This document shows positions 1 to 64,000 of a DNA stretch of 64,000 nucleotides, in pieces. The DNA is taken from positions 62,001 to 126,000 of the forward strand of contig NZ_ONZG01000012.1 in the NCBI RefSeq assembly GCF_900302455.1, read 5' to 3'. The position numbers and the translations under genes are program-made. The notes below the pieces were generated by a model. That model saw only the letters and a program-made list of their open reading frames with translations. It was not told the origin of the DNA and did no database searches. Each line of letters begins with the position of its first letter. The first letter of the stretch is position 1. This DNA comes from Falsiruegeria mediterranea M17. Its GTDB lineage: Bacteria; Pseudomonadota; Alphaproteobacteria; Rhodobacterales; Rhodobacteraceae.

Positions 1-753
1 ACAGGATCAGGCCGGATCAATGACATCCGTGCGCTGTCGGATGTTTGCGAAGCAACTGGTGCCATGGGGTTGGTCGACGCGGTGTCGTCGTTGGGTGTCT
101 CGGACTTTGCCATCGACGACTTCCCCGGCATCGTCGGCTGGGCGTCATGCCCGCAAAAAGGCGTGGCCTGTCTGCCGCTGACTTATGCTCCGGTGAGCTT
201 TTCAGATCGCTACATCGACGTGTTAAAAGCAACCGGCGCGCGTACCTATGCGCACCATCCGATCCTGGAAGCACGTCATTGGGCGATCATTGACGGTCGG
301 GATGCGGAAAAAGGCACCTACCACCGTACACACTCGGGCTATGCCGTCGCAGCATTCCACGAAGCCTTGCGGATCGCGCTAGAGGACGGTGTTGCCAATC
401 GCGCCGCTGAATACACCCGGCACGAGGCGATCCTGCGCGAAGCCGTCACCGTGATGGGTTGTGACGTGACATCGGACATGACGAGCCTTTTGGTTCTGGA
501 CCTGCCACCTGCCTTCAAGGGGCGTGAAATGGAGCTGGTGCAAGCCTGCCGCGCGCAAAGGTTCGGTATCTGGCCCACCCTGTCGGAACCGGTTCAGGTT
601 CGTATCGGCATTCTGAACCTGCTGTCCGAAAAGGCGATCACAGATATTGCTCTGCGGTTTGGTCAGGCCCTGAACGATTTGGGTGCGCATGTTGATTTAA
701 CCGAAATCGAAACCCTTCTTCGCAATCGCTACTCCGAAGCACTCGCAGCGTGA
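1..753 (+). CDS. class V PLP aminotransferase, 3' part (serine-glyoxylate type?)
   Basis: The reading frame is open from the first base and encodes 250 residues before TGA, so the N-terminal part lies outside the window. The visible part has class V (fold type I) aminotransferase features: an Asp-Ala-Val-Ser-Ser segment at about residues 26-30 of the fragment (PLP-pyridine Asp region) and a CPQKG motif whose Lys is the likely Schiff-base residue. Next comes a small domain with THSGYAVAAFHEAL. Serine-glyoxylate and alanine-glyoxylate aminotransferases belong to this family and fit the malate-CoA ligase and hydroxyacid dehydrogenase genes that follow 9 bp downstream. The C-terminal half is divergent from classic SgaA, so the substrate is inferred from context only. 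A GAGGTGAG ribosome site for the next gene overlaps its stop codon. Confidence 0.75.
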   Translation, partial: TGSGRINDIRALSDVCEATGAMGLVDAVSSLGVSDFAIDDFPGIVGWASCPQKGVACLPLTYAPVSFSDRYIDVLKATGARTYAHHPILEARHWAIIDGRDAEKGTYHRTHSGYAVAAFHEALRIALEDGVANRAAEYTRHEAILREAVTVMGCDVTSDMTSLLVLDLPPAFKGREMELVQACRAQRFGIWPTLSEPVQVRIGILNLLSEKAITDIALRFGQALNDLGAHVDLTEIETLLRNRYSEALAA

Positions 754-762
754 GGTGAGACA

Positions 763-1962
763 ATGGACATTCACGAATATCAAGCCAAGGACATCTTGTC
801 CGGTTTCGGCGTCGAGGTACCGCCCGGTGCCATCGCCTATAGCCCCGAACAGGCCGCATACCGTGCCCGCGAATTGGGTGGCGAGAAATGGGTCGTCAAG
901 GCGCAGGTTCATGCCGGTGGTCGCGGCAAGGCGGGCGGCGTCAAGCTGTGCTCGTCCGACACCGAGATCCAAGCTGCCTGCGAAGAGATGTTTGGCCGCA
1001 AGCTGGTGACGCATCAGACGGGCCCCGAAGGCAAAGGCATCTACCGTGTCTATGTCGAGGCCGGCGTGCCGATAGATCGCGAGATTTATCTGGGTTTTGT
1101 GCTGGACCGCTCCAGCCAGCGGGTGATGATCGTAGCATCCGGCGAAGGCGGGATGGAGATCGAGGACATCTCGGCTGAGAAACCCGACAGCATCGTGCGC
1201 TCGACCGTTGAACCCGCCGTGGGTCTGCAAGAGTTTCAGGCACGAGAGATTGCGTTCGCCCTTGGCATCGACCCTGCGCTGACCGCGCAAATGGTGCGCA
1301 CGCTTCAGGGCTGCTATCGCGCGTTCACAGAGCTGGATGCGACGATGGTGGAAATCAATCCGCTGGTGATCACAGGCGACAACCGCATTCTGGCGCTGGA
1401 TGCCAAGATGACGTTCGACGACAACGCCCTGTTCCGTCATCCGCAAATCTCAGAGTTTCGGGACAAAAGCCAGGAAGATCCCCGGGAAAGCCGCGCGGCG
1501 GATCGGGGCCTGTCTTATGTGGGTCTGGACGGCAACATCGGCTGCATCGTCAACGGTGCCGGCCTGGCGATGGCGACGATGGACACCATCAAGCTGGCCG
1601 GGGGCGAGCCTGCGAACTTCCTCGACATTGGTGGCGGCGCCACGCCTGAACGTGTGGCCAAGGCTTTCCGGCTGGTGATGTCGGACGACAATGTGCAGGC
1701 CGTTCTGGTTAACATCTTTGCTGGGATCAACCGCTGCGACTGGGTCGCCGAAGGGGTGGTTCAAGCACTGAAAGAGGTGCAGGTCGACGTGCCCGTTATC
1801 GTCCGCCTTGCCGGAACCAATGTGGAAGAAGGGCAAAAGATCCTGGCCAAGTCCGGCCTGCCCATCATCCGCGCCACAACACTGATGGAAGCTGCCGAAC
1901 GTTCTGTTGGCGCATGGAAAAACGACCTGTCTCAGGCCACCAGAGTAAGGGCTGTCAAATGA
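763..1962 (+). CDS. mtkA: malate-CoA ligase (malate thiokinase) beta subunit
   Basis: The 399-residue protein is of the SucC/MtkA family: an N-terminal ATP-grasp domain ([15 protein letters not shown] at about 45-59) followed by a CoA-ligase domain ([10 protein letters not shown] and [13 protein letters not shown]). The N-terminus [17 protein letters not shown] and overall sequence resemble MtkA of serine-cycle organisms more than housekeeping SucC. Known role: with MtkB it makes malyl-CoA from malate, CoA and ATP, which malyl-CoA lyase splits to glyoxylate and acetyl-CoA. ATG 763 follows GAGGTGAG. The stop overlaps mtkB (ATGA), so the subunits are translationally coupled. Succinyl-CoA synthetase is the alternative, less likely given the flanking aminotransferase and hydroxyacid dehydrogenase. 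Confidence 0.88.
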
Positions 1963-2849
1963 GCATTCTTCTTGATCGCGATACCAAGGTCATCGTTCAG
2001 GGCATTACCGGACGCATGGCGCAGTTCCACACGCGGGACATGATGAACTACGGCACCAATGTTGTCGGCGGCGTGGTCCCCGGCAAAGGTGGCGAAACGG
2101 TCGAAGGCGTGCCGGTTTTCAACACTGTGAAAGAGGCGATCGCCGCCACCGGGGCCGAAGCAAGCCTGGTGTTCGTGCCGCCCCCATTTGCTGCGGATTC
2201 GATCATGGAGGCTGCGGATGCGGGCATCCGCTATTGCGTTTGCATCACTGACGGCATCCCGGCGCAGGACATGATCCGGGTCAAGCGCTACATGTACCGC
2301 TATCCCAAGAACAAGCGTATGGTCCTGACCGGCCCCAACTGTGCTGGCACCATCAGCCCGGGCAAGGCGTTGCTGGGGATCATGCCGGGTCACATCTATC
2401 TGCCGGGCAACGTCGGCATCGTGGGCCGCTCGGGTACCTTGGGGTACGAAGCTGCCGCGCAGCTCAAAGAGCTTGGCATTGGTGTTTCAACCTCTGTTGG
2501 CATCGGTGGTGATCCGATCAACGGCTCGTCGTTCAAAGATATTCTGGAACGCTTCGAGAAGGACGATGAAACCCACGTAATCGCCCTCATCGGCGAGATC
2601 GGCGGCCCGCAAGAGGCGGAGGCAGCGGAGTACATCCGTGACCACATCACCAAACCGGTCATTGCTTATGTTGCGGGCATGACTGCGCCCAAGGGTCGAA
2701 CCATGGGTCATGCGGGTGCGATCATCTCGGCCTTTGGCGAAAGTGCCAGCGAGAAGGTGGAAATCCTGTCCGCCGCCGGTGTGACAGTCGCCGAGAACCC
2801 TGCCGTCATCGGTGAAACAATCGCAAACGTCATAAGAAAGGCCGCGTGA
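1959..2849 (+). CDS. mtkB: malate-CoA ligase (malate thiokinase) alpha subunit
   Basis: The 296-residue protein is of the SucD/MtkB family. It has an N-terminal CoA-binding Rossmann domain ([15 protein letters not shown], residues 11-25) and a C-terminal ligase domain. The phosphohistidine is likely His251 in the [10 protein letters not shown] motif. An in-frame upstream ATG at 1914 exists, but ATG 1959 overlapping the mtkA stop as ATGA fits the family N-terminus [15 protein letters not shown]. The length matches MtkB and SucD. It forms the heteromeric malate-CoA ligase with MtkA and couples at TGATG to the downstream dehydrogenase. Separating MtkB from SucD by sequence alone is uncertain, so the operon context carries the call. 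Confidence 0.88.
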
Positions 2850-3820
2850 TGGTGAAGCCCAGCGTTTTTGTAACCCGCCGCTGGCCTGCCGCTGTCGAAG
2901 CGCGCTTGGCCGAAGATTATGACGTTGTGCTCAACACCGGGGACAAGCCGCTGGCGGCCCCCGAACTGCGCGACGCGCTCAAAACTTATGATGCAGTGCT
3001 GCCCACGGTGACCGACAAACTGGGGGCTGAGGCGCTGGATGTGCCACAGGCGCGGGCACGCATCTTGGCGAACTATGGTGTCGGCTATAGCCATATCGAC
3101 GAGGGTTGCGCGCGCGATCTGGGTCTGACCGTGACCAACACTCCGGACGTGCTGAGCGAATGCACCGCCGATATTGCCATGACGCTGATGCTGATGGCAG
3201 CGCGCCGTGCCTCCGAAGGGGAACGCGAGCTGCGCAATGGTCAATGGAGCGGTTGGCGCCCAACCCATCTGATCGGCACCAAGGTCAGTGGCAAGACGTT
3301 GGGAATCATCGGCTTTGGTCGTATCGGTCAGGAAATGGCGAAACGCGCGCATCACGGGTTCGGTATGAAGATCCTGGTTCAGAACCGCTCAGCCGTTGAT
3401 CCGAAAGTGTTGGCACAGTTCAACGCCACCCAGGTCGAAAGCGTCGACGCGTTGCTGCCGCAGTGCGACTTCGTCTCGCTGCATTGCCCCGGCGGACCAG
3501 CCAACCGGCATCTGATCAACGGGCGGCGGTTGGACCTGATGAAACAAGACGCGTTTCTGATCAACACCGCCCGTGGTGAGGTTGTGGACGAGCATGCACT
3601 GGGCCAAGCGCTGTGGTTCGATGTCATCGCTGGCGCAGGTTTGGATGTTTATGACGGCGAACCCCGGATCAACCCGGACCTGGCGGGTTGTGACAATCTG
3701 GTGATGTTGCCCCATCTGGGCAGCGCCACCCGCGAAGCACGTGAGGCCATGGGGTTCCGGGTGCTGGACAATCTGGATGACTTCTTTGCCGGGCGCACGC
3801 CCCGCGATCGGGTCATTTAA
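2849..3820 (+). CDS. D-2-hydroxyacid dehydrogenase, probable hydroxypyruvate/glyoxylate reductase
   Basis: This 323-residue NAD(P)-dependent D-isomer-specific 2-hydroxyacid dehydrogenase has its nucleotide-binding loop at GFGRIG (155-160). The family catalytic triad is in place: Arg242 in NTARGE, Glu271 in VYDGEP and His289 in LPHLGSA. The start is ATG 2849, overlapping the mtkB stop (TGATG); a GTG three bases earlier is also in frame. In the serine cycle the equivalent enzyme reduces hydroxypyruvate to D-glycerate after serine-glyoxylate transamination. That role is inferred from the adjacent aminotransferase and mtkAB. Formate, phosphoglycerate or glyoxylate specificity cannot be excluded from sequence. 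It is the last gene of the operon; a 9-bp hairpin follows. Confidence 0.83.
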   Translation: MVKPSVFVTRRWPAAVEARLAEDYDVVLNTGDKPLAAPELRDALKTYDAVLPTVTDKLGAEALDVPQARARILANYGVGYSHIDEGCARDLGLTVTNTPDVLSECTADIAMTLMLMAARRASEGERELRNGQWSGWRPTHLIGTKVSGKTLGIIGFGRIGQEMAKRAHHGFGMKILVQNRSAVDPKVLAQFNATQVESVDALLPQCDFVSLHCPGGPANRHLINGRRLDLMKQDAFLINTARGEVVDEHALGQALWFDVIAGAGLDVYDGEPRINPDLAGCDNLVMLPHLGSATREAREAMGFRVLDNLDDFFAGRTPRDRVI

Positions 3821-3826
3821 GCCTTT

Positions 3827-3856
3827 GGGCCTGCCAGTTTCCCGATCGGCAGGCCC
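3827..3856. terminator. hairpin between convergent genes, possible bidirectional terminator
   Basis: Perfect 9-bp arms GGGCCTGCC (3827-3835) and GGCAGGCCC (3848-3856) enclose a 12-nt loop. The hairpin sits between the stop codons of the plus-strand dehydrogenase and the minus-strand MerR gene. No U-tract follows on either strand, so intrinsic termination would be weak. Confidence 0.45.
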
Positions 3857-4288
3857 CTACCCTTCGCCGATGCTGTCGTGATCCGTCAGGCATTCGGAAT
3901 GATCGCTGAGCACCTTCAACACGTTGCAATCCTGCCCGGAGCCGCCGTCGCAATTGGCGATCATCCGCTCCAATTCGGCCTCTAACGCCCGGAGGCGCAG
4001 CATGCGTTGACGCACCTGCACCAACTGCCGCTGTGCTATGGAATCCACATGGCTGCAGGATTGATCCGGATTGTCGGACAGATCCAGAAACTCGCAGATC
4101 GCATCGAGCGAAAACCCCAGCTGTCGCCCATGCCGGATAAAGGCCAAACGATCCAGATCCGACACATGATACCGCCGCTGCCCCCCTTCTGTCCGGCCGG
4201 GTTCATTCATCAGTCCGATCTGCTCATAATACCGAATAGTTTGAACCTTGGTCCCGGTCTGGCGAGACAATGCACCGATCGACAGCAT
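3857..4288 (-). CDS. MerR-family metal-responsive regulator (ZntR/CadR-like)
   Basis: A 143-residue MerR protein. The N-terminal winged helix begins MLSIGALSRQTGTKVQTIRYYEQIGL, and a long dimerisation helix spans about 80-112. Cys78, Cys113 and Cys121 lie at spacings like the metal ligands of ZntR/CadR (Cys79, Cys114, Cys124), with an extra Cys133 near the C-terminus. This suggests a divalent metal sensor (Zn, Cd or Pb). The frame extends 20 residues upstream, but ATG 4288 gives the canonical MerR N-terminus. No metal exporter adjoins it, so its target is unknown; the divergent neighbour is a small WGR-like gene. SoxR is unlikely because the CX2CXCX5C iron-sulfur motif is absent. Confidence 0.82.
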   Translation of the reverse strand: MLSIGALSRQTGTKVQTIRYYEQIGLMNEPGRTEGGQRRYHVSDLDRLAFIRHGRQLGFSLDAICEFLDLSDNPDQSCSHVDSIAQRQLVQVRQRMLRLRALEAELERMIANCDGGSGQDCNVLKVLSDHSECLTDHDSIGEG

Positions 4289-4434
4289 GACATACCTATA
4301 GTTTATGTAGCTTTTCTCAGAGCTAAGCCTTAACCCATTGGCCTGCAAGCCACACCTGTTGATTTTCGATAAGCAATTTATTTGCGACTCGCGTTTACCT
4401 TCGTAAACAGACTGTCCAACTACGGGGAACGCGT

Positions 4435-4686
4435 GTGCAGATTCGGCTGGAAAGAATCAATCATGTCAAACGGCAGAGCCGGTATTACGTCTTGAGCGTA
4501 TCCGAGACGCTGTTTGGTGAGTGGTGCCTGACCCAGGAATCCGGCTCCATCGGGGCAAATGCGGGCATCAAGCGGACAGACTACATGCCATCCCGCGCGG
4601 ATGCTGTTCAAGCTCTATTGACGATGAAAGACGCCAAAACGCGATCCGGTTACGCACCTATTCCGGTGCAGTTGCCGCTGTTGTAA
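4435..4686 (+). CDS. small WGR-domain-like protein
   Basis: This 83-residue protein starts at GTG 4435. It follows the WGR domain pattern: RYYVLSVSETLFGEWCLTQE, then a turn, SIGANAGIKRTDY, and a C-terminal helix ending TKTRSGY-like (KDAKTRSGY). The signature Trp-Gly-Arg is replaced by Ser-Gly-Ser in ESGSIG, so the motif is degenerate. WGR domains occur in PARPs and in stand-alone bacterial proteins and are thought to bind nucleic acid; no function is established for the stand-alone form. It is divergent from the MerR gene and ends 4 bp from the convergent FAD oxidoreductase. The ribosome site is poor, so the exact start is uncertain. Confidence 0.65.
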   Translation: MQIRLERINHVKRQSRYYVLSVSETLFGEWCLTQESGSIGANAGIKRTDYMPSRADAVQALLTMKDAKTRSGYAPIPVQLPLL

Positions 4687-4690
4687 GGCG

Positions 4691-6031
4691 TTACATCGCG
4701 TCGCGGAACCTGTACCACGCAAAGGCGGGCGGCAGGGACGCGCGACGAAACGGTCCCAATTCAAACCGGCGAGGCGCGCGTTTCATCAGATCTGGATGCG
4801 GTCTGCGGGATTTAGATTTACCCAAGGCCATATCAGCGATCAGTGCCCCGGCATAATTCGCCATCGTTACCCCGCCGCCGTGGTAGCCAAAGGCGGCAAA
4901 GGCGCCTTCCATCCCCGGCAGTTCGCCAGCAAAGGGCACCAGGTTCCGGGTCATGCAAATGAGGCCCGACCAGAAATAGGGTGTTTCTACATGGCGCCAT
5001 TCAGGGAACATGCGATCGAAATCAGCGCGTGCGATGGCGCGGGTTGCGGCCATGTTCTGCTCGGTCACACGTACCGAACCACGTAACCCCAGCAACATCC
5101 GGTTGTCCGGTAACAGGCGGAAATAATGCAGCAAAGTGCGGGAATCGACCAGCATCTGGCGGCTCCACCACCCCTGCGCCTGTATCTCATCCTCGTTCAG
5201 CGGACGCGACACCAAGATGTTGGACTGCACCGGCAGATACCGCGCCGACAAGGCGCCTGGCAAATCATCGCTGGAATATCCGTTTGTCCCAACCAGCAGT
5301 TTCTTGGCCCGGACGCGGCCCTTGGGCGTATGCAAAACATACCCGCCCGATTGCTCGATCTTTGTCACTGGCGTTTTGCTGAAAATCCGCACCCCGCGTT
5401 GATGAGCAGCCCCGTACAAGCCAAAGACAAATTTCATCGGATTGAGCGCAAAACCAATGGGCAAATGCACCGCGCCGTGAAAGTCCGGGCTGTTTAGTCC
5501 ATGCGCCGCCATCTCCTCTTTCGGGACGAACTCAAACGGCAGTCCATAGCGCTTGGTGTATTCCTCGCCATACTCTTTGACGGCAGGCACCGCACCGGGT
5601 TTGTGTGCCACAAAAGTGTAGCCTTTGGAGTGGCGATCCACGTTCAGGCCAAACTCGGTCAGATACTCTTCAACCAAATCGACCGAGGCGCGTTCGGCGT
5701 CAAAGAACACCTGAGCATCCGACGGGCCATATTTGCGAACGACGTCCTCGTCATCCTTCTTGGCGCTACCGACGGACACAAGGCCACCATTGCGACCCGA
5801 TGCGCCCCAGCCCGGAACATTAGCATCCAAAAGGACAACATCCGCCCCTTCAGCGGCCAAAGTCAGCGCCGCCGACAAGCCAGTGTAACCGCCACCGATA
5901 ATGGCAAAATCACATCGCCGCTCGCCGTCGAGTTCGGGATATTCAGGCGGCGGCGTATCGATGGTCGACGGCCAGTACCGTTCCTGAATAGGACGGTCAC
6001 CATAGGCCATGTCTTCGTAGATGCGTTTCAT
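4691..6031 (-). CDS. FAD-dependent amine oxidoreductase (PuuB/DadA family)
   Basis: A 446-residue flavoprotein of the DAO/PuuB family. The dinucleotide-binding motif is CDFAIIGGGYTGLSAALTLA at about 41-60, followed by GWGASGRNGG, typical of gamma-glutamylputrescine oxidase-like proteins. The C-terminal FGYHGGGVTMANYAG closes the FAD site. ATG 6031 has AAGGGG four bases upstream; a GTG at 6034 is possible but too close to that site. It lies 8 bp downstream of a second family member, so the two probably form an operon. Such enzymes oxidise amines or N-methylated amino acids with release of aldehyde and reduced flavin. The substrate here is not known. Confidence 0.8.
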   Translation of the reverse strand: MKRIYEDMAYGDRPIQERYWPSTIDTPPPEYPELDGERRCDFAIIGGGYTGLSAALTLAAEGADVVLLDANVPGWGASGRNGGLVSVGSAKKDDEDVVRKYGPSDAQVFFDAERASVDLVEEYLTEFGLNVDRHSKGYTFVAHKPGAVPAVKEYGEEYTKRYGLPFEFVPKEEMAAHGLNSPDFHGAVHLPIGFALNPMKFVFGLYGAAHQRGVRIFSKTPVTKIEQSGGYVLHTPKGRVRAKKLLVGTNGYSSDDLPGALSARYLPVQSNILVSRPLNEDEIQAQGWWSRQMLVDSRTLLHYFRLLPDNRMLLGLRGSVRVTEQNMAATRAIARADFDRMFPEWRHVETPYFWSGLICMTRNLVPFAGELPGMEGAFAAFGYHGGGVTMANYAGALIADMALGKSKSRRPHPDLMKRAPRRFELGPFRRASLPPAFAWYRFRDAM

Positions 6032-6039
6032 CACACCCC

Positions 6040-7347
6040 TTACAGCTTGTCGCGGAAACTGTACCAGAGCATCGCAAGAACCAGCAGCGGAGATCGCAAT
6101 GCCGCCCCACCCGGGAAACGGGGCGTGGGAACCGAGGCCATCAGATCGAACCGCTCGGCCTGACCCGCAATCGCCTCGGCCGCGATTTGCCCGGCAAGCG
6201 AAGCCATGGCCACACCGTGGCCTGAGAACCCCGAAAGGCTCAGGATATTGCCGCGCAGACGCTCGAAATGCGGCATACGGTTCATGGTGATCCCCAGCGT
6301 TCCGCCCCAGGCGTGGTCAATGCGTACATCGCTCAGCTGCGGAAAGATTTCGAGCATCGGAATCCGGACCGCGCCCGCAATGTCATCGGGGAACTTGTAG
6401 CGATAGCTCTCGGTGCCCCCAAACAGCAAACGGTGATCGTCCGAGAAGCGGAAATAATTCACCACGAACTTGCTGTCCGCCACAGCGTGGTTGTTGCGAA
6501 TGAGCTCTTCCTGCCGGTCCGGCCCCAAAGGTTCCGTTGCCACCACGTAATTGTTGATCGGCATGACACGCGCGGCAACGTGCCCGTTCAGCTTGCCAAG
6601 ATAGCCGTTGCAGCCCAACACAACATGATCAGCCGTGACGCGCGCCGCATCGGTGCTGACCACGGCAGGAGAGGTCTCTTGCAGCGATGTCACGCGCGAC
6701 TGTTCAAATATACGCACACCTGCCGCCTCGGCCATCCGCCCGAGGCCCAGAACATATTGCAGCGGATCGATGTGACCTGCGTCCTCATAGATGAGGCCCC
6801 CGTGATACGCAGGTGAGTTCACCAGCGACCGCAACTCTTCGCGGTCGAGCGCTCGGATGTTGGTGTATCCGTACTTGTCCTGCAGGTGTTTGACATAGTC
6901 GTGGCTGTGTTTGACATATCGCGCCCGGTGATCCGCATGGATGATGCCGGGGTGGAAATCGGCGTGCACCAGATCGGATTTGGACAGATCACGCACCAGA
7001 TCCACCGATTGCCGCGCGATCTGCCACAAAGCCTGAGCGCGGTCGTGCCCAACCATATCCTCAAGCTCGTCCTGTTCGACCCGCTGCCCCTGCCCCACCT
7101 GGCCGCCATTGCGCCCCGAGGCGCCAAAGCCCACTCGCTGTGCTTCGAGCAAGATCACGTCGTACCCGCGTTGCGCCAGATGCAGCGCGCTGCTCAACCC
7201 GGTGAAACCGCCGCCCACAACGCAAACATCACACCGCAGATCTCCCTTGGCCGCCGGGCGTGCCTCCGCCTCGTTTGCTTGCGCATTGGCCGCATAGTAA
7301 GAACCGGGATAACGCCCGGGTTGGTCATTGATCGTCAACAGATCCAT
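6040..7347 (-). CDS. FAD-dependent oxidoreductase, gamma-glutamylputrescine oxidase-like
   Basis: A 435-residue protein of the PuuB family. The FAD motif VCVVGGGFTGLSSALHLA lies at about 41-58, then GFGASGRNGGQVGQG, a middle substrate domain (NNYVVATEPL, NYFRFSDDHRLLFGG), and a C-terminal LSGFSGHGVAMASLAG FAD-contact segment. The sequence is a closer match to classical PuuB than its downstream neighbour. PuuB oxidises gamma-glutamylputrescine to the aldehyde in putrescine degradation, but no puuA, puuC or puuD gene is adjacent, so the assignment is by family. ATG 7347 was chosen; GTG 7353 is an in-frame alternative. It is first in a two-gene operon and divergent from the haemoglobin gene. Confidence 0.8.
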   Translation of the reverse strand: MDLLTINDQPGRYPGSYYAANAQANEAEARPAAKGDLRCDVCVVGGGFTGLSSALHLAQRGYDVILLEAQRVGFGASGRNGGQVGQGQRVEQDELEDMVGHDRAQALWQIARQSVDLVRDLSKSDLVHADFHPGIIHADHRARYVKHSHDYVKHLQDKYGYTNIRALDREELRSLVNSPAYHGGLIYEDAGHIDPLQYVLGLGRMAEAAGVRIFEQSRVTSLQETSPAVVSTDAARVTADHVVLGCNGYLGKLNGHVAARVMPINNYVVATEPLGPDRQEELIRNNHAVADSKFVVNYFRFSDDHRLLFGGTESYRYKFPDDIAGAVRIPMLEIFPQLSDVRIDHAWGGTLGITMNRMPHFERLRGNILSLSGFSGHGVAMASLAGQIAAEAIAGQAERFDLMASVPTPRFPGGAALRSPLLVLAMLWYSFRDKL

Positions 7348-7360
7348 TTGCACTCTGTTC

Positions 7361-7481
7361 CATATCTGGGCGGGTGTGTTTCCTGGTCAGCCTACGCCTC
7401 TACACCCCCTGAATCCAGATATGATCAAAATAATTTTTCCTGTCGTATACTGTTTTTCTTACGTTTCGATATTTTTGATCA
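7361..7481. promoter_or_regulatory. divergent control region with two long-range inverted repeats
   Basis: Two interleaved inverted repeats lie upstream of the PuuB-like gene and of the haemoglobin gene. One pair is CATATCTGG (7361-7369) and CCAGATATG (7415-7423). The other is TGATCAAAA (7422-7430) and TTTTGATCA (7473-7481). The DNA from 7420 to 7500 is AT-rich. Arm spacings of 45-50 bp suggest operator pairs rather than hairpins. The regulator is not identified, and no clear FNR box was found. Confidence 0.35.
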
Positions 7482-7578
7482 CTTTTAACCAATCAATCAC
7501 ACGAAGCACGGGTCAAAATCCCGCATTGCGCCGTGAAAGAATGCAAGTCAGAGCTCAATAAGAACAAGGGCACGCCAT

Positions 7579-7995
7579 ATGAACATAGACAGATCCCCCA
7601 AGGCTGACATCACTCGGGCAGATATTCAGGCTTTATTGGTCGAGTTTTACACGCGTGTCCGTGCTAACGAAGCTATTGGCCCGATCTTTCATCATCACAT
7701 CGGAGAGGATGATGCCGTTTGGGCCATTCACCTCGCCAAGATCGAAGATTTCTGGGCCAATGTCATGCTGCGCGACCGGGCCTATAAGGGCAACCCGATG
7801 CAAACTCATCTGGCCATGCCCGAGATCACGCCGAGCCATTTCGACATCTGGCTGAACCTGTTCAAAACGACAGCCCACGAAGTTTTGTCGCCCGACAAAG
7901 CCGACCTTTTTGACTTGATGGCGCGGCGTATTGGCCAAAGCCTGATGATGGGAATGCAACGGGCGCATTCCAATCAGGTTCCCAACCTGGGTTAG
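7579..7995 (+). CDS. group III truncated haemoglobin
   Basis: A 138-residue globin with the group III (TrHbP) signature: FYTRVRANEAIGPIF with Tyr24 at the B10 position, HLAKIEDFWANVML, YKGNPMQTH with His77 as likely proximal ligand, and a Trp in HFDIWLNLF at the G8 position. Group III truncated haemoglobins bind O2, NO or related ligands; in Campylobacter (Ctb) the protein affects oxygen handling. ATG 7579 follows AAGGGC. It is transcribed away from the PuuB-like operon and toward the reductive dehalogenase fusion, from which it is separated by 48 bp of convergent DNA. A link to either neighbour is not shown. Confidence 0.88.
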   Translation: MNIDRSPKADITRADIQALLVEFYTRVRANEAIGPIFHHHIGEDDAVWAIHLAKIEDFWANVMLRDRAYKGNPMQTHLAMPEITPSHFDIWLNLFKTTAHEVLSPDKADLFDLMARRIGQSLMMGMQRAHSNQVPNLG

Positions 7996-8043
7996 ATGCG
8001 TCGAAAATTGCGGCCAGCCGCCGGCAAAACGTGATCTTTCATT

Positions 8044-11000
8044 TCACGCGTCGATTTCGATGATCCCATCGGGTTCCGCCGCGCGTGACTGACAGGTGAT
8101 GATCGCGGTTTCGCGCTGTTTGTTCGACAAGACAAAATCGCGGTGCTCCACCTCGCCCGAGATCAGCCCGCATTTGCACACGCCGCAAATCCCGTCCGAG
8201 CATTTGATGTCCACCGACAACCCATGTTCGACCATGACATCCGCCGCCGTCTTTTCTGCGGGCACATCCAGCACCCGACCAGATCGCGCAAGTTTCAGTT
8301 TGAAGGGATGGTTTTCATAGTCGGGCTGTTCTGGAACACTGAAATACTCCAGATGTCGCGCCTCTTCCGGAAAACCCTGCCGTTCCGCGGCCTGCATCAC
8401 GCCATCCATATAGCGATCGGGGCCACAGGTGTAGACATGCCAGCCGGGCTGATACCCAGACAGCACCTGATCCAGATCCGCGCGCGTTCCCTGATCGGAG
8501 AAGTGCAAAGACACCCGATCCGCCCAGGGCATGGTGGCCAAATCATCCAGATACCCTGCCCCGTCCTTGCGGCTGGCTGAATAATGCAACTCAAAATCTG
8601 CGCCCAAGGCATGCAGCCTGTGGGCAAAGGCAATCATGGGCGTGATGCCAATGCCACCGCCCATCAGAAAGGTCTTGCTGGCGGCCTCATCCAATTCGAA
8701 ATGGTTGATCGGCTTCGAGATGAAAACCTTGCGCCCTTCGGTAAAGATCCGATGCAACAACGACGAACCACCCCGCCCTTCATCTTCGCGCAGGACGCCG
8801 ATTTGATAGGTCCCCGTCTCGGCCGGGTTGCCGGACATAGAATACTGGCGCAGGAACTCAGGTGCCACGACGATGTCCAAATGCGCACCGGCTTTCCAAT
8901 CGGGCAGCGGCGATCCGTCCAGCGTCGAAAACTCATACTTGGTCACATCGGCGGTCATCTGATCAACCTTGCTGATCGACACCTGTATCACCGGTGCATC
9001 ACCGTCATTGGTATAGCGATGCACCATCGACCCGTCCCCGCGCGACAGCCGATCCTGATACTCCTTGGCTGAGATCATCGCCTCATAGGCCGCGATCCCC
9101 GCCTCTCGGTCCATTGGGAAGGGATACGGATACGGCGGCGGAGCCAGCGGCGCGGGATATACCGCAAGTGTCTGATCCTCATACTTCAGGTCCAGATCAA
9201 GTTGCAGGTCGCGGCGGTTCACCGGATGCTTGGCCTGGCGGTATCCACCGCTTTCGTCAAGCTCTACGTCCCACCACCATTTCTTGACCTCATTGAGACC
9301 GCCATTGCCGACCGCATCGTCCAGCTTGGCCAGAATCGGTGCCGAGGTTGGAATGTTTGTTGCCGCCCACCGGAACGGCGCCTGTGAAAACAGCCCTTCC
9401 AGGTTCCACGGGCAGGTCTTCATGCAGCGCCCGCACATCGCACCGCCTTGCTGGGTGATGCGATAAGTGGTGCATTTCTGGCTGTCGGATTTCCAGATCT
9501 CATAGCCGTTGAACATCAGCTTGGGACCTGCGGTGATCGCCCCAGACGGGCATTCCCGAGCGCATTTGTTGCACGAATTGCAAAAGTTCTGCAGGCCAAA
9601 GTCGATCGGTTTGTCATGCGCCATCGGCATATCGGTGGTCACCGCCCCGGATTTCAGGCGCGGACCCAAATAGGGGTTCAAAATGACCTCACCGATCCGG
9701 CTGACCTCTCCCAAACCAGCCAGCAACAAGAGTGGTGGCTGCAACACCTCGCCATCCATCACAGTATGCGCCTTGGCCTTGTAGCCCAGGTTGCGGATTT
9801 GTTGAGCGATCACTCCGCCCAACAGAGAGAACCGCAAGTAGGCGCGCATTGATTGGCTCACGGCGATCCAGTCGTCGCCGCTTGCGCCTTCCATCGTCTC
9901 AAACCCCTGGTCGATGATCATGCTCACCGCATTGTCATGCGTAGGCTCGATCGGCTGGCCTGCAGCGTCGTGGCTGTACCAGCTCCATGTCGGGCATCGG
10001 CTGGTGCCGACCGCATCGACACCTAGAAAATAGCTCGCCGCCTTGAGGTTGTCTGCATTGCGCTGTTCCTGCGTGGGGCGTGTGCCGTGCGGGTTGGCAT
10101 CGCCATCCTGCAACAGGACAAAGGCACCTAGGGCGCGGCGTTGGGCAAAGCTGGGCGCGGATTTACGAACGTAGTGACCCCCGCGCGCAGCTTCCTGATT
10201 GCCTTTGCCCATGTCGCCGAACAGCGATCGCGCGAACATGTCGGCGCGTTTGGGAACACGCGCGACGTTGGCCTCATCAATATAGGTCGTGGGCTTGTCC
10301 ACCCGCTTGAGCCGTTCGAACGGATGCCCTCCATCAACATAGTTTCGCCGCGCAAATGGGTCTCGGTTGAACGCGGATTTTGCAAACCCTTTACCCAGCC
10401 ACCAGGCTGGGCCTTGGGTCTTGAACCAGGGTTGCTGCGACATCGGCGCCAAGGGCTGGTCCGGGGCCAGTTCCATCTCGGTCGTGATCGCGGCCAAACC
10501 AAATCGAGTGCCCAGCCAGGGCGCCACCAAGGCCCCCTGCTCGGCGCTCACCAAACCGGCGGCAACCGCAAGCCGACCCAGATCGACCTCGCTTGTCGTC
10601 AGGGTGTGGGCCCGGGCATCATACCCCAGCAGTCGGATGTAGTTTGCAATCACAACCGCTGTTTCGGTTCCACGCAGACAGGCGCGATGATCCTGCGCAT
10701 CCAAAATCCAATCGCTGCCGGGCTCGTCCGGACGCGGGTCGCGGGTGTGCTCATACAGGAAAACGATCGCGTTTTTGTGCCCATCCACGGGCGTCACCGG
10801 CGCCTCGATGCTTTCCTTGAGATCGGCCATGATCATGTCGATGCCCGAGGCGAAAGTTTTGGTCTGGCGCGTCTTGAGCGCATGAGCCAATCGGTCCACG
10901 TCAGGGTTTCGGCGCGGAACCTCAAGGATCGCATCGGAGGTCAACCGCCCTACCCCAACCATGGAGGCGTCATTGTAATAGCCAAACGCTTTGAGGTGGT

Positions 11001-11259
11001 TCGACCTCTCTTGCGGGTCATCAGGAATGTCGGACTGCGCAGAGTTGACGAACCCATCCCGGATCGCGTCCATCATCGCTTGGAACTCTCCCATCGCATT
11101 GACGATGCTTTCGGGATGCTCGGGGCGATGAAAACTGAGCGTCGGCATCGCCGGGACGCCTGACAGGTTTGGCGCGGGCGTCAACCGAGACAGACGCTCA
11201 AGCGGATATGATCCCATATGAACCGGTCTGTTCCGGTCCGAAAAGAATCGAATCCCCAT
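8044..11259 (-). CDS. self-sufficient reductive dehalogenase-ferredoxin reductase-ferredoxin fusion
   Basis: The 1071-residue cytoplasmic protein joins a cobalamin-dependent reductive dehalogenase module to its own electron chain. Residues 1-555 are the substrate/corrinoid part. Two [4Fe-4S] motifs follow: Cys560, 563, 566, 570 and Cys596, 609, 612, 616. A phthalate-dioxygenase-reductase-like module has RQYS (804-807), GGGIGITPM (867-875) and YTCGPD (943-948). A plant-type [2Fe-2S] ferredoxin has Cys1020, 1025, 1028 and 1056. There is no Tat signal and no rdhB membrane anchor nearby, unlike respiratory RdhA. This architecture is that of catabolic enzymes such as BhbA of Comamonas and NpRdhA of Nitratireductor, which dehalogenate halogenated phenols using NAD(P)H. 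Tyr428 and Lys494 or Lys496 are candidate equivalents of NpRdhA Tyr426 and Lys488, placed by approximate position only. GGAGGG precedes ATG 11259 by 8 bases. The halogenated substrate is unknown. Confidence 0.88.
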   Translation of the reverse strand: MGIRFFSDRNRPVHMGSYPLERLSRLTPAPNLSGVPAMPTLSFHRPEHPESIVNAMGEFQAMMDAIRDGFVNSAQSDIPDDPQERSNHLKAFGYYNDASMVGVGRLTSDAILEVPRRNPDVDRLAHALKTRQTKTFASGIDMIMADLKESIEAPVTPVDGHKNAIVFLYEHTRDPRPDEPGSDWILDAQDHRACLRGTETAVVIANYIRLLGYDARAHTLTTSEVDLGRLAVAAGLVSAEQGALVAPWLGTRFGLAAITTEMELAPDQPLAPMSQQPWFKTQGPAWWLGKGFAKSAFNRDPFARRNYVDGGHPFERLKRVDKPTTYIDEANVARVPKRADMFARSLFGDMGKGNQEAARGGHYVRKSAPSFAQRRALGAFVLLQDGDANPHGTRPTQEQRNADNLKAASYFLGVDAVGTSRCPTWSWYSHDAAGQPIEPTHDNAVSMIIDQGFETMEGASGDDWIAVSQSMRAYLRFSLLGGVIAQQIRNLGYKAKAHTVMDGEVLQPPLLLLAGLGEVSRIGEVILNPYLGPRLKSGAVTTDMPMAHDKPIDFGLQNFCNSCNKCARECPSGAITAGPKLMFNGYEIWKSDSQKCTTYRITQQGGAMCGRCMKTCPWNLEGLFSQAPFRWAATNIPTSAPILAKLDDAVGNGGLNEVKKWWWDVELDESGGYRQAKHPVNRRDLQLDLDLKYEDQTLAVYPAPLAPPPYPYPFPMDREAGIAAYEAMISAKEYQDRLSRGDGSMVHRYTNDGDAPVIQVSISKVDQMTADVTKYEFSTLDGSPLPDWKAGAHLDIVVAPEFLRQYSMSGNPAETGTYQIGVLREDEGRGGSSLLHRIFTEGRKVFISKPINHFELDEAASKTFLMGGGIGITPMIAFAHRLHALGADFELHYSASRKDGAGYLDDLATMPWADRVSLHFSDQGTRADLDQVLSGYQPGWHVYTCGPDRYMDGVMQAAERQGFPEEARHLEYFSVPEQPDYENHPFKLKLARSGRVLDVPAEKTAADVMVEHGLSVDIKCSDGICGVCKCGLISGEVEHRDFVLSNKQRETAIITCQSRAAEPDGIIEIDA

Positions 11260-11404
11260 GCGTCATACCCTCCTCGCTTGATGACAAAAGCCTCTGGCTT
11301 CGGGCCGAACAAGCCGCAGTTTTGTTGCCATGTCAACTCCAGTGACTTGAATAGGCCACAACACACCAGGAATACGGTTCAAAATCGCAAGCCAAATCAC
11401 CGTA

Positions 11405-11432
11405 TTCGAAAAATTTCGAAAGTAATTCGAAA
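11405..11432. promoter_or_regulatory. three phased TTCGAAA motifs, candidate DeoR/GlpR operator
   Basis: TTCGAAA occurs at 11405-11411, 11415-11421 and 11426-11432, that is, at 10- and 11-bp steps on one face of the helix. It lies in the 241-bp divergent gap between the reductive dehalogenase fusion and the DeoR-family gene. DeoR/GlpR proteins often bind repeated TTCG or TCGAA half-sites, so autoregulation is likely. Whether the dehalogenase gene is also controlled is open. Confidence 0.55.
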
Positions 11433-11500
11433 ACCCGGTAATGACATTCAGTCAACGGACGCATAAATAGCGGTCAGTGACACATCAAAGGCTGCCGACC

Positions 11501-12277
11501 ATGGATGCCGAAGAGCGCCAAAGCGAAATCCTGAACCTTCTGCGCGAGCACGAACGCGTCACAGTCGACGATCTGTCGACGCGATTTGGAGTATCGAACC
11601 AAACCATCCGCACCGACCTGCGAGACCTGAGCAATCGCGGCCTGGCCACGCGCACCCATGGTGGCGCGGTGCGGGTCGATCAGGTGTCGAACCGGGAATA
11701 TGCGGAACGACGCAAGCTGAAGGGCCAAGAAAAAGAGGCAATGGGAGGGCTGACCGCGTCCCTGATCCCTGACAGCTGCTCGGTCAGCCTGAACATCGGT
11801 ACGTCGACCGAACAAGTGGCCAAGGCGCTCAGCCACCACAAGGACCTGACGGTTCTGTCCAACAACATAAACATCATCAACATCCTGATCGGAACGCAGT
11901 CCAAAGAGTTGATCCTGGTGGGCGGCGCAGTGCGCCAAAGTGACGGAGCAATTGTCGGCGAAGACGCTGTCGAGTTCATCGAGCGCTACAAGGTTGATTA
12001 CGCGGTCATAGGGGCCTCTGCTTTGGACGCGGATGGCTCGGTTTTGGATTATGATGCGCGTGAGGTGTCGGTCGCCCGCGCCATCCTGCGCAATTCGCGC
12101 ATCAAGATCCTGGTATGTGACAGTTCGAAATTCGAACGCTCTGCCCCGATCCGCATCTGCGCACTGCAGGACCTGGACTATGTCGTGACCGATCAGGTCC
12201 CCCCGATCGAATTCATTGAAGCCGCCCGCGCCGGGCAAACCGAAATTTTGGTATTGGACGAATTAAATGCAAGCTGA
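11501..12277 (+). CDS. glpR: DeoR-family regulator, probable glycerol-3-phosphate repressor GlpR
   Basis: A 258-residue DeoR protein. The N-terminal helix-turn-helix (ERQSEILNLLREHERVTVDDLSTRFGVSNQTIRTDLRDL) is followed by the family GLATRTHGGAV and a sugar-phosphate sensor domain (LNIGTSTEQVAKAL, LVGGAVR, GASALDADG, DSSKF). The ORF extends to GTG 11477, but ATG 11501 has AAAGG nine bases upstream and gives the usual length. Its end overlaps glpD by 11 bases, so it probably represses glpD and itself in response to glycerol-3-phosphate or a similar effector. Phased TTCGAAA motifs upstream are the likely operator. Confidence 0.82.
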   Translation: MDAEERQSEILNLLREHERVTVDDLSTRFGVSNQTIRTDLRDLSNRGLATRTHGGAVRVDQVSNREYAERRKLKGQEKEAMGGLTASLIPDSCSVSLNIGTSTEQVAKALSHHKDLTVLSNNINIINILIGTQSKELILVGGAVRQSDGAIVGEDAVEFIERYKVDYAVIGASALDADGSVLDYDAREVSVARAILRNSRIKILVCDSSKFERSAPIRICALQDLDYVVTDQVPPIEFIEAARAGQTEILVLDELNAS

Positions 12278-13877
12278 CGCCTTGACCCAAACGGGCAACG
12301 ACCCGCTGGACATCTTTATCATCGGTGGCGGCATCAACGGCTGTGGTATTGCACGTGACGCTGCTGGTCGCGGGTTTTCGGTTGCCCTGGCCGAGATGAA
12401 CGATCTGGCCTCGGCGACCTCATCCGCCTCGACCAAGCTGTTTCATGGTGGTCTGCGGTATTTGGAATTTCTGGAATTCCGACTTGTACGCGAAGCCCTG
12501 ATTGAGCGTGAGGTTCTGCTCAAGGCGATGCCGCACATCAGCTGGCCCATGCGTTTTGTCCTGCCCTATCACCCGGACATGCGGTTCGAAAGTGATACGC
12601 CGGTGTCGCGCATGTTGGGTACCGTGATGCCCTGGATGAAAGGTCGCCGTCCCAGTTGGTTGGTGCGGCTTGGACTGTTTATGTATGACACAATGGGCGG
12701 GCGCGAGATCCTGCCTGCAACGCGTACGCTGGATCTGGAAACGGACCCTGCGGGACGACCCTTGCAGGACAAGTTTCGCAAAGCCTTTGAATACTCTGAT
12801 TGTTGGATTCAGGACGCGCGACTGGTGATTCTGAACGCGCGTGATGCGCAGGCCCGAGGCGCGCAGATCATGACCCGTACCAAGGTTGTGAGTGCTGAAC
12901 GCGGCGGGGGTCTGTGGACCATAACGACCGAGGACACCGCATCCGGTCAACGCCAATCGGTGCAGGCCAAGATGCTGATCAACGCAGGTGGGCCCTGGGT
13001 CGGCGACATCATCCAGAACACACTGCGCAGCAATTCATCCGACGGTGTGCGCCTGGTGCGCGGCAGCCATATCGTAACCCGCAAACTGTTTGACCACGAC
13101 AAGGCGTACTTCTTTCAAGGCACCGATGGGCGGATCATCTTTGCCATCCCCTACGAAGGTGACTTTACACTAATCGGCACAACGGACGCAGATCACACCG
13201 ACGCCGACACCAAACCCGAATGCACAGAGGCCGAGCGTGATTATCTGCTCAACTTTGCGTCGCAGTACTTCGCCACGCCTTTGACCACCGACGATGTGGT
13301 TTGGACGTACTCCGGTGTTCGGCCATTGTTCGACGACGGGGCCAAATCCGCCACCGCCGCGACCCGTGAATATGTGCTGAAGCTGGAGCATTCGGAAGGC
13401 GCGGCGCTGCTGAACGTGTTTGGTGGCAAGATCACCACCTATCGCAAGCTGGCCGAAGCGGCGTTGGAAAAGGTGGCTGAGGTCTTTCCCGGCACCAAAC
13501 CCGATTGGACCGCAGGCGTCCCCTTGCCCGGCGGGGATTTCCCGGTTGATGGGTTAGAGAGCCTGATCGCCTCGACCCGCGCGCAATATCCGTTTCTGGA
13601 TCAGGATTGGGCGACGCGATTGGTACGCGCCTATGGAACCGAAGTGGCCGACGTTTTGGGCAATGCGGCCACGATCGACGCCTTGGGAACCGATTTCGGC
13701 GCGACCATCACAGAACCCGAACTGGACTGGTGTATCCGCAAAGAATGGGTGCGCAGCGGGGATGACTTTCTGTGGCGCCGGTCCAAGCTGGGGCTGCGTT
13801 TGACCGCGGATCAGGCCAGCGCAGTTGATGCTTACATCACAGCCGCCCTGCAATCGGGATCAGCGAAAGCCAGCTGA
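12267..13877 (+). CDS. glpD: aerobic glycerol-3-phosphate dehydrogenase
   Basis: The 536-residue FAD enzyme oxidises sn-glycerol 3-phosphate to dihydroxyacetone phosphate at the inner membrane and passes electrons to quinone. The FAD motif is [21 protein letters not shown] (near 17-37), followed by the GlpD hallmarks [26 protein letters not shown] and GPWVGDI. A C-terminal DAO_C-like domain includes [12 protein letters not shown]. The length is usual for GlpD. It starts inside the end of the DeoR/GlpR gene (11-bp overlap), so the two are co-transcribed. No glycerol transporter or kinase gene is adjacent within the window. Confidence 0.92.
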
Positions 13878-13951
13878 GGTTTCATTCCCCCTTGGCGCGC
13901 CCAAGTCGTCTGAGTAAGAAGGATGTCCGACCAAACCCGAGGGAGGCCGCA

Positions 13952-16285
13952 TTGGACACCGGACACCGCATCGCCCAGACTATCGCAACCGAAATCAGTG
14001 CCCGCCCCGAACAGGTGCGCTCCGCTGTTGCCCTGCTGGACGAAGGCTCAACCGTGCCGTTCATCGCACGCTACCGCAAAGAGGCGACCGGGGGTCTGGA
14101 CGACACGCAACTGCGACAGCTGTCCGATCGGCTGACCTATCTGCGCGAGCTGGATGCGCGACGGGACACCATCTTGGCCTCGATCAAGGATCAGGGCAAA
14201 CTGACCGACGATCTGACAAAATCGATCACCCTGGCCGGTACCAAAGCCGAGCTGGAAGACATCTATCTGCCCTACAAACCCAAGCGCCGCACCAAAGCGA
14301 TGATCGCGCGCGAAAACGGGTTGGAACCGCTGGCCGAGGCAATCCTTGCGGATCGCAGCCAAGTGCCCGAGACTGTTGCAGAAGGTTATGTGTCCGAGGC
14401 TGTTCCAACGGTGCGGGACGCCCTGAACGGTGCGCGCGACATCATCGCCGAAGAGTTGACCGAAAACGCGGGCCTTCTGCGAGAGTTGCGCAAGTTCATG
14501 CAGGCCGACGCATTCCTGACCTCCAGGCTCATCGACGGGCAAGAGGCCAACGGGGCCAAGTTTTCAGATTATTTCGATCACCGTGAACGATGGGCCGATG
14601 TGCCATCCCACCGGGCTCTGGCGATGTTGCGCGCCTCAAAAGAAGGGGTCGTGACACTGGACGTCGCCCCCGACCCCGAAACCGGAGCTGAGCGCGCCGA
14701 GGGGATCGTCGCCGCGCAGTTGCAGACCCGCAGCGACGCACCTGGTGACAAATGGCTGCGAAAGGTGGCCGGTTGGACCTGGCGGGTGAAACTGTCGCTG
14801 TCGATGATGGTCGAGTTGATGGCCGATCTGCGCAGCCGCGCACAAGAGGATGCGATCACTGTCTTTGCACGCAACCTCAAGGACCTGCTTTTCGCCGCGC
14901 CGGCCGGCGCGCGACCCACGTTGGGGTTGGATCCGGGCATTCGGACGGGAGTGAAAGCCGCCGTTGTGGATGCGACTGGCAAACTGGTGGCGACGGATAC
15001 GCTCTATCCCTTCCAGCCGAAGAACGATCTGCGCGGGGCCGAGGCCGCGATCCTGAAACTGATTTCAACACATGGCATCGAGTTGATCGCAATCGGAAAT
15101 GGCACCGCAAGCCGGGAAACGGAACGGTTGGTGGCAGACACGCTGAACCTGTTGCCCAAGGGGATCAAAGCCCCAACCAAGGTTGTGGTTTCCGAGGCAG
15201 GCGCTTCGGTTTATTCCGCATCGGAACTGGCTGCACGTGAGTTTCCGGATCTGGATGTGTCGCTGCGTGGTGCTGTTTCGATTGCACGCCGCCTGCAGGA
15301 CCCGTTGGCGGAGTTGGTCAAAATCGAACCCAAGTCCATCGGCGTTGGCCAGTACCAGCACGATGTGGACCAGTACCGTCTGAGCAAATCGTTGGAAGCG
15401 GTGATCGAGGATGTGGTGAACGCCGTTGGTGTGGACCTGAACATGGCCTCTGCCCCGCTGCTGGCGCATGTGTCCGGCTTGGGTCCGGGACTGGCCGAAG
15501 CGATTGTGGCGCATCGGGATTTGAATGGCGCCTTCGGGTCCCGCAAGGATCTGTTGAAGGTGGCCCGCCTGGGTCCGCGCGCATTTGAGCAATGTGCTGG
15601 CTTCTTGCGTATTCGGGACGGGGCAGAACCGCTTGATGCCTCTTCAGTTCACCCAGAAGCCTATGGAATCGCTCGGAAAATCGTGCAGGCCTGCGAGCGT
15701 GACATTCGCCAGATCATGGGCAGTGACGGGGCGTTGAAATCCCTGCGCGCCGAACAGTTTGTCGATGATAGTTTTGGCCTTCCAACCGTGCGCGACATCT
15801 TTGAAGAGCTTGAAAAACCAGGCCGTGACCCCCGCCCCAGCTTTGTTACAGCTTCTTTTGTGGATGGGATTGAGGACATCAAGGACCTCAAACCCGGCAT
15901 GTCATTGGAAGGAACGGTGACCAATGTTGCCGCCTTTGGCGCCTTTGTCGACATCGGGGTGCATCAGGATGGTTTGGTGCATGTCAGCCAACTGGCCGAC
16001 CGTTTCGTCAAGGACCCGCATGAGGTGGTCAAAACCGGTCAGGTCGTCAAAGTGCGTGTCACCGAAGTGGATGTTGCCCGCAAACGCATCGGCTTAAGCA
16101 TGCGCAAGGATGGCGGCGCGTCATCCCGTGACGACCGAGGCAAGCATGGATCCGCACCGCGCGGCAAACCTCAGGCCAAGGGGCCACGGACGCAGAACGT
16201 CAACCATTCGTCGAAGCCCAAATCGAAAGGAACTGACACCGGCGCATTGGGTGCCGCCTTGATGGATGCATTCAAGAAACGTTGA
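13952..16285 (+). CDS. tex: Tex-family transcription accessory / RNA-binding protein
   Basis: This is a 777-residue Tex homologue. It has an N-terminal helical region ([32 protein letters not shown]), a YqgF/RNase H-like domain ([22 protein letters not shown]), helix-hairpin-helix segments ([17 protein letters not shown] and [11 protein letters not shown]) and a C-terminal S1 domain ([21 protein letters not shown]). A basic low-complexity tail follows. Tex binds nucleic acids and influences transcription and virulence genes in several bacteria. The frame is open to a TTG at 13892, but TTG 13952 has GAGGGAGG five bases upstream and gives the normal family N-terminus. It lies 74 bp after glpD and may read from the same promoter. 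Confidence 0.92.
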
Positions 16286-16389
16286 CGTTTGCGGGACATC
16301 CAAATGGCGTCGTGTTACTGAATCCTATCTGAAAGCCGTCAAGCTTTACTGACATACCCGGCTTTGCCATAGCACCGCCGGATATATGT

Positions 16390-16413
16390 ACTGCACCGCT
16401 TACGCGGTGCAGT
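16390..16413 (+). terminator. GC-rich hairpin downstream of tex
   Basis: Perfect 10-bp arms ACTGCACCGC and GCGGTGCAGT flank a TTAC loop about 105 bases after the tex stop. CCGTTGTTT follows, so it may act as a terminator with a poor U-tract. Confidence 0.5.
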
Positions 16414-16613
16414 CCGTTGTTTCGTGAAAAAAACGTCAAAATCTCTTTCGGGTCTAACATCAAGTTGACGTTGTTGGCCCAAATACGAACGGTTGGCCAA
16501 CCTGCGAAATCGTCACATCAGCAGAAATCAGCGCCTTTAGGCGTTTGTGAAAACAGGTACGCGTTGAGTGGCCGTTGTGCCTGTTCAAGTCCCGGGTCCC
16601 CAACTCGGGCAAA

Positions 16614-16650
16614 AGCGAGGGCCTGACCAGATTCCCGTCAGGTCCTCGCT
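16614..16650 (+). terminator. strong Rho-independent terminator without an obvious gene upstream
   Basis: Arms AGCGAGGGCCTGAC (16614-16627) and GTCAGGTCCTCGCT (16637-16650) pair over 14 bases with one G-U pair, a 9-nt loop and then CATTTCTTT. It is oriented for plus-strand transcription. The stretch 16414-16613 before it holds no coding frame I can support, so it may end a small RNA or read-through from tex. The rest of 16286-16714 has only the hairpin at 16390. Confidence 0.65.
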
Positions 16651-16714
16651 CATTTCTTTGGTCTCCAATCTGGAAATCGTCACTTTGTGCGACAGGAATT
16701 GAACCACAAAAGCA

Positions 16715-18754
16715 TCATCGCGTTTTGTGACCACCCCCGGCCTTTAGCGGTAGAGCGTATATTCCTGACTGCGCATCCGTCGCACTTTTCTCTTCGGCCA
16801 CCGTTGACACATCAGCTGTCTGACCCTCTTCAGGCGCCTGCAACGTGGCATTCGACAAGGACGTCGAACTCGTGTCGAGAACATCAGAGCAATCCGCCAA
16901 ATGGACGTCTGTCGAATTGCCGCCCGCTCGAAGGGACAACGTACCCAGGCGGGTCACCGGGCCAACTGTCCACAATGGCCGTGCTCGAACGTCGGTTTCC
17001 ACGTAAGTCGCTTCATCCTGATGTGTGCTCTGGCGAGCCCCTTGAACATCCCGCGGGAATGCAAGCGGCTCGTCATCTCTTTGGACGTTGATCGATGCAC
17101 ACAGGGTCGCGCCAGCCGCGTTCGTCAGGTGTAAACTGTAGTCTCCGTTTTGCACTGACTGCCCACGGTTCTTCTTGTTCAGACCCGGAGCGAATGCCAG
17201 AACTATGCGAGTCCTGGACGTGTTTTCAAACCGACGCACATAGGCGCGCGCAACCAGAAAGTCCCATCGCCCGGTGATCCGACGCTTTGCATCCCTGGTG
17301 TAGGACGGAAGGACAACGTCACCTTTTTCATCAAGGAATTCACTGCGGCTCAGTTTCAATTCAACCGCATCCCCGACAGGCCCCTTCAGGGTCAATGTGG
17401 CTCGGTTCAACTGGTCCAGCCAAACTTCGACAAAAGAAATGGACTGATCATCTGATGCTATCTTCCAGTCGATGTGATCTTGTTCGCCCCGGGGTAACCT
17501 CATCAAGACCTGGCTGTGCTGTCGCGACTTGTTGCTGTCAGGCAGGACAACGGCAGTCGCCACGCCTTCAGCGCTTCGTTGACGGGCCAGGCGTTCAATC
17601 TCAGACCGCAGAAAACCGACACCGTTTGGCGCGTCGGCAAAAACCTCGTGATTGATGCAAACAACAACCGGGACACGAGTTACTTTCCCATCTAAACCCC
17701 TCCAGTTGTCAGACCATTGAAACGCCCGGATCAAGCCGCTGAGAATGAAGAACTCCACCCGCCCACCCCAAGTTTCGGCTTTGGTCAATGGCGGCAACTG
17801 CACAAGCATGGCTGGCTCTGCGACATCAGCCCGTTCGCTGGGTAGATGGTCAATGAGACCATCCAACTGAGTTACATTGTAGTCGTTGACCTGCACAGCA
17901 CGCGCGGTCGTAACGGCATTCGGTTTGCTGTCTGCCTGAAAAATCCGGCGCCCGTTCGACCTCAAACAACGGTACAACTGGATCTCATCCACGGTGCCAT
18001 CGTAAACGACGTCATTATAGTCTGCGCTGACGTCTGTACTGTTCAGGCTGCGACCAAATTCCAATTCAGATCCATTGCGGGAGGCCACTTTTGCTTGCGT
18101 CCAACAACGTGCAAACCTGGACGAAAGGTGTGCCGTGTGATCGTCACCCTGACGAAAGACATGGTTGTTCCCGACTGTGTCCTGTTTGCCGATGAAACCC
18201 GACACGATCTTTTCACCCAAAGGGCGGTCGAATACAAAGTGATGCCAAACCTCCGGAGGCATTGTTCCGGTCATCGAATTGCGTGCGTAGCTCTTTGCGG
18301 CCCGAAAAACCCTGTCCAATGCGCACAGTTTTGTAGCAGCAATGGATTTGGAAAGCGGAAACCCGACGCCGATCTGCAGGGTTTCACATTCAGGCACCGC
18401 GTCATAGGCTTTTGCCTCGGGGCGGTAGAGGAAGAACCGCGTGAAACGTTCAACGTTCTCGCCAACCATTTCACCAACAATGATGTTCACAACGACAGGT
18501 AGGAAATCGGCATCATGCTGGATTGATCTCCCCTGATCTGTCTTGATCATGAACTTTACCAGCGATTTGATCGAAGACGTGAAATCGCCCTGCTCACCCC
18601 TGCACAGATCAACAAATACCGGCTTCCAGATCTGTGCATCATCAGCAAGTTTCGGTGATCGCGTTGCCTGTTCCCAGTCTTCATAGGGCTCGACGAAATG
18701 TGCCGGTTTGTGACCGGATACCACCGTCTTCGGCTCATCCCAGGTGATGTTCAT
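16715..18754 (-). CDS. degenerate subtilase-like (S8-type) protein, probably inactive
   Basis: The 679-residue protein has GGGAGGT six bases before ATG 18754. I do not recognise a named family for the N-terminal half. The region about 320-470 (AMLVQLPPLTKAETWGG, VTRVPVVVCINHEVF, GVATAVVLPDSNKSRQHSQVLM, SISFVEVWLDQ) follows the middle of large bacterial S8 peptidases. There the equivalents are an IAVQLPP segment, a VVNLSYG segment, the AGN oxyanion segment and an SFLEIWLP segment. The catalytic His motif (HGTHV) expected before that region is not visible, the AGN is replaced by DSN, and the protein ends without a GTSxAAP serine motif. There is no signal peptide. It sits between tex and the replication gene. 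The homology is inferred from memory of the family, not searched. Confidence 0.55.
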   Translation of the reverse strand: MNITWDEPKTVVSGHKPAHFVEPYEDWEQATRSPKLADDAQIWKPVFVDLCRGEQGDFTSSIKSLVKFMIKTDQGRSIQHDADFLPVVVNIIVGEMVGENVERFTRFFLYRPEAKAYDAVPECETLQIGVGFPLSKSIAATKLCALDRVFRAAKSYARNSMTGTMPPEVWHHFVFDRPLGEKIVSGFIGKQDTVGNNHVFRQGDDHTAHLSSRFARCWTQAKVASRNGSELEFGRSLNSTDVSADYNDVVYDGTVDEIQLYRCLRSNGRRIFQADSKPNAVTTARAVQVNDYNVTQLDGLIDHLPSERADVAEPAMLVQLPPLTKAETWGGRVEFFILSGLIRAFQWSDNWRGLDGKVTRVPVVVCINHEVFADAPNGVGFLRSEIERLARQRSAEGVATAVVLPDSNKSRQHSQVLMRLPRGEQDHIDWKIASDDQSISFVEVWLDQLNRATLTLKGPVGDAVELKLSRSEFLDEKGDVVLPSYTRDAKRRITGRWDFLVARAYVRRFENTSRTRIVLAFAPGLNKKNRGQSVQNGDYSLHLTNAAGATLCASINVQRDDEPLAFPRDVQGARQSTHQDEATYVETDVRARPLWTVGPVTRLGTLSLRAGGNSTDVHLADCSDVLDTSSTSLSNATLQAPEEGQTADVSTVAEEKSATDAQSGIYALPLKAGGGHKTR

Positions 18755-18999
18755 CTACTGACCTCCCACTTGCCGTGGCAAGGTGACATAACTGTTGGTC
18801 AAGTACAGTTCAGCGAGTGGGATTCACGGTTTTTTTGCGATTTACCGAGATTATTCTCATTTTCTCCGAGCTTGGGCTTTTGCTCTCTCTTTCCTTAAAG
18901 AGCTGCGAGAAAACGGAAGATTTCAAAGGGCGTGCCCCTATCATCTAATCTATTAGAGCCTAGGCAGGTCGTAGATGTTCTTACGTCGAACATAGGCTG

Positions 19000-20271
19000 C
19001 TAGCTGTCTTCGAGTTCGTCAAAAGCGCCAGGGTTCATTTCCGCCCAGAACGCAAAGATGGCATTGGCGTTCAACGCTGATTGCCATCCATGGGTGCGGA
19101 ACTCCATCCGCTCAAGATCATCTTCCAGACCAGCCAAGAACAACCGTTTGTCCGCATCTCGCTGCGTGGGGTTTCGTCGCGAAACCAAGTTGGAAACGAT
19201 TTCAAACTTGCGGGCTCTTCTTGCGCGTTCGGCCAGCCGCATGTCCAACTCCGCATCTGCCTTGCGTTCTTGATCAAGACGTTCTTGGGCGCGTTGCATT
19301 GCTTCTGGACTCGGAGGTTTGACTTTGACCTCTTTCATCGAAAAGTCGTCCTTTAATGCAGCATTGAGGTATCCCGCAGCTGACTTGACGTCCGGCTGGC
19401 GCCGAACATAGTCCAGTTTCTGCGCAACGTAGTCTTCGCCATGTTCGGAAATCCACTGACGCGCCAAACGATCTGACACACCTTGGTCGATCAGCTTTTT
19501 GTAAACATCAAGGTTACGTATCCCCTCATCATCACCGATTTGAAACATGGCTAGCTGAGGGTTCTCCTTGATCAGGAACCGAATGTCCGCAACTGCCCTG
19601 CCCTTCTTCTTGAACTCGGGCGTGATTTCTATGTCTGAGTTCCGGTTCACTTCCGCCACCGCCGGTTTGATGATCTTGGCGTTAAGATGTTTGAAGCTCT
19701 CGTAGTAGTTCGATCCATCCACCCCCATCAACTTGCGAAAGATCTCAAGCGACCACCACCCCGTCGATCCGGTGCGCACGAACCGATAGCAGTTTTCATA
19801 CAAGGCTAGACCGTGGCCTGAGGTAAAATTCCTTTGAATGTGGACATTGATCAACGCATAGATTTTGGGGTCGTGCAGCTTTTGTGCCAAGGCGGGAGAG
19901 TAAGCGTATTCACAAACACCACTCTTGAGTTTGGCAAAAGATAGCAGCGAAGAGACACCCCATTCCTGTCGACCTTCCTCGTCCAACATGTCCCATTCCG
20001 CGACTGTCTCGGCCAAAGCTCGAAGGCTTGCCCTCAGCGTGTCCATGTCGTTGGAATTGTAACCGACCATGGTCGCCAAGGTGCGCGCATCAATGGTGTG
20101 GGTTTGGGCCGTGGTCAACGCGTCATAAGCATTTAGCAATAGAACGTTGGACAGCTTTCTCTGTAACAAGCTGAGCTTGCCGCTGATGTGTATGGCTGCC
20201 ACATTCTTTTTGACAGTTTCGCGGCGCAATGCGCCGGTTAACTGATCCATATCTATCTGTGCGCTGGTCAT
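19000..20271 (-). CDS. plasmid replication initiator (RepB/Rep_3-like)
   Basis: The 423-residue protein resembles theta-type plasmid initiators of the Rep_3/RepB superfamily. An early segment KNVAAIHISGKLSLLQRKLSNVLLLNAY begins the first winged helix. LYENCYRFVRTGSTGWWSLEIFRKLMGV, then YYESFKHLNAKIIKPAVAEVN, form the second winged helix typical of initiators that bind iterons. The C-terminus is a charged helical tail (AQERLDQERKADAELDMRLAERARRARKF). ATG 20271 was chosen; GTG 20304 is also in frame with AAGG upstream. It is divergent from parAB, with an iteron array directly upstream. Roseobacters use RepA, RepB, RepABC and DnaA-like replicons, and this looks like the RepB type. Confidence 0.8.
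   Translation of the reverse strand: MTSAQIDMDQLTGALRRETVKKNVAAIHISGKLSLLQRKLSNVLLLNAYDALTTAQTHTIDARTLATMVGYNSNDMDTLRASLRALAETVAEWDMLDEEGRQEWGVSSLLSFAKLKSGVCEYAYSPALAQKLHDPKIYALINVHIQRNFTSGHGLALYENCYRFVRTGSTGWWSLEIFRKLMGVDGSNYYESFKHLNAKIIKPAVAEVNRNSDIEITPEFKKKGRAVADIRFLIKENPQLAMFQIGDDEGIRNLDVYKKLIDQGVSDRLARQWISEHGEDYVAQKLDYVRRQPDVKSAAGYLNAALKDDFSMKEVKVKPPSPEAMQRAQERLDQERKADAELDMRLAERARRARKFEIVSNLVSRRNPTQRDADKRLFLAGLEDDLERMEFRTHGWQSALNANAIFAFWAEMNPGAFDELEDS
19170..19186. promoter_or_regulatory. parS-like palindrome inside rep
   Basis: GGTTTCG-TCG-CGAAACC has 7-bp arms and a 3-bp centre and lies within the 3' half of the replication gene. It matches three other copies near parAB (20690, 21515, 22264), which makes it a candidate ParB-binding site. 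Confidence 0.6.
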
Positions 20272-20308
20272 TTTTTTCTTTCTGCTCTGGATGAGTCGTC
20301 GCACAAAA

Positions 20309-20583
20309 GGTACCTTAGATCAAGTATCCATGGGTTCTTAACAGTCGTCCCGTATCCGGGTACCATCCGGGTTGGATGCCGTGAAGACGTGGTGAATTTC
20401 CGCCAATGAACCCTCTCGCAACTCGCTAAAAAACAAAGAATTGGACCAAAACAGGCTCTATTTAGCGGTTTTTGATGATACCGAGAATCGGTACCTCAGC
20501 TCACGCATTCCGGTACCCTTCCGCCTGTAGATGGGTACCTATTGAACCGAAGAAAGGTACCCGTCAGCCTGTTTATTGGTACC
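20309..20583. other. replication origin iterons (GGTACC array)
   Basis: GGTACC occurs at 20309, 20359, 20490, 20512, 20534, 20556 and 20578. The last five are spaced exactly 22 bp, about two helical turns, so Rep would bind one face. The bases between differ, so the conserved core is the 6-bp palindrome. The two promoter-proximal copies lie 38 and 88 bp from the rep ATG and may serve autoregulation. The array faces AT-rich DNA with a DnaA box, as in iteron-controlled plasmid origins. Confidence 0.78.
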
Positions 20584-20680
20584 TGGGTCGTTGTACTATG
20601 TTGAAATAACGAAATTTTCCCGTTCGAAAGATTCTAAAGTACTAAAAGAAATTAAACAGTTTGTTGTGTGGATAACTTGA
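20584..20680. other. AT-rich unwinding region with DnaA box
   Basis: The stretch after the last iteron is AT-rich (for example ACTAAAAGAAATTAAACAG) and contains TGTGGATAA at 20667-20675. That is a perfect DnaA box, TTATCCACA, on the minus strand. Together with the iterons this is the likely oriV core. Confidence 0.7.
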
Positions 20681-20689
20681 TAATTTTGG

Positions 20690-20708
20690 GGGTTTCGTCA
20701 CGAAACCC
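20690..20708. promoter_or_regulatory. parS-like palindrome between rep and parA
   Basis: GGGTTTCGTCACGAAACCC has 8-bp arms around TCA. It is the longest of four related palindromes and the only intergenic one, lying between the origin and parA. It could be the main centromere or partition operator. Confidence 0.68.
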
Positions 20709-20765
20709 AGCTAAGATCATTAATTCAGCTCATGCAGAACCAATTCTGGGTAGTCTAACTACATG

Positions 20766-20807
20766 ATGTTCGCTATTGTCCTCTACATACGCCGAAAAGG
20801 CGAACAT
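20766..20807. promoter_or_regulatory. inverted repeat in the parA leader
   Basis: ATGTTCGC (20766-20773) and GCGAACAT (20800-20807) are perfect 8-bp arms 26 bp apart, ending 11 bp before the parA ATG. A ParA-type N-terminal DNA-binding domain could use this to autoregulate parAB. Confidence 0.45.
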
Positions 20808-20818
20808 ACCGTGAGGCA

Positions 20819-22204
20819 ATGAAATTGAGCAAACAACCAACACAAACAGTGCCCCCATATTTGAACCTCAACCCCGAAGCTGCTGCAGCCCGTCTTCCTG
20901 ATCCTATAGATACAACAAGATTCGCCAAAGCCGCAGCTTTCTGTGCCAAAGGCCGCGAAGATTTGGCTCGCCGAGGGTATGCACCAGATGGTCAAAAGCG
21001 ACTGCGCAAGTTCTCGACCTGGGAAATTACAAAATACCTTATTCCAGTCGCCCCAGCTCATCTTCGTCGGGTTCTAAAGGCTAACCCCGAGTTGCCTCAG
21101 GGCGAAGGTGATGGAGGGTCAAAATGGTTCACTCTTGAAGAGGTCTTAACCCTACGCCAACACTTTGCAAGTGAGGGTGTGAGCACCAAGGAATACCTGC
21201 CCTATCGCCCGAAGGAGGCCCAGGCCAAGGTTGTTTCAGTTGCGAACTTCAAGGGCGGTGTCGGTAAGACCAGTACTGCAGCTCATTTGGCAATGTCAGC
21301 CGCCTTGGATGGCTACAAAGTGTTGGTCATTGACCTGGATAGTCAGGGGTCGATGACGTCAATTCTTGGCGGTTCCGTCCCTGACGAGTGGTCCACTGTA
21401 TTTCCGTTGATTGCCAAGGATTTTGCCAAATCGGTGACAGCAGAGAACGAAGTCCGACGCGCTGGAGGTCAGGCCGAGATTCCGTTGGACGAAACTTTGC
21501 AGGAAGCCCTGCAGGTTTCGTCGCGAAACGTTATTCAGAAAACCCATTGGCCAAACATTGATCTGATCGGGGCTCAGTTGAATTTGTACTGGGCCGAGTT
21601 TCAGATACCGGTCTGGCGAATGGGGTTGCGGTCCTGGCCTTTGTGGGATGGACTGACCAACTTTCTTGAGGATGAGGGAGTGTTGGATGACTATGACATC
21701 ATCTTTCTGGATACGCCCCCTGCCCTTGGCTATCTGACGATCAACGCGTTGGCCGCTGCTGATATCTTGTTGGTTCCACTTGGCGCTTCGTTCCTGGAGT
21801 TCGATTCAACGGGGCGTTTTTTTGACATGCTCTATTCGACATTTGCATCCATCGAAGATGGTGAAAACGCGTCCAGACGTGCAGCCAGTTTGCCAGAGAT
21901 GAAATTTGAGTGGGATGTGGTGCGTGCCATTGTCACCAGGTTTGACGCCTCACAACAGACGGACATGGCAAACGTGATCCAAGCCTATTTCGGAGATTTC
22001 ATGAATGCTTACCGCCAAGACTATACCGCATTGGTTGGTCAGGCAGGTGAGCAGGTCAACGGGATTTATGAAGCGGACTATCGTGAGTTCAATCGCGAAA
22101 CCTATGTCCGAGGACGCGAGACATTTGATCGGACTTACGCCGAATTCAAAGAACTGTTGATTGGGTGTTGGTGGAGAGACGTGAACCTGGAGGGCAATGA
22201 CTGA
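20819..22204 (+). CDS. parA: partition ATPase ParA (type Ia, plasmid)
   Basis: This 461-residue ParA is of the long plasmid type Ia. It has an N-terminal DNA-binding region (LRKFSTWEITKYLIPVAPAHLRRVL at about 60-84, then a KWFTLEEVLTLRQHF helix) and the deviant Walker A FKGGVGKTSTAAHLA. VLVIDLDSQGSMT is the A-prime motif and DIIFLDTPPALGYLT the Walker B. It moves plasmid copies apart with ParB bound at the centromere, and the N-terminal domain usually represses its own promoter. Its stop overlaps the parB start (TGATG). A GTTTCGTCGCGAAAC palindrome lies inside the gene. GAGG sits only two bases from the ATG, an unusually short ribosome site. Confidence 0.9.
   Translation: MKLSKQPTQTVPPYLNLNPEAAAARLPDPIDTTRFAKAAAFCAKGREDLARRGYAPDGQKRLRKFSTWEITKYLIPVAPAHLRRVLKANPELPQGEGDGGSKWFTLEEVLTLRQHFASEGVSTKEYLPYRPKEAQAKVVSVANFKGGVGKTSTAAHLAMSAALDGYKVLVIDLDSQGSMTSILGGSVPDEWSTVFPLIAKDFAKSVTAENEVRRAGGQAEIPLDETLQEALQVSSRNVIQKTHWPNIDLIGAQLNLYWAEFQIPVWRMGLRSWPLWDGLTNFLEDEGVLDDYDIIFLDTPPALGYLTINALAAADILLVPLGASFLEFDSTGRFFDMLYSTFASIEDGENASRRAASLPEMKFEWDVVRAIVTRFDASQQTDMANVIQAYFGDFMNAYRQDYTALVGQAGEQVNGIYEADYREFNRETYVRGRETFDRTYAEFKELLIGCWWRDVNLEGND
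21515..21529. promoter_or_regulatory. parS-like palindrome inside parA
   Basis: GTTTCG-TCG-CGAAAC is identical in core to the copy inside rep at 19171-19185. Its position inside an ORF argues for a selected site rather than a promoter element. Confidence 0.6.
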
Positions 22205-23268
22205 TGGCAAAACGTAGACGTTTGACGGCCCCAGACGCTGACACCCTGCGAGAGTTGGACGAAGGTTTCGCGGCGAAACCGGTGGACGCACTTTCGTTGA
22301 CGCCGCCAATTGCCCAGGTCGCAGGAGAGGCTGCGGCGCTTGCCGGCATGACTTCGGTCACGGATCGAGCGGAGCAGGCGCGAGACGCAGCAGATGCACA
22401 GCAGTTCCGGCAAGCCAAATCTGCAGGGCTTGTGGCGCAACCTATTGCACTGGATCTGATCGAAGCAGACTTTATCCGCCGGGATCGTCTGAACGAAGAC
22501 CCGGAAGCAATGGAAGAGCTTTTGACCTCGATCCGATCGTCGGGACTGCGGAGCCCAATCGAGGTTGCCGCACTTCCTGACGGGTTTGGTTTGATCTCGG
22601 GGTATCGTCGCCTCAAGGCGTTTCAGGTACTTGCGACCGAAGATCCCAAATTCGGGATGATTCCGGCTTATGTACGCGACGCAGATGCGGGGCAGGACGC
22701 CTATGTGTCCATGGTTGAAGAGAACGAGGTGCGCGCGAACCTGACGCCGTACGAACGGGGACGGATCGCGGTTCTGTCGACAGGGCAGGGTGTATTTTCG
22801 ACGGTGTCGGATGCGGTGGATGTATTGTTTGCGTCTGTTTCAAAAGCCAAACGTTCAAAGGTTCGCAGTTTTGCACTGGTGCATGAATGCTTGGGTGATC
22901 TGCTGCGCTATCCCTCAACGCTCACCGAAAAGGCGGGGTTACAACTGGCCGCTGCTTTGCGAGAGGGCGCACAAGCGGATCTAAGAGTGGCATTGGACAG
23001 TTCTGATTGTACATCGTCCGCAGAAGAATGGACCGTTTTGAGCAAGGTTCTGGCGAACCGGGGCAGGGCGGAAAAGGACCCCAGCAAAGGTGGTCGTCCA
23101 AGCAGCAATGTGCGGTTGCCCCTGGTTCAGGTGGAAGATGGCGCCGAGCTGCGTGGCGAGCTTTCAGCGAATGGTTTCCGGATCGAATTGTTTGGCCGCA
23201 AGGTAGATCCAACAACAGGAGAGATCATTTTGCGAGAAATTCGGCGTATTCTTGAAGACAAGGATTAA
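22204..23268 (+). CDS. parB: partition protein ParB
   Basis: A 354-residue ParB/Spo0J-family protein. The N-terminal ParB/Srx fold includes LIEADFIRRDRLNEDPEAMEELLTSIRSSGLRSPIEV and LISGYRRLKAFQVL (the GxRR-type box). VEENEVRANLTPYERGRIAVL leads into the central helix-turn-helix, and the C-terminus ends with EIILREIRRIL. It starts at ATG 22204, overlapping the parA stop. ParB binds parS and stimulates ParA. GTTTCG-N3-CGAAAC palindromes in and around parAB are the candidate sites. Plasmid-type ParB proteins recognise diverse centromeres, so the site assignment is inferred. Confidence 0.88.
   Translation: MAKRRRLTAPDADTLRELDEGFAAKPVDALSLTPPIAQVAGEAAALAGMTSVTDRAEQARDAADAQQFRQAKSAGLVAQPIALDLIEADFIRRDRLNEDPEAMEELLTSIRSSGLRSPIEVAALPDGFGLISGYRRLKAFQVLATEDPKFGMIPAYVRDADAGQDAYVSMVEENEVRANLTPYERGRIAVLSTGQGVFSTVSDAVDVLFASVSKAKRSKVRSFALVHECLGDLLRYPSTLTEKAGLQLAAALREGAQADLRVALDSSDCTSSAEEWTVLSKVLANRGRAEKDPSKGGRPSSNVRLPLVQVEDGAELRGELSANGFRIELFGRKVDPTTGEIILREIRRILEDKD
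22264..22280. promoter_or_regulatory. parS-like palindrome inside parB
   Basis: GGTTTCG-CGG-CGAAACC lies 60 bp into parB, with the same 7-bp arms as the copy in rep and a different 3-bp centre. This indicates that the arms, not the centre, are conserved. Confidence 0.58.
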
Positions 23269-23292
23269 GAGCCGTATCGGCAAACACGAAGT

Positions 23293-23322
23293 AGCGATCA
23301 AAATAATAAAATTTTGATCGCT
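23293..23322. terminator. 12-bp inverted repeat between parB and a convergent gene
   Basis: Arms AGCGATCAAAAT (23293-23304) and ATTTTGATCGCT (23311-23322) are perfect, with the 6-base spacer AATAAA. It sits 24 bp after the parB stop. No U-run follows the stem, so it could also be a protein site. Confidence 0.45.
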
Positions 23323-23433
23323 AAAATCAAAAGATCATAAGCTAAAAAGAAAATGCTCAAGACCTCGCTGAACCCTTGCTGGGCTTCGTCAACAGTTCTG
23401 TTGAGGACGACCAAGCTGACAAATAGTGCAGGG

Positions 23434-24282
23434 TTATGAACCCGTCGTTCCGCTTGCTTTGAGTTCCTTCGCCAGTTCGCTCATAGCCAAATAAATTTGC
23501 CCTGCAGCTGGATGCCATTTTGAAACATCCTCACCCTGTTTGGTTACGACAAATGTATCACCCCGTGCTGCCGGGCCAGTCAGCGAATTGCGCGGGCCTT
23601 CGGCGATCACGTTCTCGACTGTTCCTTGCAGCAGCGTCTTGTTCAGATGGCGTGCGATCTCGGCGGGTACACCAGCTTGGGCCCAGGCCTCGTTGGCTAT
23701 TGCCTGCAGCACGACCGTGAAATTATTCGAAAAGACAGCTGCTGCGTGATAGAGGCTCTTTGTGTCCGAGTTGATTGGGAAACAATCGGCCCCCAATCGT
23801 TCGATCAATGGACGGACAGTTATGACTGCATCCTCATCCCCCTCCAGCCCACATAGAGCCCCTTTGAATTGTTGCTGGGCGGCGACGGGATCTGCAAATG
23901 ACAAAACAGGGTGCATACTTGCCAGGTGCCAATGCAGCTTTTTGAGGGGGGCCATTTCGTCTGCGGGAAAAAAACCACTGCAGTGCACGGCAACGGGTGA
24001 ATTCTCACTGAGGGCATCAACGTCGAAGGTTTCGGACAGTTTTTGAGCCACAGAAGAAATCTGCGTGTCCGGGACGGTCAGCAGCCACAGATCTGCAGGT
24101 TTCAGTTGCGCGTAATCTTGAACCGCGCGACCAGCTCCGACTAATTGTGTTGCCTCTTGCGCCGTTCGAAATTGTGAGCTCAAGACGTCTTGGATTGAAT
24201 ACTCAGAGGTCTCTTTCAAAAGGTGCATCAAAGTCCTGCCAACTTGGCCAGCGCCAATGACATTCACTCTTGCTTTGGGCAT
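23434..24282 (-). CDS. Rossmann-like NAD(P)-binding protein with DUF2520 domain
   Basis: A 282-residue protein. The N-terminal Rossmann domain has VNVIGAGQVGRTLMHLL at residues 6-22 and WLLTVPDTQISSVAQKL. The C-terminal helical DUF2520 domain includes SLYHAAAVFSNNFTVVLQAIANEAW and NSLTGPAARGD. The fold resembles pyrroline-5-carboxylate reductase and ketopantoate-reductase-like enzymes, but no reaction is established for the family. It is convergent with parB and separated from nadQ by 444 bp. Nothing in the context gives its substrate. Confidence 0.8.
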   Translation of the reverse strand: MPKARVNVIGAGQVGRTLMHLLKETSEYSIQDVLSSQFRTAQEATQLVGAGRAVQDYAQLKPADLWLLTVPDTQISSVAQKLSETFDVDALSENSPVAVHCSGFFPADEMAPLKKLHWHLASMHPVLSFADPVAAQQQFKGALCGLEGDEDAVITVRPLIERLGADCFPINSDTKSLYHAAAVFSNNFTVVLQAIANEAWAQAGVPAEIARHLNKTLLQGTVENVIAEGPRNSLTGPAARGDTFVVTKQGEDVSKWHPAAGQIYLAMSELAKELKASGTTGS

Positions 24283-24726
24283 GTTCGTGACCTCCGATTT
24301 TCATCCGTTGTAACTGCACAGGTTATATCTTGTTGGTCCAAGGCCGTGAAACATATGGGGCAGGTTTCAGTACCATTAGATGACAGTTGCTGCGAGCGTG
24401 ATGACTGAAAGCAGTAGCCTGGACAGTGGTCAAAGAATGTCGTCACGCGCCTTTAGCCCCGCAAGCATGTCACGCATACTCTTGCGTTAGCTTCTGCTTG
24501 GGATGCCGACGTGTTCAACGTCGGGTGCCGGGCTGAGCTATCCGCGCGAAAATTCTGATGAATTGATGTAGCCAAGTGCCAAAAGTCTCCACAGTCAGCG
24601 CAGATTGTTCCTTCTGTGGCAATGTAGTAGAGTTGTTTTGCCGGTCGTTGCGCGCCGGAGTACGGCGGGCTGTATCGCAGACATCCAGATCACAGAGCAC
24701 GGACCGTTCACGATACAGGAGTTTAC
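24283..24726. other. 444-bp intergenic stretch with no gene seen
   Basis: This stretch separates the DUF2520 gene from nadQ, which is transcribed away from it. It is less GC-rich than its neighbours. I see no coding frame with a ribosome site and family features, and no tRNA. Promoters for both flanking genes must lie here, but I cannot place them. Confidence 0.5.
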
Positions 24727-25611
24727 GTGCCTACTGGATTAGCCCCTGCGGAATTGATCGCCGTTCTTGCTGCTGTGACTGACGATCAGCCTCGCGTCAT
24801 GACTTTGCGTGGCGGCGAAGCTTTGCCATCCGGCCCCTTTGAAACATCGCACCGCAGTTTGCAACAGAGCCTGCGGGCTTGGATCGAACGTCAGACAGGT
24901 CATCCTGTGGGGTACCTTGAGCAGCTTTATACCTTTGCCGACAAGGATCGAGATCCAAGGTCAGGGGAATTGACCGAAGAGGCCGGTCGGATCTCGATCA
25001 GCTATCTTGGTCTTGTGCGGGAACAGGATGCAGCCGGGATCGGACGCCCTGCGTGGTACAGTTGGTACAGTTTTTTCCCTTGGGAAGACCACCGCGATCG
25101 CGTGCCCGATGAATTGGTCGAAATCACGGATCGACTGGGGGTTTGGGCCCAAGATGATCCGGTGCGGCACCAGCGGGTTGATTACTTGTTCGGGGTAGGG
25201 GACAAGGCTTGGAACGAAGAACTGGTTCTGCAACGGTATGAGCTGATGTATGAGGCGGGCTTGGTTGACGCGCCACAGTTCGGTCGCCCGATGCAGGGCG
25301 ACAACCGCCGTATTCTGGCCACCGGCATTTCCCGCCTGCGCGCCAAGATAAAGTACTCGCCGGTTGTGTTCGAACTCATGCCCGAGAGCTTTACGTTGCT
25401 GCAATTGCAGCGCACGGTTGAGGCGTTGTCAGGATTACGTTTGCACAAGCCCAACTTCCGCCGTCAGATCGACCAGCAAAACCTGATTGAGGATACGGGC
25501 GAAATGTCGAGTGGAACAGGCGGTCGCCCGGCTCGCTTGTTTCGGTTCCGCACCGCAATTCTCGAAGCTCGAATGCTGTCGGGTGCTCGGCTGCCGCTTT
25601 CCCGCTCTTAG
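24727..25611 (+). CDS. nadQ: NAD biosynthesis regulator NadQ (Nudix-related, winged-helix C-terminus)
   Basis: A 294-residue protein that begins at GTG 24727. The N-terminal half is Nudix-like (PRVMTLRGGEALPSGPFETSHRSLQQSLRAWIERQTGHPVGYLEQLYTFAD split across strands). The usual Nudix catalytic GX5EX7REUXEEXGU box is not preserved. The C-terminal half carries a winged helix (YSPVVFELMPESFTLLQLQRTVEALSG) followed by NFRRQI. NadQ/NrtR-type proteins repress NAD synthesis genes in alphaproteobacteria. nadABC starts 101 bp downstream, and two dyads lie in its promoter. The same order is known from other alphaproteobacteria, which supports the call. The effector is not shown. Confidence 0.8.
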   Translation: MPTGLAPAELIAVLAAVTDDQPRVMTLRGGEALPSGPFETSHRSLQQSLRAWIERQTGHPVGYLEQLYTFADKDRDPRSGELTEEAGRISISYLGLVREQDAAGIGRPAWYSWYSFFPWEDHRDRVPDELVEITDRLGVWAQDDPVRHQRVDYLFGVGDKAWNEELVLQRYELMYEAGLVDAPQFGRPMQGDNRRILATGISRLRAKIKYSPVVFELMPESFTLLQLQRTVEALSGLRLHKPNFRRQIDQQNLIEDTGEMSSGTGGRPARLFRFRTAILEARMLSGARLPLSRS

Positions 25612-25641
25612 TTCAAAACTTCGATTTCGGATCGCCTGCGC

Positions 25642-25697
25642 TTGACATAATCTCGAATCGAGAATAACTAACATCTCCGATGTACTCATTCCGAGTA
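25642..25697 (+). promoter_or_regulatory. nadABC promoter with two dyad operators (candidate NadQ sites)
   Basis: TTGACA (25642-25647) and TAACTA (25665-25670) are spaced 17 bp and form a plausible -35/-10. The dyad TCTCG-AAT-CGAGA (25651-25663) fills the spacer. A second dyad, TACTC-ATTCC-GAGTA (25683-25697), lies downstream, 15 bp before the nadA ATG. Binding at either would block transcription. Confidence 0.65.
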
Positions 25698-25712
25698 TAA
25701 ACTGGAGAAGCC

Positions 25713-26684
25713 ATGAAAGATCTTCGTCTTCCCGACCTGTATGACCGGGTCAGCCAAATCATTCCTGCGCCCGAATGGATGCAGTACGAAGAGGATGTAG
25801 AGGCCATCTTGAAGCTCAAGCGTGAGAAGAACGCGGTCATACTTGCGCACAATTACCAGACGCCAGAGATTTTTCATGGTGTCGCGGACATCGTGGGCGA
25901 CAGTCTGGCGTTGGCCCGTGAGGCAGTCGAGGTCGACGCCGATGTCATCGTGTTGGCTGGTGTGCATTTCATGGCTGAAACGGCAAAGCTGTTGAACCCG
26001 GGAAAAACGGTGTTGATCCCGGATTTGGGGGCAGGGTGCTCGCTTGCGGATTCTATCACACCCGATGACATAGCTCTGCTGCGTGAGGCCCATCCCGACG
26101 TGCCAGTGATCACCTACGTCAACACATCAGCTGCGGTGAAGGCAGCGTCCGACATCTGCTGTACTTCGGGGAATGCTGTCAAAGTGGTCGAGTCTTTGGG
26201 CGTGCCCAAGGTTCTGATGATCCCGGACGAATACCTGGCCCGCAATGTTGCCAAGGAAACGGATGTGGAACTGATCGCATGGCATGGGCATTGCGAAGTG
26301 CACGAGCTGTTCACGCCAGAAGACGTGCGCGCCATGCGCGAGGCCTGGCCGGGGGTAACCGTGTTGGCGCACCCCGAATGCCCACCCGAAGTTGTGGCCG
26401 AGGCCGATTTTTCGGGCTCGACGGCCGTGATGTCGGACTTTGTGGGCGATCGGAAACCAGCGCGGGTGTGTCTGCTGACCGAATGCTCGATGAGCGACAA
26501 TGTGGCTCTGAACCACCCCGAAGTGGAATTCGTCCGCCCCTGCAACCTTTGCCCGCATATGAAACGCATCAGCCTGCGCAACATCCGCGAGGCGTTGGAG
26601 CTGGGTCATCATGAAGTCACCGTAGACCCGGCCATTGCTGATGACGCGCGCCGGTCTGTGGAACGGATGTTGGCCGTAAAATGA
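25713..26684 (+). CDS. nadA: quinolinate synthase
   Basis: The 323-residue NadA condenses iminoaspartate with dihydroxyacetone phosphate to quinolinate and needs a [4Fe-4S] cluster. Candidate ligands are Cys109 (GAGCSLAD), Cys194 (HGHCEVHE) and Cys280 (CNLCPHMK), matching the three conserved family cysteines. Substrate segments are AHNYQTPEI and [16 protein letters not shown] 25713 follows GGAG by eight bases. The stop overlaps nadB as ATGA. It is the first gene of nadABC, behind the dyad-bearing promoter and the regulator NadQ. Confidence 0.95.
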
Positions 26685-28222
26685 CCAGACTCGACGGGCT
26701 TCACGGCCAGGTTGCCATCATCGGCAGCGGCATCGCCGGGTTGATGGCAGCGCTGGAGTTGGCGCCGCGTCCGGTTGTGCTGATCACCCGCTCAGGGTTG
26801 GGGCAGGAAAGCTCGAGCGCCTGGGCGCAGGGGGGCATAGCGGCGGCATTGGGTGCGGATGATGATGTGGCCCTGCATCTGGCGGATACGCTGGCGGCGG
26901 GTGATGGGCTGTGCGACGACGCCATAGCTGCCGAGATCTTGTCGGAAACGAGCGAGGCGATCGCGACCCTTGAGCACCATGGCGTTGCCTTTGATCGAAC
27001 CCCAAGCGGTGCATTTGATTTCGGACGTGAGGCGGCTCATTCGCGCCGCCGCATTTTGCACATCGATGGTGACGGCACAGGGGCCGGGATAACCTCGACC
27101 CTGGTTCGGGCGGTGCAGAACTGTTCGTCTGTCACCTGTCTGACTGGAGCTGATGCACGCCGCCTGATGGTGCGCAACGGCCGTATCGTTGGGGTGCATC
27201 TGCAAGACGATGATGGTGCCGCGATTCTGCGCACGGGGCTGGTCATTTTGGCAACCGGGGGCTGTGCCGGTTTGTTTGATGCCAGCACCAACCCATCGGG
27301 CAATTTTGGCGCCGGGCTGGCCATGGCGCTTGTTGCCGGTGCAGCTGTGCGGGACATGGAATTCATGCAGTTCCATCCCACCGCTCTTGCCACCACGCGC
27401 GCGCCTCTGGCGTTGATCAGCGAAGCGGTCAGGGGCGAGGGCGCGATATTGATCGACCAGAGTGGCCGCCGCTTCATGTTGCAGACGCCAGGTGCCGAAC
27501 TGGCCCCGCGAGATGTGGTCGCGCGGGCGGTGCATGAGGTGATTACTGACGGCGGGCGTGCATACCTGGACGCCCGTAAACCCTTGGGTGCGCGGTTCAA
27601 GACGCGGTTTCCAGGCATCCATGCCTTGTGCCAATCAGATGGCATCGACCCGGCGGTGGACCCGATCCCGGTGCGTCCAGTCGCGCATTATCACATGGGC
27701 GGGGTCGCTGTGGACAGACAGGGGCGCAGCACTGTGCCCGGCCTTTGGGCCATTGGGGAATGTGCGGCCACCGGCCTGCATGGTGGCAATCGGCTGGCCA
27801 GTAATTCACTGCTCGAGGCCGTGGTGATGGGACGCCGCGCAGCTCGTGATGTCGCCAGGCAAGAGGGTTTCACTCCTCTTGTGGAAACAGACCCACCTGT
27901 GTTGCAAAAGGCGAACCCCTCAACACTCCATCCCGTTATTTCACAAGAACTGGGCGTGACCCGTGACGGCGCGGGTTTGGGCCGGGCCATGTCTTGGCTT
28001 GAACCTTATGTCCAAACGGGTGATGCCGCCGCCGACCCCGCTCTGGTGGCCCTGTCTGTCGCGGTCTTTGCCGACCTGCGCCGCGAATCCCGTGGCGGTC
28101 ACTATCGAAGCGACCACCCGGATCCCGCGCCTAATCCCCGGTCGAACACGATGACTCTGACCGAAATTCTGGCCCATGCCCAAAGCGCAAACGCGCACCC
28201 CCAGTTGAAGAGACAAGCCTGA
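26681..28222 (+). CDS. nadB: L-aspartate oxidase
   Basis: The 513-residue flavoprotein oxidises L-aspartate to iminoaspartate for NadA. The FAD motif is [17 protein letters not shown] at residues 11-27. Family motifs follow: [26 protein letters not shown]-like ([17 protein letters not shown]), [11 protein letters not shown], and the C-terminal [10 protein letters not shown] and [15 protein letters not shown]. The length is normal for NadB. It begins within the nadA stop (ATGA) and is followed three bases later by nadC, so the three genes form one translationally coupled operon. Confidence 0.95.
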
Positions 28223-28225
28223 CCA

Positions 28226-29095
28226 ATGCACCTTATGCCCCTTACCCCACTGCCAAAAACGATCATCGAACCCGCAGTTCGCCGCACCCTTGCCGAAGAC
28301 CTGGGCGAGGTTGGCGACATCACCTCGAACGCTGTCATCCCGCCCGGTCACACCGCCCAGGTTGTGGCCAGTGCACGTCAGCCCGGAATCATTGCCGGGC
28401 TGGATTGCGCCGAGTTGGCCTGCGCTTTGGTGGACCCCGCCATTACCATGACCCGCCATGTTGAGGATGGGAATGCCGTCACCCCCGGCGCGCGTGTTGC
28501 CACGTTTCACGGACCGTCGCGCAGTCTGATGGTGGCCGAACGGACGGCCCTGAACTTTCTCGGTCACTTGTCCGGTATCGCAACGGCCACCGCTGGACTG
28601 GTGCGGGCCATTGATGGCACAAGGGCGGCGATTGCCTGTACTCGCAAAACAACCCCGGGCCTGCGCGCGCTAGAAAAATATGCGGTTCGCGCGGGGGGCG
28701 GTGTCAACCATCGCTACTCGTTGGCGGATGCAGTGCTGATCAAGGACAATCATATCGCCATTGCGGGTGGCGTGACCCCGGCTTTGACAAGCGCCAGGGC
28801 AAACGTCGGTCACATGGTCAAGATCGAGATTGAGGTCGATACGTTGGAGCAGCTGGCCGAGGTGCTCGAGATTGGCGCGGATGCGGTTCTGCTGGACAAT
28901 ATGAGCCCGGCAACTCTGCGTGAGGCCGTTGCAATGATTGACGGGCGCGCCATCGCCGAGGCTTCGGGTGGCATTACACCAAGCAGTGTTCGAGCGGTCG
29001 CCGAAGCTGGTGTCGATCTAATCTCGTCTGGCTGGATCACACACAGCGCGTCGTGCCTGGACATAGGCCTGGATTTTGTGCCGTTTGGAAGCTGA
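28226..29095 (+). CDS. nadC: nicotinate-nucleotide pyrophosphorylase (carboxylating), QPRTase
   Basis: The 289-residue enzyme turns quinolinate and PRPP into nicotinate mononucleotide. Hallmarks are [54 protein letters not shown] and [18 protein letters not shown] and EASGGI complete the phosphate-binding barrel. ATG 28226 was used; an in-frame ATG nine bases on is also possible. It is the last gene of nadABC. The 152 bases after it, to the convergent monoamine oxidase gene, hold only a 6-bp TGAACG/CGTTCA dyad and no clear terminator. Confidence 0.95.
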
Positions 29096-29247
29096 GTTAT
29101 CCGTCAACCTGAACGACACCGTTCAAGTGCGACGGACGCAGCAGTCAGCGAAACGACCGGATCGAGATCATGTTCGCGCGTAACATCCCGCTATGATCTT
29201 TGCCCATTGGCCTTTCTCCCAGAAACCGTTTTCGCGGCACCCGTCTT

Positions 29248-30540
29248 CTACTTGTTATGAATCCTGATCCCCGGGAATTGGAAGTGTGCTGCAAGCACAT
29301 CGCTTGCAGCGCGGATGCCTTCAAGATGAGCTCCGCTTACGGAGCATTGTTGGCTTTCGTGGGATGCTTCGCCTGCAAAAAACACCCGCTCGGTATGTGG
29401 GCGGCGCAGCGCCGTACGCGCCGAGTAGCCCCCCGGATTGGCGCCCGCATATGAGCCGCGCACGTATGGTTCTTTACGCCAAGCCGTCGCGTGTCCTTTG
29501 ATGAAGTTCCGTTTGACGGAAGTGCCGAAGAAGCCGGTCAGTGTTTCGAGCGCGTGTTCTATTGCACTGTCTGCGCCCAACTCCTGCAGATCTCGGGAAA
29601 AACTGCCCGAGCTTTCAAAGCTGGTCAAACCAGTTCCCGAGACGTTGCACAGAAAGCCACCTCCGCGCGCCACGCCATGTCCGTCGGGTTCAAGGTGATA
29701 GGTCAGCCAGGTGTCCGAGGGCACCGGCAGTGTTCCAGGCTGGAAAAGCAGGCCCGCGTGGTTGTAGTCCCCCATAGTGATCAGTTCGAACGCAGAGCGC
29801 CGCTCGGCGTCGAGCGGGGGATCAAAGCGGATCACATCTTCGGCCAGGACGCCAACTGAGGCGGTTACGATCACCGCCTGAGCATAGGTTTTTCCTGCGG
29901 TGGTCGTGACCTGAATGCCGTCTGCCTTGGCTTCGATGTCTGTTACGGGGGTGGAGAGCTTTATGGGCAATCCTGTGGCGGTTCGGGCGACCAGATGGCC
30001 GAACCCCTCGCGGCAAAACCAGTCATCCCCGCCTTCCCACGCAGCCATGTCACGCAAAGACGTATCAGGCAGATCTCGCGCAAGCGACAGCGCAAAGGTC
30101 ATTGCGGCGGTGAAGGACCATGGGCCCTTGTTTACAAAGATGTCTGCCAGAGATCGGTCCGTAGGAGTGCCGGAGTTCTTCTCGGTTTCACGATCGACTT
30201 GAGCCTGTTTTGTGACTGAAGCTTGGATTTCATCCACCTCGTCCCAGAGAACGGCGTCATCATCCAGCCCGTATGTCATGCCGTTGTCGGGGGCAGGGTA
30301 CAGATCAAGACCAAGGGCAATTCCGGGCGCTTTGAGGGCATTGGCGTGTTCTGCGTGCAGCCAGTGCGCGCCCATGTCAAAGGGGACGCCAAAGATGTTG
30401 GTGTCTGTATGAGTACGACCACCAATGCGGTCCGATGCTTCGATGCAGATGACCGAAAGCCCGGCGGATACAAGCGTTTGCGTGGCTGCCAGACCTGCTG
30501 CGCCTGCGCCGACGACGATAACGTCATAGTCCGTGGTCAT
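29248..30540 (-). CDS. flavin monoamine oxidase
   Basis: A 430-residue amine oxidase of the MAO family. The N-terminal FAD motif is YDVIVVGAGAAGLAATQTLVSAG, then IEASDRIGGRTHT, and the C-terminal RVFFAGEASHE with a GAHLEGIRAA helix. The frame runs 44 residues further upstream, but ATG 30540 has GGAGAG seven bases before it and gives the family N-terminus. It is the third gene of a minus-strand operon with a Rieske oxygenase and an 82-residue protein. It probably deaminates the amine produced or imported by the neighbours; the substrate is unknown. Confidence 0.85.
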   Translation of the reverse strand: MTTDYDVIVVGAGAAGLAATQTLVSAGLSVICIEASDRIGGRTHTDTNIFGVPFDMGAHWLHAEHANALKAPGIALGLDLYPAPDNGMTYGLDDDAVLWDEVDEIQASVTKQAQVDRETEKNSGTPTDRSLADIFVNKGPWSFTAAMTFALSLARDLPDTSLRDMAAWEGGDDWFCREGFGHLVARTATGLPIKLSTPVTDIEAKADGIQVTTTAGKTYAQAVIVTASVGVLAEDVIRFDPPLDAERRSAFELITMGDYNHAGLLFQPGTLPVPSDTWLTYHLEPDGHGVARGGGFLCNVSGTGLTSFESSGSFSRDLQELGADSAIEHALETLTGFFGTSVKRNFIKGHATAWRKEPYVRGSYAGANPGGYSARTALRRPHTERVFFAGEASHESQQCSVSGAHLEGIRAASDVLAAHFQFPGIRIHNK

Positions 30541-30613
30541 CCGATGGCTCTCCGGTGTTCTTGATTGTGTTGGCTTTGTTGCGGCGGTTTGATCCGGGTC
30601 GATTGTTTGCGCG

Positions 30614-30862
30614 TCAGATAAAGCCAAGTGCAAACTCTGAAACATCGATGCCTTCATATTTGGCAACGTCAATTGGATCTTCGGCGTCGAACTTGCTGCA
30701 TCTGCGATAGATCTCCAGCAGTTCGGCCGACATCATGTTGGCCTGATAGAAGAACATTGCAGCAGCATAGCGCGTTGACCCGGACCCGGGTTCGCCGTCT
30801 TTCGCCAATAGGAGTTTTCTTTGGTGTTCCTGTTCCGAGTTTTGCATCGAGGCTTTGGTCAC
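30614..30862 (-). CDS. 82-residue protein between Rieske oxygenase and amine oxidase
   Basis: I do not recognise this family. The sequence has a polar N-terminus (SEQEHQRKLLLAKDG), an aromatic and Met-rich segment (AAAMFFYQANMMSAELLEIYRRC) and an acidic C-terminus. There are no membrane helices. GTG 30862 overlaps the Rieske stop as GTGA, which suggests coupling; ATG 30847 is an alternative. The operon position suggests an accessory or small-subunit role for the oxygenase or oxidase. That is inference only. Confidence 0.65.
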   Translation of the reverse strand: MTKASMQNSEQEHQRKLLLAKDGEPGSGSTRYAAAMFFYQANMMSAELLEIYRRCSKFDAEDPIDVAKYEGIDVSEFALGFI

Positions 30863-32064
30863 GTATCAGGCGCATCCGTCATGGAAGCGTTCAGTGCGGC
30901 CAGCCCATCCTCATCCGGTGCGGTTTCAACATTGTATATCGGTAGGATCCGCCGCAGGTGATCGTGATGAGAGCGCACGCCATATTCCAGATCGGAAAGG
31001 TAGAACCCCTCGAACGCCTCTGATTGCATGGATTCATTTGACCAGATTGTCAGTTGGATATCCTCTTCCACGGTTTCCCGGTCAATGCGTGAAGCGAGGT
31101 ATCGCGCTGCTCTTTGTTGGCGATCTTCTACGGGATTGCGATACGTCGCGCTGCGTAGGATAGACTTGCCGGTAGAAACTGGAAATTCCTGATAAAACAA
31201 CGACGTCTCTGGCGTTACGGCAATCACAGCGTTCGGGAAAATCCCATAGTACAGCCAGGTTTTGTGCAGGTGCTCGGGTAAATGCGGTTGGGGTTTGGTG
31301 AATTTTTTGTAGTTGCGAACAGCCCATCTTCGGCCCTTGGTGGGGGTAAAGCGCCCGTCTGAGCGCGAAACGCCGTCAACATAGGGTTCATCGGCGTAGG
31401 TAGAGCCATAAAGGTCCTGAAGTGCGGGGTGCGCCAGTGGAACATGGTATCCTTCGTTGTCCACATCTCTGATAGATTTCCAGTTCACGGGCGTTTCTTC
31501 GGTCCAAATGCCGTCCGTTGGTACGTGTTCGGCCATCCTGTAGGCGGATAGCTCTTGCTCCATTGGGGCCAACAGCTCTGCGACTGACGGTTGAAGGCCT
31601 GGCTTGAAACGAACAAAGACGAACCCGTGCCAGACCTCCATTTCAAGGGATTTCAGGCCGAACTCGTGCTTGTCCAGTTGCGGGAAAGACTCTGGGCGTG
31701 CTGCACCTCGAAGAGTGCCATCAAGGTTGTAGACCCAGCCATGAAACGGACAGACCAGAGCGTTAGTGCATTTTCCCTGTTCCTTTGCGACAAGGCGCGA
31801 GCCGCGATGGCGACAAATGTTGAGGTATGCGCGCACTTCGGATGTGTTGTCTCGAAGAATGATTGCACGCTCACCACACATGTCGAAGCACAAAAAGCTG
31901 CCAACCTCGGGTACGTCCGAGACATGGCATGCGATTTGCCAATGTGTCTTGAACAACTCGCTCTGCTCTAGATCCAAAAGGGCCGGGCTGTGATAGCACC
32001 AGCCCGGCAATCCGCGTCGATCCCAATCCGCGGGGATTTCGATGTTTCGTGTATGATCACGCAT
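30859..32064 (-). CDS. Rieske non-haem iron oxygenase, alpha subunit (quaternary-amine type?)
   Basis: A 401-residue Rieske oxygenase. The Rieske [2Fe-2S] ligands are Cys84-x-His86 and Cys105-xx-His108 (CRHRG and CPFHGW). The mononuclear iron site is NEGYHVPLAHP with His207 and His212, and an Asp near the C-terminus (YLSDLEYG) may be the third ligand. The family includes glycine betaine, carnitine and stachydrine demethylases, which need a separate reductase; none lies beside it here. A coupled small protein and a monoamine oxidase follow. Context of polyamine transport and demethylating flavoproteins supports an N-methylated amine substrate, by inference. Confidence 0.85.
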   Translation of the reverse strand: MRDHTRNIEIPADWDRRGLPGWCYHSPALLDLEQSELFKTHWQIACHVSDVPEVGSFLCFDMCGERAIILRDNTSEVRAYLNICRHRGSRLVAKEQGKCTNALVCPFHGWVYNLDGTLRGAARPESFPQLDKHEFGLKSLEMEVWHGFVFVRFKPGLQPSVAELLAPMEQELSAYRMAEHVPTDGIWTEETPVNWKSIRDVDNEGYHVPLAHPALQDLYGSTYADEPYVDGVSRSDGRFTPTKGRRWAVRNYKKFTKPQPHLPEHLHKTWLYYGIFPNAVIAVTPETSLFYQEFPVSTGKSILRSATYRNPVEDRQQRAARYLASRIDRETVEEDIQLTIWSNESMQSEAFEGFYLSDLEYGVRSHHDHLRRILPIYNVETAPDEDGLAALNASMTDAPDT

Positions 32065-32200
32065 TTACAGAGTCCGTTTTGGTTTGGTTTTCGATCGGTC
32101 TGGCTTGAAGGAGCGAGTGAAATTGGCCTGGTGTGCCAAGAGCTTTTTGACGAGACTCGCTGCCCTTCAGTTGGGTCTAGATGTCTCTCAATTTTTCGGC

Positions 32201-32234
32201 TCAGTCAACCTATTCTGACTGAACGCCTATTCAG
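32201..32234. promoter_or_regulatory. overlapping dyads, candidate TetR operator (Rieske/ABC divergent region)
   Basis: TCAGTCA (32201-32207) and TGACTGA (32216-32222) form a 7-bp inverted repeat. It overlaps CTGAACGCCTATTCAG (32219-32234), a 16-mer of the type found before other genes here. The gap 32065-32523 separates the Rieske operon from the ABC transporter, so the site could control both. Confidence 0.55.
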
Positions 32235-32388
32235 AACAGGTGATTCTAGCGGCCAATCGGTCGGCGACTGAAGCGCTAGGAATCAGGCGATATTCCCCAA
32301 ACCCACCGTCAAAACTAACTGTATTTACCAGAATGGTTGATTTGATCACACCTTTCATTGACACGTGCAAATTCATGCGACTACCGTT

Positions 32389-32404
32389 CTGAATGGTCAG
32401 TCAG
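32389..32404. promoter_or_regulatory. second 16-mer operator upstream of the ABC transporter
   Basis: CTGAATGGTCAGTCAG shares the CTGAA(Y)-N5-KTCAG layout with 32219-32234. It lies about 120 bp before the substrate-binding protein gene. Confidence 0.5.
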
Positions 32405-32523
32405 ATAAAAATGAAAGACGGAGCGCTCGACGCAAGACCACTCGAAGGGGAGCTCTCAGGTCGTTCAACGATCAGAACAAATGCACTTACCGTAGTCATC
32501 GCTCAGGGAGAGGAAGCGAAGCC

Positions 32524-33633
32524 ATGAACTCAGTCAAAAAAGCCATTGGGATTTCCATGTTGGCCGTAACGTCCACGGCAATTTCGGGTGCAGCAATTGC
32601 ACAAGAACGCGTGTTGAAGGTTACGAATTGGGGGGAATACATCGCAGAAGATACAATCGCGAATTTTGAAAAGGAGTACGGGATCAAGGTCATCTATGAC
32701 CCATATGACTCGGCCGAAGCGATTGATGCAAAGCTGCTTGCAGGCAACAGCGGCTATGACGTTGTAAGCCACGCCGGCAGCGACACCGCACGGCTGATCA
32801 AGGCGGGTATCGTTGCGCCGCTGGACGTGTCCAAACTGGACAACCTGGCGAATATTGATCCCGCGATCATGGGGCAGTTGGCGAGCGAGTGGGACCCCGG
32901 CAACAAGCATTTCATCCCGTATATGTGGGGGACGCACGGTGTCACCTATAATGAAGAACTGGTGAAGGCGACTTACCCGGATGCGCCGATCGGAACGATG
33001 GATATGGTGTTCGATCCTGCGCACATGAAAGAGCTGGCGAAATGCGGCGTGTCCTTCTTGGATTCGCCCGGTGACATCATTCCAATGGCCTTGGCGCATA
33101 TGGGGCTGGATCCGAACTCCACCAACAAGGAAGATTACGAGAAGGTCGGCGCGATGCTGGCCGAGGTGCGTCCGTACATCAAAACCTTTGACAACTACGC
33201 GTACCAGCGGATGCCACAGAAAGAGTTTTGCGTATCCACCACTTGGGGCCCCGACGGCTTGCTGGCCATGTCCGGCGCAGAGGAAGCTGATACAGGCGTG
33301 GTTCTGGACTTCTTCCTGCCAGAAGGTGAGCGACGCGCGCAGCTTTGGATCGATGGCTGGCTGATCCCGGCGGATGCGGCCAACAAGGAAGATGCGCATT
33401 TGTTCCTGAACTACATGATGCGCCCCGAAGTGGCGGCCAACGACAGCAACTTTACCTGGTATGCAACGGCCAATCTGACGGCCAAGCCAATGGTTGACGA
33501 GGCGGTGACATCCAGCCCTGCGGCGTTCCCTACGTCGGATCAGGTGGCCAAGATGTACACCACCGCAGTTCTGCCCCCAAAGGTCGAGCGTTTGCAGACC
33601 CGGACCTGGACGGACTTCAAAGCCGGAAACTAA
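32524..33633 (+). CDS. polyamine-type ABC transporter, periplasmic substrate-binding protein
   Basis: A 369-residue PotF/PotD-type binding protein. The signal peptide covers roughly residues 1-26 (KKAIGISMLAVTSTAISGAAIAQ) with cleavage likely after AIAQ. The mature part opens with VLKVTNWGEYIAEDTIANFEKEYGIKV, typical of spermidine/putrescine binders, and has the PYMWGTHGVTYNEEL and WIDGWLIPADAANKEDAHLFLNYM segments. The frame extends upstream, but ATG 32524 gives the signal peptide. It heads a potFGHI-like operon with its own TetR regulator at the end. Ligand could be a polyamine or another amine. A hairpin at 33652 may raise its expression over the distal genes. Confidence 0.88.
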   Translation: MNSVKKAIGISMLAVTSTAISGAAIAQERVLKVTNWGEYIAEDTIANFEKEYGIKVIYDPYDSAEAIDAKLLAGNSGYDVVSHAGSDTARLIKAGIVAPLDVSKLDNLANIDPAIMGQLASEWDPGNKHFIPYMWGTHGVTYNEELVKATYPDAPIGTMDMVFDPAHMKELAKCGVSFLDSPGDIIPMALAHMGLDPNSTNKEDYEKVGAMLAEVRPYIKTFDNYAYQRMPQKEFCVSTTWGPDGLLAMSGAEEADTGVVLDFFLPEGERRAQLWIDGWLIPADAANKEDAHLFLNYMMRPEVAANDSNFTWYATANLTAKPMVDEAVTSSPAAFPTSDQVAKMYTTAVLPPKVERLQTRTWTDFKAGN

Positions 33634-33651
33634 CTCACTCACAGTAAAGCT

Positions 33652-33684
33652 GGCAGCAGCGCTCAAATTCGGGGTGCCGCTGCC
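33652..33684 (+). terminator. intra-operon hairpin after the binding-protein gene
   Basis: GGCAGC (33652-33657) pairs with GCTGCC (33679-33684); after one mismatch two more G-C pairs extend it. Such hairpins after binding-protein genes often give partial termination or mRNA protection. No U-tract follows. Confidence 0.35.
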
Positions 33685-33720
33685 GGCCCGACCATTTTCA
33701 GGCAGACTGCGAGGCCCACA

Positions 33721-34863
33721 TTGACCGTTTCTTCACCTTCCGGTGCAGCGCCCTGGCTTGACCAGAATGAACAACAGCCTCTGGTTCAAATCAAAGGCGT
33801 CACCAAGAAGTACGGCGAGGTTACAGCCGTGGATAATGTCGATCTGGACATCTATCAGGGCGAACTGTTTTGCCTATTGGGGGGATCGGGCTGCGGCAAA
33901 TCCACCTTGTTGCGAATGCTTGCTGGGTTCGAGGATTTGAACTCAGGTTCGATCACTATCGACGGTGTCGATATGGCGAATGTTCCCGCCTATGAGCGAC
34001 CGACAAACATGATGTTTCAAAGCTATGCGTTGTTCCCACATATGACCGTGGAAAAGAACGTGGCCTTTGGTCTGGAACAAGACGAGGTTCCCAAGTTCGA
34101 CATTGCAGACCGGGTACATGACATTCTCAAGCTTGTGGAGCTGGAAGACTTCAAAAAACGAAAGCCCAAGCAATTGTCGGGGGGGCAGCGGCAGCGAGTC
34201 GCCTTGGCGCGGGCCCTGGTCAAACGCCCAAAGCTGTTGCTGCTGGACGAGCCTTTGGCCGCCTTGGACAAGAAGCTGCGCAAACAAACGCAGTTCGAGC
34301 TGGCCAATATTCAAGAGAAAGTGGGCGTCACCTTCATCGTTGTGACCCATGATCAGGAAGAGGCGATGACCCTGTCGTCACGCATGGCGGTCATGGATGC
34401 AGGGCGGTTTCAGCAGATCGGAACTCCGACCGAGATTTATGAATTTCCCGAGTCCCGCTTTGTTGCGGATTTCATTGGGTCCGCCAATATATTCGAGGGG
34501 CGCGTGACCGAAGACGGCGCCGATCACGTGCGGGTGCAAACCGAGTTTTGCGAGGTCTACATAGATCACGGCCATTCGGTGAAGGTCGGAAGTAAGATCT
34601 GGGTCGCATTGCGGCCCGAGAAGATCCGCATCACCAAATCCGAAGAGGCGGTCACAGGTCCCAATCAGGTCTCGGCCGTAATTGATGATATCGGGTATCT
34701 CGGAGAAACGTCGATTTACAAGGTCGCGCTACCCAACGGGGACATCTTCGATGTGACACGGCCTAATCAGACGCGTCCCACGCATGCCATGCAGCAGATC
34801 ACCTGGGAGGACAAGGTGAGCATCAGCTGGGATTCGTCCAGCGCCATGTTGCTGAACAAATGA
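33721..34863 (+). CDS. polyamine-type ABC transporter, ATP-binding protein
   Basis: A 380-residue PotA/PotG-type ATPase. Walker A is GGSGCGKSTLL at about 59-69, the Q-loop FQSYALFPHM, the signature LSGGQRQRVALARAL, Walker B LLLLDEPLAALD and the switch His in VVTHDQEEAM. The C-terminal TOBE-type region (ALRPEKIRI, IDDIGYLGETSIYKV) is normal for the family. The start is TTG 33721 with GCGAGG upstream; no better ATG lies in frame nearby. The stop overlaps the next gene (ATGA). It energises uptake of the ligand bound by the upstream protein. Confidence 0.9.
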   Translation: MTVSSPSGAAPWLDQNEQQPLVQIKGVTKKYGEVTAVDNVDLDIYQGELFCLLGGSGCGKSTLLRMLAGFEDLNSGSITIDGVDMANVPAYERPTNMMFQSYALFPHMTVEKNVAFGLEQDEVPKFDIADRVHDILKLVELEDFKKRKPKQLSGGQRQRVALARALVKRPKLLLLDEPLAALDKKLRKQTQFELANIQEKVGVTFIVVTHDQEEAMTLSSRMAVMDAGRFQQIGTPTEIYEFPESRFVADFIGSANIFEGRVTEDGADHVRVQTEFCEVYIDHGHSVKVGSKIWVALRPEKIRITKSEEAVTGPNQVSAVIDDIGYLGETSIYKVALPNGDIFDVTRPNQTRPTHAMQQITWEDKVSISWDSSSAMLLNK

Positions 34864-35813
34864 CGGATGTTTCCAACAAACCCCCGTCGGTCAGTCAGGG
34901 ATCATTTGGGTCCCAGATGATGCGACGCATCCAGAGCCACTGGCGCCAGATCATCACTGTAATCCCGTTCTTCTGGTTGCTGTTCTTCTTTCTGGCTCCG
35001 TTCTTTATCGTGGCCAAGATCAGTTTGGCGGAACTTGCCATTGCCAGCCCTCCGTTCACAAAACTGGTCGAATGGACCGACAGCGGGATCGTCACGATCC
35101 GGCTGGTTTTTGATAACTTCGTCTACATCTGGGAGGACAGCCTTTACTTTGACACCTACGTCAACTCGCTCAAGATCTCGGTGACGTCGACCATTCTGTG
35201 CCTCTTGTTTGGCTACCCGATTGCTTATGCGATTGTACGCTCGGGGCCGGTGGCGAAACCGCTTTTGCTGTTTGCGATCATCTTGCCGTTCTGGACCTCA
35301 TTCCTGCTGCGTGTCTATTCGTGGATGGGTCTGCTGGCCGACCAGGGGACGATCAACAACCTGTTGATCGCGCTTGGAATAATAGATGAACCGATCCGGA
35401 TGCTATATACCGAATTCGCGGTCTACATCGGGATTGTCTATACCTATATGCCGTTCATGATCCTGCCGCTTTACGCGACCATGGAAAAGCTGGACAACAG
35501 CTTGAACGAAGCCGCGGCAGACCTTGGGTCGCGTCCCACAAACACGTTCTTCAGGATTACGCTGCCCTTGACGATGCCAGGGATCATTGCTGGCTCTCTG
35601 CTGGTCTTCATTCCGGCGACGGGGGAGTACGTCATTCCCGATTTGTTGGGCGGTGGAAACGTGCAGATGATCGGGCGCGTGCTGTTCAACGAGTTCTCGA
35701 GAAACAGCGATTGGCCTGTGGCTGCGGCCGTCGCCATCGTCCTGCTGTTCATTCTGGTCTTGCCCATCATGGTGTTTCAGTACTTCCAGGGCAAAGCGTC
35801 GGAGGAGCGTTAG
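34860..35813 (+). CDS. polyamine-type ABC transporter permease (PotB/PotH-like)
   Basis: A 317-residue inner-membrane permease. After a hydrophilic N-terminus there are about six membrane helices, starting IITVIPFFWLLFFFLAPFFI. The EAA loop NEAAADLGSRPTNTFFRITLPLTMPGI contacts the ATPase. ATG 34860 overlaps the ATPase stop. It pairs with the permease that starts directly after its own stop. Confidence 0.9.
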   Translation: MTDVSNKPPSVSQGSFGSQMMRRIQSHWRQIITVIPFFWLLFFFLAPFFIVAKISLAELAIASPPFTKLVEWTDSGIVTIRLVFDNFVYIWEDSLYFDTYVNSLKISVTSTILCLLFGYPIAYAIVRSGPVAKPLLLFAIILPFWTSFLLRVYSWMGLLADQGTINNLLIALGIIDEPIRMLYTEFAVYIGIVYTYMPFMILPLYATMEKLDNSLNEAAADLGSRPTNTFFRITLPLTMPGIIAGSLLVFIPATGEYVIPDLLGGGNVQMIGRVLFNEFSRNSDWPVAAAVAIVLLFILVLPIMVFQYFQGKASEER

Positions 35814-36656
35814 ATGTACGGTAATCGCTCACGCTTTTTGACGATCATGCTGACCCTGGGATTGGCGTTCTTCTATATCCCTATGATCCTGCTGGTGATC
35901 TATTCGTTCAACCACTCCAAGCTTGTGCCGGTGTGGGGTGGTTGGTCTCTGCGGTGGTATTCCGAGCTGTTTCAGTCGCCTGAGGTTTGGCAGGCCGTGT
36001 CCCTGAGCCTTCAGATTGCTGTGGTTAACGCGACCTTTGCAACGGCCCTTGGGACACTGGCTGGATTGGCGATGGTTCGGTTTGGCAGGTTCAGGGGGCG
36101 GACATTGTTTGGCGGGATGTTGGTTGCGCCCTTGGTGATGCCTGAGGTGATCACTGGGCTTTCACTGCTCGTCTTCTTCATCTCACTCAATCAACTGATC
36201 GGCTGGCCTGCGGAACGCGGGTTTGCCACGATCACCATCGCGCACATCACCTTTTCCATGGCTTATGTGGCTGTCACCATACAGGCGCGTTTGACCGGTA
36301 TGGGGCAAACCTTGGAAGAGGCGGCCGCCGATCTGGGGGCGAAGCCATTCAAGGTTCTGACCGCGATCACCATCCCGCAATTGACGCCCGCGTTGATCTC
36401 GGGCTGGCTTCTTGCTTTCACATTGTCGTTGGATGACCTGGTGATTGCCAGTTTCGTGACCGGCCCCGGCGCAAACACCTTGCCAATTCTGATCTTTTCA
36501 CGCATTCGACTAGGCCTCAGGCCGGACATCAATGCGCTTGCGACCATCATGATCCTGGTGATCGCCATCTGTGTCGCAATCGCTGCTATCGTGATGTTCC
36601 GGCAGCAAAGAGCAGATATGTTGGATCGGCAGATGGCCGAGCGAGAGGAGGGGTAA
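35814..36656 (+). CDS. polyamine-type ABC transporter permease (PotC/PotI-like)
   Basis: A 280-residue permease with about six membrane helices (the first is FLTIMLTLGLAFFYIPMILLVIYSF, split by a Pro). The EAA loop is LEEAAADLGAKPFKVLTAITIPQL. The ATG abuts the previous stop with no gap, which implies coupling. The TetR gene follows two bases after its stop, so transporter and regulator share one transcript. Confidence 0.9.
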   Translation: MYGNRSRFLTIMLTLGLAFFYIPMILLVIYSFNHSKLVPVWGGWSLRWYSELFQSPEVWQAVSLSLQIAVVNATFATALGTLAGLAMVRFGRFRGRTLFGGMLVAPLVMPEVITGLSLLVFFISLNQLIGWPAERGFATITIAHITFSMAYVAVTIQARLTGMGQTLEEAAADLGAKPFKVLTAITIPQLTPALISGWLLAFTLSLDDLVIASFVTGPGANTLPILIFSRIRLGLRPDINALATIMILVIAICVAIAAIVMFRQQRADMLDRQMAEREEG

Positions 36657-36657
36657 A

Positions 36658-37290
36658 GTGGAGGCCAAAGAGCTTCAGAAGAAACGTCGAACCGAGCCCC
36701 CCGAAGTCCGCCGGTTGCAACTGATCATGGCTGCGATTGATTCAATCGCGAAACGCGGGTTTTCGGACACGACGCTTAAACATGTGACAGAGGCTGCCAA
36801 CCTTTCGCACGGTGTGGTCAACTATCACTTTGCCAGCAAAGAGGCGCTTTATGATGCGGCCTTGGGGTTTCTCGCACAGGAGCACTATGAAAACTGGTTA
36901 AAGTACTACGACGAGGCTGAGCCAACACCAGCGCATCGTCTGGTGGCGATCGTCAACGCGGACTTTGACAAAAGCATCTGCACGCACAAGCGGCTGGCCG
37001 TGTGGTTCGCATTCTGGGGACAGGCCAAGTATCGCCCGAACTACCTGAAGATTCACAACAAGTACGACAACGAACGGTATGATCGTATCCTGCAATTGTG
37101 CGGCGAGCTGATTGCCGAGGGCGGTTATGACGACCTTGATGCAGACAAGACGGCCCGCGCAGTCGAGGCGATGTCGGACGGTGCCTGGCTGAGTTTGGTG
37201 CTGTACCCCAAAGTGGCAGATCGGCGGGAATTCAGAGATGTCTGCCAGCTATCACTGTCGCGGTTCTTTCCCAAGCACTTCCCGCTGTAA
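36658..37290 (+). CDS. TetR-family regulator (BetI-like)
   Basis: A 210-residue TetR protein. Its N-terminal helix-turn-helix has RRLQLIMAAIDSIAKRGFSDTTLKHVTEAANLSHGVVNYHFASKEAL. The C-terminal ligand domain resembles BetI, with CTHKRLAVWFAFWGQAKYRPNYLKIH. GTG 36658 lies two bases after the permease stop, so it is the last gene of the transporter operon. It is clearly paralogous to the TetR at 50529. Both are candidates for binding the YTGAAY...TTCAR 16-mers upstream of the transporter, the dimethylglycine-dehydrogenase-like gene and the second regulator. Confidence 0.87.
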   Translation: MEAKELQKKRRTEPPEVRRLQLIMAAIDSIAKRGFSDTTLKHVTEAANLSHGVVNYHFASKEALYDAALGFLAQEHYENWLKYYDEAEPTPAHRLVAIVNADFDKSICTHKRLAVWFAFWGQAKYRPNYLKIHNKYDNERYDRILQLCGELIAEGGYDDLDADKTARAVEAMSDGAWLSLVLYPKVADRREFRDVCQLSLSRFFPKHFPL

Positions 37291-37303
37291 GAGCTGCACC
37301 AGA

Positions 37304-39763
37304 TCAGCATTTGATCTTTTTCATTTCGGGATCATAGAGCGGCTTGAGAGAGGCAATGGCCTCGAACTTCTCATCCGCAATCTCGATCTGCCAATGTCCA
37401 GATGCGACGACGTCCGCCGTCAGTGGCGCATTGGTTTCCGCAAACCCGATGCCGACAGCGCCGCCCAATGAATGCCCGTATCCGCCGACCTGAACATAGC
37501 CGACTTCCTGACCGTTGAGATAAATCATCTCGTTGCCGTACAGCAGTGGCTCGGGGTCTTTCAGCAGGAATTGCAGCATCCGGGTGTGCGGTACACCCTT
37601 GGCCTTGATCTGTGCCAAGGACTCCCGACCAATGAAACCGCCCGGCTTGTCCAGCTTGACGGCAAACCCTAGCCCGGCTTCGATAGGGTTGTCGGTGTTG
37701 TCCACGTCGATCCCAAAATCACGATAAGCCTTTTCAAGGCGCAGCGAGTTCAGAGTTTGCATCCCGGCATTGCGGACGCCCAGGTCGCGGCCAGCCTCCA
37801 TGATCAGATCATAGGTTTGAACCGCTTGGGTGGCCGGGACATGAAGCTCCCACCCCAATTCACCAATGAAAGTCACGCGATAGGCCATAACAACGGCATA
37901 GCCGACATCGACCTCGCGTGCGATCATGAATGGGAACCCATCATCCGATAGATCCGCGCCCGAGATCCTGCTCAGCAGCTCTCGGGATTTTGGGCCATGC
38001 ACATTGATCTGGCAGCGCCCTGCAGTGACATCCGTGATGACCACGTTTTCGCCGACTTGGATGTGGCGTCGCATACGCATTTCCGTGTGGCCGGCAGAGT
38101 TCTCTCCAACGACCACCCAAAACTTGTGATCTGACAATCGGGTCACGGTCAAATCGGCCTCGAACCCGCCGTGTTCATTGACCCACGGCGTATAGACTAC
38201 GCGACCGGGATCGACGTCGACCTCGTTACAGGACAGACGAGAGAGGAGGGCGCAGGCGTCCGGCCCTTCGACGCTGAAACAGGCCATGGAGGTCATGTCC
38301 ATAACGACCACATCCTCGCGGGCGGCGCGATGCTCTTCTGCGTGCCAATCAAACCAGTTCTGGCGATACCAGCTATATGTTTCGATCTTGGCCTGTTCGG
38401 GCGTTGGTGCAAACCAATCCGGCTGTTCCCAGGCGTTGCCTTCGGTGAAGTAGGCGCCCGCGTCCTTGAGCCGGTCAAATAGAACGGACCGCTTTACGTT
38501 GCGGGCGGTATTGAAGCCTTCGTTGTGGAAATGCTGGCCAAAGAGTTTCCCCAACAGCTCGGGCGTTCGGTCGCGCCTGAAGGCAGGTGTCGCCATTTCG
38601 CGTGAGAAGCGGTTCACGTTGATTTCAGTGACATCGATCGGGGGTACGCCGTCGACCATCCAATGCGCCAGCACCATACCTGTGCCCGCGCCATTCAGGA
38701 TGCCCAGTGAATTCATGCCGCAGGCCACCCACAAGTTGCGTAGTTCCGATGTAGGACCGACCAGAGGGGCCAGATCAGGCGTAAAGCTTTCGGGGCCGCA
38801 GAACAGTTTCTTTACTCCGTATTTCAGGGTGTCGGGCACCCGAGAATATGCCTTTTCAAGATCAGGACCGACGCGTTCCCAATCCGGTTCGATCTCGCCA
38901 AATTGCCATTCGTCCGGAACGCCATCCAGTTTCCAGGCTGCGGCGCCGGGTTCGAACAGGCCCAGCATCAACCCGCCAACTTCCTCGCGGTAATAGGTAT
39001 AGGTTGAGGGGTCTTCCAGCACGGGCAGATCGCGGGGCAGGCCCGGAATGCTCTCGGTTATGAGGTAGTAGTGTTCAGCCGCTTGAAGGGGCAGGTTCAC
39101 GCCGTGTTTCGCACCCAACTGGCGCGACCACATTCCACCACAGATCACGACATTTTCGGCGGTGATGGTCTGCCCGCTTGCAGTGCGCACTCCCGTCGCG
39201 GTTCCATTCTTTTCCAGGATTTCGTCGACACGTACTCCTTCGAAAATCCGCGCGCCCCGGTTTCGGGCGCCTTTGGCTAGCGACATGGTGACGTCCACTG
39301 GGTTGGCGCGCCCGTCTTCGGGGATCAGAAAGGCACCGACAACATCTGACAAGTCACCGATGGGGAACATCTGCTGCGCTTCGGTGACTGAGATTTCGTG
39401 ATTGTTGATTCCGAACCTGCGCATAAAGGCTGCGACACGGCGCATTTCGTGAAGGCGTTCTTGATTGGTTGCGATCTGCAAATAGCCGACATCGCGAAAT
39501 CCGGTTGGAATACCAGTTTCTTGCTCAAGGTTGGCGTAAAGGTCCCGGCCATGCGTGTAGATTGCGCATTCCGCCTCTGATTTCAGAAGGCCCGCCACAA
39601 TAAGCCCGGCTGCGTGCCATGTCGTTCCAGAGGTCAATTGCCCCTGTTCCAGAACGACCACATCCGTATGGCCAAGCTTCGTCAGGTGGTAGGTCGTGTT
39701 TGTCCCAATTGAGCCACCTCCGATGATGACGGTTTGCGCATGTGTTGGAAGCATGTCGGCCAT
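37304..39763 (-). CDS. FAD/folate-type dimethylglycine or sarcosine dehydrogenase-like protein
   Basis: An 819-residue two-part protein. The N-terminal half is a DAO-type FAD domain (VIIGGGSIGTNTTYHL near 12-27) with TSGTTWHAAGL, where His50 matches the covalent FAD-His of dimethylglycine dehydrogenase. The C-terminal half is GcvT-like (VVVMDMTSMACFSVEGPDA, SYRVTFIGELGWELHV-like, GFIGRESL), which binds tetrahydrofolate in the family to accept formaldehyde-level carbon. ATG 39763 follows GGAG; a TTG 45 bases upstream is also in frame. The substrate is an N-methyl or related amine by family. A 16-mer operator lies 65 bp before the start. It is convergent with the transporter's TetR gene. Confidence 0.85.
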   Translation of the reverse strand: MADMLPTHAQTVIIGGGSIGTNTTYHLTKLGHTDVVVLEQGQLTSGTTWHAAGLIVAGLLKSEAECAIYTHGRDLYANLEQETGIPTGFRDVGYLQIATNQERLHEMRRVAAFMRRFGINNHEISVTEAQQMFPIGDLSDVVGAFLIPEDGRANPVDVTMSLAKGARNRGARIFEGVRVDEILEKNGTATGVRTASGQTITAENVVICGGMWSRQLGAKHGVNLPLQAAEHYYLITESIPGLPRDLPVLEDPSTYTYYREEVGGLMLGLFEPGAAAWKLDGVPDEWQFGEIEPDWERVGPDLEKAYSRVPDTLKYGVKKLFCGPESFTPDLAPLVGPTSELRNLWVACGMNSLGILNGAGTGMVLAHWMVDGVPPIDVTEINVNRFSREMATPAFRRDRTPELLGKLFGQHFHNEGFNTARNVKRSVLFDRLKDAGAYFTEGNAWEQPDWFAPTPEQAKIETYSWYRQNWFDWHAEEHRAAREDVVVMDMTSMACFSVEGPDACALLSRLSCNEVDVDPGRVVYTPWVNEHGGFEADLTVTRLSDHKFWVVVGENSAGHTEMRMRRHIQVGENVVITDVTAGRCQINVHGPKSRELLSRISGADLSDDGFPFMIAREVDVGYAVVMAYRVTFIGELGWELHVPATQAVQTYDLIMEAGRDLGVRNAGMQTLNSLRLEKAYRDFGIDVDNTDNPIEAGLGFAVKLDKPGGFIGRESLAQIKAKGVPHTRMLQFLLKDPEPLLYGNEMIYLNGQEVGYVQVGGYGHSLGGAVGIGFAETNAPLTADVVASGHWQIEIADEKFEAIASLKPLYDPEMKKIKC

Positions 39764-39827
39764 TTTGATCGGGCTCCGCTGTAACGGTTGTTTCTCGATA
39801 CCAATCAAGCATGTGAAAGTCTACTGA

Positions 39828-39843
39828 TTGAATGGCCATTCAG
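39828..39843. promoter_or_regulatory. TetR-type operator upstream of the dimethylglycine-dehydrogenase-like gene
   Basis: TTGAATGGCCATTCAG contains the perfect 14-bp palindrome TGAATGGCCATTCA. It lies between divergent genes (flavoprotein on minus, methyltransferase on plus), so it could serve both. It is the most symmetric member of the 16-mer set. Confidence 0.65.
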
Positions 39844-39950
39844 AATGAGGTACTCAGTAAGTGTACAATGGATGCTTTGTTGCCTGCTGGGGTTCTATCT
39901 TTGGTGTGGTGAGTGAAGTTTGCAAAGCGTTGGCTCGATAGGGGAGAAGC

Positions 39951-40730
39951 ATGTCGGACGAAATCCTTTATGACCGTCAGGTCATCGACTTTTTGGAAGA
40001 GCTTTGGGGTGAGGGGTTCTTGTCCCCCGGTGGTGTGGAAGAAGTGGCTCGAGTGGTCGAAGGGGTGGACCTGAAAGGCAAGCATATCCTTGATATCGGG
40101 TGCGGCTCGGGCGCCATCGCTGTGCTTTTGGCAGGTGAGATGGAGGCCGGAAAGGTCACAGGTATAGACGTCGAGGCACCAGTTTGCGAAGCGGCGCGGC
40201 AAAGGGTCAGGGACGCTGGCCTGGAGGGAAGGGTTGAGATCATCGAAGTCTCTCCTGGGCCAATGCCATTTGATGCTGAAATGTTTGATGTCGTGTTCTC
40301 AAAGGATTCCATTATCCATATCCCGGATAAGGCAACCCTGGCCGCAGAGGTGCTTCGGGTGCTGAAACCAGGTGGGGTGTTTGCTGCGTCTGACTGGTTG
40401 ACCAATCACGATGGCGATATGTCGCCTGAGATGGCCCACTATGTGAAGATGGAGGACCTGGAGTTCCAGATGGCCTCACCCGCAAAGTACCGCGTCGCGA
40501 TGGAAGAGGCCGGGTTTGAGGCTGTCGAGCTGGTCAACCGCAACCCTTGGTACGCCCAGGTGTCGGCAGCAGAGCTTGCCGAGTTGACCGGCCCGAACCG
40601 TGCCAAATGGGAAGCGCGGCACGGTGCGGACTTCATCAAACATCAGATCGAAATCTGGGATGCGATGCAGCCGGTGCTGAAGTCGGGGGAACACTGCCCT
40701 CACCATATCCGCGGACGAAAGCCCGAGTGA
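39951..40730 (+). CDS. SAM-dependent N-methyltransferase (phosphoethanolamine/glycine type)
   Basis: A 259-residue class I methyltransferase. SAM motif I is ILDIGCGSGAIAVLLAG at about 46-62, with the acidic GIDVEAP strand end, FDVVFSKDSIIHIPDKATL and LRVLKPGGVFAASDW. The EELWGEGFLSPGG start and KDSIIHI segment resemble phosphoethanolamine N-methyltransferases. Amine N-methylation fits the demethylating neighbours, but the acceptor is not known. It is divergent from the dimethylglycine-dehydrogenase-like gene and ends 14 bp from the convergent aminotransferase. Confidence 0.75.
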   Translation: MSDEILYDRQVIDFLEELWGEGFLSPGGVEEVARVVEGVDLKGKHILDIGCGSGAIAVLLAGEMEAGKVTGIDVEAPVCEAARQRVRDAGLEGRVEIIEVSPGPMPFDAEMFDVVFSKDSIIHIPDKATLAAEVLRVLKPGGVFAASDWLTNHDGDMSPEMAHYVKMEDLEFQMASPAKYRVAMEEAGFEAVELVNRNPWYAQVSAAELAELTGPNRAKWEARHGADFIKHQIEIWDAMQPVLKSGEHCPHHIRGRKPE

Positions 40731-40744
40731 TCAAGCTGCGAGGG

Positions 40745-42127
40745 CTACGACTTCTCGTAGCCTTCGCTGACCCGCGTCATTCCGGCCTCCATGATGTCGA
40801 ACATGTCGTCGATCTGATCAGGCGTGATGATCAACGGTGGCGAAAAAACGGCCATGTTCCCGAAGGGGCGGAGCAATAGCCCCAGTTCTTCGCAGGCATC
40901 ATCCAGCTTTTGTCCAAACTTCACATCGGCCTCATAGCTTTGGTCGTTCAGGTCTGGGCGGCACTCGATACAGCCCAGCAAGCCATCGCCGCGTACGTCT
41001 CCGACGATCGGAAACCGATCCTTGATCTGCTGCAGTCTGGCCCGGAAATGCGGCGTGACGCGCTGCACATGTCCAAGAATGTCTTCGCTTTCCATGATCT
41101 CGATGTTCTTGATCGCCGCCGCGCAACTGACGGGGTGCCCTGTGTAGGTGTAGCCGTTGTAGAAAACGTCATCGCCCGGCGCGTCAGAAATACGTTTGAT
41201 CACGGCATCCGATATGATGCACGCCCCTAGCGGCAGGTAGCCCGAGGTCAGACCCTTTGCACATGTGATGATGTCGGGAACGATGCCAAAGACGTCTTCT
41301 GACGCAAACCAGTGCCCCAACCGCCCAAAGCCGGTGACCACCTCGTCCGAGATGTACAGGATGTCATGTGCGCGGCAGATCTCGAGCGTGCGTTTGTGGT
41401 AGCCGGGCGGGGGAACGATGACGCCACCCGAGCACAAGATCGGCTCGGCGATAAAAGCCGCGATCTTGTCGGCGCCAACCTCGGCAATCAGGTTTTCCAG
41501 ATCAGCGATTTTGGCGTTGCACCAGTCCTCCAGGCTCATGTCGTTCGGCCGGTGATAGGGGTTCACGTCCGGCAGAAAGCGTACAAGATCCTGTGCCTTG
41601 TCAAAGCTGGTTTCAAACCGTTCTTTGCCTGTGACCGTGGCGGCCAGAAAGGTCGAACCGTGGTACCCTTTTTCGCGCCCAATGATGATTTTCTTGTTCG
41701 GGCGCCCAAGCCGCTTGTTCATAAACAAGGCGGTGCGCAGCGCTGTATCAACGGCTGTCGATCCCCCAGTGGTGAAATGCACCGTATTCAGGTCGCCGGG
41801 TGTGCGTTCGGCAATCATGCGGGCCAAAACGGCCGCAGGTTCAGTGGTGAATGACCATGGGGACGCATAAGGCATCTGCATGACCTGAGCGGAAATCGCG
41901 TCGGCCATATCCTGACGGCCATAACCGATTTGGGTGCACCACATTCCACCGGGTCCATCGATGTACCGCTTTCCGGACGCATCCCACAAATAGATGCCGT
42001 CTGCGGTGTTCACACGCATGTATTCCGTGGCCCCGAAACCAGCGGTGTCCGCCCAGGGGTGCAGGTTGTGATCGCGATCCCAATCAACAAGATCGCCATC
42101 GGTTGGTGTATTTCCTAGTGTATTCAC
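40745..42127 (-). CDS. class III PLP aminotransferase (omega-amine type)
   Basis: A 460-residue class III aminotransferase. Family motifs are YIDGPGGMWCTQIGYGR, FTTGGSTAVDTALR, REKGYHGST and AFIAEPILCSGGV. DEVVTGFGRLG is the PLP-pyridine region with its Asp, and CAKGLTSGYLPLG carries the Schiff-base Lys. GTG 42127 has GGAGG seven bases upstream and avoids a 44-bp overlap created by the longer frame to 42184. Relatives include putrescine- and beta-alanine-pyruvate aminotransferases, which fits polyamine transport nearby. It lies 13 bp after the GcvT-like gene. Confidence 0.85.
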   Translation of the reverse strand: MNTLGNTPTDGDLVDWDRDHNLHPWADTAGFGATEYMRVNTADGIYLWDASGKRYIDGPGGMWCTQIGYGRQDMADAISAQVMQMPYASPWSFTTEPAAVLARMIAERTPGDLNTVHFTTGGSTAVDTALRTALFMNKRLGRPNKKIIIGREKGYHGSTFLAATVTGKERFETSFDKAQDLVRFLPDVNPYHRPNDMSLEDWCNAKIADLENLIAEVGADKIAAFIAEPILCSGGVIVPPPGYHKRTLEICRAHDILYISDEVVTGFGRLGHWFASEDVFGIVPDIITCAKGLTSGYLPLGACIISDAVIKRISDAPGDDVFYNGYTYTGHPVSCAAAIKNIEIMESEDILGHVQRVTPHFRARLQQIKDRFPIVGDVRGDGLLGCIECRPDLNDQSYEADVKFGQKLDDACEELGLLLRPFGNMAVFSPPLIITPDQIDDMFDIMEAGMTRVSEGYEKS

Positions 42128-42140
42128 GTCTGCTCCTCCG

Positions 42141-43316
42141 TCAGGTGCGGGCCGGGGGGGTTGCGCGGGCGCGCGGTGGTGCAAAGAAGGCGCCCTGAAC
42201 GGGTGTAAGACGTGCCATTCTGGTGTCCCACTTGCCTTCTTCCAATGTGTAGATCTCTGCCATCAGCCTGGACGCGCGCTGCGCATCGGGCATGCGAACA
42301 TGTGCAAGGGCTACGTTCTTTTTGGCCGTCGGCGACCAGATGCCCGAGGTGATGTGGCCAACCTCGCGTTTGCGCCCATTGTAGATCAGCGCGCCTTGAG
42401 CGGGTTTGAACCCTTCGACATCACAGCGCAGCAGAAGGCTCCTTTGGGCGTGTTGCTTGCTCAACAACGCTCGTCGGCCATTGAAGTGACCCTTTTCAAA
42501 GTCGACCAACCACCCGAGGCCAAGCTCGAACGGCGTTTGGCCGCGATGCAGGCGTTCGGTGGCATGAACCGGTTGAAAGTCGACACCGGCAGTCAGAAAC
42601 CCAGCCTCGATCCGGGCGATGTTCAAGGCGTCGTAGCCGATGGCGCGCAACCCTTGGTGTGTGCCCGCTTGCCAGATTCGGTCCCACAGTGCCTCGGCCT
42701 TATCCCAAGCACACCAGAGCTCATAGCCCAGATCGCCCGTGAACCCGGTACGAGAGATCATGAGGTCAGGCTCAATTTTGACCAGGTCGAACGGCTTTAG
42801 GTGCGCAACGTCCAGCCCGGCGGCCTCTAGCACAGCAAATGAGGTCGGGCCTTGCAGGGACAGCCCGGCGACATCGTGCGTCTCGTCTTTGACGACGACG
42901 TCAAAACCCCACGCCGCATCCAGAAGCCAGGTCAGCATGGGTTCTTGGCAGCACAGCCGCCAATCGTCGTCGCCCAGATGAAACAAGGTGCCGTCGTCGA
43001 TGACCATCCCTTCTTCATCACACCAGACCGCATATCCAACGCGGCCTGTTTTGATCTTGCGGATGTCACGGGTGACCAGCCGATTGAGCATTTGCGCGGC
43101 GTCAGGGCCAGCGATCCGATACTTGTGCATCGGTGAGATGTCGAACAGCGACGACTGGTTGCGCAGGGCGAAATACTCGAACTCCATGCTGTCCAAAACG
43201 CTCGGGGCTGCGTATCCGGCCCAGTCGTACCAACTGTGTGCGCGGTTCTGTTCTGCAAGACTGGCGTGGAACGGGCTCGGGATCAGACCCAGTTTGGGAT
43301 CAACAAAGATGCTCAT
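42141..43316 (-). CDS. GcvT-like aminomethyltransferase / folate-dependent demethylase
   Basis: A 391-residue stand-alone GcvT-family protein. It has the N-terminal LFDISPMHKYRIAGPDAAQMLNRLVTRDI segment, WCDEEGMVIDDGTLF, a GFTGDLGYELWC folate-site region and ARIEAGFL. A C-terminal GcvT_C domain has LTPVQG at its end. Such proteins transfer one-carbon units to tetrahydrofolate, and several act as demethylases outside the glycine cleavage system. No gcvH or gcvP is near, so a catabolic role with the adjacent flavoproteins is likely. The start overlaps the stop of the upstream oxidoreductase by 4 bp. Confidence 0.83.
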   Translation of the reverse strand: MSIFVDPKLGLIPSPFHASLAEQNRAHSWYDWAGYAAPSVLDSMEFEYFALRNQSSLFDISPMHKYRIAGPDAAQMLNRLVTRDIRKIKTGRVGYAVWCDEEGMVIDDGTLFHLGDDDWRLCCQEPMLTWLLDAAWGFDVVVKDETHDVAGLSLQGPTSFAVLEAAGLDVAHLKPFDLVKIEPDLMISRTGFTGDLGYELWCAWDKAEALWDRIWQAGTHQGLRAIGYDALNIARIEAGFLTAGVDFQPVHATERLHRGQTPFELGLGWLVDFEKGHFNGRRALLSKQHAQRSLLLRCDVEGFKPAQGALIYNGRKREVGHITSGIWSPTAKKNVALAHVRMPDAQRASRLMAEIYTLEEGKWDTRMARLTPVQGAFFAPPRARATPPART

Positions 43317-44845
43317 TTTTGCACCTCCAATGCCATAAGCGCTGCGTTGCGTCCGGCAAGGCCCATGACATCACCGCCAGGGTGCGTGGCGGCTCCACAC
43401 AGGAACAGTCCTTTGGGGCCAAAGGCATAGCGGCTTATCCCATTCGCAGGGCGTAGGGTCAGCAGTTGATCGAGCGACATTTCCGCGTGGTGCCAATGCC
43501 CGCCAGGCGCTCCGGTTGCGGTTGCAATCTGATCCGGCGTGATGACCTGAGTGTCTGTGATCTGCTCGCGCAGTCCGGGAAGGGCGCAGTCCAACGTGTC
43601 GACGGTAATCTGGGCCAGCCGATCTTGCGCCTCTTGGGTCCATCCGCCGTCAAGGTCGGACGGGGCGTATTGGACAATGGCAGACACCCAATGTGATCCG
43701 TCCGGCTGCTCAGTCCTGAGTGCCTCGATGACAGGCGCCTTGGACATCTCGCGATACTTGGCGGGATTGAAGGCGGCTTCGACATAGTCTGCAGAAGGCG
43801 CATAAATCAGGCGCGCGTCTTTTTGTTCGCTCTTCAATCCAGGGAGTGGAGAGGCATCCTTTAGTCGCAGGTTCACTTTGGCTGCGGTGCCGCGTGCACG
43901 GATGTTTCTTATTCGGCGTGTGGCCTCGATGTCGAACAGGCTTGGACCAGTCAGTTGGGATGTCAGCGGCGACGCCAGGTTGCTCAGAACCAAGGGCGCG
44001 CGCAGGGTTTGGCCATCAGCGGTTTGCACGCCGGTTACCGCATCCAGATCGACAAGAATGCGAGATACTTCGGTTCCGGGTAGCAGCGTGCAGTCGGCCG
44101 CTTTCGCCCCGTCAACCAATGTGTCCACCACAGCTGTCATGCCGCCTGTGGGCTGGGTGATGGTGCCACCGTGCCCCAACCGATAGATCAGATTGAACAC
44201 TGTACCCGGTGACCTTGGACCGGTGGCCGCCCCCCTGATTGCATCTGCCGCAAGCATGCCGGCCACCGGTCCGTCTGGCAGGTCATCCAGTACGATGTCG
44301 TAGACATTGGACAGGACAACCTGCAAGAAACGCCGCATTTCTGATTTGCCGAGCATTTTCAGCCCGATCCCCACCTTTGCCAGACGCAGCATCTCGGCCA
44401 ATCTGGCCCGTGACAGGGACGCGCTGTGACCACCCGGAGGCGGGGCTTCCGCCAATTGCCGCAACAGCCCGCCATAGGTCTTGAATCTTTGGATCAGTTC
44501 ACACCAAGCCTTTGACTGAGGGTGCTGTGAACCATCATTCCAATAAACACCGTTTGCCTTGAAGACGATGTGGTTTCCGTCATCGGCAAGCGAAACGGTG
44601 TCGATCTGCTGTCCAGTAAACGTCGCGCGATCGACATCGATGCCCGCGTCCTTCAGGGCGCGTGGGCTGAGATTGTAGAGCGCATGCGCCAGCGACGGCC
44701 CCCCGTCAACGGCGTAGGAGGCCATACCTCCGAAACGGTCGGCTCTTTCAATAATGCAAACCTTCTTGCCTTTGCGTCCAAGCACAGCACCAGCAACCAG
44801 GCCGTTTATGCCGCCGCCCACGACAATCGCATCGAAATTGCTCAT
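43313..44845 (-). CDS. phytoene-desaturase-like NAD(P)/FAD oxidoreductase (copy 2)
   Basis: A 510-residue flavoprotein of the CrtI/PYROXD2 type. The N-terminal motif is FDAIVVGGGINGLVAGAVLGRKG, then IERADRFGGMA, and the C-terminal GLFLCGAATHPGGDVMGLAGRNAA. The frame extends to 44959, but ATG 44845 overlaps the upstream stop as ATGA and gives the family N-terminus. It is a divergent tandem paralogue of the next gene. No carotenoid genes are nearby. The position in an operon with GcvT-like and aminotransferase genes points to amine oxidation, but no reaction is known. Confidence 0.82.
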   Translation of the reverse strand: MSNFDAIVVGGGINGLVAGAVLGRKGKKVCIIERADRFGGMASYAVDGGPSLAHALYNLSPRALKDAGIDVDRATFTGQQIDTVSLADDGNHIVFKANGVYWNDGSQHPQSKAWCELIQRFKTYGGLLRQLAEAPPPGGHSASLSRARLAEMLRLAKVGIGLKMLGKSEMRRFLQVVLSNVYDIVLDDLPDGPVAGMLAADAIRGAATGPRSPGTVFNLIYRLGHGGTITQPTGGMTAVVDTLVDGAKAADCTLLPGTEVSRILVDLDAVTGVQTADGQTLRAPLVLSNLASPLTSQLTGPSLFDIEATRRIRNIRARGTAAKVNLRLKDASPLPGLKSEQKDARLIYAPSADYVEAAFNPAKYREMSKAPVIEALRTEQPDGSHWVSAIVQYAPSDLDGGWTQEAQDRLAQITVDTLDCALPGLREQITDTQVITPDQIATATGAPGGHWHHAEMSLDQLLTLRPANGISRYAFGPKGLFLCGAATHPGGDVMGLAGRNAALMALEVQK

Positions 44846-46479
44846 GCCGCGTACCCCTTCATGCGTCCGTGCCGGGTTTCGTGTCGCAGGATGGCGCGGG
44901 CTGCGTTTGCGCCGGGCGCACCCATGACACCGCCACCGGGGTGGGCGGACGATCCACACAGATAGAGGCCTTTGATCGGCAGGCTGTATTGCGACCAGCC
45001 GGGAACAGGCCGATTAAAGAACAGCTGATCAAACGTCAGCTCGCCCTGAAAGATGTTGCCTTCGGTCAGGCCAACTTCGCGCTCGATTTCCAGCGGCGAG
45101 CGGACCTCCATATGAACCACGCGATCGCGAATATCCGGGCAGGCAACTGAAATCTGGTTCAGCACGGTGTCGGCCATCGCGTTGCGCTGCGCGTCGGTCC
45201 AATTGTCAGCTGACCTGGTGCCGTCAACGTTCAGGTCATAAGGGGCATATTGCACAAAGACCGTCATCATGTGAGCGCCTGTCGGGGCCATGGTCGGGTC
45301 GATCTGGCTGGGGATCAGCATGTCGATATATGGTTTTTCGGACCAGCGACCGTCTTTCCAATCGTCATAAGCCCTTTCCAGTTCGAACAGGCTTTCAGAA
45401 ACATGCATGTCGCCGCGCAAAAAGCTGGTGTGTTCCGGCGCGGCGGGAAAATCGGGGAACTGATCAAGCGAGATGTTCAGCTTGGCTGACGATCCGCGAA
45501 TTTTGAAGTTGTTCACCGCTTTGGTGAAGTCGTGGGGAAGGTCGGTCGTATCCACGTGGTGCTGGATGGTACGTTTGATGTCCATATTGGACGCAACCAC
45601 AGGGGCGTAGAAAACCTTGCCGTCTTCCAATGCCACGCCTTGCACCCGGCCGTCTTTGCTCAGGATTTTCTCGACCCCGGCACCGGTGTGGATCGTCCCG
45701 CCATGATCTTTGAAGCTGGCCGCAATCGCATTGGAAATGGCCCCCATTCCCCCGCGCGCAAACCCCCAGGCGCCGATGCCGCCGTCGATGTCGCCCATAT
45801 AATGATGCAACAGAACATAGGCGGTGCCGGGCGAATAAACTCCAAGGCCAGTACCGATAATCCCGGACCCCGCCAAATGGGCCTTGATCAGGCCGTTTTC
45901 AAAATGCTCGTCCAGAAAGTCGCCAATCGACATGGTCCAGAACTTGAGCGTTTCGCCGAGTTCACGGCTGCCCAAACCATGCGCCTTCTTGACTAGATAC
46001 GCCAGTTCTCCCAGATCGCGCGGACGCAGAGAGGCCGGATCTGGCGCATCGCGCAGCAGAAATGGGCGAATGAACCGGCACTGCCGCATGATCGCTTGGG
46101 AATAGGCGCGATACGCATCTGCATCGCGTGCAGAGTGGCGCGCCATTTCACGCCTTAACGCATTGTGGTCCGAATAGTAAGCAAAGTGGTCGCCATCGCG
46201 GGTAAAGCTTGCACCACCTTCGTAGGGGATGACCTGAAGGCCATATTTCGGCAGGTCCAGGTCCCGCGCGATCTCGCGCCGTAGCAGCGAGCAGACATAC
46301 GAGCAGTTCGAATAGGTCCAGCCTTCGTGCAGCGATCTGCTGACAGCTGCCCCGCCGATCCAGCCGTTCTTTTCAACCACCAGAACATTCATCCCCGCGC
46401 GTGCCATATAGGCCGCGGCTGTCAGGCCGTTGTGACCTGCACCGGCCACGATCGCGTCATATCTGCTCTCAAGTGCCAA
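44842..46479 (-). CDS. phytoene-desaturase-like NAD(P)/FAD oxidoreductase (copy 1)
   Basis: A 545-residue flavoprotein of the same type as its neighbour. It has YDAIVAGAGHNGLTAAAYMARAG, then VEKNGWIGGAAVSR, and ends GLYLCGSSAHPGGGVMGAPGANAAR. TTG 46479 has GGGGAG six bases upstream and is preferred over GTG 46497. It heads the minus-strand operon oxidoreductase, oxidoreductase, GcvT-like, aminotransferase. It is divergent from a TetR gene, with a 32-bp palindrome between, so it is probably under that regulator. The substrate is unknown. Confidence 0.82.
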   Translation of the reverse strand: MALESRYDAIVAGAGHNGLTAAAYMARAGMNVLVVEKNGWIGGAAVSRSLHEGWTYSNCSYVCSLLRREIARDLDLPKYGLQVIPYEGGASFTRDGDHFAYYSDHNALRREMARHSARDADAYRAYSQAIMRQCRFIRPFLLRDAPDPASLRPRDLGELAYLVKKAHGLGSRELGETLKFWTMSIGDFLDEHFENGLIKAHLAGSGIIGTGLGVYSPGTAYVLLHHYMGDIDGGIGAWGFARGGMGAISNAIAASFKDHGGTIHTGAGVEKILSKDGRVQGVALEDGKVFYAPVVASNMDIKRTIQHHVDTTDLPHDFTKAVNNFKIRGSSAKLNISLDQFPDFPAAPEHTSFLRGDMHVSESLFELERAYDDWKDGRWSEKPYIDMLIPSQIDPTMAPTGAHMMTVFVQYAPYDLNVDGTRSADNWTDAQRNAMADTVLNQISVACPDIRDRVVHMEVRSPLEIEREVGLTEGNIFQGELTFDQLFFNRPVPGWSQYSLPIKGLYLCGSSAHPGGGVMGAPGANAARAILRHETRHGRMKGYAA

Positions 46480-46524
46480 AATTCTCTCCCCTTGCACTTT
46501 GTTTACAGAGGCAGTTCGATTCCG

Positions 46525-46556
46525 TAAAGTTTATTTGAGCGATCAAATAAACTTTA
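46525..46556. promoter_or_regulatory. perfect 32-bp palindrome, candidate TetR operator
   Basis: Arms TAAAGTTTATTTGA (46525-46538) and TCAAATAAACTTTA (46543-46556) are perfect over 14 bp around GCGA. It lies between the divergent oxidoreductase operon and the TetR gene. Its sequence differs from the YTGAAY 16-mers, which implies a distinct regulator, most simply the adjacent TetR. Confidence 0.72.
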
Positions 46557-46616
46557 GATCATTGACGCCTGTTTTTCAGGCGCTGTAGATGTCCGCACGT
46601 GCAGGAGGATTGGCAG

Positions 46617-47255
46617 TTGGCCCAAGCAGAACAAAAGCGCCCCCGCAAAGAGCGGAAGGAAAACGCAGACCGTCGGCGTCGGCAGCTGTTGGATGCCGCG
46701 TGCCGCTCGATCCTGGTGCATGGATTGGCGAAAACCACACTGGCGACGGTTGCGTCCGAGGCGGATCTTTCGCAGGGGGTCGCCGCGTTTTACTTCAAAT
46801 CAAAGGCGGGGCTGCTGACAGAAGCACTGCGCGATTTGTATCAGCGCTACGAAGATCACTGGACCAAGGCGCTGGACCAAGCCGGCGTAGAACCTGCAGA
46901 ACGTTTGCGTGCCCTGATACGGGCTGATTTTCATCCTGACGCCTGTGGTGCGATGGTGCTTCCACTTTGGTACGCGTTCTGGGGAGAGCTCCGGTCCCAG
47001 CAGGAATACGACGAGGTAGCCGGTCATTTCGAGGCGCGGCGTCGTGAGACGCTGTGCGCGATCTGGCAGGACTTGCTGGCAGGGCAGGGCACCTTGTCCG
47101 CTGTTCAAATGGCTGAATGGATGGAAACACTTACCGACGGCTACTGGCAGCGCCTGCATTTGGCCCCGGACAGTCTGAGCCCTGAGGAAGCAGAGCGGGC
47201 GGCCTGGGCCTGTCTTGTGCGGTTGGCGCCGGATCTACTTGATCACGATGCCTAA
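46617..47255 (+). CDS. TetR-family regulator (BetI-like)
   Basis: A 212-residue TetR protein. The basic N-terminus is EQKRPRKERKENADRRRRQLL. A helix-turn-helix (SILVHGLAKTTLATVASEADLSQGVAAFYFKSKAGLL) follows, then a BetI-like ligand domain with MVLPLWYAFWGELRSQQEY. TTG 46617 has AGGAGG eight bases upstream and is preferred to GTG 46599, where that site would lie inside the coding frame. The 32-bp palindrome is about 60 bp upstream. A MATE exporter gene follows 28 bp later, so it may control both the exporter and the divergent oxidoreductase operon. Confidence 0.85.
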   Translation: MAQAEQKRPRKERKENADRRRRQLLDAACRSILVHGLAKTTLATVASEADLSQGVAAFYFKSKAGLLTEALRDLYQRYEDHWTKALDQAGVEPAERLRALIRADFHPDACGAMVLPLWYAFWGELRSQQEYDEVAGHFEARRRETLCAIWQDLLAGQGTLSAVQMAEWMETLTDGYWQRLHLAPDSLSPEEAERAAWACLVRLAPDLLDHDA

Positions 47256-47282
47256 GGCCGCCTGACTGGAAAGTAGAATATC

Positions 47283-48632
47283 ATGACCGCAGAGCAGACA
47301 CCCCGGCCAACGCGGTCGCCCACTGGCCGTCTTATGCGCGAAGCGCAGCATATCGCGCGCCTCGCCTTTCCGATCGTCGTCTCCCTTGCGGCGGCGGCGT
47401 TGATCGGGGTTGTGGACACCGTGATGGTGGCCCCTTTGGGAACGCTTCCATTGGCGGCTGTGTCGATCACCACATCTGCGCTGATCATCTTCTATTCCGC
47501 ATTGTTTGGGTTCGTATCCGCCATAGGCGTTCGCATGGCCGAGGCATTTGGCAAGTCTAATGACCAAGAGCTCATCACAACCACATGGATCGCGCTTGTC
47601 GTGGCATTGGGCGTTGGAACTCTGGGCACTTTGATGATGCTCGCTGTACGGCCTGCTCTGGCTTGGCTCGGACAACCGATCGAGGTTCTTGAATTGCTCG
47701 GCGGCTACTGGGTTTCGATGAGCCTTTTGCTGGTTCCCTTCACGATCTTCTATGCTCTGAAGGCCCTGTTCGACGCGATTGACCGTCCCTGGATCGGGGT
47801 CGGCCTGGCGTTCTTTGCCGTCGCCTGCAACGTCCCGGCAAACTATGTACTGATACATGGGATATGGGGGTGGCCTGGCCTGGGGCTGGTCGGGGCAGGT
47901 ATCGCGAGCTTGGTCTCTCAGAGCGCGTCACTTGTCTTGGCGTTTGTGATCCTGAGCAGATGGAAAACACGGTGGAACGCGCCTCCATACTCTGGCTTTG
48001 ACTGGCGCGAATTGCAGCTCCAGCTCAAAGAGGGGTCCGTGTTCTCGCTTGGTTACCTGGGGGAGGGCGCAGCATATGCGGTCGCGGGGCTGATGCTCGG
48101 ATGGTTCGGTGCCGCAGCGCTGGCAGCGCATCAGATCGTGTCTGCCGTGAGTGACGTCATCTACATGGTGCCATTGGGCATTTCGATTGCGATCTCGATC
48201 CGGGTGGCGCAGGCGATTGGCGCGAATGAGAGAGAACGACTTAGGCCAATTGTGCTGGCGTCGTTGTTTGTGGTCGTCAGTTGGATGAGCCTGGTCATCA
48301 TCGGCATTCTTTTGGGGCGCGCACCCTTGGCGCAGGGCTTGTCGGATGACCCCGAGGTTGTGGCGCTTGCGATTTCGATGTTCCTGGTGATTGCGGCAAT
48401 GCAGATCGCAGATGGGGTGCAGGGAACGATGTTGGGCGTGTTCCGGGGGATGACAGACAATCATGTCCCGGTTGTCATCACCTTGGTTTCCTATTGGATC
48501 ATCGCCTTGCCAGTTGGCTATGTCCTGGGGTTTGTTTTGGACTGGGGGCCGAATGGCGTGTGGATCGGATATGGCTCTGGCTTGGGATTGGCGGCTGTTG
48601 CTCTGAGCTATCGCTTTTTCTCTCGGGTGTAA
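47283..48632 (+). CDS. MATE-family efflux transporter
   Basis: A 449-residue membrane protein with about twelve hydrophobic segments. It has the two-fold MATE repeat starting IARLAFPIVVSLAAAALIGVVDTVMVAPLG and, in the second half, EGAAYAVAGLMLGWFGAAALAAHQIVSAVSDVIYMVPLGIS. MATE carriers export cationic organic compounds with Na+ or H+ antiport. It shares a transcript with the upstream TetR gene, which is common for regulated exporters. Export of an amine or of a toxic aldehyde precursor is possible but not shown. Confidence 0.88.
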   Translation: MTAEQTPRPTRSPTGRLMREAQHIARLAFPIVVSLAAAALIGVVDTVMVAPLGTLPLAAVSITTSALIIFYSALFGFVSAIGVRMAEAFGKSNDQELITTTWIALVVALGVGTLGTLMMLAVRPALAWLGQPIEVLELLGGYWVSMSLLLVPFTIFYALKALFDAIDRPWIGVGLAFFAVACNVPANYVLIHGIWGWPGLGLVGAGIASLVSQSASLVLAFVILSRWKTRWNAPPYSGFDWRELQLQLKEGSVFSLGYLGEGAAYAVAGLMLGWFGAAALAAHQIVSAVSDVIYMVPLGISIAISIRVAQAIGANERERLRPIVLASLFVVVSWMSLVIIGILLGRAPLAQGLSDDPEVVALAISMFLVIAAMQIADGVQGTMLGVFRGMTDNHVPVVITLVSYWIIALPVGYVLGFVLDWGPNGVWIGYGSGLGLAAVALSYRFFSRV

Positions 48633-48649
48633 GCGGTGCGCTTACCTCG

Positions 48650-49942
48650 CTACAGGCCCAGTTTGTCCAACAGCTTAAGGCGCAGGATCTCGGCCTCGAC
48701 CAGCGTTTCACGAGCAAATGAAAGCAGCAGAGGTTTGAGTGGCGTGACGGGAAAGTCGAGATCTTCGGTAGGTTCTCCGGCAGCCCAACGCGCCAGCACG
48801 CGCCCCATCGCCGTGGCAATGGCAACGCCGCGCCCGTTGTACCCAAGCCCCGCGTAGATGCCTGGGGCCAGCTCATGCAGGTGCGGATAATGGTCCCTAG
48901 TCAGCGCGACGAAACCGCCCCACGCGTAGTCCCATTTAACGTCGGATAGTTGCGGATACAGCTCGACCGAGACGCGCTTGAGGCGTTCAATCTGTCGGCG
49001 TGTTGATCCGTCGTTGTAGGTTCCGCGCCCTCCCATCAGAAATCTACCTTCAGCGTCTTGTCGGAAATACAGCAACAGACGACGGGCGTCAGATAGCGCG
49101 TTTCCTTCGGGCAGGATTGATCGGCGAATGTTGTCCGAAAGCGGAGGCGTCGCCACCTGCACCGATCTCACGGGCAAGACAGATTTGGCGACCTTGGGAT
49201 CCAGATCGCCTGAATAGGCGTTGGTGCACATCAAGACCTTGTCCGTCATGATGGCACCGTTTGGCGTTTTTACCCGATATCGACCGCCTTCTGTCTGGAT
49301 GTGATTGGCCGGAGTGCCACCATAAATCGCGACACCATTGCGATGCGCAGCATCTGCCAGGCCAAGGGCATAGTTCAGCGGATGCAACACGCCGCCACGG
49401 CGGTCCAATACGCCCCCGTTGTAAGCTTCTGTTCCTGTCAGGCGTTGCATTTCGGCTTGGTCGAGCTTCTTCATGCCGCCGCCATGTCGGTCCCAATCTT
49501 CGGCCAGCTCATGTAGCTGTTGCAGCGTCTTGGGCGTATGCGCGGCCCGCAGCCAGCCAGGACGTTTGGCGTCGCAATTGATCTGGTGGCGCTCGATCAG
49601 ATCAAACACCAGATCGCCCGCGTCGCCTGCCATTCGGATCATCCGTTCACCCCAATGGTCCCCGAACTTTGCCCTTATCCCCGTTGGCCCATCCTTGAGT
49701 CCGACATTGATCTGACCGCCGTTGCGACCAGAAGCGCCCCAACCGGGATGTTGGCTGTCAATCAGGGTGACGCTGGCACCTGCTTCGGCCAGGTGCAAGG
49801 CCGCGGACAACCCGGTAAATCCGGCGCCTATGATGGCGACGTCAGCCTGTTGTTCCCCAGATAGTGCGGGGTAGGTGTCAGTATACTTGGCTGTGGCCGA
49901 CCACAGGCTGTTGGCAATGACGGGGTTCTCGTTTCGGATCAT
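48650..49942 (-). CDS. FAD-dependent amine oxidoreductase (PuuB/DadA family)
   Basis: A 430-residue flavoprotein, the third PuuB-type in the window. FAD motif ADVAIIGAGFTGLSAALHLAEAG lies at about 34-56, then GWGASGRNGGQINVG, then a substrate domain (LLYFRQDAEGRFLMGG). YAGLGYNGRGVAIATAMG is at the C-terminal FAD site. It most resembles the gene at 6040. It is convergent with the MATE gene and divergent from a 109-residue protein. The substrate is unknown; a polyamine derivative or N-methyl amino acid is likely from context. Confidence 0.82.
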   Translation of the reverse strand: MIRNENPVIANSLWSATAKYTDTYPALSGEQQADVAIIGAGFTGLSAALHLAEAGASVTLIDSQHPGWGASGRNGGQINVGLKDGPTGIRAKFGDHWGERMIRMAGDAGDLVFDLIERHQINCDAKRPGWLRAAHTPKTLQQLHELAEDWDRHGGGMKKLDQAEMQRLTGTEAYNGGVLDRRGGVLHPLNYALGLADAAHRNGVAIYGGTPANHIQTEGGRYRVKTPNGAIMTDKVLMCTNAYSGDLDPKVAKSVLPVRSVQVATPPLSDNIRRSILPEGNALSDARRLLLYFRQDAEGRFLMGGRGTYNDGSTRRQIERLKRVSVELYPQLSDVKWDYAWGGFVALTRDHYPHLHELAPGIYAGLGYNGRGVAIATAMGRVLARWAAGEPTEDLDFPVTPLKPLLLSFARETLVEAEILRLKLLDKLGL

Positions 49943-50022
49943 TTATGAACCTCTGGCGCTTGCTTTGACACAGGATAGGCATAGCTTGGGTTTCGTGAAA
50001 TCACCAAGGCGGACACCACACC

Positions 50023-50352
50023 ATGCCCAGGCTTTTGAACCAGTTTGATTTGAAGCCGTCCGTCGAACTGGAAGTGTTTGAGCAAGCCTGGAACAGCTTT
50101 GTCGATGTCTTGATCAACAGCGGATTGGCCGAAAAGGGTGCGCCGTTGTGTCAACGCATATCGAACAGCGGATATGATACGGACGAAGAACGCCAGCATA
50201 CTCTGATGGCAGTGATCGAGTTTCGGGATCAGGCCCAGGCGAATCTTGCTTGGGCGGCCATCGAGGACCGAGTTGAACCTCTGGGTCGGTCTCATCGGAA
50301 AGTCATCTCGTTGGTGCATGATCCCGTTTTCACCTTCTGGGCAGAGCTTTAA
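50023..50352 (+). CDS. 109-residue protein of unknown function (DUF6614-like?)
   Basis: The sequence opens PRLLNQFDLKPSVELEVFEQAWNSFVDVLINSGLAEKGAPLCQR and looks like a small alpha/beta barrel-type domain (HTLMAVIEFRDQAQANLAWAAIED). No signal peptide or membrane helix is present. I recall such short proteins in roseobacters near choline or betaine genes (DUF6614), but this is from memory. It is divergent from the FAD oxidoreductase. Confidence 0.7.
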   Translation: MPRLLNQFDLKPSVELEVFEQAWNSFVDVLINSGLAEKGAPLCQRISNSGYDTDEERQHTLMAVIEFRDQAQANLAWAAIEDRVEPLGRSHRKVISLVHDPVFTFWAEL

Positions 50353-50405
50353 AACTCAAGTCATGGTGGCTTTGGTCTTGTGATGAAAAGTTTTTCCTCT
50401 CATTA

Positions 50406-50421
50406 TTGAATGAGTATTCAA
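50406..50421. promoter_or_regulatory. TetR-type operator upstream of the TetR gene at 50529
   Basis: TTGAATGAGTATTCAA is a near-perfect 16-bp palindrome of the YTGAAY...TTCAR type, 108 bp before the regulator start. It implies autoregulation or cross-control by the paralogue at 36658. Confidence 0.62.
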
Positions 50422-50528
50422 TCAATGCAATATACTTGAAGCGAGTTCGTTTCGGCGGCGTCAGATCGCTGAGAGAATTGTTCCAAGCGGTGAATGAGCT
50501 GCGTGCAGGAAAGTTGAGAGGGGCCAGT

Positions 50529-51197
50529 ATGAGCCAATCTGTTGAAGCCAATCCAAAGACCAACACGCGTCGCCGCACCGCGTCGAAAGAGGTGCGGCGG
50601 CAGCAGTTGATCAATGCAACCATCGATTCAATTTCCAGGAACGGAATTGGTGGCACCACCATGTCTACGGTGACCGAAAGCGCGGGCCTTTCGATGGGGA
50701 TCGTCAATTTCCACTTCAAGTCCAAGCAAAACCTGCTGGAAGAAACGCTTTTGTATCTGGCCAAAGAGCATCACGAACAGTGGATGGCCGCGTTTGAAAG
50801 CGCAGGCTTGTCCGCATCCGACAAACTGTTGGCCATCGTGGATGCGCATTTTCACCCGCGGATTTGCACGCCCAAAAAACTGGCGGTCTGGTATGCGTTC
50901 TTCGGGGAAGCAGGACGGCGCAAAGTCTATCGCAAGCTGATCGAAGATATCGATCGCGAACGCTACACCATCGCCCTGGACCTATGTCAGGAGATTGAGG
51001 AGGAAGGCGCATATCGCGGTCTCCCACCACGACAGGTCGCCAACATTCTCGAGGCGCTTTACGACGGGATTTGGCTTGAGTTGTTGGCGTATCCAGAAAA
51101 CTACGGACGCTTAGAAGCCCGCGATCACATCACGGCCTTCTTGTCCAAAGTCTATCCCAATCACTTTAAAATGCCGGAGTTCAAGCAAGACGTGTAA
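50529..51197 (+). CDS. TetR-family regulator (BetI-like)
   Basis: A 222-residue TetR protein. Its helix-turn-helix region is RRQQLINATIDSISRNGIGGTTMSTVTESAGLSMGIVNFHFKSKQNLL, and the BetI-like sensor has CTPKKLAVWYAFFGEAGRRKVYRKLI. ATG 50529 follows GAGAGGGG by five bases; the frame is open further upstream to a TTG inside the operator, which is rejected. It parallels the regulator at 36658 along its length. The trimethylamine-dehydrogenase-like gene follows 75 bp downstream, possibly in the same operon. Confidence 0.87.
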   Translation: MSQSVEANPKTNTRRRTASKEVRRQQLINATIDSISRNGIGGTTMSTVTESAGLSMGIVNFHFKSKQNLLEETLLYLAKEHHEQWMAAFESAGLSASDKLLAIVDAHFHPRICTPKKLAVWYAFFGEAGRRKVYRKLIEDIDRERYTIALDLCQEIEEEGAYRGLPPRQVANILEALYDGIWLELLAYPENYGRLEARDHITAFLSKVYPNHFKMPEFKQDV

Positions 51198-51272
51198 CCC
51201 AGGCAGGCACTGTGTTTCCAGCCTTCTGGGCCGTTCATTGCCCTGAACGAAGACAAGCAAGGACCAGACACA

Positions 51273-53336
51273 ATGGGTCGAGATCCCCGTTACGACATTC
51301 TCTTTGAACCGATCCAGATTGGTCCGGTCACAGCACCGAACCGTTTTTTCCAAGTACCTCATTGCACCGGTATGGGGTGGCAATATCCACGAACGCTTGC
51401 GGCGATGCGCAAGGTCAAGGCGCAAGGCGGCTGGGGAGTGGTCTGCACGGAATACAACTCGATCCATCCGTCTTCGGATGACCTGCCACACCCTTATGCG
51501 TCCCTTTGGGATGACAGCGATGTCCGCGCCCATACTCTCATGACGGACGCCGTGCACGAATACGGAAGCCTGGCAGGGGCTGAGCTTTGGTATGGCGGTG
51601 CGAACGCGAACAACTTGTTTTCGCGATTGCCGGGTATGGACGTCGACAGCTTTCCAAACGCTAAGGGGCACCCTTATCAAACCCGCGCGATGGACAAGCA
51701 GGACATCAAGGACCTGCGCCGGTGGCATCGCAAAGCGGCGCTCAGGGCGCGAGAGGCGGGTTTTGATGTGGTTTATGTCTACGCAACACACGGCTACCTG
51801 ATTTCGAATTTTCTGAACCCGCGCGTGAACACACGTAGCGACGAATACGGCGGCAGCCTGGAAAACCGGGTGCGTCTGACGCGCGAATTGATCGAAGAGA
51901 CCAAGGAAGCAGTGGGCGATCGCTGCGCGGTTGCAGTGCGGTTTTCGGCGGATGAAGAGATTGGCGAGGACGGCCAGCCGATTTTCGGTGAACGCCGCGA
52001 GATGTTTGAAAGGCTCGCGGACCTCCCGGACCTCTGGGACGTCAACATTGCTGATTATTCGCTTGAAATGGGTGTGTCGCGCTTCGTCAAAGAAGGCGCG
52101 CTGGAGCCCTATATGCAGTGGGTCAAATCGGTGACGGACAAGCCGGTGGTCACTGTGGGTCGCTTTACCTCGCCCGATACGATGGTCAGCCAGGTTCGCC
52201 GAGGCATCACCGACTTCATCGGCGCGGCGCGGCCCTCGATTGCTGATCCTTACTTGCCAAAGAAAATCGAACAGGGTCGACTGTCCGCCATACGTGAGTG
52301 CATTGGTTGCAATTTGTGCTACGCCAGTGACTCCATCGGTGTGCCACTGCGCTGTACGCAGAACCCAACGATGGGAGAGGAGTGGCGCAAGGATTGGCAC
52401 CCCGAGATCATCAAGAAAAAAACTTCGGAAGCCCGTGTTTTGATTGTTGGCGCAGGTGCAGCCGGTTTGGAAGCTGCCCGCGCCCTTGGTGAACGCGGGT
52501 ATGAAGTTATGTTGGCCGAAGCCTCTCGTGAGATCGGTGGACGTATTGCACGCGAAGCATCTTTGCCTGGGATGAGCGAATACATCCGGGTCAAGGATTA
52601 CCGCGAGCAGCAACTGCTCGAAATGCCCAACGTTGAAATCTTCCGCGAAAGTCGCCTAACCGTTGATGACGTGATCTCGGTCGAGGCAGACCATGTTGCA
52701 ATTGCAACGGGCGCGAGGTGGCGAAAAGAATACTACGATGACGAATGCTTTCGCCCGATCGCGCGTGGCGAGGCTCTGACCCGCGTGTTCACGCCTGACG
52801 ACATCATGGATGGAAACCTGCCAAACGGGCCCACCTTGATTTTCGATGGTGATGGCTACTACATGGCAAGTGTCATCGCAGAACGGATACGTGCTGATGG
52901 GCATGCCGTCACCTTGGTTACACCATCCGATAGCGTGTCGGATTGGGCCGGAAAGACATCCGAAAGGTGGCGTATTCGAACGCAATTGCACCGACTCGGC
53001 ATCGACATTCTTCCCTCACACAGTTTGACACATTTTTTGGGCGATGAGGCCTCTTTGAACTGCATCTACAGTGGTCGCGAAACAAAGCTGCCAGTCCAGA
53101 ACATTGTGATGGTCACAGCCCGAAAGCCAAATGAGGGTTTGTACAAGGCGCTCTGTCTTCGCTTAGAAAACGAGAAACGACCCTTCAGCCTGACACGGAT
53201 TGGGGATTGTGAGGCGCCTGGGATCATCGCAGCGGCTGTCTATGCTGGCCACCGATACGCCCAAGAGTTGGAATGCGAAGTGGATCTGGACATTCCACTT
53301 GTGCACGATCGTATCGATGTCGGTTCCAAGGGATAG
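51273..53336 (+). CDS. trimethylamine dehydrogenase-like FMN/[4Fe-4S]/NAD(P) flavoprotein
   Basis: A 687-residue enzyme of the TMADH/DMADH/histamine dehydrogenase family. Its N-terminal old-yellow-enzyme barrel has Cys31 in VPHCTGMG, matching the cysteine that binds FMN covalently in TMADH (Cys30). The [4Fe-4S] ligands are in CIGCNLC then Cys in PLRCTQN. The C-terminal part has a nucleotide-binding motif VLIVGAGAAGLEAARALGERG. Tyr61 (TEYNSIHP) matches TMADH Tyr60. The TMADH Trp355 position (SRWEIG) appears as ASDSIG, so the aromatic amine pocket is altered. The substrate could be a di- or trimethylated amine or an N-methyl amino acid such as N-methylproline. The TetR gene upstream is the likely regulator. 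Confidence 0.85.
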   Translation: MGRDPRYDILFEPIQIGPVTAPNRFFQVPHCTGMGWQYPRTLAAMRKVKAQGGWGVVCTEYNSIHPSSDDLPHPYASLWDDSDVRAHTLMTDAVHEYGSLAGAELWYGGANANNLFSRLPGMDVDSFPNAKGHPYQTRAMDKQDIKDLRRWHRKAALRAREAGFDVVYVYATHGYLISNFLNPRVNTRSDEYGGSLENRVRLTRELIEETKEAVGDRCAVAVRFSADEEIGEDGQPIFGERREMFERLADLPDLWDVNIADYSLEMGVSRFVKEGALEPYMQWVKSVTDKPVVTVGRFTSPDTMVSQVRRGITDFIGAARPSIADPYLPKKIEQGRLSAIRECIGCNLCYASDSIGVPLRCTQNPTMGEEWRKDWHPEIIKKKTSEARVLIVGAGAAGLEAARALGERGYEVMLAEASREIGGRIAREASLPGMSEYIRVKDYREQQLLEMPNVEIFRESRLTVDDVISVEADHVAIATGARWRKEYYDDECFRPIARGEALTRVFTPDDIMDGNLPNGPTLIFDGDGYYMASVIAERIRADGHAVTLVTPSDSVSDWAGKTSERWRIRTQLHRLGIDILPSHSLTHFLGDEASLNCIYSGRETKLPVQNIVMVTARKPNEGLYKALCLRLENEKRPFSLTRIGDCEAPGIIAAAVYAGHRYAQELECEVDLDIPLVHDRIDVGSKG

Positions 53337-53371
53337 CCGGTTTGGACCACAGCCCGCCTACCGCTCGGTTG

Positions 53372-54187
53372 TTAGTTTTCGACACCAAAAGTGACTTTGC
53401 ACCGGTGGCCGGCGGGGATCTTCAAATCCGGATTGTCTAGCCGCAATTGCAATCCAAAGGTTCCGCTGGCAACATCAAAGACCCGGTCAATACGAGAAAC
53501 TTTAGCCGGGTAAGCCCCATCTACCGGAGCAGCCGGTTCTACCTGGGCGATTTCACCCAAAGAGACAGAGTTGTATTCCCGTACGGGCAAAAAGGAGACG
53601 ACTTCCAAAGGGTCAAGTTGAACGATTGTCGCGATGCTGCCTTCCAAAGGAAGGTATTCGCCATTGTCAAAGTACCGTTTCAGAATGACCCCATCTATCG
53701 GACTGCGAATTTCCAACAGGGAAAGGCTCGCCTTGGCTCGGGTCAGTTCTTCCTGTGCCACTCGACGTGCCAACTCGGCCCGGGCCAGAAGTGATCTGTT
53801 TGCGTCCACTGAAGATTGGATTTCTTCCAGCACTCCGTGAGACACGACTCCCCGGTCCAGCAAGGTTTGGGTGCGTTCCAGGCGCCCCTCCAGAAACTCC
53901 AATTGGGCTCGCTGGGCTTCGATTTCCGATGTGTCGCCAGCTCGGAGTTCCAGCATCTGTACGGTCGCGCGTTGAATCGTTGACTCGAGCCGCGCGAGAA
54001 CCTGGCCTTTTTCAACCTGTTCACCGGGTTCAAAAAACACCTCTGAAACGACGCCGCCGGTGGGGCCGGCGACATCCACTGTTTCAGACGGGTCGATCAC
54101 GCAATCATAGACCTTGGCGGCCAGGGGCGCGCTGGCCAGTGCGGCCATAATTGACAGTGCGGCCCCTGCTATTGTCCGGAAAGTCAG
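53372..54187 (-). CDS. HlyD-type periplasmic adaptor (membrane fusion) protein
   Basis: About 271 residues. It opens with a signal-like hydrophobic stretch (FRTIAGAALSIMAALASAPLAA). The biotinyl-lipoyl half-motif VAGPTGGVVSEVFFEPGEQVEKGQVLARLES follows, then a coiled-coil hairpin (LRAGDTSEIEAQRAQLEFLEGRLERTQTLL to ANRSLLARAELARRVAQEELTRAKASL). The second lipoyl part is IRSPIDGVILKRYFDNGEYL, and beta-barrel strands end the protein. No ATG, GTG or TTG precedes the signal stretch without a long overlap into sapC. The first in-frame codon is CTG 54187 overlapping the sapC stop; ATG 54148 would clip the signal. The start is uncertain. It likely joins an export system for the divergent giant protein, though no transporter gene is in the window. 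Confidence 0.72.
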   Translation of the reverse strand: MTFRTIAGAALSIMAALASAPLAAKVYDCVIDPSETVDVAGPTGGVVSEVFFEPGEQVEKGQVLARLESTIQRATVQMLELRAGDTSEIEAQRAQLEFLEGRLERTQTLLDRGVVSHGVLEEIQSSVDANRSLLARAELARRVAQEELTRAKASLSLLEIRSPIDGVILKRYFDNGEYLPLEGSIATIVQLDPLEVVSFLPVREYNSVSLGEIAQVEPAAPVDGAYPAKVSRIDRVFDVASGTFGLQLRLDNPDLKIPAGHRCKVTFGVEN

Positions 54188-54984
54188 TTGATTGCCGCCG
54201 CTTCGGGGTCGTCCGCAGGCTCGCCCGTCTGTTCCACGGCATCGCCGTCCAGCTCCGCAGTTTCGATTGAGGTCGCCTTGTTCAACATGTCTCGGAAATG
54301 ACGCAGTGACGCCAGATGTAAGTAAATGCACTCGAGCTCATCCTTGCTGCACAATTCCGAGAGCGTATCGCCAGGAAGGGCCTTGAGTTTTTCCCGGTCG
54401 ATCACTTGAAAACCCCCGAGGGTACGGCTCTCTCCCTCAGGCAGCGTAAATTGAGCCTGCATTGGTGTCAGCAGATCCAATTCTACCAGCCGTTTGCAAA
54501 ACGACTGCGTGCGCGCAAATCCAGCCTGATAATCTTGTAGGAACTTGAGCAGGGACTTCAGATATACGGTTTGCTCACCCTCGGAATCGAATAGCCGCTC
54601 GCCGCGCCCTTCGCGGTTCGCACCTTCATATTCTTCGTCCAGCAACAGTGTGAATTGGTTCTTTTCCTCATCAAGGGAAAAGATGAACGGATAGCGTCGT
54701 GCGAATGCCGGGATATAGGTGCCGCTCCACTGCCCATCTTGGTCGACTGCCAGGTTCTCGTCATTGCGGGTGCCGACGATAATGGCGGGAACCGTATCAT
54801 CTCCGACGCCTGCAAAAACGATCGGATGATCGCTGGCAGCGGGGCCAAATTCCAGCGCGGTGACAGGGATCGAGTTGGTCTTGCTGGCAAAAGAATACGA
54901 CTTTCCCGTGCTGATTGACAGGTCGCCGTGCCGCTGCGCGCTGACTGGAACAGCCGTAGAATAGAACAGTTGTTGAACAGGCAT
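54184..54984 (-). CDS. SapC family protein
   Basis: A 266-residue SapC-like protein. The family start MPVQQLFYSTAVPVSAQRHGDLSI is followed by YSFASKTNSIPVTALEFGPAASDHPIVFAG. GENLAVDQDGQW-like and TYIPAFARRYPFIFS segments come next, with a Glu/Asp-rich C-terminal tail. ATG 54984 follows GGAGAGGG; the frame extends 12 residues further. SapC was named from an S-layer operon of Campylobacter; its biochemical role is not known. It lies directly before the HlyD-like gene, and both are divergent from the giant LEPR-XLL gene, which suggests a shared surface-protein function. Confidence 0.82.
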   Translation of the reverse strand: MPVQQLFYSTAVPVSAQRHGDLSISTGKSYSFASKTNSIPVTALEFGPAASDHPIVFAGVGDDTVPAIIVGTRNDENLAVDQDGQWSGTYIPAFARRYPFIFSLDEEKNQFTLLLDEEYEGANREGRGERLFDSEGEQTVYLKSLLKFLQDYQAGFARTQSFCKRLVELDLLTPMQAQFTLPEGESRTLGGFQVIDREKLKALPGDTLSELCSKDELECIYLHLASLRHFRDMLNKATSIETAELDGDAVEQTGEPADDPEAAAIN

Positions 54985-55126
54985 AGATAGTCGCCCTCTC
55001 CTAGCAAATATTGTTTCCAAATTTCAGGCTTTTGGGGCCCTTTTAATAAAGAGTAGCCAAAAGGCAGTGAACTGTCTAAGCTTTATAAAAGTTTACGCAA
55101 AAAGACTATTCATCCAGAGAACTTAA

Positions 55127-64000
<8,874 letters not shown>

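Follow-up and report, generated by a model that had tools for sequence, protein, structure and literature searches.

The four GTTTCG-N3-CGAAAC palindromes of the rep-parA-parB module of Falsiruegeria mediterranea M17 are, with a probability that we put at roughly 0.9, the putative parS sites of the ParB protein encoded by this module, which belongs to a replicon of the RepB-I type. The palindromes were analysed in a window of 64,000 nt (assembly GCF_900302455.1, contig NZ_ONZG01000012.1, positions 62,001-126,000, forward strand), whose numbering is used below. Site 1 (19171-19185, GTTTCG-TCG-CGAAAC) lies inside rep, in the 3' part of this minus-strand gene, and reads V-S-R-R-N on the minus strand. 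Site 2 (20690-20708, GGGTTTCGT-C-ACGAAACCC) is intergenic, about 127 bp upstream of parA, with parA on one side and a DnaA-box-like site on the other; it extends over 19 bp with perfect 9-bp arms and contains the exact 15-mer at 20692-20706, with TCA as its centre. Site 3 (21515-21529, GTTTCG-TCG-CGAAAC) covers codons 233-237 of parA (V-S-S-R-N) and site 4 (22265-22279, GTTTCG-CGG-CGAAAC) codons 21-26 of parB (G-F-A-A-K-P). Sites 1 and 4 also have longer arms (GGTTTCG...), and the original prediction, which gave sites 1, 2 and 4 with such longer arms, had located all four exactly. As is the case for the parS of ParABS systems, the palindromes are found within or beside the parAB operon and near the origin.

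The module is composed of three genes. The rep gene (19000-20304, minus strand) encodes a Rep_3 initiator (PF01051 and PF21205) of 434 aa when counted from the first GTG; its true start may be residue 12, at which several tblastn matches to relatives begin. The parA gene (20819-22204, plus strand) encodes a Walker-type partition ATPase of 461 aa with an N-terminal extension, and parB (22204-23268, plus strand) the proposed reader of the sites, a protein of 354 aa with a ParB N-terminal domain, a predicted helical (HTH-like) middle part and a C-terminal beta-beta-alpha region. Five GGTACC-core iterons (20490-20583) start at 20490, 20512, 20534, 20556 and 20578, in exact 22-bp steps, and this array is likely the oriV; GGTACC cores paired at exactly 22 bp form four pairs in the assembly, all of them here. 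Between the iterons and site 2 sits the DnaA-box-like TTATCCACA (20667-20675, minus strand), a motif which by itself is no rarer than chance within the window. The minimum of the window's cumulative GC skew also falls between rep and parA, and this interval looks like an iteron origin beside a partition operon. The same module is present on plasmids of Phaeobacter, Ruegeria, Tritonibacter and others in PLSDB. In F. mediterranea the replicon is likely a chromid, because the sole copy of nadA found in the assembly is located on it.

The palindromes are exclusive to the module in the source genome. A pattern search of the window found no fifth exact copy, as had been claimed, and six more places matching at one or two mismatches, where 3.44 are expected in all. 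Extended to the 5,278,962-base assembly, the search placed the four exact copies (4/4) within the module and none elsewhere, while a reversed control pattern gave two matches. For rates of 2 to 4 copies per genome, the Poisson probability of four copies within 3.1 kb is 8e-14 to 1.3e-12, and together with the counts in the window and the assembly it rules out a chance origin of the cluster. The arms are conserved, as originally described, but the three central bases do not vary freely: over 186 sites of the form GTTTC-N5-GAAAC (hereafter N5, and N4 or N6 for the other distances) from 70 Rep_3 modules, the centre reads Y-N-R, with C or T in 99% at the first position, mostly C or G at the second and G or A in about 99% at the third. 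The site is thus a palindrome of odd length centred on one base, the symmetry beside this base being imperfect in some N5 sites. Copies scattered over the genome, which the original prediction had named as a finding that would speak against it, do not occur in the source genome; rarity outside the module is untrue of some relatives, since four of them, selected for high counts, have 19, 19, 13 and 11 N5 copies, many far outside the module.

To follow the palindromes in relatives, we compared 121 par modules picked by ParB similarity, 72 with a Rep_3 replicase, 37 with a RepA replicase and 12 whose stretch contained no replicase. The main form is N5 in 59 and N6 in 10 of the Rep_3 modules (even in one, none in two), N6 in 31 and N5 in two of the RepA modules (even in one, none in three), and N5 in five and N6 in three of the modules without a replicase (none in four). 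Duplicates were then removed: L087 and L138, which left 70 Rep_3 modules for the spacing histogram, and also L110, L044 and L082, which left 67. The palindrome is kept with the cognate parAB in 65 of these 67 non-duplicate Rep_3 modules as GTTTC-N5-GAAAC or GTTTC-N6-GAAAC, with at least two sites in 63, and is absent from two. When the nine loci coming from a search in which one peptide covered site 4 are left aside, 56 of 58 modules have a site and 54 have at least two. From N0 to N12, the histogram for the 70 modules counts 0, 2, 1, 2, 1, 186, 26, 0, 1, 0, 0, 0 and 2 sites; six control palindromes gave 0-5 at each spacing, and spacings other than N5 and N6 are thus at background. The three RepA-replicase modules without a palindrome in the stretch covered include two from P. 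inhibens (L136 and L158), though their ParB falls inside the RepA ParB group. Other palindromes, in two or three copies, are carried by L137 (pPGA1_262), L166 and L190 (RepB-III in print); for L190 no ParB match was found.

The sites recur at definite stations of the module. Among the 67 modules, the 5' end of parB is occupied in at least 56, the intergenic region in at least 40, parA in at least 35, the region downstream of parB in at least 33, rep in at least 27 and other places in at least 5, these counts being lower bounds because some stretches stop short of one or more stations. This distribution bears on whether the palindromes could be operators through which ParA, ParB or Rep autoregulates rep and parAB, instead of centromeres. 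Site 2 precedes parA, in the usual position of an operator, but three of the four sites are within coding sequence, about half of the modules (33/67) have a site beyond the end of parB, and related palindromes accompany two replicase types, Rep_3 and RepA, which show no mutual similarity in tblastn; we consider an operator role in place of a centromere role very unlikely. Still less credible is a control of replication initiation by the palindromes as Rep-binding or handcuffing sites: they do flank the origin, and one is inside rep, but the likely Rep_3 iterons are a separate array, the 22-bp GGTACC repeats, and the same half-site is found in modules with a RepA replicase, where the Rep_3 query has no match.

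The constraint on the sites inside genes is exerted at the DNA level. At the parB station the palindrome has three readings, G/SFAA/TKP in 30 modules, E/RFRxET in 20 and GFARET/GFACET in 6; the EFRRET-type frame is the GFAAKP-type frame shifted by one base, and the GFARET-type has one extra central base. Because one palindrome is read as three peptides, it is the DNA that is conserved at this station and not the peptide. At codon 233 of parA, V-S-x-R-N is present in 36 of the 72 Rep_3-associated ParA rows (duplicates counted) and in none of the 36 RepA-associated rows. It is spelled GTT-TCG-n-CGA-AAC in 35 of the 36 cases, against a background use in the same parA genes of 17% for GTT among V codons and 9% for CGA among R codons. 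From the three parB readings and the rare-codon spelling in parA, the earlier inference of selection within coding sequence was right; conservation in relatives, codon choice and frame-slipping argue strongly for it and, as far as the sequences can tell, for a centromere role of the sites. The probability that the words are kept by common descent and protein conservation only, without any DNA function, is negligible. Sites 1, 3 and 4 do lie in conserved genes and the peptides of close relatives are conserved too, but against this stand the three peptide readings, the rare-codon words, the presence of an intergenic site in 40 of the 67 modules and a spacing that is mostly uniform per module (53 all-N5, 7 all-N6 and 3 mixed among the 63 modules with at least two sites). 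Peptide conservation alone is rejected, since neither the shifted frames at the parB station nor the codon tests agree with it.

The centromere reading requires a ParB that goes with the palindrome. The protein of the module matches PF02195, and among PDB sequences it is closest to entries for Noc and ParB; a fold search with a model of moderate quality (mean pLDDT 72, pTM 0.43) returned structures of Noc, ParB and KorB, the TM-scores over the whole chain being low. A GYRRLKA stretch resembles what we take to be the CTP-binding motif. Choosing the modules by ParB similarity builds in part of the association between ParB and palindrome, but this is less so for a whole-genome count over 394 genomes. 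At least two N5 copies are present in 57 of the 69 genomes having a ParB match at E<1e-60 (56 of these 69 are represented in the table of 121 modules), versus 35 of the remaining 325, a group that includes genomes with weaker ParB matches; at least three copies are found in 11 of these 325. Single N5 copies mean little, since one or more occur in 106 of the 325 genomes that lack a strong ParB match. Conversely, seven of the eight strong-ParB genomes without any N5 copy have N6-only modules.

The 69 strong matches fall in 69 different genomes (at most five candidates per genome being scored), where a random distribution over 394 genomes would give 5.6 doubles and a probability of 0.002 for none. 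At least 22 of the 69 genomes also have a weaker ParB, mostly RepA-type, among the matches listed. One strong ParB per genome is compatibility-group-like behaviour, which could stem from incompatibility by parS or by Rep. In the ParB tree, from which eight rows were omitted (and two further ones from the residue search described below), the RepA-type set, mostly N6, is separated from the RepB-type set, mostly N5, with a single exception, the RepA-labelled L111, which is placed among the RepB-type. Downstream of the L111/L191 module there are a RepA replicase and another ParA-like gene, and Rep_3 was not found on the 13.5-kb contig, so that a replicase swap is no more than a possible explanation.

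Several known systems can be compared with that of the window. In the portions covered of the published descriptions, RepB-I is the label printed, following the Petersen classification, for the 72-kb replicon of D. shibae and for Pseudosulfitobacter pDSM107133_b. These replicons (pDSHI05 and pDSM107133_b) have the same module order as the window, with a Rep_3 replicase divergent from parAB, and by this arrangement and by homology the replicon of the window belongs to the RepB-I type. Identity to the proteins of the window is 61% for Rep, 80% for ParA and 44% for ParB in pDSHI05, which differs by its single site, an N6; it is 64% for Rep and 43% for ParB in pDSM107133_b, which has three N5 sites. 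Three N5 sites are also found in the stretch examined of pPGA1_78, which we take to be a RepB-I replicon. Conserved palindromes in DnaA-like modules are reportedly mentioned in the abstract of a 2011 article by Petersen. The literature searched showed no RepB-I or RepA-I palindrome in print; priority is uncertain and the claim of novelty limited, because this article (Petersen 2011), the likeliest to print such a palindrome, lay outside the literature covered.

The suggestion that the palindromes form a distinct centromere class holds in one respect: they differ from the chromosomal parS and from the RepABC palindromes in the literature examined. It has to be restricted in two others, since the GTTTC half-site is common to the chromosomal parS and to a RepA-type replicon of the same cell, and since a parS of odd length, as well as parS located where repB begins, have already been described for other bacteria in the parts of the literature covered. 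The chromosomal parS TGTTTCACGTGAAACA, of which three copies lie beside the chromosomal parAB of this genome, has the GTTTC/GAAAC half-sites in common with the four sites, which nevertheless fall outside this family: its half-sites are 4 bp and not 5 bp apart, its inner bases are AC/GT instead of GY/RC and its outer base is T instead of G. The RepA-type module of the same genome (contig C7) has the GTTTCG half-site in common, with 67% identity for ParA and 35% for ParB. RepA-type replicons differ by another replicase, by zero to five copies per module and by sites that are mostly N6 (GTTTCGCNNGCGAAAC). The left outer base of RepA sites is T in 91% (N6) and 88% (N5, 8 sites), whereas that of Rep_3 sites is G in 82% (N5) and 88% (N6). 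RepABC palindromes of Rhodobacteraceae (e.g., TTAACAG/CTGTTAA), which in the passages covered mark compatibility groups, have 14 bp without a spacer, other half-sites and a repABC operon; in the window, the Rep_3 replicase is divergent from parAB, and TIGR03453 and TIGR03454 score below cut-off. For Rhizobiales, the text covered places parS at the 5' end of repB. The parS of V. cholerae chromosome II (NTTTACANTGTAAAN), as given in the excerpt covered, is of odd length with a central N; like the sites of the window it has one free central base and serves a secondary replicon, and its half-site differs. Finally, the Burkholderiales Bsr centromeres (PMC5450999, in the sections covered) likewise concern related Par systems with similar parS in one genome, but these are 16-bp palindromes with a common central CG, and their specificity is achieved by base changes, not by spacing.

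One pattern search of the source genome finds nine sites: three N4 (GTTTCACGTGAAAC) flanking the chromosomal parAB, one N6 (GTTTCGCGCGCGAAAC) flanking the RepA-type parB, the four N5 sites of the window and one elsewhere on contig C18. As a tentative idea, to which we give rather less than even odds, co-resident replicons of Rhodobacterales would have a common GTTTC half-site and be told apart largely by spacing (4 for the chromosome, 5 for the RepB-type, 6 for the RepA-type), with the outer base, G or T, as a secondary mark, this compatibility code having been switched repeatedly by ParB lineages, which would rewrite both the sites and the encoded peptides. Both RepB-group and RepA-group modules were read in 20 genomes, the group being taken from the ParB tree where the replicase was absent from the stretch. 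A palindrome is missing from the RepA module in two of them (G101 and G179); among the remaining 18, the spacing differs in 16 and is common in two (G133, N5/N5, and G296, N6/N6), where the RepB and RepA modules differ by the outer base only. In this comparison every RepB set has mainly G as its outer base; T is present in each RepA set, but only level with C or A in G000, G003 and G213. The two genomes with common spacing, along with the mixed-spacing modules (L012, L102, L178 and L188), weaken a strict spacing code, and are the reason why the code remains tentative.

Within the Rep_3 set, N6 is scattered over the ParB tree, with a minimum of seven label changes, four of which are forced by well-supported branches. 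RepB-type modules have thus changed their spacing several times, as a rule at every site of the module; such agreement within modules is as expected if one protein reads all sites. None of the HTH columns stood out in a search for ParB residues tracking N5 versus N6 (60 versus 9 rows). Residue 214, with which a predicted helix starts, is K in 69 of 69 RepB rows and R in 29 of 30 RepA rows, a difference which is confounded with clade.

From the biology of ParABS systems, we infer how the four putative parS sites would function in partition. A dimer of the module's own ParB would bind each site, with one helix-turn-helix per GTTTCG arm; it would probably load there as a CTP-dependent clamp and then spread, and ParA would move the ParB-DNA complex so that one copy reaches each daughter cell. 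From the inside of rep to the start of parB, the sites bracket the presumed origin with its 22-bp iterons and DnaA-box-like site, and the intergenic site 2 may additionally let ParB repress parAB. The three intragenic copies may result from the compactness of the module, the DNA word being under selection so strong that it determines the peptide at that place.

Together, these data provide a sequence-defined candidate centromere for a widespread type of plasmid or chromid of marine bacteria which publications name after its replicase. The ladder of 4, 5 and 6 bp in one cell makes it testable whether spacing alone can decide which ParB binds which replicon. Finally, relatives keep the DNA palindrome even where the encoded protein changes, and the parB station, with its three readings, offers a clean natural case of a putative intragenic DNA-binding word that dictates protein sequence.

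Five GGTACC iterons, placed in steps of exactly 22 bp, occupy positions 20490-20583 of the window, and two further copies of the same motif lie close to the start of rep, at 20309 and 20359. These iterons and the two extra copies are likely to constitute oriV and the rep operator. For the 679-aa ORF that adjoins rep (16715-18754, minus strand), searches of Pfam, NCBIfam and PADLOC with an E-value limit of 0.001 returned nothing. The par module is also adjoined by the NAD biosynthesis genes nadA, nadB and nadC (25713-29095; nadB was named only from its position and translation), which are accompanied by an NrtR-type regulator (24727-25611). A search of the assembly found no second copy of nadA, so the replicon may be a chromid.

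Among whole genomes of relatives, palindromes with the window's spacing (GTTTC-N5-GAAAC) were unusually numerous in G133 and G396 (19 each), G334 (13) and G288 (11), many of them outside the replication module; the extra copies may act as distal parS sites, may be bound by other readers or may reflect composition. Repeated palindromes of other sequence were present close to the par genes of three other modules, namely GTCCCC-N2-GGGGAC (two copies, L137, pPGA1_262), TGGGGT-N3-ACCCCA (three copies, L166) and TTGCCC-N2-GGGCAA (two copies, L190, pDSM107133_h), and could be the parS of other groups.

For the P. inhibens-like RepA replicon (L136 and L158), the stretch read contained no GTTTC palindrome, although its ParB falls within the RepA-type group of the ParB tree; the centromere may have changed or been lost. 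Finally, L102, L104, L141 and L178 encode closely related ParBs, yet their modules are all-N5, all-N6 (six bases between half-sites) and mixed, which makes this group a natural test set for the tolerance to spacing.
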